In this document: positions 1 through 40,161 of the stretch, in pieces
How the letters are laid out: each line of letters starts with the position of its first letter
Numbering within the stretch: the first letter of the stretch is position 1
DNA from: Thermoplasmata archaeon
Lineage (GTDB): Archaea; Thermoplasmatota; Thermoplasmata; WALJ01
Assembly: GCA_027006785.1 (NCBI GenBank)
Contig: JALTFR010000045.1
Location: 1-40,161, forward strand
Reading direction: 5' to 3'
DNA length: 40,161 nucleotides
The notes under the pieces: generated by a model
Database searches by the model: none
Told to the model about the DNA's origin: nothing
The model's input: the letters and a program-made list of their open reading frames with translations, nothing else
Translations under genes and position numbers: made by a program

Positions 1-82
1 TTCCTATACTTTCTTCAGCTATCAGAGTAAAGCCGCTCATAAGCATGAGCAAGACCACCATCATAGAGATTGCTTTCTTCAT
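1..82 (-). CDS. Secreted protein, N-terminal fragment
   Basis: Only the first 27 codons lie in the window; the rest runs off the left edge. The peptide begins MKKAISMMVVLLMLMSGF, a textbook signal peptide (two lysines, a hydrophobic core, then a polar stretch), so the product is probably exported. A GAGAGGT ribosome-binding site lies about 7 nt before the ATG, and AT-rich sequence that could hold a TATA box lies around 100-125. The 140 bases between this start and the next gene show nothing else I can support. The function cannot be told from the signal peptide alone. Confidence 0.6.
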   Translation of the reverse strand, partial: MKKAISMMVVLLMLMSGFTLIAEESIG

Positions 83-222
83 GCCAATACCTCTCGGATG
101 ATGATAATTATGTATAGTTATATGTCTTTCGGTTCCTAAAACAGAATTCTAGAAATACGATGAAAATAAGTATTTCTTAATCGAAATGCTGAAACACACA
201 AGACTGATATATGAACACAAAC

Positions 223-741
223 TTATTCCACCCACATTGACATCACGATCTCATCCACATACTCTCCTTTCACCAGATACTGCCCCTTCTTCCTGCATTC
301 CTCCCTGAAACCGAGAGACTCGTAGAATGAGATGGCATTCGTATTTGTGGAGAACACAGATAGCCATAGCTTTTTAGAACCGTGCTCAACCGCCCATTCC
401 ATCATGTACTCCATCATGGCCCTCCCAATCCCGAGGCCGCGGTATCCCTTCCGAACAGCGATGCCGAAGGATGCGGTGTGCGCTGTCTTGTGCATGGTCC
501 CCATCCGTACATCCGCGCTCCCCACTACCATTCCATCCATCACAGCGACGAGCATCTTCCTTCCCTTCGACTGATATATCCTCAGGAATTCCCTCTCCTG
601 CGACGCGCTCCTCGGCACCTCGTCCAGCTCTATCAACAGCTTATCTCCTTCCTCAGCATGGCTCCTTATGTGGTCAAGGAGCATCTCAGCATCGGATAGC
701 TTCATCTCCCGAATTATCACCTTTCCCTTTTCGGTCTCCAT
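223..741 (-). CDS. GNAT-family N-acetyltransferase
   Basis: This is a 172-residue GNAT acetyltransferase. The acetyl-CoA pyrophosphate-binding signature RKGYRGLGIGRAMMEYM (motif A) is clear. It is followed by the C-terminal NTNAISFYESLGFREE segment typical of RimI-like and spermidine-type acetyltransferases. The acceptor (protein N-terminus, polyamine or small molecule) cannot be told. The frame stays open to an ATG at 798, but that start would lie inside the upstream zinc-finger gene. The ATG at 741 is 4 nt after that gene's stop and is preceded by a GAGG sequence, so I chose it. It is the third gene of a tightly packed hutI–zinc finger–GNAT run and is probably co-transcribed with them. Confidence 0.85.
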   Translation of the reverse strand: METEKGKVIIREMKLSDAEMLLDHIRSHAEEGDKLLIELDEVPRSASQEREFLRIYQSKGRKMLVAVMDGMVVGSADVRMGTMHKTAHTASFGIAVRKGYRGLGIGRAMMEYMMEWAVEHGSKKLWLSVFSTNTNAISFYESLGFREECRKKGQYLVKGEYVDEIVMSMWVE

Positions 742-745
742 GACC

Positions 746-985
746 TCAGGCAGCCTCAATGTCATTCGGCCCGCACTGAACCTTGTTTCCATTTTCAAGC
801 CTCACTATGTACTCGGGGCGGTGCCCCTTTATGAACTCTATCCTTCCGTATTTTCCGTTCAACTTGCACAGCACATGGTCGCCGACCCTGAACCTGTTGT
901 CTCCCTGTCCTCTCGCCTCGCAGCGCTCCGCCTCTTCCAGGGTGTCATAGACCCTTCCGCATATCTCACACAGATATTTGACCAT
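746..985 (-). CDS. Small zinc-finger protein with SH3/KOW-like tail
   Basis: This is a 79-residue protein. The N-terminus is a compact zinc-finger-like element (CEICG, then a Cys 13 residues later, in an acidic helix), resembling a C2H2 finger with Cys replacing a His. The second half (FRVGDHVLCKLNGKYGRIEF, then EYIVRLENG) reads like a small beta-barrel of the KOW/SH3 kind, which often binds RNA or ribosomes. It overlaps the end of hutI by 20 nt and has an AAAGGTGG ribosome-binding site just before its ATG, so it is real and translationally coupled. I do not recognise a named family. A nucleic-acid-binding role is inference from the fold guess. Confidence 0.75.
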   Translation of the reverse strand: MVKYLCEICGRVYDTLEEAERCEARGQGDNRFRVGDHVLCKLNGKYGRIEFIKGHRPEYIVRLENGNKVQCGPNDIEAA

Positions 986-2204
986 CTCTTACCACCACCT
1001 TTCCGTCCTTTATCACCGTGTCCACAAGGTTCACTCCGAAGTGGTACGGTATGTGCATGTGGTTCGGCACGCTCAGGAGTGTCAGGTCAGCCTTCTTTCC
1101 CGGCTCAAGGCTTCCAATCTCATCCCCCATGCCAATGGAATATGCTGCGTTTATCGTTGATGCCACTATGGCTTCCTCAGGGCTCATCCTCATCCTCAGC
1201 GATGCGAGGTTTATCACCATCTGCATGGACTCTGTCCAGCAGTTCGGGTTAAGGTCAGTTGCAAGGGCAACAGGCACACCTCTCTCGATGAACTTTCTGG
1301 CGGGAGCGTAGTGGTCGCTCAGAAGCATGTGCGGCGTTCCCGGAAGAAGGTCCGCTATCATTCCTTTTTCAGCCATCAATTCTATTTCCTCATCGGAGGT
1401 GCGAACCAGATGCTCAGCGGATATGGCACCCAGTTCGGCCCCGACCCTCACACCTCCGAGGTTCTCTATCTCATCCGCATGTATCTTGGGAATCATACCG
1501 TACTTCTTCGCAGCGCTCAGATATCTCCTGGACTGCTCGGCATCGAAGACACCTTTTTCACAGAATATGTCCGCGAACCTCGCCTTTCCCTTCGCTTCTG
1601 GCATGACATCCCCTATAAGAAAATCAATGTACTCATCCCTGTCTGAGAACTCGGGAGGGAGCGCGTGCGCTCCGAGAAATGTCGGAACTGTATCTATCGG
1701 ATGTGTTCTCCCTATTTCCGAAATCACATCCAGCATCTTCATCTCTGTCTCAAGGTCAAGCCCGTACCCGCTCTTCATCTCAGCGGTGGTAGTTCCATAG
1801 AGGAGCATCGTATCGGCCCGCATCTTCGTTTCACGAAGCAGTTGTTGAAAATCTGCCTTTCTTGTCGCCCTGACAGTTCTCAGTATGCCTCCGCCGGTCT
1901 GCAGTATCTCAAGATATGTCCTGCCCTCTATCTTCATCTTCAGTTCGTCCTCCCTGCTTCCAGAGAATACCGCATGGGTGTGCGGATCAACGAATCCGGG
2001 CATAACAAGGCCCTTCCACTCGATGATGTTCCTTGCAGCGCTCCCTATCTCAGATGCCTTTCCCACCTCTGCGATCCCCCCATCCTCTATTGCCACCGCA
2101 CCGTTCTCAAGTATTCCGAGATGAGACGCATATTCTCCTGTCCTCGGGCCCTTCGGGCCTTCCAGCGTCAGCAACTGCCCTGCACGGACTATCAGGTCGT
2201 ACAT
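966..2204 (-). CDS. hutI: Imidazolonepropionase
   Basis: This enzyme hydrolyses 4-imidazolone-5-propanoate to N-formimino-glutamate, the third step of histidine degradation. The 412-residue protein has the full amidohydrolase layout. The metal-binding DPHTHAVFSGSREDE motif is near residue 72, KSGYGLD near 144 and KIHADE near 240. SAEHL near 263 and ATDLNPNCWTESM near 318 complete the active site, and the C-terminal DLTLLSVPNH strand closes the composite barrel. Length is normal for the family. A TATA-like element lies about 25 nt before the ATG, suggesting a leaderless transcript. No hutH, hutU or hutG lies within the window, so the rest of the pathway must be elsewhere if present. Confidence 0.95.
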   Translation of the reverse strand: MYDLIVRAGQLLTLEGPKGPRTGEYASHLGILENGAVAIEDGGIAEVGKASEIGSAARNIIEWKGLVMPGFVDPHTHAVFSGSREDELKMKIEGRTYLEILQTGGGILRTVRATRKADFQQLLRETKMRADTMLLYGTTTAEMKSGYGLDLETEMKMLDVISEIGRTHPIDTVPTFLGAHALPPEFSDRDEYIDFLIGDVMPEAKGKARFADIFCEKGVFDAEQSRRYLSAAKKYGMIPKIHADEIENLGGVRVGAELGAISAEHLVRTSDEEIELMAEKGMIADLLPGTPHMLLSDHYAPARKFIERGVPVALATDLNPNCWTESMQMVINLASLRMRMSPEEAIVASTINAAYSIGMGDEIGSLEPGKKADLTLLSVPNHMHIPYHFGVNLVDTVIKDGKVVVRDGQISV

Positions 2205-2234
2205 GCCGGGAAAAAGGAGATGCGATTAATAGGT

Positions 2235-2981
2235 TTATGCTCCCCGAAAAGCGAGGGTTGAATCCCTGTAAAATGTTATCTTCCTTCCATCCTCTTCGTC
2301 ATCCAGAAATGCATAATAACCGTGGTGCAAATCCCCGACGGTTATCGTTGCGCTCTCGCCCCTTATCTCCACCGGCTTTCCTTCCCGGATATCCGCGATA
2401 TGAACCCTGTTATCGGAAAAGAGCGCCAGTTCCGGCCTGTGGTCGTGCCCCCTGAACATCAGGGTATAACCATTCTCTTTCATGGCGCGGAAGTTCCTCT
2501 CATGGTCCTCGGTGCTGCGCAACCTGTTCCATAACGCCGCAGGGCTTCCGGTCGGGCTTCCCTCAAGGGCCGCATGCATGAAGAGCGCTATGTCTCCGCC
2601 TTCAAGCCCCAGTTCTATGCGCTCCCCGGCCTTCCCTTTCATTTCCAGATAATTTTCCTTGAAATCCCCTGAGAACATGGATGCGAATGCCTCCTTAACC
2701 TCTGGCTTTGAATCCCATTCCTCCCACATTGCGGAAGAGTCTATTCCCTGGTCATCCATCGTGGATGAGGTTATCTTCCGGTGGTTTATGTGAGCATATT
2801 CGTGGTTCCCCGGAATGAGAACAACGCCCTCATCCTGCCTCAATATATTCAGCGCCTCTTCGGCCAGAAAAACCCTGTCAAGGTCGCCGAGCACTATGAA
2901 CATGTCCGCCTCGGGCCTGAGCATTTCATACGCTTTCCTCAGATCAGCGCCGTGAAGGTCCGTCACTATACAGTAGCGCAA
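2235..2981 (-). CDS. Calcineurin-like metallophosphoesterase
   Basis: This is a 248-residue phosphoesterase with the dimetal motifs in order: TDLHG near the N-terminus, VLGDLDR, PGNHEY, HAALEG and RGHDHRPE. The frame is open further upstream, but that region only reads the Lys/Arg-rich tail of nop5 out of frame. The first sensible start is TTG at 2981, five nt after the nop5 stop, giving the usual start of this family (LRYCIVTDLHG). Translation is probably coupled to nop5. It belongs to the diadenosine tetraphosphatase / phosphodiesterase superfamily. The substrate is unknown. Confidence 0.85.
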   Translation of the reverse strand: MRYCIVTDLHGADLRKAYEMLRPEADMFIVLGDLDRVFLAEEALNILRQDEGVVLIPGNHEYAHINHRKITSSTMDDQGIDSSAMWEEWDSKPEVKEAFASMFSGDFKENYLEMKGKAGERIELGLEGGDIALFMHAALEGSPTGSPAALWNRLRSTEDHERNFRAMKENGYTLMFRGHDHRPELALFSDNRVHIADIREGKPVEIRGESATITVGDLHHGYYAFLDDEEDGRKITFYRDSTLAFRGA

Positions 2982-2985
2982 GAGC

Positions 2986-3951
2986 TCACTTCCTCTTTTT
3001 CCTCTTCCCCTTCTTTTTCTTTGCGGGCTTCTTCTTTTCAGGCCTTTCCCTGAGCTCCTTAGCCCTGGCCTCAACTGCCTTCAGAAGTTCATCTCCGATG
3101 AAATCCCCACCGTTAGCGTCCACCGCAGCGGCTATCCTTATCTTCCCTGCCATGAAACGCGATATCTTCCCTCTGTCCGAGAGCCTTGCCCTGTGAACCA
3201 GCGGGTGCTGGTAGATTATCCCGTGCTTCGGCATGCCCTTTCCGTCCTTCAGGAACTTGAAGAATGCGTTCTCAGCCCCCAGGACCTGTATGGTGCTTGA
3301 AGGCATTGTGGAAAGCCTCTCAAGCCCGCCTGCCATGGATATCAGCCTTGCGCCTATGCTGGGGCCCACAAGAGTTGTAAGATTCGGAGCTCTCTCCTCC
3401 ATCAGTTTCCTCAGCTCCTTTTCAAGGGCCTCACGGGAGCTTTCAAGCTCATCCACCGAATTCTTCAATGTATGAAGTGCAGGATTGCTCTCATAGACCT
3501 CTTTCTCATCCTGCTCCCTGAAAGGATCATGGTATCCGTACCACTCCCTCAGCCGGGTTGAAAGTGTGTTGAGCGCATCTATGGTCTCGTCTATGGCGCT
3601 CACCGTCTGTATTATGTCATCGCTGTCGCTCCTGCGCTCCAGGACCATCTGCCTTCCTAGAATCAGCAGGGCCTCGTGCAGGGTGTCCCTCTCGAAACCA
3701 TAGGGCTCCGGCTTTATGTCGGTTATCCTCTTCTCCGGCTTGAACCTTCCCAGCGAAGATAGCCTTCTATCGCCGATCAGAACATTCTCAACCGATCCGG
3801 CCAGTTCCCTTTCCTCATCCAGAACCTCTCCTTTGCGTATCCTCAACAGGCGCTCCGCTATCGCTTCCGCATCGTTGGGAAAGAGCCTGCTGTCCTTCAC
3901 CTCGCTTCCGTAGACGAGGAAGGCGCCGAACCACTTGGTGACCAGTCGCAC
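2986..3951 (-). CDS. nop5: Nop5 (Nop56/58 homologue), C/D-box sRNP core protein
   Basis: This is the archaeal scaffold of the box C/D RNA 2'-O-methylation complex; it bridges L7Ae-bound guide RNA and fibrillarin. Three parts are visible. There is an N-terminal fibrillarin-binding domain. A coiled-coil follows (SAIDETIDALNTLSTRLREW, then the WYGYHDPF signature). The Nop domain has VGPSIGARLISMAGGLERL and IYQHPLVHRARLSDRGKISR. The tail is Lys/Arg-rich (KKKPAKKKKGKRKKRK). A TTG at 3960 is possible, but a TATA element (about 3970-3980) lies about 25 nt before GTG 3951, which gives a more normal N-terminus (RLVTKWFGAFLV). Fibrillarin, the usual partner gene, is not adjacent; a metallophosphoesterase follows instead. 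Confidence 0.92.
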   Translation of the reverse strand: MRLVTKWFGAFLVYGSEVKDSRLFPNDAEAIAERLLRIRKGEVLDEERELAGSVENVLIGDRRLSSLGRFKPEKRITDIKPEPYGFERDTLHEALLILGRQMVLERRSDSDDIIQTVSAIDETIDALNTLSTRLREWYGYHDPFREQDEKEVYESNPALHTLKNSVDELESSREALEKELRKLMEERAPNLTTLVGPSIGARLISMAGGLERLSTMPSSTIQVLGAENAFFKFLKDGKGMPKHGIIYQHPLVHRARLSDRGKISRFMAGKIRIAAAVDANGGDFIGDELLKAVEARAKELRERPEKKKPAKKKKGKRKKRK

Positions 3952-4010
3952 AGTTGCCAATGGGGGCGAGTAATTAAAGGTTTTTCAAGAAGATGTCCTT
4001 TCAATACGTG

Positions 4011-4274
4011 CTATATGTATCGGTAAACATCCTTCCTGTGCCGTATGTGAAAGACCGTTATCTCCTTCCTTTCATCATCTATCTGGTATATCACTCGATA
4101 ATCCCCAACCCTCAGACGATATGTCCTTTCCGTATCCTTCAGTTTTATGGACTGCTTCGGCCGTGGGTTCTCTTCAAGCCCGTCCAGAGCGAGAATTATC
4201 CTTTCAATGTGTTTCTTCGGTATCTTCTTTATGTCCTTCTCAACGGAGGACTTAAGTTTAACCGAGTACGCCAT
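4011..4274 (-). CDS. relE: RelE/ParE-family toxin
   Basis: This is an 87-residue protein with the compact RelE fold signature: an N-terminal KSSVEKDIKKIPKKHIERI helix pair, then YRLRVGDYRVIYQIDD and a C-terminal VFHIRHRKDVYR strand. The RVGDYRVIYQID and HIRHRKDVY segments match mRNA-cleaving RelE toxins, and the C-terminal Arg/Tyr residues are those normally used in catalysis. The start overlaps the upstream antitoxin gene by 17 nt, as expected for a co-translated module. It probably cleaves mRNA on the ribosome when not bound by its antitoxin. Confidence 0.9.
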   Translation of the reverse strand: MAYSVKLKSSVEKDIKKIPKKHIERIILALDGLEENPRPKQSIKLKDTERTYRLRVGDYRVIYQIDDERKEITVFHIRHRKDVYRYI

Positions 4275-4446
4275 CCTTTTTCAACCTCTTCTTGAAATCT
4301 GCCAGAGAAATATCTTCCTCTCCCTTTCTCTCCGCAATGACCTTCAGGTCATGGATCTCTTCGATGAGCCCTTCATAATCCTCTATCGGAAGTATTATGG
4401 CCTTCTTTTCCCCGTTCTCTCCAACCACATATTCAACCGTTTCCAT
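4258..4446 (-). CDS. relB: RelB/Phd-type antitoxin
   Basis: This is a 62-residue acidic protein directly upstream of and overlapping the RelE-like toxin. The N-terminal VEYVVGENGEKKAIILPIED strand-rich part and the YEGLIEEIHDLKVIAERK helix fit a short antitoxin. The ISLADFKKRLKKDGVLG tail is the part likely to wrap the toxin. A TATA-like element that is also an inverted repeat lies about 26 nt before the ATG, giving a leaderless transcript and a probable autoregulatory site. The function is assigned from gene order, size and the partner; similarity to a named antitoxin family is weak by eye. Confidence 0.82.
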   Translation of the reverse strand: METVEYVVGENGEKKAIILPIEDYEGLIEEIHDLKVIAERKGEEDISLADFKKRLKKDGVLG

Positions 4447-4465
4447 GATGATAACTACGGTTGCG

Positions 4466-4477
4466 CCTTATTTAAGG
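4466..4477 (-). promoter_or_regulatory. TATA box/inverted repeat of the toxin-antitoxin operon
   Basis: CCTTATTTAAGG reads as two 5-bp arms (CCTTA/TAAGG) around two bases and is centred about 26 nt before the antitoxin ATG. It fits both a TATA box and a symmetric operator, so the antitoxin could block TBP binding here. Autoregulation is inference. Confidence 0.5.
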
Positions 4478-4484
4478 TTTCGCC

Positions 4485-5675
4485 TCATGTCCTCGCCACT
4501 ATCTTGATGACATCCCCGTCCTTCAGTTCGTGGTCGTGGCCTATCACCCTTCCTGTCCTGGCATCTATGGCCCTTATGAAGTTGTCCCCGAGGTCCGTGT
4601 GTACCTTGTATGCGAGGTCCTTTGCCGTGCTTCCCCTGGGCATCAGGTAGGCATCGGGCAGCACATTCCCGTTGTGGTCCGTCCAGTGCGTCTCATCCTC
4701 AACGGGATAGACGGTTATCAGGTCCAGCAGTTCGAATGTGGCCTTTTCTATGGCCTTCTGAACCTCTGTTGAGCCGAATCTCTGCATGAACTCCCTTATC
4801 TTCTCGAGGGCCTTGGTCTGAGCGCTGTTCAGTGCCTCCGGCTTAACTATCTTGAAATCGGAGGCTCCGAACTCGTATTCTATCAACCCTGCCTTTGCAG
4901 CCCTGCGGAGCGCCAGTTCGTACTCGGCGGATGTCGGTATCACGATGTAATCATCCAGCTTCATCAACTCCTTTAGTGCATTGTCATCCGCAAGGTCCGC
5001 CTTGTTGGCAGCTATTATCATCGGCTTGCTCTCCTTTCGTATCGCCCTTGCCACCTTCAATATCTCCTCCTCGCTCCATGTGGAAGGCTTCTCAGGAAGG
5101 CCCAGAGGGCGTATGGCGGCCTGTATCTGGTGCTCGCTTATCCCCAATCCGGTCAGTTTCTCAAAGAGCATCGTTTCAGGCTTCTTTCCCATGGTCTCGG
5201 CGGTCTTCGATATCCTGCGCCAGTTGGATGTCAGTATCCCGTATATCCAGTGGTCTATCTCATCCTCCAGGAAACGGATGTCCTCCATCGGGTCGTGGGT
5301 GCCGATATCCACGGGGTTTCCCTCAGAATCGGTTCCACCGCTGGCATCTATCACATGAATGAGCACGGACGCATGCCTCAAATCATCCAGGAACTTGTTG
5401 CCCAGCCCTTTTCCCTCGTGTGCTCCCGGTACAAGACCTGCTACATCTATGAGCTCCACAGGAATGTATCTGGTTCCGGCATGGCACACCGAGTTCCTCG
5501 GATTGCAGGGCTTTCCAATCTCTGTATGCGGGCATTTCGAACGGACATAAGCGACGCCCCTGTTGGGCTCTATCGTCGTGAAGGGGTAGTTCGCTATCTG
5601 GGCATCGGCCGTTGTCACGGCTGTGAAGAAGGTGGATTTCCCCACATTCGGCTTCCCTACGACTCCAATCTCCAT
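4485..5675 (-). CDS. ychF: YchF/Obg-like translation-associated GTPase with TGS domain
   Basis: This is a 396-residue P-loop GTPase of the YchF/OLA1 branch in its archaeal form. G1 is GVVGKPNVGKSTFF, G2 lies around NYPFTTIEPN, G3 is DVAGLVPGAHEGKGLGN, and the NKADLA motif is at about residue 225. An alpha-helical insert follows, then a C-terminal TGS domain (DAYLMPRGSTAKDLAYKVH to DGDVIKIV). The archaeal Cys-containing loop CPHTEIGKPCNPRNSVC after G2 is present. An in-frame ATG six codons upstream exists. A TATA element (CTTTTAAT) sits about 25 nt before the ATG at 5675, which points to a leaderless transcript from that start. The family binds ribosomes; its exact task is unsettled. Confidence 0.93.
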   Translation of the reverse strand: MEIGVVGKPNVGKSTFFTAVTTADAQIANYPFTTIEPNRGVAYVRSKCPHTEIGKPCNPRNSVCHAGTRYIPVELIDVAGLVPGAHEGKGLGNKFLDDLRHASVLIHVIDASGGTDSEGNPVDIGTHDPMEDIRFLEDEIDHWIYGILTSNWRRISKTAETMGKKPETMLFEKLTGLGISEHQIQAAIRPLGLPEKPSTWSEEEILKVARAIRKESKPMIIAANKADLADDNALKELMKLDDYIVIPTSAEYELALRRAAKAGLIEYEFGASDFKIVKPEALNSAQTKALEKIREFMQRFGSTEVQKAIEKATFELLDLITVYPVEDETHWTDHNGNVLPDAYLMPRGSTAKDLAYKVHTDLGDNFIRAIDARTGRVIGHDHELKDGDVIKIVART

Positions 5676-5709
5676 GAAAAAGGATTGAGGCATGGATTAA
5701 AAGCTTTGC

Positions 5710-6873
5710 CTATGCCAGATGGTACCACACGAGGTAGGCGCCCACGATTATCAGGACCACAGCGCTCACCCACTTTATACGCTCGGTGTTCCTCTTCAGG
5801 ACATCCACCAGACGGTTCTCCACCGCTGCCATCGATAGCGTTATTGCTACCATCAATATGCCTGCGGCTCCCGTGTAGATGAGGAGCGCTGTTATTCCGG
5901 ATGCAAGGCCTATGGCCATCGCCCCCAGTATGACAGCGATGAAGAGAGGTGCGGTACATCCTGCCGCCGCAGCGCCGTATCCGACGCCGTATCCGAAGAG
6001 CTTCACCGCAAAGCCGTGCTCTTTCTTTCCCTTGAAGCGAGAGCCTATCTTCCTGAAAGGCTCAACCAGCGCGTCGTACTGTATGGGTGTGAACATGAGG
6101 ATGCCGAGTATTATCAGAAGTATTCCGACCACGAGCCCCATGGCAGGGATGTACTCGCTTATGGCGGAGCCGAAGTAGATGAGGAGCGCTCCGATAATGA
6201 GGTACACGGCAACTATGCCCATGGCAGCCGAGAAGCCGCCTACGGCGGCCTTCCTGTATCTGTGCCCATCTTTCTTTCCTATGCCGAAGTAGTATGCCAT
6301 GTATCCCGGAAGCATCGGGAATGAGCACGGCGAGAAGAAGGACGCTATGCCCGCGAATAGAGCGAGAAGGTATATTCCCGTCTGAGGTATGTCTATTGGC
6401 CCTGACCTGCCGGCTATGGCATCATCCAGGGCCTTTCTCAATTCCTCAGGGCTCATGACCCCCGCCTTCTTGAAGACAGCATATCCCTCGGAATCCACTA
6501 TCACGATGGTGGGGGTGTTGCTCACACCGTACTGAAGATAAACGGACTCGTTGTCCATACCTGCTATCCACGGAAGGGCCTTCGCTCTTAGGTCGTCCGG
6601 GCTGTCAGTGGCCACCGCCACATCAAGGCTTATGAAAATGACGCTATCGTTGTATTCGGGCCACACCTCTTTCAGGGATTCCTCCAGCTCGTCACAGCCC
6701 TCGCAGGTTATCGCCATGAAGTCTATGAGCACCACTTTTCCCCTGAAAGATGAAAGGGTGTATTCGTTGCCTGAACTAACATCATGGACCGTGAAATCCG
6801 GCGCTCTCTCCGCGGCAAGTACCGGAGATGCAATGAAAAGAACGGCGATGAAAAGGACCAGGGCCTTTCTCAT
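5710..6873 (-). CDS. Thioredoxin-like domain fused to CcdA/DsbD-type membrane electron carrier
   Basis: This is a 387-residue fusion. Residues 1-20 are a signal peptide. Residues about 22-165 are a TlpA/thioredoxin-like domain with a CEGC active site (Cys57/Cys60) and the NTPTIVIVD cis-proline loop. The rest is a six-helix CcdA domain whose two paired cysteines sit in FFSPCSFPMLPGY and AAAGCTAPLF. The known job of CcdA is to carry electrons from cytoplasmic thioredoxin across the membrane; here the receiver is fused on the outside. The ATG at 6873 overlaps the upstream stop as TGATG, with a GGAGG site upstream, and is preferred over ATG 6894. It is the last gene of a three-gene cluster with two Ig-like surface proteins, which may be its clients or partners. 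Confidence 0.92.
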   Translation of the reverse strand: MRKALVLFIAVLFIASPVLAAERAPDFTVHDVSSGNEYTLSSFRGKVVLIDFMAITCEGCDELEESLKEVWPEYNDSVIFISLDVAVATDSPDDLRAKALPWIAGMDNESVYLQYGVSNTPTIVIVDSEGYAVFKKAGVMSPEELRKALDDAIAGRSGPIDIPQTGIYLLALFAGIASFFSPCSFPMLPGYMAYYFGIGKKDGHRYRKAAVGGFSAAMGIVAVYLIIGALLIYFGSAISEYIPAMGLVVGILLIILGILMFTPIQYDALVEPFRKIGSRFKGKKEHGFAVKLFGYGVGYGAAAAGCTAPLFIAVILGAMAIGLASGITALLIYTGAAGILMVAITLSMAAVENRLVDVLKRNTERIKWVSAVVLIIVGAYLVWYHLA

Positions 6874-7373
6874 CAACGGTTGTGCCTCCTCCATGCCCAG
6901 TATGAGACAAGAAGAAGAGCGCTCGCCGAAATTATGCCGGTTATGGTTATGAGCGGGAACACTGAGCCCTCATCGGTACTGTCCTCGGAACCGTTCTCGG
7001 CCACAGTAAAATATGTCTTATCTTCAAAATAGGTTGTGTTTCCATCCGGAAGGACATATGTGGCATTTATAGTGTAATGTGACCTGCCAGAAGATGTGAG
7101 CTCTGCCTTTGCCCACCATGTGCCGTTTTCCGTTTTGCCGGTCTCCGAGATTATGTAACATGTCCCGTCCGTATCGGAACATACTGAGAATGTGACATTC
7201 TCTGCATCCGGGTCTTGATAGTATATTGTTATGGTATCCCCTATCTTCGGGTGTGTTGGAACCATGTAGGATGTTCCTCCTATATCGGATACATTAGTGG
7301 CATTAACACTCTGCAACGCGATTGCAAGCAGGAACAGCGTCAGAAAGATTGCAATTATGTGTCTTACCTGCAT
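6873..7373 (-). CDS. Ig-like surface protein, C-terminally anchored (paralogue 1)
   Basis: This is a 166-residue exported protein. Residues 1-25 form a signal peptide (HIIAIFLTLFLLAIALQSV), followed by an all-beta segment with KIGDTITIYYQDPDAENVTF. A C-terminal membrane helix (ITGIISASALLLVSYWAW) ends in the positive stop-transfer sequence RRHNR. Two cysteines (CSDTDGTC) could form a disulphide, which suits the thioredoxin–CcdA fusion encoded next. Several Asn-X-Ser/Thr sites are present. It shares the GDTITIYY core, length and layout with the next gene upstream, so the two are tandem duplicates that have diverged. The function is not recognised. A GGTGA ribosome-binding site precedes the ATG. 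Confidence 0.8.
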   Translation of the reverse strand: MQVRHIIAIFLTLFLLAIALQSVNATNVSDIGGTSYMVPTHPKIGDTITIYYQDPDAENVTFSVCSDTDGTCYIISETGKTENGTWWAKAELTSSGRSHYTINATYVLPDGNTTYFEDKTYFTVAENGSEDSTDEGSVFPLITITGIISASALLLVSYWAWRRHNR

Positions 7374-7395
7374 GATTTTTCACCATCCTTTACTA

Positions 7396-7974
7396 TTATG
7401 TCTTTTCTGAGCTGTCCGGTGGATTTTTCTCCTCAGGCATCTTTTCCTCGCTCTCGCCATCCATATGTGTATCCTCCGGATTTTTGGTCCGCTTACTCAG
7501 AAATGCGGCGGAAATCACCACCACTACAAGTATCAGAATGAATGCGATAATGTAGTATATTTTGGCCACATGTTGGCCTTCTATCGGGTTGAAACCGGAT
7601 CTGGCCTCAACATGGAACTTGACGAGCACGTGAAAGTTGTCATCATTCGGTATGGAATCATTTATCGGCTTGGAATTGACCTTGTAAACGAAATCCCCGG
7701 CAGGCATATCCGAGAATCTGTACCACCAAACATCTCCGTTCTTTCCGTGTCCCGATGTCATTACTGCTTCCCGCCCATCAGCGGACTGAACGATGATACT
7801 CACCTGAGTTGCGTTAGGGTTCTCATAATATATCGTTATTGTGTCACCCTGCACAGGATTCTGTGGCTCCATCCATGTCCTGTACATCTTTCCATCTTCT
7901 GCATGTGCGGGTGGCATAAAGTTCATGGCCAGAAGGAGCATAAGGAGCATAGCGACCAGCAGAAACTTTTTCAT
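7396..7974 (-). CDS. Ig-like surface protein, C-terminally anchored (paralogue 2)
   Basis: This is a 192-residue exported protein. It has a signal peptide (MKKFLLVAMLLMLLLAMNF), a beta-rich domain with VQGDTITIYYENPNATQVSI, one membrane helix (IIAFILILVVVVISAAFL), and a charged cytoplasmic tail of about 35 residues rich in Glu, Lys and Pro. The ectodomain has no cysteine, unlike paralogue 1. A TATA box (minus-strand CCTTAAATAAAT) lies 26 nt before the ATG at 7974, so the transcript is probably leaderless, and this is the first gene of the three-gene export cluster. An ATG at 7995 in the same frame is rejected because it lies inside the TATA-to-start interval. The function is unknown. Confidence 0.8.
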   Translation of the reverse strand: MKKFLLVAMLLMLLLAMNFMPPAHAEDGKMYRTWMEPQNPVQGDTITIYYENPNATQVSIIVQSADGREAVMTSGHGKNGDVWWYRFSDMPAGDFVYKVNSKPINDSIPNDDNFHVLVKFHVEARSGFNPIEGQHVAKIYYIIAFILILVVVVISAAFLSKRTKNPEDTHMDGESEEKMPEEKNPPDSSEKT

Positions 7975-7993
7975 GAAGATGCCATAGCCGGCC

Positions 7994-8037
7994 ATTTATT
8001 TAAGGATTTTTGAAGGCCGTGTAGGTTAAGTTTATAT
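7994..8037. promoter_or_regulatory. Divergent promoters for the export cluster and the rpo7 operon
   Basis: Two TATA boxes face apart here. ATTTATTTAAGG (7994-8005) serves the minus-strand gene starting at 7974. AAGTTTATAT (8028-8037) serves rpo7, starting at 8073, which also has a GGTGAT ribosome-binding site at 8064-8069. The spacing of TATA to start or SD fits archaeal norms for both. Confidence 0.6.
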
Positions 8038-8072
8038 GATAAAAAACTTCATGGCTGTCTGCCGGTGATATT

Positions 8073-8624
8073 ATGTATCTCATGGAGAAGAGAATTGACA
8101 CGGTCAGAATTCCACCCGAAAGGCTCGGAGAGGATTACGAACAGGTTTGCATGGAGATAGCCCAGAAGACCTTTGAAGGCACCATGCACGACAACATCAT
8201 GGTTGTCCTCGTTAAAGGTGTGAAGATGATAGGTGAAGGAAGAATAGTCTATGGCGATGGGGCAGTATATCAGAAAGTCGAGTACGAATCGCTTTCATTC
8301 GAAATAAAGGACAAAGAGGTGGTTGACGGATTCATATGCGAGATAGTCAAGTTCGGTGCTTTCCTGAGATTTGGCCCTCTGGACGGGCTCATTCACATAA
8401 GCCAGATATCCAGTGAGCACATGGACGTTGACCTCAGCAACCAGAGAATAGGTGCTCAGGAGGGAAATAAATTCCTGAAACTCGAGGACCATGTAAGGGC
8501 AAGGATAGTTTCGGTCTCGATAAACGACCGCTCCCCGAGGGAATCCAAGATAGGTCTCACTCTCAAACAGCCCGGACTGGGCAAGTTCGAGTGGATAGAG
8601 GAGAGCAGGAAGGAGGCTTCGTAA
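8073..8624 (+). CDS. rpo7: DNA-directed RNA polymerase subunit Rpo7 (RpoE')
   Basis: This is the stalk subunit of archaeal RNA polymerase, the partner of Rpo4. The 183-residue protein has the N-terminal tip domain (DTVRIPPERLGEDYEQVCME, followed by TFEGTMHDN). The S1/OB domain starts at about residue 83 (VVDGFICEIVKFGAFLRFGP, then GLIHISQIS). GLTLKQPGLGKFEWIEE closes it. It is the first gene of a five-gene operon for transcription, CoA and ribosomal functions; the gene order rpo7-spt4-DUF359-rps24e-rps27ae is a common euryarchaeal arrangement. Confidence 0.97.
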   Translation: MYLMEKRIDTVRIPPERLGEDYEQVCMEIAQKTFEGTMHDNIMVVLVKGVKMIGEGRIVYGDGAVYQKVEYESLSFEIKDKEVVDGFICEIVKFGAFLRFGPLDGLIHISQISSEHMDVDLSNQRIGAQEGNKFLKLEDHVRARIVSVSINDRSPRESKIGLTLKQPGLGKFEWIEESRKEAS

Positions 8625-8827
8625 TGGTCAAACCGAGCGAGCTCAAGGCATGCAAGAAATGCAGGTACCTGACAACTGAGAAGACCTGCCCGGTATGTGG
8701 TGGAGAGACCACAAAGGAGTGGCAGGGATATCTCGTCGTCATAGATTACACACGCTCTCAGATAGCCAGAAAGATGGGGATAACCGTCAACGGAAAGTAC
8801 GCATTGAAGGTTCGCGGTGAATCGTGA
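8624..8827 (+). CDS. spt4: Transcription elongation factor Spt4 (RpoE'')
   Basis: This is a 67-residue zinc-ribbon protein that pairs with Spt5 to clamp RNA polymerase during elongation. CKKCRYLTTEKTCPVCGG gives the four zinc cysteines; the ending VNGKYALKVRGES is typical of archaeal Spt4. The start ATG overlaps the rpo7 stop by one base (TAATG). A longer in-frame start at 8591 would lie inside rpo7 and is rejected. Confidence 0.96.
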   Translation: MVKPSELKACKKCRYLTTEKTCPVCGGETTKEWQGYLVVIDYTRSQIARKMGITVNGKYALKVRGES

Positions 8828-9318
8828 TGCTCATACTTCCCGATGAGATGAGGGAAGAGCTGGCGAGACCATGTCCCACAGTATACACCGATGCTCCCCC
8901 CTACATCCGTGGAAAAAGGGTGATAAGCGTCGGTGATGTCTGCACGATAACTTTATATCAGAGCGGCATAATCCCGCACCTCGCCGTGATTGACGGCAGA
9001 ACAAGGCGCTCTTCCCATTCAGGTGCGGAAGGACTGCGCTTTGACATGACCATGAGAGTGAAGAACCCGCAGGCGACCATAACGGATGAACTGTGGGACT
9101 CCATAGAAAAGGCCCTGAAAAGGCAGGAAAGCACCATGATAATGGTGGATGGCGAGGAGGACCTCGCTGCGCTGGTCTGCCTTTCGGAGGCCGATTACGG
9201 AGACATCGTGGTGTACGGAATCCCTGAAAAGGGGATGTGCATCATCGAGGTTTCCGAAGAAACACGCAAGAAGGCCAGAGACGTCCTTTCAAGGATGAAG
9301 AAAGCGACGGAGGCATAA
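8827..9318 (+). CDS. GTP-dependent dephospho-CoA kinase (DUF359 family)
   Basis: This is a 163-residue protein of the archaeal family shown to phosphorylate dephospho-CoA with GTP, the last step of coenzyme A synthesis. Recognisable parts are LPDEMREELARP at the N-terminus, VISVGDVCT, LAVIDGRTRR, NPQATITDELW and DGEEDLAALVCLSEADYGD. The ATG at 8827 overlaps the spt4 stop (TGATG); a GTG one codon earlier is also possible. Its place between spt4 and rps24e is the usual one in Euryarchaeota. Confidence 0.93.
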   Translation: MLILPDEMREELARPCPTVYTDAPPYIRGKRVISVGDVCTITLYQSGIIPHLAVIDGRTRRSSHSGAEGLRFDMTMRVKNPQATITDELWDSIEKALKRQESTMIMVDGEEDLAALVCLSEADYGDIVVYGIPEKGMCIIEVSEETRKKARDVLSRMKKATEA

Positions 9319-9319
9319 G

Positions 9320-9634
9320 ATGGAAGTCGAAATAACGAGAAAGAAGGACAACCCCCTGCTCGACCGCACCGAAGTCTACTTCAAGGTGGTGCACGAGAAG
9401 GAGAAGACCCCGAAGAGGGACGCAGTCAAGGGAAAGATAGCCGAAGCGCTCAAGACAAAGAGGGAACTGGTAGTCGTTGACTACATGAGGAGCGAGTACG
9501 GAATGCCCGTGACCGTCGGATACGCAAAGGCATACGGAAAGAAGGAGTCCCTTCAGGCCGTGGAGAGAAAGCACATACTCAAGAGGAACCACTCCGAGGA
9601 GAAGAAGGAAGATAGCAGCGAGGAGGCATCGTGA
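9320..9634 (+). CDS. rps24e: Ribosomal protein eS24
   Basis: This is a 104-residue small-subunit protein. The N-terminal [19 protein letters not shown] and the conserved [18 protein letters not shown] segment (GYAKAY being diagnostic) identify it. The C-terminal tail, from about residue 90, is Glu/Lys/Ser-rich. It starts one base after the kinase stop and overlaps rps27ae by one base. Confidence 0.96.
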
Positions 9635-9804
9635 TGGGAAAGAAAGAGCCTGTGAAGAAGGCCAACTACTATGTGATAGAAGGGGACAAGCTCAAAAGGG
9701 TGAGAAGGACCTGCCCCAAGTGCGGGCCGGGAGTCTTCATGGCCGTCCACAAAGACCGTGTTTCCTGCGGAAAGTGCGGATACACCGAGTTCATAAAGAA
9801 GTGA
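9634..9804 (+). CDS. rps27ae: Ribosomal protein eS31 (S27ae)
   Basis: This is a 56-residue zinc-ribbon protein read directly from the sequence. The zinc cysteines are CPKCGPGVF and [12 protein letters not shown], and the N-terminal [17 protein letters not shown] is typical. The ATG overlaps the rps24e stop (TGATG). In many archaea the kae1/bud32 gene follows; here a convergent surface-protein gene follows instead, so the operon ends at this gene. Confidence 0.95.
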
Positions 9805-9835
9805 AACCTCTTACACAATAAACCTTTGAGTCGGA

Positions 9836-10705
9836 CTATTTTCTCTTTTTCCAGAGGACAATAACAGCCACACCGATGATTATCGCAGCGATTCCGGTAG
9901 CATATATGAGGTAATTACTTTCTTCCCAGCCCATTCCATAGGCATTCTGAATGACATCATAAGGGTTCTCTTTACCTGAATAATGCTCCGAAGAAAGAAA
10001 TATTTCGCCGTTATAGCTACCAAAAGCGACGGCAACATTATAGAGACAGCCTTCAGAGGATGCATCAGTATACTGAAAGTATGCCTCCGCATCGCTTCCG
10101 GAACGGTTGAAATACCTTGTCATATTCAGCGAGGCCTCGAAGACATAAAAACCGTTTGAGTACTTTGCTGCCACACTTCCTTTGATATCTCTTATGTACA
10201 TGTATGTGCCATCTCCGCACCTGAGGGCGCCGCCTTCATATCCTTCGCCGCTGGCAGGTAGAACTATGGAATCTGCATCCGAAGAGTTCTCCTCTCTCAA
10301 AACCCTGATTCCTATGTCCAGGGCATCGTCATCTTCAACATCGTCGTCATTTATGGTGAATAGGATGTACAGATTCCTTTCGTCATGCTTCATTGTTAAG
10401 GTCGCTATCAATGGAGAATTTTCCGGTGCTATTCTTTTACTATCGTTCCATTGAAAGACATATGGTTTCGCATCGCTCCATTCTGAAGGGCTCAAAGTCC
10501 CGTCTATGTTCGGGATGGCCCCTGCCTCGTACGCCACCAGCGCCAATCCTCCAGATGAGGGTGGATTTCCCTGACCTGTGAACGAGACACTCGAAACAGG
10601 AATCATGAACATGAGTATCAGAAACAATGCTATCCCTCTGTGCCGGTTTTTCTTTACTCTCTTTCCCTGCTTTCTCAGTATCTCACCGTGTCCATATCTA
10701 TTCAT
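9836..10705 (-). CDS. Surface protein with DOMON/CBM9-like domain and C-terminal anchor
   Basis: This is a 289-residue exported protein. A charged N-terminus leads to a signal segment (GIALFLILMFMIPVSSVSF). The ectodomain starts with PNIDGTLSPSEWSDAKPY, the hallmark opening of CBM9/DOMON-like beta-sandwich domains that bind sugars or haem. It continues with TLTMKHDERNLYILFTINDD. A C-terminal helix (YLIYATGIAAIIIGVAVIVLW) ends in KKRK, so the protein is anchored with the domain outside. The start at 10705 is the first ATG; its promoter is unclear because the nearest TATA-like sequence is too close. The ligand is unknown. It is convergent with the ribosomal operon, 31 nt away. Confidence 0.78.
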   Translation of the reverse strand: MNRYGHGEILRKQGKRVKKNRHRGIALFLILMFMIPVSSVSFTGQGNPPSSGGLALVAYEAGAIPNIDGTLSPSEWSDAKPYVFQWNDSKRIAPENSPLIATLTMKHDERNLYILFTINDDDVEDDDALDIGIRVLREENSSDADSIVLPASGEGYEGGALRCGDGTYMYIRDIKGSVAAKYSNGFYVFEASLNMTRYFNRSGSDAEAYFQYTDASSEGCLYNVAVAFGSYNGEIFLSSEHYSGKENPYDVIQNAYGMGWEESNYLIYATGIAAIIIGVAVIVLWKKRK

Positions 10706-10776
10706 CGCTATAAGTAATTTTCCCTGTGCTTTTCCACATTTGAGTATGCGTTCGCAGGCCTCTTGAGATGAAAAGA

Positions 10777-10911
10777 TTTAAAAATAAGGTCTTCTTCGCC
10801 GCCAATACCCTGAGAAGAACCGTGCAAAGGCGCTCCGGCGGTGAACCAAGGGTTCAAGGTTCAGGGGACACGAATAAACGAGGTGATAAGAAATGGAAAG
10901 AGGTGACGACG
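10777..10911 (+). promoter_or_regulatory. Promoter and structured leader of speD-speE
   Basis: A TATA box (TTTAAAAATA, 10777-10786) is about 125 nt before speD, so the transcript should carry a leader of about 100 nt. The leader can pair CCCTGA (10808-10813) with TCAGGG (10861-10866). It can also form a GAACC-AAG-GGTTC hairpin (10843-10855). A second GAACC (10817-10821) and a second GGTTC (10858-10862) offer alternative pairings. An ATG at 10893 opens a 30-codon reading frame that overlaps the speD start in another frame. Regulatory function is inference. Confidence 0.45.
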
Positions 10912-11283
10912 ATGGCAGTAGTCACAAAGCCTCTGGGCACCCACGTGATCCTGGACCTCTACGACTGCGAGGCCCCGGTACTTGACAGCGTGGAGAAGGT
11001 AGAGAAGATACTCAAGAAGGCCGCAGAGGTGGCCAACGCGACCGTTATAGGCTCAACATTCAGGAAGTTCTCCCCGCAGGGCGTTTCTGGAGTAGTTGTT
11101 GTATCCGAGAGCCATCTGGCGATACACACATGGCCTGAGCTGGGATATGCCTCGGTGGACATTTACACCTGCGGCGACCATACCATGCCTTCCAAGGCCG
11201 GCGAATACATAATAAAGGAGTTCCGGTGTAAGAGACCGACCATCGTGAAGATGGACAGAGGAGTGCTGTTCAAAGATGAGTGA
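10912..11283 (+). CDS. speD: S-adenosylmethionine decarboxylase proenzyme
   Basis: This 123-residue pyruvoyl enzyme makes decarboxylated SAM, the aminopropyl donor for polyamines. The chain should self-cleave before Ser67 in VVVVSESHLAIHTWPELGY; His72 and Cys87 have the family spacing (Ser+5, then +15). The reading frame is open back to 10768, but those residues are unlike the family. The ATG at 10912 has a GAGGTGA ribosome-binding site 5 nt upstream and gives the normal start (KPLGTHVILDLYDC). speE follows with an 8-nt overlap. In Euryarchaeota that use the agmatine route, the product SpeE can act on agmatine or putrescine. Confidence 0.95.
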   Translation: MAVVTKPLGTHVILDLYDCEAPVLDSVEKVEKILKKAAEVANATVIGSTFRKFSPQGVSGVVVVSESHLAIHTWPELGYASVDIYTCGDHTMPSKAGEYIIKEFRCKRPTIVKMDRGVLFKDE

Positions 11284-12094
11284 GTTCACCGAGTGGTACG
11301 GAGACTACGGAGTCAGCTTCCGCATCAAGGGAAAGGTATTCGAGGGAAGGAGCGAGTTCCAGCGCATCGAGATTTACGAGACCGAGAGGTCCGGAAAGAT
11401 GCTGGTCCTTGACGGTGCGATACAGTTCGTGGAGGCATGGGAGAGGACATACCACGAAATTTTGGTCCACCCTGCCATGCTGGCGCACCCTAACCCGAAG
11501 AATGTCCTGATAATCGGAGGAGGTGACGGGGGAGCGCTCCGCGAGGTCCTGAGACACCCGATAGATAAAGCGACGATGGTTGAGATAGACCGGATGGTCA
11601 TAGACACCGTCAGGGAGCATGTGCCTATAGACGAAGGGGCCTTCGAGGATACTAGGACAGAGCTCATAATCGGGGACGGAATAGAGCATGTGAAGAGCAG
11701 AAAGAACGAATACGATGTGATCATCATAGATTCCACAGACCCTGTCGGTCCTGCCGTCTCCCTGTTCAGCGAGGAGTTCTACGGATACTGCAGGGATGCT
11801 CTCAAGGATGACGGCATCGTAATAACTCAGGCTGGAGGCTCATACTTTCACACAAAGGAGTTCCTGAGCGCCTACGGGAACATGAAGAGGGCCTTCGTAA
11901 GTGCCTACGGCTTCGCGTTCCCTGTGATCGGATATTCCCCGCCCTGGAACTTCGTCGTCGGACTGAAAGGGGATGTGGACTTCGAGAGGGTCAGAGCGGA
12001 GGATTCGCCCGATACGAAGTACTACGATGCGAAGAGGCACATGCACATGCTGTACATGCCCCGCTATCTCAGAGAGGAGATGGAGAGGGCGTGA
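11276..12094 (+). CDS. speE: Polyamine aminopropyltransferase (spermidine synthase)
   Basis: This enzyme transfers the aminopropyl group from decarboxylated SAM to a di- or polyamine. In its 272 residues, the N-terminal beta domain (EWYGDYGVSFRIKGKVF) and LDGAIQFVEAWERTYHE are typical. The Rossmann part has LIIGGGDGGALREVLRH, the acidic EIDRMVIDTV and DVIIIDSTDPVGPAVSLF. Length is a little under the bacterial norm but usual for archaea. It overlaps speD by 8 nt, so it belongs to the same operon. The acceptor (putrescine, agmatine or longer amines) cannot be read from the sequence. Confidence 0.95.
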   Translation: MSEFTEWYGDYGVSFRIKGKVFEGRSEFQRIEIYETERSGKMLVLDGAIQFVEAWERTYHEILVHPAMLAHPNPKNVLIIGGGDGGALREVLRHPIDKATMVEIDRMVIDTVREHVPIDEGAFEDTRTELIIGDGIEHVKSRKNEYDVIIIDSTDPVGPAVSLFSEEFYGYCRDALKDDGIVITQAGGSYFHTKEFLSAYGNMKRAFVSAYGFAFPVIGYSPPWNFVVGLKGDVDFERVRAEDSPDTKYYDAKRHMHMLYMPRYLREEMERA

Positions 12095-12097
12095 AAA

Positions 12098-12108
12098 AAG
12101 ATATATAT
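12098..12108 (+). promoter_or_regulatory. TATA box of tRNA-Asn
   Basis: AAGATATATAT lies about 30 nt before the mature tRNA 5' end, just after the speE stop; its spacing fits an archaeal TBP site. Confidence 0.5.
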
Positions 12109-12134
12109 GGCAAGCAAGTAGGCGACTGCATCGT

Positions 12135-12207
12135 GCCGTCGTAGCTCAGTGGCTGGAGCGGCCGGCTGTTAACCGGCAGGTCGCAGGTTCGAATCCTGCC
12201 GACGGCG
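12135..12207 (+). tRNA. tRNA-Asn (GTT)
   Basis: A complete cloverleaf is present. The acceptor GCCGTCG pairs with CGACGGC, and a D arm (GCTC...GAGC) follows. The anticodon stem GCCGG/CCGGC holds the loop CTGTTAA (anticodon GTT), and the T arm is GCAGG-TTCGAAT-CCTGC. The discriminator is G73. There is no intron and no encoded CCA. Confidence 0.97.
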
Positions 12208-12235
12208 CTCTCCATTCATTTCAAGGGGGTTTTTG

Positions 12236-13189
12236 ATGAAGGTCTTCGTAACCCGTAGGATACCTGAAAAGGGTCTCAGAATGCTTGAGGAGAGATATGA
12301 TGTTGAAGTGAACCCGCACGACAGAGTTCTCACGAAGGAGGAGATAATCGAGGGTGTGAGGGATGCCGATGCCCTGCTCTGCCTTTTGACCGACGCTATA
12401 GACCGTGAGGTCATAGACGCGGGCAGGAAATTGAAGGTGATATCCAACTACGCCGTGGGCTACAACAACATAGATTACGAGTATGCGAGAGAGAAGGGGA
12501 TACCTGTCACGAACACGCCTGGAGTCCTCACCGAGACCACTGCGGACCTCGCATGGGCCATACTGATGGCAGCGGCCCGAAGGGTGGTGGAAGGGGATGC
12601 CTTCATGCGGGCTGGAAAGTTCAGGGGCTGGGAGCCCATGCTCATGCTGGGAACCGATGTGTACGATAAGACCATCGGAATCGTGGGAATGGGAAAGATA
12701 GGGCAGGCGGTGGCCAGAAGGGCGAAGGGTTTCGGGATGCACATCCTGTACTACAGCAGGAGCAGGAAACCTGAGATAGAGGAGGAGACGGGGGCGGAGC
12801 GCGTGCCCCTGGAGATACTCATGACTGAGAGCGACTACATAAGCCTGCATGTGCCCCTCACACCTGAAACGAGGAACATGATAAACAGGGATATGCTGGA
12901 GCTCATGAAACCAGAGGCGTATCTCATAAACACAGCCAGAGGAGAGGTCATAGACGAGCCATATCTCATCGAGATGCTGAAAAGGAGGAGGATACGGGGC
13001 GCTGCCCTGGATGTCTTCTGGGGAGAGCCGCTGAATGTGAACCCGGAGCTCTACGAGCTGGACAATGTGGTCCTCGCACCGCACATGGGGAGCGCTTCCC
13101 TTGAGACGAGAACGGAGATGGCCGTCATGGCAGCGCAGGCCATAATTGATGTTCTGGAAGGCAGGGAGCCGAAGAACAGGGTGAATTAA
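12236..13189 (+). CDS. D-isomer 2-hydroxyacid dehydrogenase (glyoxylate/hydroxypyruvate reductase type)
   Basis: This 317-residue NAD(P)-dependent dehydrogenase probably reduces glyoxylate or hydroxypyruvate. The cofactor motif is GIVGMGKIGQAVARRAKGFG at about residue 147. The catalytic set is visible: Arg in INTARGEVIDEPYL, Glu in ALDVFWGEP, His in APHMGSAS. NYAVGYNNIDYEYAREKGIP and TPGVLTETTADLAWAILMAA are typical of the GyaR/GRHPR branch. A GGGGGT sequence precedes the ATG at 12236; a TTG one codon earlier is less likely. The short distance from tRNA-Asn (28 nt) raises the chance of read-through from the tRNA promoter. Confidence 0.9.
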   Translation: MKVFVTRRIPEKGLRMLEERYDVEVNPHDRVLTKEEIIEGVRDADALLCLLTDAIDREVIDAGRKLKVISNYAVGYNNIDYEYAREKGIPVTNTPGVLTETTADLAWAILMAAARRVVEGDAFMRAGKFRGWEPMLMLGTDVYDKTIGIVGMGKIGQAVARRAKGFGMHILYYSRSRKPEIEEETGAERVPLEILMTESDYISLHVPLTPETRNMINRDMLELMKPEAYLINTARGEVIDEPYLIEMLKRRRIRGAALDVFWGEPLNVNPELYELDNVVLAPHMGSASLETRTEMAVMAAQAIIDVLEGREPKNRVN

Positions 13190-13269
13190 AAGATAGTTAT
13201 CAAAAACCTTAAATCTCTTTTTTACTATGTCGGTTAGATGAGAGATGCGGTAGCCGGGAGGCATTCCGA

Positions 13270-13890
13270 ATGAACAGAAAAGAGGCATATCGAGAGCTGA
13301 AAAGGACCGAAAAGGACATTCGCTGGCTATCAAGAAAGATAGATGAATATCGCAAACTCGAGGAGGCCGAGAAAAAAAGAAAGGATGCAGTTGGCGGAAA
13401 ATGGAAGGGCTTTCTTATAACCGCTATCATATTTCTCCTTCTAACCCTTCTCATCTATACCATGCTGATGTTTGACGGTGACGGACGATACGAAAGCACA
13501 GAGGCCTTTCTGATGGGTACCCTCCTATCGGCGTATCTCTTTGCAGGTGGAGGTTCTCTTTACTGGCTTTATGACCGCCATTTATCCTCCTATTCTTCCA
13601 GAATTTCCGATATGAAAAGAGTGATGCAAAAGCTCATGAAAAAGGAAGAAAAGATATATGACAGATTCCCCGATTTGCCCCCCATAAAAGCAAGAAAGAT
13701 AAACTCTCGGGATCCTCCTGAACTCGCGCTGCCGTCTATTTTTTATATCCTTTCTGTACTCTTATTTCTAAAACTTCCTTTATCCGATATCCTTCTGCCT
13801 CTCATCATTATACCGCCCATATCCATCTTGATTTTATGGGCAAACATGTGGATGAACAGAAGAAGGCTGGAGCGCATCCTGTCGGAGTGA
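13270..13890 (+). CDS. Four-helix membrane protein with coiled coil, unknown function
   Basis: This is a 206-residue protein with no recognised family. An N-terminal coiled coil (about residues 2-40, Lys/Glu/Arg-rich) is followed by two membrane helices at about 45-67 and 80-100. A second charged helical region (about 105-130) leads to two more hydrophobic helices at about 150-195. The ending RRRLERIL is basic. A TATA box (CCTTAAATC, about 13208) and a GGGAGG ribosome-binding site 8 nt before the ATG support expression. Both coiled coils should lie on the cytoplasmic side. It converges end to end with the AAA+ gene with no spacer. Confidence 0.7.
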   Translation: MNRKEAYRELKRTEKDIRWLSRKIDEYRKLEEAEKKRKDAVGGKWKGFLITAIIFLLLTLLIYTMLMFDGDGRYESTEAFLMGTLLSAYLFAGGGSLYWLYDRHLSSYSSRISDMKRVMQKLMKKEEKIYDRFPDLPPIKARKINSRDPPELALPSIFYILSVLLFLKLPLSDILLPLIIIPPISILILWANMWMNRRRLERILSE

Positions 13891-15375
13891 TCACTCATAC
13901 CCCGGCGGGTTCTCGTTCTCGTTCCAGTAGTAGTAAGGGCTTGTCTCCTTCTGCGCATGGCTGATGTCCTTTGATACACCTGCGTGATATGAGCCGTAGC
14001 GCTCCTTTATCTGCTCTTCAACGGTTCTGCTGCGCCTTATTCCCTCTTTGACATGGCGGACCTCTATCAGTTCCGAGCCCTCGAGCACCGCAAGGTCGCC
14101 GGCGCTCCTCACTATTCCACCCATTTCCCTGAGCCTGAGGGTGAGCGCGTTCCTCGCATTGTCCAGTTCCTTCGCCCTTCTCCTCGCCTCCTTTATTATC
14201 TCATCCACAGCCTCCTTCGTGGCATGCGGTATCCTTCCGTCCAAGGCTATCTCCTGGGCCACGAACTGGGCCATCTTCATCCTGTTCTCCTCGTTGTCGG
14301 GCATGTATGTGTTCACCAGTATCTCGTAACCCGAGCCGATTATCCTTGAACGGAGCGGAGAAAGCACATTCGGAAGGTCCTGTATGTTGCACGCTCCCAC
14401 GAATATGAAGTCGCAGGGCACATTGTCCACCTTCACGCTCGCCCCTGCGCTCTGCGGGTTCCTTCCCACTATGGGAAAGACCTTCTCCTGCATAGCCGTG
14501 AGTATGTATCTCTGAAGATGGCCGAGATGCGGGAGTTCGTCTATGAAAAGCACACCGTGATGCGCTTCGTGTATCGCCCCCGCTATCACCCTTTCATAGG
14601 GCGGGCTTCCCAGCTGTGGGTGGCTGCCATACGGGTCGTGGCGCACATCCCCCAATATTTCTGTCTCGCTGGCCCCTGTCGCCAGAACGAATGGGTTTCT
14701 GTCCAGGGGTACGATTATCTTGTACGGCCTCTTCCTCCTCATCTCCCTCCTCTTCGCAAGGGCCTTCTCGTCCAGCATCCTTATCTTATCTCCCGCGCTC
14801 TCATACACGATTATCTTCTCCCCAAAAGGCGTGGGCACTGTCCTCTCCACCCTCTTCGGGATGGGTATCAGCTGGCTCATGGTCGCCTCCACAACACCTC
14901 CGAAAAGGTCAGTGAAAGCGCTGTCCCCGTACTTCTGCACCCCTGTTATCTTCGGCTGGTTGCAGTGAGGGCATATCCTCTCATCCGGTGATGAATATTC
15001 TCCGCAGTGGGGGCACCTGTACCCGAGGGCTTCAGCCACATCGGTCGGGACCATGTTCGGTGCCATGAGCTCCCCCTGTGTTTCCTCCAGTTCCACCCTC
15101 TCCTTCTCCACATCCTCCGCGCTCTTTATCTCCACGAACGGCCTCTCGGGATATTCGGGGTTGTGGACCACCCTTATCTCCTCGGATGGCTTCGGAAGAT
15201 GGTATGCGAGGGCCTGGGCTATCATGGACTTCCCTGTTCCGGGAGGGCCTACGAGGAGTACATGCCTGTGCTGTTTCGCCGCTATCCTCGCGAGTTCCAC
15301 CGCCTCATCCTGTCCTATCACCCTTTTCAGAGGGTCCGATGGTATCTCTATGTCCGCAGTCGTCCAGAAGTCCAT
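13891..15375 (-). CDS. LonB-like AAA+ ATPase lacking the protease domain, with a zinc ribbon insert
   Basis: This is a 494-residue AAA+ protein closest by eye to archaeal LonB. Walker A is GPPGTGKS (43-50), Walker B is GVLFIDE (274-280), and the arginine-finger region is LSPLRSRIIGSGYEILV (338-354). The C-terminal helical domain has LTLRLREMGGIVRSAGDLAV, as in LonB. Two features differ. Between Walker A and B there is a zinc ribbon (CPHCGEYSSPDERICPHCNQ, 121-140) where LonB has its two membrane helices. The chain also stops after RTVEEQIKERY plus a short Tyr/Asn/Glu tail, just where the Ser-Lys protease domain should begin. It is therefore a soluble ATPase, perhaps a remodelling factor. TATA spacing supports the ATG at 15375 over 15423. 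Confidence 0.88.
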   Translation of the reverse strand: MDFWTTADIEIPSDPLKRVIGQDEAVELARIAAKQHRHVLLVGPPGTGKSMIAQALAYHLPKPSEEIRVVHNPEYPERPFVEIKSAEDVEKERVELEETQGELMAPNMVPTDVAEALGYRCPHCGEYSSPDERICPHCNQPKITGVQKYGDSAFTDLFGGVVEATMSQLIPIPKRVERTVPTPFGEKIIVYESAGDKIRMLDEKALAKRREMRRKRPYKIIVPLDRNPFVLATGASETEILGDVRHDPYGSHPQLGSPPYERVIAGAIHEAHHGVLFIDELPHLGHLQRYILTAMQEKVFPIVGRNPQSAGASVKVDNVPCDFIFVGACNIQDLPNVLSPLRSRIIGSGYEILVNTYMPDNEENRMKMAQFVAQEIALDGRIPHATKEAVDEIIKEARRRAKELDNARNALTLRLREMGGIVRSAGDLAVLEGSELIEVRHVKEGIRRSRTVEEQIKERYGSYHAGVSKDISHAQKETSPYYYWNENENPPGYE

Positions 15376-15395
15376 ACACAAAGCTATGGCAGGGG

Positions 15396-15429
15396 CCTTA
15401 ATATGCTTTTCCCGAAGACACATTTAAGT
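15396..15429. promoter_or_regulatory. Divergent promoters for the LonB-like ATPase and aIF2-beta
   Basis: CCTTAATATGC (15396-15406, minus) is centred 26 nt before the ATPase start at 15375. ATTTAAGT (15422-15429, plus) is centred 26 nt before the aIF2-beta ATG at 15452. Neither gene has a strong SD, so both are probably leaderless. Confidence 0.6.
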
Positions 15430-15451
15430 AGAAGCCGTCTAATCAGAGCCT

Positions 15452-16084
15452 ATGAGCGAAGAAGAGTTCGATTACGATTCACTGCTTAACACCGCATACG
15501 AGGCCGTGCCCGAAACAGTGAAGAGCGGAGAGAGGTTCGAGATCCCGCACGTGGATGTGATGAACGAGGGCAAAATGACGATAATAAGGAATTTCACGGA
15601 AATATGTGAGAAGATAAGAAGGGACCCCAATGACGTCATAAAATACCTTCTGAGAGAGTTCGGTACTGCCGGTGGGATTGAAGGGAGAAGAGCCATTCTG
15701 AAATCCAGAATATCCGAGAGCAGCATACAGGCGAGGTTCAACACATATGTTGAGACCTATGTCATATGTTCCGAGTGCGGAAGGCCGGATACGGAGCTCG
15801 TCAGGGAAGGCAGGATTCTCATGCTGAAATGCGATGCCTGCGGCGCAAAGAGGCCTGTAACCGTGAGAAAGGGGCCGAAACCCGCAGACAAGCCCAAGGG
15901 CCCGCTTGTTGTGGGAAATATCTATGAGGTCTCCATAGAGGCCACCGGAAAGAGGGGTGACGGCATCGCAAGAATGGGCGCGTTCACCATCTATGTAAAG
16001 GGAAATTACAGGAAGGGCACGAGACTTCGCGTTAAAATAGAGAAGATAAACGGCACCAACGCATTCGCAAGCGCCGTACCTTGA
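15452..16084 (+). CDS. eif2b: Translation initiation factor aIF2 subunit beta with C-terminal TRAM domain
   Basis: This subunit of aIF2 helps deliver Met-tRNAi. Of its 210 residues, about 1-100 are the alpha-beta core (VDVMNEGKMTIIRNFTEICE and EFGTAGGIEGRRAILKSRIS). The C4 zinc ribbon CSECGRPDTEL...CDACGAKRPV follows, as expected. After a Lys/Pro linker, residues about 148-208 form a TRAM domain (GNIYEVSIEATGKRGDGIAR, then RLRVKIEKINGTNAFASAV), a nucleic-acid-binding module. Such extensions are known in some euryarchaeal aIF2-beta proteins and may add RNA contacts. The leaderless start is supported by the TATA box. Confidence 0.94.
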   Translation: MSEEEFDYDSLLNTAYEAVPETVKSGERFEIPHVDVMNEGKMTIIRNFTEICEKIRRDPNDVIKYLLREFGTAGGIEGRRAILKSRISESSIQARFNTYVETYVICSECGRPDTELVREGRILMLKCDACGAKRPVTVRKGPKPADKPKGPLVVGNIYEVSIEATGKRGDGIARMGAFTIYVKGNYRKGTRLRVKIEKINGTNAFASAVP

Positions 16085-16086
16085 GC

Positions 16087-16461
16087 TTATAGCACCTTCA
16101 GATCCACTGTATTGCCGAGCCTGTCAAAAGCCATCCATGAATCCATATTATATGGGTATGCAACTATTATGTGCACGCTCCCGTACCTGTCAAAAAGAGC
16201 CAGATCAGCCTTTGAAGGGTGATAATTCGGTGAGGGGTGGCTGTGAAGGACACCCACTATCGAGAAGTCCACTGGTGCCATATAGAATGGTATGCTTGCG
16301 CTCCTCTCCCCACCTATCGTGCCTGGAATGAAGAGCAATTCTATTATCAATCCGTCCCGGGCGCGCATGAGGGCTGCAAACTCGTGCGGGTAATTGTCTT
16401 TCGCTATCTCCATGGCCATCTTCAATGTGGCTTTCTTTATGCCGTAGACCTTCACGCTCAA
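16087..16461 (-). CDS. JAMM/MPN+ metalloprotease, SAMP-deconjugating type
   Basis: This is a 124-residue Mov34/MPN domain protein with the full zinc-protease motif: Glu26 in HEFAAL and the HxH-x7-S-x2-D set in [15 protein letters not shown]. Proteins of this size in archaea remove ubiquitin-like SAMP modifiers from proteins, or process the sulphur-carrier forms. The start is TTG at 16461 by the open frame; a GTG two codons later is equally possible from TATA spacing. It is convergent with aIF2-beta, with 2 nt between the stops, and divergent from the next gene. No SAMP or E1-like gene lies beside it. Confidence 0.88.
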
Positions 16462-16526
16462 TCCAATACCCTCATGGTATTATTGCTTTTCCGCAGGTTT
16501 TAAATTTCAGTGAAGAATCAGCCATC

Positions 16527-17009
16527 ATGGAGCTCAAAGAGATCGTAATAGAGAAACCCGAAGAACTGAATGTGATAATAGGGCAGAGCCACTTCATAAA
16601 GACCGCCGAGGACATATACGAGGCAATAGTTAACACAGTGCCACAGGCGAAGTTCGGCATAGCCTTCAGCGAAGCATCTGCAGAGCGCTTGATACGGGTG
16701 GAGGGCAATGATGAAAAACTTAAGGAACTCGCTGCAAAGAACGCACTGAATGTCGGCGCAGGCCACAGCTTCTACATCTTTCTTGAGAACGCATACCCGA
16801 TAAACATTCTGAGGGCCATAAAGCATGTTCCCGAGGTCTGCACCATATTCGCCGCCACCGCAAACCAGATATCCGTCATAGTGGCTGAGAATGAAAGGGG
16901 CAGGGGAATACTGGGCGTGATAGACGGACACGGCCCGCTTGGAATAGAGACCGATGAGAACCGGAAGAACAGAAGGAAGTTCCTGCGGGACATCGGTTAC
17001 AAGTTCTGA
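16527..17009 (+). CDS. Adenosine-specific kinase family protein (DUF355)
   Basis: This is a 160-residue protein of the small archaeal/bacterial family described as adenosine-specific kinase. Landmarks are [80 protein letters not shown] and [12 protein letters not shown]. The match runs the full length. A TATA box (TTTTAAATTT, about 16498-16507) lies 25 nt before the ATG at 16527, arguing for a leaderless transcript and against the longer frame starting at 16425. The biochemical role of the family rests on few studies. Confidence 0.88.
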
Positions 17010-17025
17010 AACCCCTTTTCCATTA

Positions 17026-17061
17026 CATTCTTCCATTCTTCCATTCTTCTTTACATTCTTC
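17026..17061. repeat. Short tandem repeat (CATTCTTC)
   Basis: There are three perfect head-to-tail copies of CATTCTTC at 17026-17049, and a fourth at 17054-17061 after a 4-nt interruption. On the plus strand it is a pyrimidine run after the kinase-family gene and may act as a terminator; it covers the stop codon of the IleRS-like gene on the other strand. Confidence 0.6.
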
Positions 17062-20000
17062 ACATCTTATCCACGAATTTCTTGACCTGTTCCGCCAGTG
17101 CCCTGCTCATGCGGGGAATCTTTGCAAGCTCATCAACGCTGGCCTTTTTGAGCGCTCCGATGCTGTGATAACCTGCCCGGTATATCTTCCTGGCCCTTGA
17201 GGGCCCGAGGCCCTTTATGCCGGTTATCGCCTTTACGAACTCAACCTCGCTAAGCTCCTTATCGGCTTTCTCCGGTGCAGACGCCTCATTTTTGGCTTCC
17301 TTTGCGCTCTCCTTCTTTGCAGGTTTTGGTGCTTTTTTCTCTTTCTTCTCCTCTATCGGTATTCCAAGTGATTTGAACAGAAGTTCCGCCATCGCAGGGC
17401 TCATTCTCTTTACCTTTGACACCTCTGCCACGCCTGCTTTCCTCAGGTCATCTTCGCTGCGATACCCCACCTGATACAGAAGTTTTGCCCTTGAAGGTCC
17501 GATTCCCTTTATTTTGGCCATCTTCTCCATAAACTGAGTGTCCTCTCCGGTATCCTCTTTTTTCTCCTTTTCAGTCTCCTTTTCATTCTGTTCCACCGGC
17601 TCTTTCTGAGCTTTTCCCGTCTCTTCCCTCAGGTGGAGCGGAAGATGACATTTCGGACAGACATCAAGGGGCTCGTCCAGAGTGGCACCACAGATGGAAC
17701 ATTCGTACTCAGTTCCTTTCTTTATCAGCTCCGCACCGCCTGCAAAGTTCTTTCTGGCATATGAAAGTATCTTACGGGCAATGCCCGAACTTATACCCGG
17801 TATGGAAGAGAGGTCTTTCTCGGTGGCCTGAAGAAGAAGAGCCAGATTGGTATAGCCCTCATCGAATATGGCCTCTGCCTTCTGCCTCTTTATTCCCGGT
17901 ATTCTGGTAAGGACTGCCATCATCTCCTCCCAGTATAGGGGCTCGATTCCGATTATGACAGGCTCTCCCTCGATATACCACTCGACCATGTACTCTCCTT
18001 CAATGCCCTCCTCATTGGTGAGCGCTATCTCGCGGGCATTGACCATCCGGGCTATCTCTTCCCCCCATTCCATGACAGCATCCTCAATATCCTCGTTTCC
18101 CGCAATATTCAAGTCAATATAGTCTCTGAAACTCAGGTCAAGGTCCTTTCTCATGTCCTGAACCCTTCTGACTATCTCCCTCATGCGTCCCTCCATCATG
18201 AGCTTTTCATCCCTTCTCACGTCCAGATATACGCTTCCATCGAGAAATTTCTGCTCGACCACATAGTCTGGAAGTGCCGAGACGAACTTGACCATGTTTG
18301 GCTCTATCTTAACCATCTGCCCCTCTATTCCCAGGTAGTACTCCCCTCTCTGGATTTCCTCCCTTATCCTCTTTGCAGGCCGGTTCTTCAGCATGACCGC
18401 AATCCTGCTGGACCACTGGCGATATACCATTCCTATGGCGTCCGGATTGGGTTGAACCTCCAGTATCATCTCTTCCCACTCCTGTGCCGGCTGCACGGTC
18501 TCTATGGTCTTAACATTGAGCTCTTCCATTATGAACTCCGCAAAGAGCTCCGCAGCATCTATGACCTCTTTGGATGCTGCTTTGACAACTATGCGTGAAA
18601 GCGGCCATCTCAGCGGTATCCCTGCCCTCCTTCTGGCCTTTCTTCCGGAGCGTATTATGTCCATGGCAATCTCCATGCGAACATCCAGATTCCTGTCTAT
18701 CAGAAGCTTGTTGGGAGTCCCTATATCTTCACTGTGGACCGTGGGCTCCTTTCCACCTATGTCCTGGTACATCTTTTCCGCTATATGCGGCGAGAACGGA
18801 GCCAGCATTCTGAGTATGGCCACCATAGCCTCATAAAGCGTGCGGTATGCGGAAAGTACCTCTCTGCGCTCCATATCTCCCGAGCGAATCCTCGTTCTGA
18901 CCGCCCTCAGATACCACTTAGATACCGAATCTATGAGAGAAATAAGAACATCCGAGGCCTTATCTGGCCTGTACGAGTCCATACTTTTTATGTATTCATC
19001 CCTCGATTCCTCAAGCAGGGATAACATCCACAGGTCAACGGACATGCCGTACTCGTGCACGGTTTCCAGAGAAACCTCCTCCGGCTTGAAATCGGAGATT
19101 CCATAGTAAAGAGAGACAAAACGGTGTATGTTCCAGAGCCTTTCGAATACGCTTCTGACCCTCTCAAGATGCAAATCCAAGAGTTTCCTGTCATACCAAG
19201 GGCTGCCTCCTGAAAGAAGTGCATATCTGAGTATATCGGCACCGTACCTTTCCATTAAACCGGCAAGCTTGACTCCTTTTGGAAATGAGACTCCTCCTGT
19301 GGATATGGCCCTCTTGAATGGTGCTTTTTCAAATATGGCCGAAGATACTGCCATCTGGGAATATATCCATGTCCTGGATACCGTCAATGGTTCAAGCACG
19401 AAGTCTGCGGGCCACCACCTCCTGTATTCACTCTCCATTGCCGGATAGCTCAACTGAGCCCATGAGGAGGCCATTGAAGCGAAATCAGGTAGCAAAACCT
19501 CACTCACACGTTTCATTGAGTCTCCGCACCGGGGGCATTTCACGGAGTATCTGTCTATCCACGGGCGATATATTCCCATTCCTTTCTTGAAGTCCGGGGA
19601 AATTTTCTGCAGTTCTTTCAGTGAACCTATGACCTCGGTGTGACCGCATGACTGGCATACCCAGACGGGCATTGGTACTCCCCAGTATCCTTTCTTAGAG
19701 ATGGGGATCGGCATGACCTGTTCCATCCATTCGTAATCAGCCCCCATCATCCACGAAGGGTTCCATTCGACATCCGTGGCAGCTTCCTCCACTCTTTCGG
19801 ATATCTCGGATGGCTTGAATGACCATTCCTCGGATATCATCGGTATGAGCTCCGTGCCGCAGCGCCGGCAATGGGCGGTGCTCTCAAGTACATCCATGGG
19901 AGCAAGGGCCGCGCCCGTGTTGATGAGGTCACGTACGATTATCGAATTAGCATCGAAGACTGTGAAACCCGCATATTTCCCTGTGCTGGAGCCCAGTTCA

Positions 20001-21073
20001 CCTGATTCGCTGACCGGTGTCAGAACCTGTATTCCATTTCTCTCGGCAAGACTGAGATCATAGGACGAATGCGCCGGTACAATGCCCTTTATTCCTGTTC
20101 TCCCGGTGCTGTTCCCTGCCAGAACACGGTCTATGTTTAGCTCCTCGCTCTCCATCATGCCTATGTCAATTATATCGTCATCCTGCGCTGTGCTCCCGAA
20201 GAGCGGATGAAGATATCTCATGCCCACCAGTTTCTCTCCGCTTATCTCCCCGACCTTTCTGTAGTCCTTTATGCCGCAGTCTTTCATTACGGCATCGAGC
20301 TCGGAGGAGCCCACTATTATCTTCTCCCTTCCGCCCTTTATCTCCACAACACTGTATTTCTTTGAGGGCGAGGCCTCAAGAGCCAGAGTGGCCGTTATTT
20401 TCCACGGCTCAGAGAACCACACAACGAGATAGTTCATGCCCCTTTCTTTCAGTTCGAACTTTACATATATGCCCTTCTTCCAGTCCTTCTCAACCTTCAT
20501 ATCCGAACGGGAAACGAAGGTCCTGCAGTTGGGACACCACTGAGATATGCCTTTGAACCTCCCGAGCAGCCCCCTCTCGTTGAGCTCCTTGAACGTGAAC
20601 CACACACTATCCATATACTTTGTCTCTATCGGGTCATAGGGTCGCTTCCAGTCCATCCAAATTCCCATATCCAGCATGCTCTCCGCAATCTTTCCTTCGA
20701 GCTCTTTGGCCTCCTTCTTGCACTGGTTTATGAAGGACTCCGGATTGCTTCCAATTTCCTCGGAGGATATTCCCAAAGCATGAATGGCCGCTGCCTCAAC
20801 CTCCCCGGCATAACCCTCTATTCCGGGAGTATCACGGACATTGTTCCCGCGCATCCTGAGATATCTGATGAACGCATCCTTCATTATCATTGAAAACAGC
20901 CTTGAAGGATCGCTTGAATCCCTGGTTTCATGCAGGGAATCCAGCACATAAATGTCCTTACCATGTGAGCGCTTTTCGCGGGAGCGCTCATAAGCCTTTT
21001 TCTCCTCCCAGAGTGTCCTTATCTCATTTTCTGTCCGTTTCGGAGAATACCTTGATGGAATCTTGCGGCTCAT
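17060..21073 (-). CDS. Isoleucyl-tRNA synthetase-like protein without catalytic motifs, fused to HhH/zinc-ribbon tail
   Basis: This is a 1337-residue protein. Residues 1 to about 1045 follow the whole class I IleRS layout: Rossmann core, CP1, anticodon-binding helices (APFSPHIAEKMYQDI) and C-terminal domain. The active sites are gone. At the HIGH site it reads DSSDPSR (52-58). The DxHGLPxE site reads EGYAGEV. The tail of the editing pocket reads VVWFSEPWK in place of TTTPWT, and PAHSSYDL in place of PAxGEDD. WFDSG reads DFASM (530-534). The KMSKS loop is replaced by GVSFPKGVKLAGL. YWGVPMPVWVCQSCG and WPADFV still show the family. Residues 1050-1337 add HhH repeats (1057-1103, 1185-1231, 1284-1330) and a zinc ribbon CSICG...CPKCH (1125-1142). 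It has its own TATA box at 21101-21110. It probably does not charge tRNA; it may bind tRNA or other nucleic acid. Confidence 0.9.
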   Translation of the reverse strand: MSRKIPSRYSPKRTENEIRTLWEEKKAYERSREKRSHGKDIYVLDSLHETRDSSDPSRLFSMIMKDAFIRYLRMRGNNVRDTPGIEGYAGEVEAAAIHALGISSEEIGSNPESFINQCKKEAKELEGKIAESMLDMGIWMDWKRPYDPIETKYMDSVWFTFKELNERGLLGRFKGISQWCPNCRTFVSRSDMKVEKDWKKGIYVKFELKERGMNYLVVWFSEPWKITATLALEASPSKKYSVVEIKGGREKIIVGSSELDAVMKDCGIKDYRKVGEISGEKLVGMRYLHPLFGSTAQDDDIIDIGMMESEELNIDRVLAGNSTGRTGIKGIVPAHSSYDLSLAERNGIQVLTPVSESGELGSSTGKYAGFTVFDANSIIVRDLINTGAALAPMDVLESTAHCRRCGTELIPMISEEWSFKPSEISERVEEAATDVEWNPSWMMGADYEWMEQVMPIPISKKGYWGVPMPVWVCQSCGHTEVIGSLKELQKISPDFKKGMGIYRPWIDRYSVKCPRCGDSMKRVSEVLLPDFASMASSWAQLSYPAMESEYRRWWPADFVLEPLTVSRTWIYSQMAVSSAIFEKAPFKRAISTGGVSFPKGVKLAGLMERYGADILRYALLSGGSPWYDRKLLDLHLERVRSVFERLWNIHRFVSLYYGISDFKPEEVSLETVHEYGMSVDLWMLSLLEESRDEYIKSMDSYRPDKASDVLISLIDSVSKWYLRAVRTRIRSGDMERREVLSAYRTLYEAMVAILRMLAPFSPHIAEKMYQDIGGKEPTVHSEDIGTPNKLLIDRNLDVRMEIAMDIIRSGRKARRRAGIPLRWPLSRIVVKAASKEVIDAAELFAEFIMEELNVKTIETVQPAQEWEEMILEVQPNPDAIGMVYRQWSSRIAVMLKNRPAKRIREEIQRGEYYLGIEGQMVKIEPNMVKFVSALPDYVVEQKFLDGSVYLDVRRDEKLMMEGRMREIVRRVQDMRKDLDLSFRDYIDLNIAGNEDIEDAVMEWGEEIARMVNAREIALTNEEGIEGEYMVEWYIEGEPVIIGIEPLYWEEMMAVLTRIPGIKRQKAEAIFDEGYTNLALLLQATEKDLSSIPGISSGIARKILSYARKNFAGGAELIKKGTEYECSICGATLDEPLDVCPKCHLPLHLREETGKAQKEPVEQNEKETEKEKKEDTGEDTQFMEKMAKIKGIGPSRAKLLYQVGYRSEDDLRKAGVAEVSKVKRMSPAMAELLFKSLGIPIEEKKEKKAPKPAKKESAKEAKNEASAPEKADKELSEVEFVKAITGIKGLGPSRARKIYRAGYHSIGALKKASVDELAKIPRMSRALAEQVKKFVDKM

Positions 21074-21100
21074 CTTATCGCCGCACCATACACTTCATCT

Positions 21101-21110
21101 ATTAAATTTC
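21101..21110 (-). promoter_or_regulatory. TATA box of the IleRS-like gene
   Basis: Minus-strand GAAATTTAAT is centred about 32 nt before the ATG at 21073, within the 79-nt gap after pfdB. It suggests the gene can be transcribed apart from the superoperon. Confidence 0.5.
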
Positions 21111-21152
21111 TTTTGAGTGAAAACGGAAGAAGTCGAGGATTGTTAAAGGGCT

Positions 21153-21485
21153 TTATTTCTTCATCAGCCTCTGCTGTATGGCAGAATACTTCTCCTTTAT
21201 GCTTTTCTCCTGCCTTTCCATGGATTTTATCCTGACCTCCAGGGTCTCCTTTTTCTCCAGCAGTTCATTCTTCAGCGCTTCGATGTCCTTCACCCTGAAT
21301 GAAAGGTTTCCGACGTTCTTGTATATCACTCCGTCAGGACCTGCCTTTTCGACCTCTTCTATTGTTATCTCCATCTCTCTCAGCTGAGTCTCCAGCTGGT
21401 ACTTCTGAGTGGTTATGCTCTGCAGCTGCTGCTGGAGCTGCTGTGCTTCCATGATGTCGTTCTGCATCTTCGGACTGAGTTCCAT
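21153..21485 (-). CDS. pfdB: Prefoldin subunit beta
   Basis: This is a 110-residue subunit of the hexameric prefoldin chaperone, which hands unfolded proteins to the thermosome. Two long coiled-coil helices (MQNDIMEAQQLQQQLQSITT and RVKDIEALKNELLEKKETLE) flank the beta hairpin with DGVIYKNVGNLSFRV. The ATG at 21485 has an AGGAGG site 7 nt upstream and starts just after the pcc1 stop; an ATG 21 nt earlier lies inside pcc1. It is the last gene of the superoperon. Confidence 0.95.
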   Translation of the reverse strand: MELSPKMQNDIMEAQQLQQQLQSITTQKYQLETQLREMEITIEEVEKAGPDGVIYKNVGNLSFRVKDIEALKNELLEKKETLEVRIKSMERQEKSIKEKYSAIQQRLMKK

Positions 21486-21486
21486 T

Positions 21487-21726
21487 TCATTCCTCCTTAT
21501 CTTCATCTATAGCATTTACTGCGGATGATGCCGCAGCTATGTATCGGAGCGCTGATGAGAGCGATGCTCTCAGGGCCGTGGCATCCTCGGCCTCTATCTC
21601 TATAATCGTTGCGTCCCCGTCAATGCGCACGTTCAATTCGCTCCTGTCAATCTTATCGCTCATTTCGGGAGAAAGCGCGTCCAGGAGTGAAGCCAGCCCT
21701 TCGACTCTTATTCGAGCGCCGTGCAT
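21487..21726 (-). CDS. pcc1: KEOPS complex subunit Pcc1
   Basis: This is a 79-residue protein of the Pcc1/CTAG family, the dimerising subunit of KEOPS, which makes t6A37 in tRNAs together with Kae1, Bud32 and Cgi121. The core LNVRIDGDATIIEIEAEDAT and LRASLSSALRYIAAAS match the family (strand, then ALRAxLxSxLR helix). It starts directly after rpoP and ends 1 nt before pfdB. Pcc1 is commonly found in this operon. Confidence 0.9.
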   Translation of the reverse strand: MHGARIRVEGLASLLDALSPEMSDKIDRSELNVRIDGDATIIEIEAEDATALRASLSSALRYIAAASSAVNAIDEDKEE

Positions 21727-21870
21727 CTATCTCGCCAGAAGCCGCTTCTTTATGTTTGGTCTCTTCTTGTAGAATATCTTCGATCCGCAGTACTTGCAGC
21801 GGAGACCCACTTTATTCATCTCGCTGCTTTCGATATCCCTCTTGCATACTGCGCATACATACTGACTCAT
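21727..21870 (-). CDS. rpo12: DNA-directed RNA polymerase subunit Rpo12 (RpoP)
   Basis: This is a 47-residue zinc-ribbon subunit read directly from the sequence: MSQYVCAVCKRDIESSEMNK, then LRCKYCGSKIFYKKRP. The four cysteines (CAVC and CKYC) bind zinc. It overlaps the rpl37ae stop by 4 nt (ATGA) and its stop abuts the pcc1 ATG. This is the usual position in the archaeal exosome superoperon. Confidence 0.95.
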   Translation of the reverse strand: MSQYVCAVCKRDIESSEMNKVGLRCKYCGSKIFYKKRPNIKKRLLAR

Positions 21871-22127
21871 ACGGATTCCTCTTTGGCCTCTTTCTTCCAG
21901 TCAGCTCTGACGAAAGGATAGTATGCCCCGCCAGCAAACTTGTATCCACATTTCTTGCATTCCCATATGCCTGTGCTCACCCTTCTGACACTCTCATGCT
22001 CACAGCGAGGGCAGACATAGCGGGCGGCCTTCATAGAATCTATCTTTCCGAGGCTGCGCCTTATCTTAACTCCGTATCTTGTACCGTATTTGCCGGATGC
22101 ACCGACCTTCTTCGTTCTTTTGGCCAT
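21867..22127 (-). CDS. rpl37ae: Ribosomal protein eL43 (L37Ae)
   Basis: This is an 86-residue large-subunit protein with MAKRTKKVGASGKYGTRYG and the zinc ribbon CPRCEHESVRRV...GIWECKKCGYKFAGGAY. Length and motifs are normal. An AGGAGG-like site precedes the ATG. It lies between rrp42 and rpoP, as in most Euryarchaeota. Confidence 0.97.
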   Translation of the reverse strand: MAKRTKKVGASGKYGTRYGVKIRRSLGKIDSMKAARYVCPRCEHESVRRVSTGIWECKKCGYKFAGGAYYPFVRADWKKEAKEESV

Positions 22128-22139
22128 TGGAATGCCTCC

Positions 22140-22946
22140 TTAGAGTGATTTCATCAGGATATCTCTCAGCTCGTTGCCCTTCTCTGTGGCTTTCCTGACA
22201 ATATCCTGGATTTCGGCGTAGCTGAATCCTCCATTTAAACCTTTCTGCATTGCCCTGACCCTTCCTTCCGGATCCGTGGAAACAGAAAGTCTTGCATCCG
22301 CCACTGTTTCCTCGTCAAGTGCCGGGTCAACGAGTATGACATCCTTTATCTTCACGAATGTGCTCATTATTGGGTAGTTATTTATGGGCATTGGGAAGTC
22401 CTCTCCGAGGTCATAGTCAGGGTATTGGTCTGCGAACTGTGAGGCGGGTACGGTGGCGCTCGCCAGCGCTGCCATTGCGGCCAGAGCCGCTGCATCAAAG
22501 AGGTTGCCGTCGTAATCCAGTATATGCACATCTATGAACATTATCCATACCAGTTCTCCTTCTTTTATGCAGAGTTTTTCCATATCCACTGCATGACCTT
22601 CCCTGAGACCTCTGTCAACAACCCTTGAAAGCTCTATTGACTCTGCATCTGGTGGTCCGCTCTCGAACGTGGGTGACGCCATGGGTATAAGCTCTGCATT
22701 CGTCGTCATGACACCGACATTAGGCGTGTCCGGGAAGGGAGATCCTATGGTCATCTTTATCCCCGCAAGAACGTCAGTGTTCCCGATATGAACCCTTGCG
22801 GAGCCTTCTGCGCTCTGTATCACATTGGTCTCTATGCTCACCTTCCTGTATTCGTCATATCCTCTTCCGTCTATCCTCTTTCCTTCTTCGAGACTGTTGT
22901 AGATATAATCCCTCAGTATCTCTGAAACTACCTTATTGCCGCTCAT
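22140..22946 (-). CDS. rrp42: Exosome complex subunit Rrp42
   Basis: This is the non-catalytic RNase PH-like subunit of the archaeal exosome ring, 268 residues long. Landmarks are EGKRIDGRGYDEYRKVSIET, GSARVHIGNTDVLAGIKM, FIDVHILDYDGNLFDAAALA and the C-terminal HhH-free tail. It pairs with Rrp41 to form the hexamer and helps bind RNA. The ATG at 22946 overlaps the rrp41 stop (TGATG); a GTG one codon before is an alternative. Confidence 0.96.
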   Translation of the reverse strand: MSGNKVVSEILRDYIYNSLEEGKRIDGRGYDEYRKVSIETNVIQSAEGSARVHIGNTDVLAGIKMTIGSPFPDTPNVGVMTTNAELIPMASPTFESGPPDAESIELSRVVDRGLREGHAVDMEKLCIKEGELVWIMFIDVHILDYDGNLFDAAALAAMAALASATVPASQFADQYPDYDLGEDFPMPINNYPIMSTFVKIKDVILVDPALDEETVADARLSVSTDPEGRVRAMQKGLNGGFSYAEIQDIVRKATEKGNELRDILMKSL

Positions 22947-23704
22947 CACTGCACCCCCTCTATTTCTTCCGTCTCTTCGCGGGCTATCATCTCGTACCTC
23001 TTTCTGAGGGCCTCCTTCTGAAGGCCGTAGATGTACTTTGCAGCGTCCATTGACATCTCCATGGCCTTGAATAGCTCCTCCTGTGTCATGTCACCGTCCA
23101 TCTGAAGAAGCACTATCTCGCCTGTCCGTGGTATGTATCCCATTGGGACATCGGCCTGACCGTAGTTGTCCTCTTCCTTTCCGAGGTCGAGGACTACGAC
23201 ATCATCAACCTTTCCGGATGCGACTCCGACCACAAGGTCCTTCATCGGTATGCCTGCGTCAGCCAGAGCAACTGATGCTGCCGTCAGGCCTGCACACCGC
23301 GTACCGGCATTTGCCTGCAGAACCTCTATGAAAACATCTATGCTTGACCTGGGAAATAGCTCTGTCATAACAACATGCTCCAGCGCCTCGGACGTTATCT
23401 TTGATATCTCGACCGACCTCCTGTCCGGTCCGGGCCTCTTCCTGTCGCCGACCGAGAAAGGTGCCATATTGTATCTGACCTGAACAATGGCCTTATTTGA
23501 CTTCTGAAGGTGCCTGGGATGAGCTTCCCTCGGTCCATAAACAGCTGCGAGTATCTTGTTCTTTCCCCATTCTACATATGCCGAGCCATCAGCCCTTTTC
23601 AGGACTCCGGCCTCTATCTTTATTGGTCTCAGTTCTTCGGGCTTTCTTCCGTCAATTCTCAGCCCGTTCTTGTCTATCAATTCAATATCCATCTTCATAC
23701 CCAT
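22946..23704 (-). CDS. rrp41: Exosome complex subunit Rrp41 (catalytic)
   Basis: This is the phosphorolytic 3'-to-5' exoribonuclease subunit, 252 residues long. [13 protein letters not shown] opens the RNase PH fold. [20 protein letters not shown] carries the RNA/phosphate-binding arginines. [20 protein letters not shown] holds the catalytic aspartate region, and [20 protein letters not shown] completes it. An AAGGAGG site is 7 nt before the ATG. Its gene follows rrp4 by 2 nt. Confidence 0.97.
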
Positions 23705-23706
23705 TT

Positions 23707-24414
23707 CTATTCCTCCTTACTTAAAATTCCTATCTCCTTGCTTTCTTTCTCCAGAAATTCCCTCACTCTATCGGTAAGTCCTATCGTATGTGCGTTATTG
23801 TCTATCATATTTATCGCCCTCATAGCAAGGGCAATTCCGTCAACATCTCCGTCTATCCATATCCTTCCGTTCTGGCCCACGAATATCCTGCACTGTGTGT
23901 ATTCTTTCAGGATGTTTATCATGGAACCTCCTTTTCCTATAACTCTAGGAACTTTGTATGCGGATATCTCCATTATGCTTCCACCGGTGAGCTTTCTCAG
24001 GCCCTGCTCCTTCATTGTGACCTTGACATGCTTTGCTTCATCTATTCCTGCCACCTTGAGGAGAACCACATCACCAACCTTCAGATATTTTCCGGTATCA
24101 CCGAAATCCACCTTCCAGGGGACCTCATTAACGTGCAAAGGCGCCGGGTACGGGGAATTTATATCGACAAGCCATGAGTTCGCACTCATCTCCTCCACTA
24201 TACCGATCACCTTGTCCCCGAACTTTGGCATATAATGCCCCTTCAATGGAAAGACATTCACATAGTTCCTACTTATATTTTTTATGCCCATCTGGGCCGC
24301 ATATATCTTTCCATCCTGTGCATATGCACCTGTTCCGGGCCTCATATCTCCTTCTGCTATGAGGTCTCCGGGCAACACAAGTTCCCTTTTCACTTCAATA
24401 CTTTCTTCGCTCAT
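23707..24414 (-). CDS. rrp4: Exosome complex RNA-binding subunit Rrp4
   Basis: This is the cap protein of the archaeal exosome, 235 residues long. An N-terminal domain ([20 protein letters not shown]) leads to an S1 domain ([20 protein letters not shown]) and a KH domain with [17 protein letters not shown], the GxxG loop being intact. It recruits A-rich RNA to the ring. The ATG lacks a strong SD but has a TATA element 27 nt upstream, inside the end of the SBDS gene. Confidence 0.97.
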
Positions 24415-24431
24415 TGTATCACGCTCTTAAC

Positions 24432-25130
24432 TCAATTATTTAAAATTTTTGTTTCAATCTCCCCTTTGCTCTTCTTTCCTATTTTATCCAGAAACTCAAC
24501 CTGCAGGCCTGCAGGCATCTCAACAACGCCTATCCACGAACCGTTGGGCTGCCATTCCTCTTTTATTATGGTGCCGTAAGAGACAATATCCCCGTAGATC
24601 TTTCCATATACATCGCCTGAGGCATGAACAGCTATTCTGACCTTTTCGAACCTTATGGGTATTATTGGCTTTATGGCATTGAGAACCGTTTGAACCTGCT
24701 TATCCGCCGCTTTGAATGGGTCTATATGCACATGGGCCTCCTCCATCGCAGCTTCTATTCTCGATGGAGGGTGAGGTGTCCTTGTCTGCGGATTTATGGC
24801 ATTCCTTGCTATTTCCGCAACTATCTGTCTCTTCTTTTCCTCCTGCATCTTCCTTCTCTGGTCGGTGGTGAGCTGGACATCGCCTTTCCCTATGATGGCC
24901 CGTGCAACCTCATTTACATCTGTGGTTCCGAAGACCTTCTTTATCATATCCTCGGATGCGCGGTCGCCTTTATGTGCATCCCTGAACACCTCTTCGGCAG
25001 CCATATACTGAAGGACGTCCTCAATCCTGCCTTCCCTTATGTCCTCAACGGCATCCGGGTCTATCAGGATTTCAAAGCGCTCTCCATGGCTCTCGAGCCT
25101 TGCTATTACGGCATCGTCAAGGCTTACCAT
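24432..25130 (-). CDS. Ribosome maturation protein SBDS homologue
   Basis: This is a 232-residue SBDS/Sdo1 family protein, which in other systems helps release the eIF6 factor from the large ribosomal subunit. The FYSH-type domain (ESHGERFEILIDPDAVEDIR and DRASEDMIKKVFGTTD) and the central QLTTDQRRKMQEEKKRQIVA segment are typical. The AINPQTRTPHPPSRIEAAME motif is diagnostic. An AAGGAGAT site precedes the ATG at 25130; the longer frame to 25169 is inside psmA. It is the second gene of the superoperon. Confidence 0.95.
   Translation of the reverse strand: MVSLDDAVIARLESHGERFEILIDPDAVEDIREGRIEDVLQYMAAEEVFRDAHKGDRASEDMIKKVFGTTDVNEVARAIIGKGDVQLTTDQRRKMQEEKKRQIVAEIARNAINPQTRTPHPPSRIEAAMEEAHVHIDPFKAADKQVQTVLNAIKPIIPIRFEKVRIAVHASGDVYGKIYGDIVSYGTIIKEEWQPNGSWIGVVEMPAGLQVEFLDKIGKKSKGEIETKILNN
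24435..24450 (-). promoter_or_regulatory. Internal TATA element before rrp4
   Basis: Minus-strand AAAAATTTTAAATAATT-like sequence spans the last codons of SBDS and is centred 27 nt before the rrp4 ATG. It could start a leaderless rrp4 transcript inside the operon. Confidence 0.45.
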
Positions 25131-25131
25131 C

Positions 25132-25878
25132 TCAATCTCCTTTGGATTCCCCGGATTTTCCCTTTCCAAGGACCTTATTTATCATCCTGCCAACTTCTTT
25201 CATCGAGTACTTTGAAAAGTTCTTTCCTTTCTGGATAACACCTATTTCAACGGAGATCGGATTGAGTTCCTCATCGTTGGCCTTCTGTAGGGCTTTCAGA
25301 CCGAGAGATATGGCCTCATCCTTCTTCATACCCTCTTTCCACTCCGCCTCGAGGACCTCCATGACCGCATCCTTGCCCGCACCGATGCTGGTGGCTCTGT
25401 AGCCGAAGAGAGCTCCGCTCGGGTCCGTCTCATAGAGTTTAGGACCATCATCGTCGATTCCCGCGATGAGCAATGCTATTCCAAAGGGCCTTACACCGCC
25501 ATACTGGGTGTACTGCTGCTTGTAATCGCATATCTTCCTTGCCAGAGCACTGGTTAGTATGGGCTCGTCATATGTTACCCTGTTTATCTGTGCCTGGACC
25601 CGAGCATAGTCCACGATTATTCTCGCATCTGCCACAAGGCCAGAGCATGAAACCCCTATATGTCCATCAATCTCGCATATCTTTTCAACCGAATCCGGGT
25701 CTATCAGCCTGGAACTCAGCCTTTTATCGGCAATAAGCACGACGCCATCCTTGAATGTTATTCCGATGGTCGTTGTACCTCTGGTCACTGCCACACGCGC
25801 ATATTCCACCTGGAAAAGGCGCCCGTCGGGGGAGAATACCGTTATCGCTCTATCATAAGCCATCTGTCCTGCCTGCAT
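25132..25878 (-). CDS. psmA: Proteasome subunit alpha
   Basis: This is the outer-ring subunit of the archaeal 20S proteasome, 248 residues long. The N-terminal gate YDRAITVFSPDGRLFQVEY is intact. LIADKRLSSRLIDPDSVEKI, GLVADARIIVDYARVQAQ and RPFGIALLIAGID follow in the expected order. The tail is longer and basic (GKGKSGESKGD), unlike HbYX docking partners. A TATA box lies about 37 nt upstream, with a GGTGA ribosome-binding site 6 nt before the ATG. It heads the proteasome–exosome superoperon. Confidence 0.97.
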   Translation of the reverse strand: MQAGQMAYDRAITVFSPDGRLFQVEYARVAVTRGTTTIGITFKDGVVLIADKRLSSRLIDPDSVEKICEIDGHIGVSCSGLVADARIIVDYARVQAQINRVTYDEPILTSALARKICDYKQQYTQYGGVRPFGIALLIAGIDDDGPKLYETDPSGALFGYRATSIGAGKDAVMEVLEAEWKEGMKKDEAISLGLKALQKANDEELNPISVEIGVIQKGKNFSKYSMKEVGRMINKVLGKGKSGESKGD

Positions 25879-25910
25879 TCAAATTCACCGGCGGCTCATC
25901 ATTAAAGGGG

Positions 25911-25920
25911 ATATAAAGTT
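25911..25920 (-). promoter_or_regulatory. TATA box of the proteasome–exosome superoperon
   Basis: Minus-strand AACTTTATAT is about 37 nt before the psmA ATG, leaving a short leader that just includes the GGTGA ribosome-binding site. Confidence 0.6.
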
Positions 25921-25958
25921 TTGTGAAAAAGAGGGGTAAAGGGATAAAGGGTTTGAAA

Positions 25959-27170
25959 TCATTCGTATGCGATTTCTCCGAACTCGGATTCGTCCAGTCC
26001 CATCTTCTCCTCTTCCTCGCTAACCCTCAGCTGTGTGATCTTTCCTATTATATAGAGGGCGACATAGGTGAAGAGGAAGGCGTATATTGAGACAAAAATG
26101 ACCGCTGCGGCTTCCTTGCCAAAGAAGGCTGCTCCACCGTAGAGAAGCCCGTTCGCTCCGTTCGGATTTACCGATGTGGTCGCAAATATTCCCAGCAGAA
26201 ACACCCCCAGGAATCCACCCACGCCGTGGACACCCCATACATCCAGAGCGTCGTCCCATCCACGGCTGTTTTTGAATTCCACTGCGAGATAGGAGACCAG
26301 CGATGCGGTGATACCTATTATCATCGCACTCTGAAGGGTTACATATCCTGCAGCCGGTGTTATGGTGGCAAGCCCTGCTACCGCACCCGTCAGGAAACCG
26401 AGTGATTTGGGCTTTCCTGCCCTTATGACCTCTATTATGAGCCATGTTATTGCTGCAAAAGATGCGGCTATATCTGTGTTCAGGAAGGCTATGGCGGTTA
26501 CCTCATCCACACGCAGCTCGCTTCCGGCATTGAAACCATACCAACCGAACCAGAGAAGTGCGGTTCCGAGAGCGACCATGGGTATGCTGTGCGGACCCGG
26601 CTGAACGAACTTCCTCTTTCCGATGAAGAACACCGCTGCAAGTGCTGCAAAGCCCGCACTGGCATGAACGACTATTCCTCCTGCGAAATCCAGGACTCCC
26701 CACTGTGCAAGGAATCCTCCGCCCCATACCCAGTGGGTGAGCGGGAAATAGACGAAGAGGAGCCATGCAGTCAGGAATATCATGTATGCCCTGAACTTTA
26801 CCCTGTCGGCGAATGCACCGGTGATGAGGGCCGGTGTTATAACCGCAAACATCATCTGGTATGCGATGAAAAGTATCATCGGTATCTGTTCGTTTCCTGG
26901 GAAGGGCATACCAACAGAGATGTTGTTCAGGAAAAGATAGTCAGCGCCACCTATTATTCCGTGCACGTCATGTCCGAATGCCATTGTGAAACCCACTGTG
27001 ACCCATAGAATTGTCGTCCATCCCAGAGATACAAAGCTCTGCATCATTATGGTCAGTGTGTTCTTTCTTCCTACAAGGCCACCGTAGAAAAATGCCAGAC
27101 CCGGCGTCATGAGCATGACCAGGCTGGTGGCCACAAGCATGAATGCTGTGCTTCCTGTATCGAATGCCAT
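25959..27170 (-). CDS. amt: Ammonium transporter Amt
   Basis: This is a 403-residue channel with 11 predicted membrane helices. Helix 1 has TPGLAFFYGGLVGRKNTL. The twin pore histidines are in LTHWVWGGG and DVWGVHGVGGFLG. DFAGGIVVHASAGFAALAA and LWFGWYGFNAGSEL are family signatures. The C-terminal tail (KITQLRVSEEEEKMGLDESE) includes the segment that usually meets PII. AGGTGAT precedes the ATG at 27170, which beats the upstream starts in the same frame. No glnK/PII gene is adjacent, although that is the usual arrangement. Confidence 0.95.
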   Translation of the reverse strand: MAFDTGSTAFMLVATSLVMLMTPGLAFFYGGLVGRKNTLTIMMQSFVSLGWTTILWVTVGFTMAFGHDVHGIIGGADYLFLNNISVGMPFPGNEQIPMILFIAYQMMFAVITPALITGAFADRVKFRAYMIFLTAWLLFVYFPLTHWVWGGGFLAQWGVLDFAGGIVVHASAGFAALAAVFFIGKRKFVQPGPHSIPMVALGTALLWFGWYGFNAGSELRVDEVTAIAFLNTDIAASFAAITWLIIEVIRAGKPKSLGFLTGAVAGLATITPAAGYVTLQSAMIIGITASLVSYLAVEFKNSRGWDDALDVWGVHGVGGFLGVFLLGIFATTSVNPNGANGLLYGGAAFFGKEAAAVIFVSIYAFLFTYVALYIIGKITQLRVSEEEEKMGLDESEFGEIAYE

Positions 27171-27190
27171 ATTATCACCTTTGAGAGCCC

Positions 27191-27204
27191 GTATTCGAGA
27201 ATAC
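27191..27204. promoter_or_regulatory. Candidate operator upstream of amt
   Basis: GTATTCGAGAATAC is a perfect inverted repeat (6-bp arms, 2-bp spacer). It lies between a TATA-like AAGCTTTAT (about 27211-27219) and the amt start at 27170, where a bound repressor would block initiation. It does not match the methanogen NrpR site. The rest of 27171-27395 shows no gene. Confidence 0.4.
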
Positions 27205-27395
27205 ATCATAAAGCTTTTGCAGAAACAGAAGAAATATGTGAGCATATATGGGTATTATGAGACAAATCTGCCACAATACGGAAAATCAGAGATATAAAAG
27301 CGAAAAATCGGGGAATTATCTCAGACACAGGAAAGGATTTTCTTGGTAAAAACCCTGAAAAGAAGCAAGCGATCACACATTGCTTTAGAAGGAGA

Positions 27396-27505
27396 TGGTC
27401 CCGGCTCCCGGATTCGAACCGGGGGCCTGCGGATTTCGGCGGATTCCGGATTGCTCCGGTGACACACTACAGTCCGCCGCTCTAGCCAGACTGAGCTAAG
27501 CCGGG
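27396..27505 (-). tRNA. tRNA-Tyr (GTA) with intron and encoded CCA
   Basis: The acceptor CCCGGCT pairs with AGCCGGG, giving the C1-G72 pair typical of archaeal tRNA-Tyr; the discriminator is A73 and CCA is encoded (27396-27398). The T arm is CCCGG-TTCGAAT-CCGGG. The anticodon stem GCGGA/TCCGC holds loop CTGTAGA (anticodon GTA), broken after position 37 by an intron of about 32 nt (27435-27466). The intron folds into a CCGGA-GCAA-TCCGG hairpin with a GNRA-type loop. Exact splice sites are estimated from the loop. Confidence 0.93.
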
Positions 27506-27630
27506 ATATTTCGCACTAAACAGGGTGCCGTATTTGTATTTTTCTGATATCTTATGCCCGGATACAGATGATATAACTCAGTTTTAGGAATGCTTAAATA
27601 GGTTATATAGATGGAAAAACGGTGATATCC

Positions 27631-28770
27631 TTGAAGCTCGTGAAACAGTTGCTTTCCGGATTTGCGGTCCTCCTCCTCATGAGTACTATAGTGTACGCTT
27701 CCATGCCTGCATCCGCACAGAGCTCGAATGGAGACCTTGTAATCTATGCCTATGACAGTTTCGCGTCATGGGGGCTCAAAAATGCAACAATACCTGAATT
27801 CGAGCAGATGTACGGGGTGCATGTGGAGGTGAGAACATACGGAGATTCCGGACAGGTTCTGGGAAAGGCAATAATGGAGAAGAAGGACCCGCAGGCGGAT
27901 GTAATAATAGGCGTTGACAACTCGCTTCTGCAGAAGGCTCTGGACAACGATGTCTTTGAGCCGTATACTCCTGAGAACATGAGTTCCATACCCAAAGAGC
28001 TTGACTTCGACCCGAGCCACCATGTGGTCCCCTTCGATTACGGGTATGTTGCGCTCGTATACAACAAATCCCAGGTGAGCCAGCCTCCACAGACGTTCGA
28101 TGATCTGATAAAGCCCGAGTGGAAGGGAAAGATAATACTTGAGGACCCGAGGACATCCAGCACGGGGATGATATTTCTTTTATGGAGCATAGCTGCCAAT
28201 GATAATCACTTCAATTCTTCATACTGGACAAAACTGTCAAAAAACTCCCTGACAATAACATCAGGGTGGGACAGCGCATATGAGATGTTCACCGCAGGAG
28301 AGGCACCGATAGTGGTGAGCTATGCCACGGATCCTGCATACTGGGTCGAATACTACAACAGCACGAACTACGGGGCATCATTTCTGAAGGTCAACGGAAA
28401 ATATGCCGGTTATCTGCAGATCGAGGGGATAGGTGTGGTGAAAGGCGCAAAACACCGGGAACTTGCAGAGAGATTCGTAGACTTCGCAATATCCCCGCAG
28501 TTCCAGAAGAAAATCCCACTCACCAACTGGATGTTCCCTGTAAATTCGAACGCAGCTCTACCAGACTGCTTCAGATATGCGGTAAGGCCGGAAACGAACC
28601 TTACGATACCTGCAAAGATTCTTGCCGAAAAGCACGATGAATGGCTACAGGAATGGCAGAGCGCCATATCTTCCGGAGGGTCCTCCAACAGCCCATCACT
28701 ACCTGCGGCATGGATACTTCTGGCAATTCTGGCAGCTATCTTCGTCACCGGGGAGAGAAGGAAAAGATGA
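27631..28770 (+). CDS. ABC transporter binding protein, thiamine-type, C-terminally anchored
   Basis: This is a 379-residue exported binding protein of the ThiB/TbpA type. After a signal peptide (LVKQLLSGFAVLLLMS), the mature part has LVIYAYDSFASWGLKNATIP and EFEQMYGVHVEVRTYGDSGQ. PQADVIIGVDNSLLQKAL, VVPFDYGYVALVYNKSQV and FLLWSIAAND follow. There is no lipobox cysteine; instead a Ser/Asn/Pro linker leads to a C-terminal membrane helix (SLPAAWILLAILAAIFVTG) and ERRKR. The start is TTG at 27631, since GGTGAT (27621-27626) is a ribosome-binding site at the right distance; GTG 27622 would lie inside it. A TATA box is at about 27592-27607. Thiamine or a phosphorylated form is the likely ligand; iron or other small anions are less likely. 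Confidence 0.85.
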   Translation: MKLVKQLLSGFAVLLLMSTIVYASMPASAQSSNGDLVIYAYDSFASWGLKNATIPEFEQMYGVHVEVRTYGDSGQVLGKAIMEKKDPQADVIIGVDNSLLQKALDNDVFEPYTPENMSSIPKELDFDPSHHVVPFDYGYVALVYNKSQVSQPPQTFDDLIKPEWKGKIILEDPRTSSTGMIFLLWSIAANDNHFNSSYWTKLSKNSLTITSGWDSAYEMFTAGEAPIVVSYATDPAYWVEYYNSTNYGASFLKVNGKYAGYLQIEGIGVVKGAKHRELAERFVDFAISPQFQKKIPLTNWMFPVNSNAALPDCFRYAVRPETNLTIPAKILAEKHDEWLQEWQSAISSGGSSNSPSLPAAWILLAILAAIFVTGERRKR

Positions 28771-30365
28771 ATAGGAGATCTCTTTTTCTCATCCCTCTTA
28801 TTTTTCTTCTTGCCTTCTTCGCATATCCTGTGGTATCTCTGCTTTATCTCGGGCTGTGGAACGGCGGTGCCACGCTCTCATATCTGAAAGAGGCCTTTGA
28901 GCAGTACAGACACGTGATTGGATTTACCGTCTATCAGGCATTTCTCAGTTCGATACTGACACTCTGCATAGGGCTGCCGGGTGCCTATATCATGGGCAAC
29001 TATGCCTTCAGGGGAAAATCCCTGATTAAAGCCATAAGCACCGTTCCGTTCATACTCCCATCCATAATCGTTGTTCTGGGATTCCTCGCTCTTTTCGGTA
29101 ACCGTGGTCTTATCAATCATCTTCTCGAACCTTTCGGCATCCATATCAGAATACTTTACAGCCTGACTGCGATACTCCTTGCCCACGCCTTCTATAACTT
29201 TCCGATAGTGATTCGCATGGTCGGCTCGGCATGGGAGAACATGGATTCTTCTTACGAAGATGCGGCCGCATCTCTCGGTGCAGGTCCATGGAAAAGATTC
29301 CTGTATGTTACGCTGCCCCTGCTTGCCCCCTCGATGGTCTCCGCATTCACACTAGTATTCGCATACTGCTTCATGTCCTTTGCCATAGTCCTCATACTGG
29401 GGGGGGCTCAATATGCAACCATAGAGGTGGAAATATACGTCCTTGCGACCGTTCTGATACAGCCTCACATGGCGAGCGCTCTCTCAATAATACAGATTGC
29501 AATATCTCTGATATTCATCTGGACCTACACGCATTTCGGCAGGAATGGGGCCTCAGGAATCAGAAGGATGAAAAAAATAAGGGGATTTTCACCTGCCAGT
29601 GTGTCTGTTCTAGTCTATTCAGCAATTATCTCATTCTTCATACTTGGGCCCATGCTATCTGTGGTCTACTATTCCTTTGTCACGGGCTGGGGCGGTTCCT
29701 TCACCCTTCACTGGTACAGGCTTCTATTCTCCGAAGGAGCATCATCCGTTATAGGGATAAGGCCTATAAGGGCAATAGGCAACTCGCTGTTCTTCGCTTT
29801 TCTCACTGTTGTCATAACGGTGCCTCTTGCGCTCTTATCATCCTTCTGGGCAAAGGAACATGGGAAATGGGTGCCTTTGATCATGGTATCTGTGGCAGTA
29901 TCCTCGGTAACACTTGGCTGGGCTTACATCGGGGCATTTCTTAAAACCGGGATATACGAAAGCTGGCCAATCATAGCTCTGGCACACTCGATTATAGCAT
30001 TCCCTCTGGTGTTTCGCTCGGTCTATAATTCGGCGGTTTCGATGGATGATGACCTCAGAAATGCCGCCAGAAGCCTCGGTGCCGGACCCATCAGGGCATT
30101 CCTATATGCTGAACTTCCCCAAATACGCCCCGGAATGCTTGTGGGCGCGACCTTTGCGTTTGCCATATCTCTGGGTGAGTTCGGAGCGACCCTCCTCCTC
30201 TACCGTCCGGAATACACGACAATGCCTATTGCAATATACAGGATACTCGGTACTAGAGCGTTCGGGAGCGCCGCTGCCATGTCGGTTGTCCTTATGCTTC
30301 TGGCAGGCATATCCTTTTTATTGATTGACAGGATTGGTGGCTCACAGGAAAGGAGCGCATTCTGA
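28767..30365 (+). CDS. ABC transporter permease, fused double domain (ThiP/FbpB type)
   Basis: This is a 532-residue membrane protein of two fused permease halves, about 12 helices in all. Each half carries an EAA loop that contacts the ATPase: EDAAASLGAGPWKRFLYVTL in the first half and RNAARSLGAGPIRAFLYAEL in the second. The ATG overlaps the binding-protein stop by 4 nt (ATGA), and the next gene overlaps the stop by one base. A fused permease beside a ThiB-like protein fits thiamine import, though iron importers share the same layout. Confidence 0.9.
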   Translation: MNRRSLFLIPLIFLLAFFAYPVVSLLYLGLWNGGATLSYLKEAFEQYRHVIGFTVYQAFLSSILTLCIGLPGAYIMGNYAFRGKSLIKAISTVPFILPSIIVVLGFLALFGNRGLINHLLEPFGIHIRILYSLTAILLAHAFYNFPIVIRMVGSAWENMDSSYEDAAASLGAGPWKRFLYVTLPLLAPSMVSAFTLVFAYCFMSFAIVLILGGAQYATIEVEIYVLATVLIQPHMASALSIIQIAISLIFIWTYTHFGRNGASGIRRMKKIRGFSPASVSVLVYSAIISFFILGPMLSVVYYSFVTGWGGSFTLHWYRLLFSEGASSVIGIRPIRAIGNSLFFAFLTVVITVPLALLSSFWAKEHGKWVPLIMVSVAVSSVTLGWAYIGAFLKTGIYESWPIIALAHSIIAFPLVFRSVYNSAVSMDDDLRNAARSLGAGPIRAFLYAELPQIRPGMLVGATFAFAISLGEFGATLLLYRPEYTTMPIAIYRILGTRAFGSAAAMSVVLMLLAGISFLLIDRIGGSQERSAF

Positions 30366-31393
30366 TGCGAATAAAACTGGAAAAGATAACCCGGAACTAC
30401 GGAGAAATCCCGGCACTTCGAGGAATAAGCCTGGAAGTGAATGACGGAGAGATTATGACCGTTCTCGGGCCCAGCGGGTGCGGCAAAACAACCATGCTTA
30501 GGATAATAGCCGGGCTTCTGGAACCTGATTCCGGCAGGATATTCTTCGGAGAAAGGGACGTCACCGCTCTTCCTCCCGAAAAAAGGAGGGTCGGAATGGT
30601 GTTCCAGAACTATGCGCTCTTTCCCCACATGGATATCTCCGAAAATATCGGCTTCGGCCTGCGGATGAGAGGATCAGATAAGGGGCATATCCGTAAAAGA
30701 GTGGAAGAGGCTCTCTCTCTCGTAGGTCTGGATGGCTATGAAAAAAGGATGCCATCCGAACTCTCAGGTGGCGAGCAGCAGAGGGTTGCCCTTGCCCGAG
30801 CCATTGCGCCCGAGCCAGATATACTTCTCCTTGATGAGCCGCTGTCTGCACTGGATGCCGGGCTGAGGATATCCCTTCGCCATGACATACGCTCCATACA
30901 GAGAGAACTCGGTATAACCACGATTTACGTAACTCATGACCGGGATGAGGCCATGGACATAAGCGACAGAATAGCGGTTCTCAACAGGGGCAGACTTGAA
31001 CAGGAAGGAGAACCGGAAGAGATATACCGCAGGCCTGTAAATCCTTTTGTTGCGAGATTCCTTGGAGATGCCAATCTTATAAATGTAAATGTAACAAATG
31101 GTACGGCAAGAACACCATTCGGCAATTTCAGGGGAGATTTCGAGGGCAGGGGCTACCTTTTCTTCAGACCCGGAGACTGTACGATATCGGATGATGGCAT
31201 GGATGAGGGTATTGAGGTTGAGGTCATATCCTCCAGAATCCGCAGTGGGCTGCTGGAAATTACGGTTAAATACGGAGAAGAGCGCATAAAGCTTCATGAG
31301 AAGGAATCTCTTGCTCGAAAATATGATATAAGGCCCGGAAAAAGGATCAAAGTTCGAATCGATACAGATGCGATAATCCTCTTAAAACCATGA
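30365..31393 (+). CDS. ABC transporter ATPase with TOBE domain (ThiQ/FbpC type)
   Basis: This is a 342-residue ATPase of the importer. Walker A is GPSGCGKTT, the Q loop is MVFQNYALFPHM, the signature is LSGGEQQRVALARAIAPE, Walker B is DILLLDEPLSALDA and the switch is TIYVTHDRDEAMD. Residues about 240-342 form a C-terminal regulatory TOBE-like region (FFRPGDCTI, VEVISSRIRSGLLEITV). The start overlaps the permease stop (TGATG). It completes the three-gene import operon. Confidence 0.92.
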   Translation: MRIKLEKITRNYGEIPALRGISLEVNDGEIMTVLGPSGCGKTTMLRIIAGLLEPDSGRIFFGERDVTALPPEKRRVGMVFQNYALFPHMDISENIGFGLRMRGSDKGHIRKRVEEALSLVGLDGYEKRMPSELSGGEQQRVALARAIAPEPDILLLDEPLSALDAGLRISLRHDIRSIQRELGITTIYVTHDRDEAMDISDRIAVLNRGRLEQEGEPEEIYRRPVNPFVARFLGDANLINVNVTNGTARTPFGNFRGDFEGRGYLFFRPGDCTISDDGMDEGIEVEVISSRIRSGLLEITVKYGEERIKLHEKESLARKYDIRPGKRIKVRIDTDAIILLKP

Positions 31394-31458
31394 TTTCGGT
31401 ACAAAATCTTTTTAAAGATGGGGAAATTGGAGATGATACTTGAACAGGAGGATATCTG

Positions 31459-32091
31459 ATGATTGAAGCAACACTCAGCGTGACACTTGGAGATAGCTGG
31501 ATAAAGGATATCATATTGAAGCATGATGTCATTATAAAGTTTCTCGGATGGATACCCGCCACGGACCGGGATGGTGGGAAGAGCCTCGTTGAGATAAAGG
31601 GGAGAAGCGAGGTACTGGGCGATGTCTCGGAATCACTGAAGGAGAATCCATTCATATGCAATATACAGATGTCGAAGGTTGGAAAAGATGTGCTTCTGGG
31701 AGAAATAAAGGTAAATCAGTGCTCCATATGCAAGGCGATAGTGGGTAGCGACTGCTTCCTTACGTACGGGACGACGACCAGCAGCGGCTCACTTCTGCTT
31801 ACCATAGTGAGCCCGGACAGAAGGAACATAAGGGATTTCATAGAAAAACTGGAGACGGAGGGATGCGAAGTAAGCATCCTTTCACTGAGGGATCCCGAAG
31901 AGGAGGGCATACTCACGGAAAGACAGGAAGAGATCCTGAGAACAGCGTATGAAATGGGTTATTTCGAATATCCAAAAAAGGTTAACATCAAGGAACTCTC
32001 GGAGCATCTCGGCCTGTCCATATCAACCCTCTCAGAAACCCTGAGGAAAAGCGAAAAAAAGGTTCTTGAGTATTATTTATCAAGGAAATAG
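31459..32091 (+). CDS. Bat-type HTH_10 transcription regulator
   Basis: This is a 210-residue regulator. The C-terminal HTH_10 domain is clear: LTERQEEILRTAYEMGYFEY, then PKKVNIKELSEHLGLSISTL and SETLRKSEKKVLEYYL. The N-terminal 150 residues form an alpha/beta sensor-like region with a CSICKAIVGSDC cysteine pair that might bind metal or sense redox state. A TATA-like TTTTTAAAG (about 31409-31417) and AGGAGGATATCTGATG (SD plus start) give it its own promoter. It sits 65 nt after the importer operon and may control it; this is inference from position only. It overlaps the convergent phosphoesterase gene by 12 nt. Confidence 0.88.
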   Translation: MIEATLSVTLGDSWIKDIILKHDVIIKFLGWIPATDRDGGKSLVEIKGRSEVLGDVSESLKENPFICNIQMSKVGKDVLLGEIKVNQCSICKAIVGSDCFLTYGTTTSSGSLLLTIVSPDRRNIRDFIEKLETEGCEVSILSLRDPEEEGILTERQEEILRTAYEMGYFEYPKKVNIKELSEHLGLSISTLSETLRKSEKKVLEYYLSRK

Positions 32092-32730
32092 GCGTATTCT
32101 CTGCACATCCGACACACCTAGGCGACTGCCTTCCTTTTTGAGCTCTATTATGGCCGCATTCCCGTCCTTTGCAGCGCCTGCATTGACGAAAACGGTTTCA
32201 CCGATACGCTCCACACCCGGGCTCTCGTGTATGTGACCAAAGACATGCAATACCGGTCTGTACTTCTCCACAACCTTTCTTATGCTCTCACTCCCGCCGT
32301 GATGGCCGAAGGTCGTTCTGTCGAGGATTCCTACAGGTGGGGTGTGGGTTATCAGTATGTCCGAACCCGGAAGCAGAGAATCCAGAAACGTATAGATGTT
32401 CTCTTCGCTATATGTGAACAGGGTGCCAAAAGGCAGAGGATTTGATGCGCCGAGACCAGAGAACTGCATGCTGTTCATCTCGAAGCGCCTGCCGTGAGCG
32501 CTCTCAGTCCCTGTTTCCTCGAAGACATCAACTATATCCGGATGGTCACAGTTACCTGGAACAGCCACCTTTCTAACAGGTATTGCAGACAATATCTTCT
32601 TGGCCTCATCCTTTCCTCCGAAATTGGTTATGTCTCCGGCAACGATGACCATGTCCACATCCCTGCGCTCTGCCTCCGTTCCCGCTCTCTTCGCCGCATC
32701 AATGGAACCGTGTATGTCCGATATCAGCAT
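32080..32730 (-). CDS. YfcE/MJ0936-type metallophosphoesterase
   Basis: This is a 216-residue protein with the dimetal motif set: SDIHGS at the start, VAGDITNFGG, PGNCDHPD, TTFGHHGGS and HVFGHIHESPG. The Cys in PGNCDHP replaces the more common His, as in many archaeal members of this family. A TGA in the same frame, seven codons before the ATG at 32730, fixes the start in this region. The gene follows the polymerase gene by 18 nt and may share its transcript. The substrate is unknown. Confidence 0.88.
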   Translation of the reverse strand: MLISDIHGSIDAAKRAGTEAERRDVDMVIVAGDITNFGGKDEAKKILSAIPVRKVAVPGNCDHPDIVDVFEETGTESAHGRRFEMNSMQFSGLGASNPLPFGTLFTYSEENIYTFLDSLLPGSDILITHTPPVGILDRTTFGHHGGSESIRKVVEKYRPVLHVFGHIHESPGVERIGETVFVNAGAAKDGNAAIIELKKEGSRLGVSDVQRIRLFP

Positions 32731-32748
32731 GAACCTCGTACAATCACC

Positions 32749-35700
32749 TCAGAAAAAGCTGTCCAGAGTGACCGTCTTTATCCTTTCGTTATCGAAGAGC
32801 GCCTCCATGTTTTTGATGAGAACGTCTATCCTCTGCCTCATGTAGGGTGAGACGTTGTAATCCATTGCGAGTTTTCTCGTTCTTTCGGCATATTTCATAA
32901 CGCTCTTCTCGTGCACGGTCATGGTCAGAGTGTTTCCGCATTCACACCTTCCCGATAATGGGGGACGCCTGTACTTTCTCCCGCATTTGGTGCACCTGAA
33001 GGACTGAGTGGCAAAGGCCCTCATGTTTCCAATCATATCCGGAAGAAAATGCGTTGATATAACACGCTCTGCAACATAGCTCTCATCCACGGAGTCGAGC
33101 ATCCTTGCAAGCTTCATCTGGGCCGTAAGTTTGTCGTCCATATCTCCTATGCGAGTATAGTTCGATACCACTGGCCCGACAGATATGTCGCTGGTATCAT
33201 GAGTGAAATAAAGACCTTCATACTGTCCCGCGGTTCCTATCCTTTTTTTCACTATATCCATCATGTCAAGAACCTCCTTCGGGTCTGCATACTCCAGGGT
33301 TTTTCTGTAGAACTCCAAAGGATAGCGCTTCATGAGGTCAACATTGTGGGCCTCCTTGTCTATCTCATCCGGTATTATCTTCGTGGTAAGGACGAGGGGT
33401 GCATCCATCAGGCCTCCTCTGCTGGAAGGAAGGAACTTCCTTGAGAAATTGATAAGACCGTCTAGGAGAAGCATCACGGAATCCTCATCTCCATCGCAGT
33501 TCCTTCTCTTTGCAGTGTGAAAATAGGGATGTGCAAGGCCCATATTCGTATCTGTATATCCTATTATCCTTGCCAGAACGCCTCCCGATGTATGCGGCGC
33601 CAGTCCGACGACGAGCTTTCCTATCAGGTCATCCTCCTTTTCAGCCCTGTAAAATCTATCCATTCCGTAAATCTCCTCCAGCTCGTCATCAAGGAACTTT
33701 GATACCTTCACGAGATACTTTCCGGCCCTTCTGGGCAGGATTACATCCTGAGGGAATATCTCCACTATCTGCTCCTCGCTCTCCAGCGGGTTTCCCTCCC
33801 AGTCCGTGGTATACCCAAGCTCCTTCGCTTTCTCCACGCTTATCCCTATCTCTCTCGGCCTGAAATGCGTGAGAGGTACATCGGTCATATCGAACCTGCA
33901 TGTGCCGTCCTTAAAGACATATACGTCGTTCTTTGCCCTGAGTATGCCTTTTTCAAGCGGTTCAGGCATCTTTTCACCGGACATCATGCCCTTTACGGCC
34001 TTCACCTTATCCGGCATCCTTTCGCCCAGATTTGTGAGAGCCTTCACAACCATGGATGCAAGGTCCAGTTCGATGTATTCTGTCTTTCCGGTATACTCTG
34101 TCGGAGACCCGCATTTCGGACAATATGGCTGAGGAAATTTCAGAATCATTCCACAATCCGGGTTTGTGCACTTTCTTATGCCCAGCTCAACCTTATTTGA
34201 GTTTGCAGCCTCATCTGTCTTTACCTTTCCAAATGAGGTCTGCATCCTTCTTCCGCCGTTCTTCATTGCCTCCTCCAGAAGCCTCTGCTGACCACCTGCG
34301 TTTCCGATTGGAAAGAGCGAATGTACGGGAGGGTCCATCTTACGCTCCTTTGCCTTCTCCGGCCTTCCCATCCTCGCACCTATGCGTGTGGGTGCCCTCT
34401 CCATTATCCTTACGCCTGAAAGTGACGAGACTATCTCCACCGTCCGCTCTCCGTCGGGAACTTCTCCTTTAGCTGGATTCAGGGTGAGATAGAGGGCCTT
34501 TCCCTTCTTTATTACAAAGCTTCCGTTCCTCACCAGATGATGGGCTCCGAGCCTTATCAGTATCTCTTTTATCCCGTCATCAGCAGGTATGCTCAGTTCC
34601 TCTCCTTCAGGCTGAAAACCTTCAATATAGTCTCTGAGTGCGATGACATCCTCCTTCGATATGTCATGCCAGAAGAAGTTGAACTTCGGGTGAAGGGGCG
34701 TGTCCGTATCCTTTGCAAATGAGAATGCCCTCTCGGAATCCCATTCTTCGTGGCCTTCGGGTATCTTTCCGGTCTTCTCCTCCACTTCAAGCTCCCACCA
34801 CTCGGTGCTGAATGATGCTGGCATAAGTGGATGGTTGTTCTCAAGGAACTCCCCGTATGCAACCAGTATCTCTCCCACGTCGGGTATCCTCTTTATGCTT
34901 TCCCGAACCTTCTTGGCCTCTTTGACCGTATTTATCTGGATGAAATCACCGTTCACCAGAACGACGCTCGGGCCTTCTATGGTATCGCATGGCGTTACAA
35001 CCCCTGCCTTTCCCGGCCTCTCTATCTTTATCTGAGTTCCCAGAGCAGGGAATTCCCCCAGTATGTACATCGTTGCTGGATGTATGGCGGTTGCGGCAAC
35101 TCCTGTTGTCCTCGCCCTTCCGTATCTCAGGCGAAAGCCTCCGACAGCGCTCGGCCCCGCGAACACAGGCCTTCCGGCCAGAACATCCTTTATGAACTTG
35201 TAGTTCGGGCCAACCTTCTTTTCACCCTTCTTCTTTCCCTTTCCGAACCTTTCCACATACTCCCCGATGAAATCCCATCCGTCCATGTTCAGGGCATCCA
35301 CATGCTTCTTCAGCTTGCTCGCCTTCAGACACATTCCCTCGGCTATGACAAGACAGGCACCACCTCTTACACGATTTGTCTCTATGCGGGGAAGGTCCCT
35401 GTGCCCGGATACCTCCACATCCTCTGTTCCCTCTCCGTCTATGCATATCGGGCAGTTTCGGACTATCAGGTCGACCTCCTCTGATGATGGCTTGTACTGC
35501 AGGTGCTGGGCCCTTTCGTAGAGTGGTATCTCCTCCTTATATCTCTCCACCTCGTCGTCACTGGGCTTGTATCTGTCTATACCGAGTTCTCTGCGCACCA
35601 CATCCGCTATAAGAACGCTCATTGCCTGTCCAGTGCCTCCCGCGGACCTTATTGGCCCTGCAAAGAATATGGAGACATAATCGCTTCCGTCGTCGTTCTT

Positions 35701-36105
35701 TCCCAGTTTCACATTTATTATACCTTCGAGCGGAGCAACAAGGATTCCCTCTGTAAGAACCGCAAGGCCAAGCCTGACCGCAGTGTCTATTGCCTTTTCC
35801 ACACCTATGCCCTTTTTGAGAAGTTTTACGGCCTCCTGCTTTGCAACCTCCAGAGCCACGCGCTCCCTGTTTCCCAGTTCTGCTGTCAGCCTTCTTATCT
35901 CATCTGCGATGCCTTCAACAGGATAGCCCTGCTGGACAAGGAGCTTCTCCACACGCATGGCAAGATCTATGGCACGCGGTATCTCCACCTCTTCCGAGGG
36001 GTCTATGTGCATGGCCCTCGCCTTTCCGGCAATCTCATACGCCCGGGACACCCCGTCCTCCATTTCGTCAAAGTATCTTTCAATTCTTTTCGAATATGCG
36101 CCCAT
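32749..36105 (-). CDS. polC: DNA polymerase II (PolD) large subunit DP2
   Basis: This is the catalytic subunit of the archaeal replicative polymerase D, 1118 residues long with no intein. Landmarks are VEGIADEIRRLTAELGNRE and FAGPIRSAGGTGQAMSVLIA. FRLRYGRARTTGVAATAIHP also matches, and the two-barrel catalytic centre has RRNCDGDEDSVMLLLDGLIN near residue 866. Zinc sites are CTNPDCGMI...CPKCG near 655 and CTKCGRKYRRPP...CECG near 1035. The C-terminal VTLDSFF is a PCNA-binding (PIP) box. DP1 is not adjacent in this window. A TATA element (CTTTAATAC, about 36160-36170) precedes a leader of about 40-60 nt. Confidence 0.97.
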   Translation of the reverse strand: MGAYSKRIERYFDEMEDGVSRAYEIAGKARAMHIDPSEEVEIPRAIDLAMRVEKLLVQQGYPVEGIADEIRRLTAELGNRERVALEVAKQEAVKLLKKGIGVEKAIDTAVRLGLAVLTEGILVAPLEGIINVKLGKNDDGSDYVSIFFAGPIRSAGGTGQAMSVLIADVVRRELGIDRYKPSDDEVERYKEEIPLYERAQHLQYKPSSEEVDLIVRNCPICIDGEGTEDVEVSGHRDLPRIETNRVRGGACLVIAEGMCLKASKLKKHVDALNMDGWDFIGEYVERFGKGKKKGEKKVGPNYKFIKDVLAGRPVFAGPSAVGGFRLRYGRARTTGVAATAIHPATMYILGEFPALGTQIKIERPGKAGVVTPCDTIEGPSVVLVNGDFIQINTVKEAKKVRESIKRIPDVGEILVAYGEFLENNHPLMPASFSTEWWELEVEEKTGKIPEGHEEWDSERAFSFAKDTDTPLHPKFNFFWHDISKEDVIALRDYIEGFQPEGEELSIPADDGIKEILIRLGAHHLVRNGSFVIKKGKALYLTLNPAKGEVPDGERTVEIVSSLSGVRIMERAPTRIGARMGRPEKAKERKMDPPVHSLFPIGNAGGQQRLLEEAMKNGGRRMQTSFGKVKTDEAANSNKVELGIRKCTNPDCGMILKFPQPYCPKCGSPTEYTGKTEYIELDLASMVVKALTNLGERMPDKVKAVKGMMSGEKMPEPLEKGILRAKNDVYVFKDGTCRFDMTDVPLTHFRPREIGISVEKAKELGYTTDWEGNPLESEEQIVEIFPQDVILPRRAGKYLVKVSKFLDDELEEIYGMDRFYRAEKEDDLIGKLVVGLAPHTSGGVLARIIGYTDTNMGLAHPYFHTAKRRNCDGDEDSVMLLLDGLINFSRKFLPSSRGGLMDAPLVLTTKIIPDEIDKEAHNVDLMKRYPLEFYRKTLEYADPKEVLDMMDIVKKRIGTAGQYEGLYFTHDTSDISVGPVVSNYTRIGDMDDKLTAQMKLARMLDSVDESYVAERVISTHFLPDMIGNMRAFATQSFRCTKCGRKYRRPPLSGRCECGNTLTMTVHEKSVMKYAERTRKLAMDYNVSPYMRQRIDVLIKNMEALFDNERIKTVTLDSFF

Positions 36106-36280
36106 TCCTCATCATTCTCCTGTTTTTCTTCTGTTCCAACCCTTACCTGTTTCACCGTATTAAAGCTTATCTACGGCGTATTTACAGTATATAAACTGGA
36201 TATAGAAATAAACATTCATATGAGACTGCCCTCCGTAGAAAAGTAATTAAATACATCGCTTATGCAGGGTGCGTGATAGC

Positions 36281-37390
36281 ATGAAGGTGACATTCAGCAT
36301 AATAAAGGCAGATGTCGGAGGATGGCCGGGGCATTCCCTCGTTCATCCCAGGCTGATAGAAACGGCCGAGAAGGAGATGGAAAAGGCGAAGAAGAAGGGA
36401 ATCATAAGGGATTTCCATGTTACTCATGTGGGAGACGACCTTGAACTGATAATGACGCACACAAAGGGGACTGACAACAAGCAGATACACGAACTCGCAT
36501 GGAAGACCTTTGAGAAGGCCACAGAAGTGGCAAAAGAACTGAAGCTCTACGGAGCGGGGCAGGACCTTCTGAGCGATGCATTTTCGGGAAACATAAAGGG
36601 CATGGGTCCCGGAGTTGCGGAGATGGAGTTCGAGGAAAGGAAGGGAGAGCCTGTCATAGCCTTCATGATGGACAAGACAGAACCCGGTGCCTTCAACCTT
36701 CCGATATACAGGATGTTCGCAGACCCGTTCAACACCCCCGGACTGGTGATAGACCCGAGTATGCACAGGGGATTCACCTTCGAGATATGGGACATAATGG
36801 AGCACAAGAAGGTCTTCATGAACACTCCCGAGGAGACCTATGATATACTTGCGCTAATCGGAGCGAAGTCGAGGTTCGTCATAAAGCGCGTCTATTCAAG
36901 GAACAGCGACAAGTTCGCAAAGGACGAGCCCGTTGCAGTGGTTTCAACCGAGAAACTGTATCAGATAGCTGGCGAATATGTAGGAAAGGACGACCCTGTT
37001 GCAGTTGTGAGGGCACAGAGCGGACTTCCGGCTCTTGGAGAGGTCCTTGAGCCCTGGGCGTTCCCGCACCTCGTTTCAGGATGGATGAGGGGCAGCCACA
37101 ACGGCCCGATAATGCCTGTCGGAATAAAGAATGCGAAGTGCACGAGGTTCGACGGCCCGCCGAGGGTGGCGGCGCTCGGATTCCAGGTCGCGAACGGAAC
37201 TCTCGGAATGCCCGCAGACCTCTTCGACGACCCTGCATGGGACTACACGAGGAACAAGGCGCAGGACATCGCGGAGTACATGAGAAGGCACGGGCCCTTC
37301 GAGCCGCACAGGCTTCCGCTGGAGGACATGGAATACACTACCCTCCCCGGAATAATGAAGGAACTCGGGCCGAGGTTCCAGAAGCTCTAA
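36281..37390 (+). CDS. fbp: Fructose-1,6-bisphosphate aldolase/phosphatase (class V)
   Basis: This bifunctional gluconeogenic enzyme joins triose phosphates and removes the C1 phosphate, giving fructose 6-phosphate. In its 369 residues, the metal-binding N-terminus FSIIKADVGGWPGHS is intact, as are HVTHVGDDLELIMTH, KLYGAGQDLLSDAFSGN and GPGVAEMEFEER. FADPFNTPGLVIDPSMHRGF, GSHNGPIMPVG and RFDGPPRVAALGFQ also match. A TATA box (AATTAAATAC, 36245-36254) and a GTGAT site support the ATG at 36281; GTG 36269 is an alternative. It diverges from polC. Confidence 0.96.
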   Translation: MKVTFSIIKADVGGWPGHSLVHPRLIETAEKEMEKAKKKGIIRDFHVTHVGDDLELIMTHTKGTDNKQIHELAWKTFEKATEVAKELKLYGAGQDLLSDAFSGNIKGMGPGVAEMEFEERKGEPVIAFMMDKTEPGAFNLPIYRMFADPFNTPGLVIDPSMHRGFTFEIWDIMEHKKVFMNTPEETYDILALIGAKSRFVIKRVYSRNSDKFAKDEPVAVVSTEKLYQIAGEYVGKDDPVAVVRAQSGLPALGEVLEPWAFPHLVSGWMRGSHNGPIMPVGIKNAKCTRFDGPPRVAALGFQVANGTLGMPADLFDDPAWDYTRNKAQDIAEYMRRHGPFEPHRLPLEDMEYTTLPGIMKELGPRFQKL

Positions 37391-37400
37391 ACCCCTTCGA

Positions 37401-37415
37401 TTTTTCCTTTTATTT
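37401..37415 (+). terminator. T-rich terminator after fbp
   Basis: TTTTTCCTTTTATTT lies 10-25 nt after the fbp stop. Archaeal RNA polymerase terminates on such T runs; no hairpin is needed. It touches the stop of the convergent gene. Confidence 0.4.
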
Positions 37416-38899
37416 CAGGGATTTCCGTTTCTCCTCTTTTTCGTGTATGATATCAAAGCCACGGATATCAGGGCGATCCCGATGAGGTATGCTGGCAATG
37501 GCGTGTCCTCGGTTTGCTGGGTGGGAGCGCTCTCGGAGTTGTCCAGACAGACCACATAGATATCGTCACCGCTCATCTCGCTCACAAGTATCTCCAGCTT
37601 TCCGTCCGAATCAACATCCGCGACGACCAGCGCTGATTCAGGAGTGTCGCCATTGAGATGGTATGACCATTTCTCCGAGCCGTCATTCGAATCCAGACAG
37701 ACCAACCTGTGGCCTGATTCGGAACCGTTGAAGAGCTCCAGAAGGATGTCCTTCGTTCCATCTCCGTCAATGTCTGCGATGACCGGATACATGAAACGGT
37801 GCCCGGAAAGGCCTGTTTTCCACAGTATTTTGCCATCTCCACCTATGAAGTAGAGGTATTTTCCGATGTCTCCCATGACGATGCCCTTGCCATCGTAGAG
37901 CGCGGCCATGGCCGTGTTGTCCGAAACAAGAGGGCTTTGACCTTCCCACTGGAATGTGATGTTCCAGAGCAGATCCCCATCATTGCTGAAACAGGAATAT
38001 CCGCTCTCATTTCCGAGGATTATCTCCGGATTTCCGTCACCTGTGATATCTCCTACTAGGAACCTGTCTCCCGAGAAATTTCCGGTCACATTCCATTCCT
38101 CGTTCCCGTGTATGTCAAGAGCCATGAGAACTCCGTATTCCGCACCCTTTCCTAAACCGCTCAGGATGATGTCATCGGATGAATCCCCATCAATATCGCC
38201 GATACCTGCGCTCACCGCGAACAGAGGGACATCTTTCTTCCAAACAGGCTTGGAATCCGAGAGGTCGAAGAGGATTATGCTACTGTTGCCCACCTGCCAT
38301 GAGGGAGGCTTGAATGAGGGATATCCGCTGTATATGTCCGGCCTTTCCAGCAGGCCGTAGGCGTTCCCTCCGGAATAGACGATGCCGACCCAGTGGAACC
38401 CGTAATATTCGCTGTCCGGGTCGTTGTAGAAATCGAGTGCCCATACGGGTTTCTTCTCGCCATAAGAGAGCATCATATTGGGGTCGTCGGAACCCTCGAG
38501 GGTGTTCCATTTGTCCTTTATCTTAACCAGGGAAAGTACGGGAGGATAAACCGAGGAATTGCCCTCGTAGAATGAAGAATCGGTGTAGTTCCAGACAACA
38601 TTACCGTTCTCCCCGTCGAGCGCCACTATGCGGTTCTCAGCGGAACATACGACCTCGTTCCTTCCGTCACCGTTGATATCCGCTACAAAGTTCCAGTTAA
38701 ATGAGGCGAGGCCCTCATTCACAGGCCCGAACCTCCACTTCTCCACAAGGTCCCCGTCCTTCATATCTCCAACGCCTTCCACAGCGCTGGTATTTCCACC
38801 GTCATGCCTCTTCTCAGGCCATGCCCCACCAGCCCCAAGCACCGGAGCAGAGAGGAGTATGAAAGCGAGGATCACTACAAACAAAGCCTTTTCCTTCAT
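37415..38899 (-). CDS. FG-GAP/PQQ-like repeat surface protein, C-terminally anchored
   Basis: This is a 494-residue exported beta-propeller-like protein. A signal peptide (ALFVVILAFILLSAPVLG) is followed by at least five FG-GAP repeats with calcium-loop signatures: DINGDGRNE, DIDGDSSDD, DITGDGNPE, DIDGDGTKD and DVDSDGKLE. They alternate with PQQ-like blades such as IVALDGENGNVVWNY and LVCLDSNDGSEKWSY. The C-terminal helix LPAYLIGIALISVALISY is followed by TKKRRN. A GGTGAA site precedes the ATG. Such repeats usually bind other surface proteins or polysaccharides; the ligand here is unknown. Calcium binding is inference from the loops. Confidence 0.85.
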   Translation of the reverse strand: MKEKALFVVILAFILLSAPVLGAGGAWPEKRHDGGNTSAVEGVGDMKDGDLVEKWRFGPVNEGLASFNWNFVADINGDGRNEVVCSAENRIVALDGENGNVVWNYTDSSFYEGNSSVYPPVLSLVKIKDKWNTLEGSDDPNMMLSYGEKKPVWALDFYNDPDSEYYGFHWVGIVYSGGNAYGLLERPDIYSGYPSFKPPSWQVGNSSIILFDLSDSKPVWKKDVPLFAVSAGIGDIDGDSSDDIILSGLGKGAEYGVLMALDIHGNEEWNVTGNFSGDRFLVGDITGDGNPEIILGNESGYSCFSNDGDLLWNITFQWEGQSPLVSDNTAMAALYDGKGIVMGDIGKYLYFIGGDGKILWKTGLSGHRFMYPVIADIDGDGTKDILLELFNGSESGHRLVCLDSNDGSEKWSYHLNGDTPESALVVADVDSDGKLEILVSEMSGDDIYVVCLDNSESAPTQQTEDTPLPAYLIGIALISVALISYTKKRRNGNP

Positions 38900-38979
38900 T
38901 TCACCGCCTCATCGGTTCTGTCATGATATATGTATATTTCATATTTAAAGTTATCTGAAATGCTGTTATTGTGGAGCGC

Positions 38980-39768
38980 TTATTTCAGTCCCACCTTTCT
39001 TCCGCTGGCATCCCTCATATAGTTCCCGAACTCGGGCATCTTGAGTATCTCCTTCTCTGTGAATATCGGCCCGTCACGGCACACAAGATACGGCCCTACA
39101 GCGCATGAACCGCATAACCCTATTCCGCACTTCATATATCGTTCCAGAGAGAACTGGACCTTCACGCCCATCTCCTGCGTTGTCCTGAAGAAATAGTATA
39201 GCATTATCTCGGGGCCGCAGGCATAGACCATGTCAAAGCGCTCCTTTTCCATCAGTTCCTTTGCAAGGTTGGTAACAAATCCATGATAGCCCATGCTCCC
39301 GTCGTCCGTCGCAATATGAAGGTCAACGGTTCCTTTGAGGCGCTCCACAAAGACCAGTTTTCCCTTATCTCTGGCACCCAGGGCGAAGAACACTTCGAGC
39401 CCATTCTCCACGGCCTTCTCTGCCAGAGGCGCAAGGGAGGCCACTGCGGTCCCTCCTGCGACCATGAGGACCTTTTTTCCCTCAAGGGAATACGGCCTTC
39501 CATAGGGGCCTCTTATTCCGATGACATCCCCTTCTTTCATGGCGTGGAGAGCCTCAGTACCCTTTCCGATGCGGTGAACCGTTATCCCCTTCATCTCGCC
39601 CATGTAGGATATTGACATGGGCATCTCGTCCACTCCCGGAACCCAGACCATGTAGAACTGCCCGGGCTCTGCAGGAACATCGTCCCTGAACCTGAATGTC
39701 TTTACAAGAGAGCTCTCCTCAACGACCTCCAGTATCTCCGCCATCCTAAAGGGCTCAGAGGAGCGCAA
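38980..39768 (-). CDS. pyrK: Dihydroorotate dehydrogenase electron transfer subunit PyrK
   Basis: This flavoprotein subunit passes electrons from PyrD to NAD. Of its 262 residues, an N-terminal FAD domain (PGQFYMVWVPGVDEMPMSIS) is followed by the NAD-binding VLMVAGGTAVASLAPLA. The 2Fe-2S loop CGIGLCGSCAVGPYLVC is at about residues 214-230. The start TTG at 39768 overlaps the pyrD end by 14 nt and has an AAAGGAGGT site about 9 nt upstream; ATG 39744 is weaker. It is transcribed after pyrD, forming the NAD-linked class 1B enzyme of pyrimidine synthesis. Confidence 0.93.
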   Translation of the reverse strand: MRSSEPFRMAEILEVVEESSLVKTFRFRDDVPAEPGQFYMVWVPGVDEMPMSISYMGEMKGITVHRIGKGTEALHAMKEGDVIGIRGPYGRPYSLEGKKVLMVAGGTAVASLAPLAEKAVENGLEVFFALGARDKGKLVFVERLKGTVDLHIATDDGSMGYHGFVTNLAKELMEKERFDMVYACGPEIMLYYFFRTTQEMGVKVQFSLERYMKCGIGLCGSCAVGPYLVCRDGPIFTEKEILKMPEFGNYMRDASGRKVGLK

Positions 39769-40161
39769 GGCCCACGACCTCCTTTATGCACGAGAATCCC
39801 TTTTCCCTCATGAACCGCTCCATCTCGTCAGCGATGAGCGACATTGTGTTCCTTCCGCGGTAGTGGAACGCGCTCCCCACCTGAACAGCGCTAGCTCCGG
39901 CCATCATGTACTCCATCGCATCCGTTCCTGTTGTCACCCCTCCGACTCCGATTATCGGAATCCTGGCACCCTCCCTTTCAAATGCGGATGCTATCTCATA
40001 GACCAGCCTGAGGCCGATGGGCTTTATCGCTGGACCGCTGTAACCACCCACCTTGTTGGCCAGAACAGGCATTCCGGCATCCACATTTATCGCCATTCCC
40101 TTAACGGTGTTTATCGCAACAACTCCGGAAGCTCCCGCTTCATAGGCTGCAAGTGCCAGAG
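39755..40161 (-). CDS. pyrD: Dihydroorotate dehydrogenase PyrD, C-terminal part
   Basis: The last 134 residues are in the window; the N-terminus lies beyond the right edge. The frame reads back through the edge as LALAAYEAGASGVVAINTVK, then GMAINVDAGMPVLANKVGGY and SGPAIKPIGLRLVYEI. IPIIGVGGVTTGTDAMEYMM and AGASAVQVGSAFHYRG follow. These are the flavin-phosphate-binding strands of class 1 dihydroorotate dehydrogenase. With pyrK beside it, this is the class 1B type. The internal ATG at 40096 is not the start. Confidence 0.93.
   Translation of the reverse strand, partial: LALAAYEAGASGVVAINTVKGMAINVDAGMPVLANKVGGYSGPAIKPIGLRLVYEIASAFEREGARIPIIGVGGVTTGTDAMEYMMAGASAVQVGSAFHYRGRNTMSLIADEMERFMREKGFSCIKEVVGLALL

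Follow-up and report, generated by a model that had tools for sequence, protein, structure and literature searches.

The gene at positions 17060 to 21073 of the window, the whole 40,161-nt stretch of DNA analysed here, is very probably the displaced native isoleucyl-tRNA synthetase (IleRS) of its genome, catalytically dead and maintained under selection. Loss of the motifs under such strong selection suggests that a second, non-enzymatic role has been kept. In the following, the native archaeal type of IleRS is called A, the bacterial type is called B, and families within the class carry numbers (f1, f2 and so on), the window protein belonging to f1.

An IleRS descendant without catalytic and editing motifs

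The gene is a single open frame of 1337 codons with an ATG start, and its product matches the Pfam families tRNA-synt_1, Anticodon_1 and DUF5915, followed by three HHH_5 stretches. The features are listed below.

17060..21073, minus strand: descendant of the A-type (native archaeal) IleRS, 1337 aa, without the motifs for catalysis and editing (ORF, profile matches, alignments)
20489..21073, minus strand: N-terminal half of the Rossmann fold, residues 1-195; GPP/HIGH site reads DSLHETRDSSDPSR, DxHGLPxE site reads EGYAGEVE, predicted fold kept
19889..20488, minus strand: CP1 editing-domain region, residues 196-395; T-rich strand and VHxAP replaced, Asp339 kept
19154..19888, minus strand: C-terminal half of the Rossmann fold with zinc cysteines, residues 396-640; WFDSG reads DFASM, DQTRGWF reads TVSRTWI, KMSKS loop replaced
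18554..19153, minus strand: anticodon-binding helix bundle, residues 641-840; 16 of 20 universal IleRS invariants kept
17939..18553, minus strand: DUF5915 region; 10 of 11 universal invariants kept
17063..17938, minus strand: C-terminal extension, residues 1046-1337; three HHH domains, one CxxC zinc ribbon, no DUF835
21100..21109, minus strand: candidate TATA-like element AAATTTAATA, about 27 nt upstream of the ATG, by resemblance to the consensus only

The IleRS fold and domain order of the active enzyme (EC 6.1.1.5) are present. The PDB relatives of the protein are IleRS, AlphaFold2 predicts an IleRS fold for residues 1-1050 (pLDDT 87, pTM 0.79), and a Foldseek search with the predicted fold returns IleRS structures as top matches, including the yeast IleRS-tRNA complex with a TM score of 0.82 by target length. 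The NCBIfam ileS model covers residues 5-840 with 443.1 bits, under the cut-off of 621.4, compared with 973.5 for the intact A protein of genome G015 and 971.2 for the B protein of the window genome. Profile matches, alignments and predicted fold therefore agree with the sequence-only reading of this gene as a full-length IleRS relative with its catalytic motifs gone. Alignment to intact relatives also bears out its individual motif readings: HMGT is changed to DPSR, DMHGLPIE to EGYAGEVE and DVWFDSG to LPDFASM, while the GxxMSKSxGN (KMSKS) loop is shortened and replaced. That reading overlooked the loss of the editing site, where TTTPWT has become FSEPWK and VHxAP has become KGIVP, with Asp339 alone kept. 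The HIGH-type motif with its GPP loop, the KMSKS loop and the editing site of an active IleRS are thus all missing. When the 136 positions that are conserved among intact proteins of both types are scored, the window protein keeps 17 of 35 in the N-terminal Rossmann half, 10 of 20 in CP1 and 31 of 50 in the C-terminal half, in addition to the counts given above for the helix bundle and DUF5915.

A search of other genomes for orthologues with the same losses, a check that the sequence-only reading had proposed, finds them: family f1 comprises five genomes, including that of the window, with identical motif losses in all and a second IleRS in all five. Since four further genomes carry the same losses, these are not due to chance, and the replacements G46S, P48H, D86E, P91E, D455P and F570I are fixed in all five proteins. 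It is hardly credible that the protein remains active as an IleRS whose motifs are merely atypical; the predicted fold and the zinc sites are retained, but the Ile pocket has been lost along with the two ATP-binding signatures, the N-terminal Rossmann half being deprived of about half of its invariants, and an intact IleRS is present in the same genome.

Prefoldin and exosome genes precede the gene on the same strand with a gap of 79 nt, and an operon with them is therefore possible. The gene may instead have its own promoter, to which the candidate TATA-like element would belong. Upstream of prefoldin, a minus-strand row of SBDS, Rrp4, Rrp41 and Rrp42 genes (22140-25169) forms the usual archaeal exosome cluster, and positions 15452-16084 encode a protein with an aIF2-beta domain and a C-terminal TRAM domain. 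A functional tie to the exosome, also suggested from the sequence, is not supported: three f1 relatives lie on short contigs of about 9 kb each that have no exosome, prefoldin or SBDS genes, so that the link is not conserved among them.

Displacement by a bacterial-type IleRS

A search of the window genome for a normal IleRS, the check that the sequence-only reading had called for, revealed a B-type enzyme, bacterial type 2-like, on contig C6 with HIGH, DCHGLPVE, WYDSG and KMSKS all present; the A and B genes are unlinked. In a tree of 69 proteins, A falls among the archaeal IleRS, where its neighbours are those of Methanosarcinales and Halobacteria, and B falls among the bacterial ones, each group having an SH-aLRT support of 100 (all trees are quick searches supported by SH-aLRT, without bootstrap), and the window protein lies inside the A group. 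As A and B belong to two lineages that diverged deep in the tree, the window gene is not a duplicate of B, and duplication inside the genome is ruled out. The earlier description of a paralogue that kept its tRNA-binding body and gave up aminoacylation is accordingly right as to the loss and, judged from sequence, as to the retained RNA-binding end, and wrong as to origin, the gene being a displaced native IleRS. Descent from a synthetase, as in synthetase-like proteins, is given by this tree and, for the reduced A proteins of f13, also by gene order. These adjoin the same two genes, which we take to encode AcnX subunits, as the intact A genes of f3, f5, f12, f14, f18 and f20, and the flanking genes are direct evidence of descent in place. 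The neighbours of the f1 genes differ, so the descent of f1 rests on the trees.

Reading of about 80 genomes of this archaeal class, the Thermoplasmata, at motif level, several of them fragmentary MAGs, reveals a graded series. A is alone and intact in f2, f4, f5, f8, f10, f12, f14, f15, f19-f21, f23, f26, f27, f29 and f30. It is mildly damaged beside B in f11, f16 and f24 (7 genomes), full length and dead in f1 (5 genomes), f6 (9) and f28 (1), and reduced in f13 (7 genomes, about 1010 aa), f25 (3 genomes, 918-950 aa) and f31 (1 genome, 689 aa). In f17, f9 and most of f31, A is gone and B is alone, with one DUF5915 gene only per genome, and a search of f17 and f9 for a small leftover of A found none. 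Wherever A is damaged, a match to B is present as well (33 of 33 genomes), its motifs being read where the sequence was fetched and several MAGs contributing a match or a fragment only. The f31 remnant (genome G207, L216:2735-4801) keeps DUF5915 and a CxxC zinc ribbon, and has a very long branch and an unsure position in the tree of C-terminal parts; its gene and that of IleRS B are about 2.6 kb apart.

In that tree of C-terminal parts, the severely damaged A proteins of f1, f6, f13, f25 and f28 form one group together with f24 (SH-aLRT 96), and f11 and f16 form a separate group; the tree of 69 proteins, which is built on the body, places f24, f11 and f16 together with f1 and f6. The inner order of the damaged group is unsure because of its long branches. 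As the A protein of f24 keeps GPP/HIGH and DMHG, total loss came later than the f24 split, as a single event below f24 or as several.

Two families depart from this series. Family f3 is a mirror case: its A is intact, and in the four genomes whose motifs were read (L046, L224, L225, L226) B has lost the editing motifs as well as the second lysine of KMSKS. The dN/dS of these damaged B genes is 0.125. In f18 an intact A stands beside a separate GVHH-type bacterial IleRS that groups with Planctomycetota and Chloroflexota (L050, L223); the GVHH motif is known from the mupirocin hyper-resistant IleRS2 (PMC10485003).

The constant presence of B beside a damaged A, together with this mirror image in f3, is what would be expected if the dead protein served the active enzyme as subunit or chaperone, either in a heteromer or through shared tRNA-Ile. 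IleRS is, however, known as a monomeric enzyme, the two genes are unlinked in the window genome, and f9, f17 and most of f31 manage with B alone, making this explanation an unlikely one. It is a more general and still doubtful conjecture that intruding IleRS have repeatedly led, in this archaeal class, to pairs with exactly one active copy, in which the other (usually A, B in f3) would be a pseudoenzyme that binds tRNA-Ile and acts as regulator or partner of its active counterpart.

Selection, domain conservation and a possible retained role

The dead and reduced A genes are not decaying, as their dN/dS values are 0.044 in f1 (G001-G004, a pair with a dS of 1.4, near saturation) and 0.069 in f13 (G144-G189), compared with 0.084-0.097 for three intact A pairs. 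The relaxed selection and broken frames of a pseudogene are absent, all full-length copies having clean frames, which upholds the initial judgment from the window alone that the gene is not a decaying pseudogene. The series does finish with the disappearance of A from f17, f9 and most of f31, as a remnant on its way out and of no important role would predict, but selection at least as strong as on intact A, the clean frames and the retention of the gene in 7 of 7 examined f13 genomes and 9 of 9 examined f6 genomes render that explanation very improbable.

Constraint is not uniform along the protein. The best-conserved part in f1 is the C-terminal anticodon-binding domain, with pairwise identities of 82% in DUF5915 and 60-68% in the other parts, and f6 shows the same order (50% in DUF5915, 33-43% elsewhere). 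In the intact A proteins of f3, f8, f20 and f5 the Rossmann parts are best conserved, those of f3 having 80% identity in the Rossmann halves and 76% in DUF5915. As the intact family f18 likewise has its highest identity in DUF5915, the shift of conservation towards this domain is a tendency and not a rule.

The Rossmann and CP1 parts of f1 are constrained as well (dN/dS of 0.04-0.06), and this, the several replacements fixed in all f1 proteins and the precedent of SbzA, an IleRS turned to another transfer reaction (PMC6331615), are consistent with a fold converted into a different enzyme or into a sensor of Ile or aminoacyl-tRNA, the former active site then holding a new pocket. The replaced positions, however, are no better conserved than random ones in f1 (0.68 versus 0.62-0.65, a value reached by 15-26% of random sets), the replacements differ in f6, and f13 and f25 are without most of the active-site domain. 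Such a conversion is therefore improbable, and the idea that a conserved pocket had newly formed there was rejected, as the former active site has no excess conservation.

On balance, it is rather likely that the displaced native IleRS is kept for a non-catalytic role, probably in RNA binding. A C-terminal module of HHH domains, zinc ribbon and DUF835 is present in most A-type proteins, whether these are intact or dead. DUF835 is listed in a survey of signalling in archaea among the output domains of response regulators, as a KaiC-like domain (PMC5847659). B proteins have no HHH, zinc-ribbon or DUF835 module. A proteins without it (most of f5, f21, G133) are always the sole, intact IleRS of their genome, which supports an added second function that keeps the gene alive. 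DUF835 is not a universal part, being absent from the window copy and G002, which stop after the HHH repeats, and from f25, and kept in G003 and G004. Since f3 retains a damaged B that has no module, the module is not the sole reason to keep a dead IleRS. None of the five DUF835 matches in the window genome (G000), on contigs C24, C42, C41 and C11, falls within the window gene. Also observed were giant zinc-ribbon proteins, coiled-coil-like and about 1980-2430 aa long, that end in a DUF5915-like IleRS C-terminal domain (L066:3117-9050 in G017, L067:11926-17874 in G027, and G059:C7 and G044:C8); in f14 and f18 such a gene adjoins that of the A-type IleRS.

In the proposed sequence of events, native A would have gained the C-terminal module (HHH, zinc ribbon and usually DUF835) together with a second function in most families before the loss. 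A bacterial-type IleRS would then have entered and taken over the charging of tRNA-Ile. The native gene would not have been dropped because of its second function, so that loss was limited to the catalytic and editing sites and the folded body, above all the C-terminal anticodon-binding domain, was kept. The dead protein may recognise tRNA-Ile or a similar RNA via DUF5915 and the anticodon-binding bundle, and could pass this recognition on through its HHH/zinc/DUF835 end as effector. The most likely ligand is tRNA-Ile, although f6 keeps 4-6 of the 11 universal DUF5915 invariants, so that some families may bind a ligand other than tRNA-Ile.

Significance and relation to known systems

Duplication is the usual explanation for synthetase-like proteins. 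In the present case an incoming enzyme took over the work of a native synthetase, which was nevertheless retained, and extant relatives document the stages between the intact enzyme and its loss, first dead full-length and then reduced proteins. Family f13 presumably includes the culturable Aciduliprofundum boonei, which would make the retained function testable. Motif-less A genes may receive an IleRS annotation by homology and could thereby mislead metabolic models. Among the papers searched on IleRS in Thermoplasmata, on DUF835 and on displaced or inactive synthetases, none was found to describe the motif-less A family.

With active archaeal IleRS (NCBIfam TIGR00392, ileS), the window protein shares descent, domain order, predicted fold, zinc sites and the C-terminal anticodon-binding domain, and it differs in having lost all catalytic and editing motifs and in scoring under the family cut-off. 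Coexisting bacterial IleRS1 and IleRS2 are likewise two IleRS types, yet both are active, and the second gives resistance to mupirocin (PMC10485003). SbzA, an IleRS-like aminoacyl transferase of an antibiotic cluster, likewise descends from an IleRS and has a different function alongside a normal one, but it keeps slightly changed HIGH and KMSKS motifs and charges weakly, whereas the window protein keeps neither motif (PMC6331615). SLIMP, HisZ and other synthetase-like proteins combine a synthetase fold with a non-charging role, as here, SLIMP and HisZ being related to the class II enzymes SerRS and HisRS and thus of separate origin (PMC9437257). Nearest in kind is LeuRS-I of Sulfolobaceae, which, like the haloarchaeal LeuRS2, is a second archaeal class I synthetase that has lost or nearly lost charging (PMC9437257). 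LeuRS-I has a damaged editing domain and a divergent C-terminus, but its active site is not lost, as it still makes leucyl-adenylate and binds tRNA-Leu; both proteins belong to the LeuRS lineage, and LeuRS-I is described as a duplicate, unlike the displaced native gene of the window (PMC9437257).
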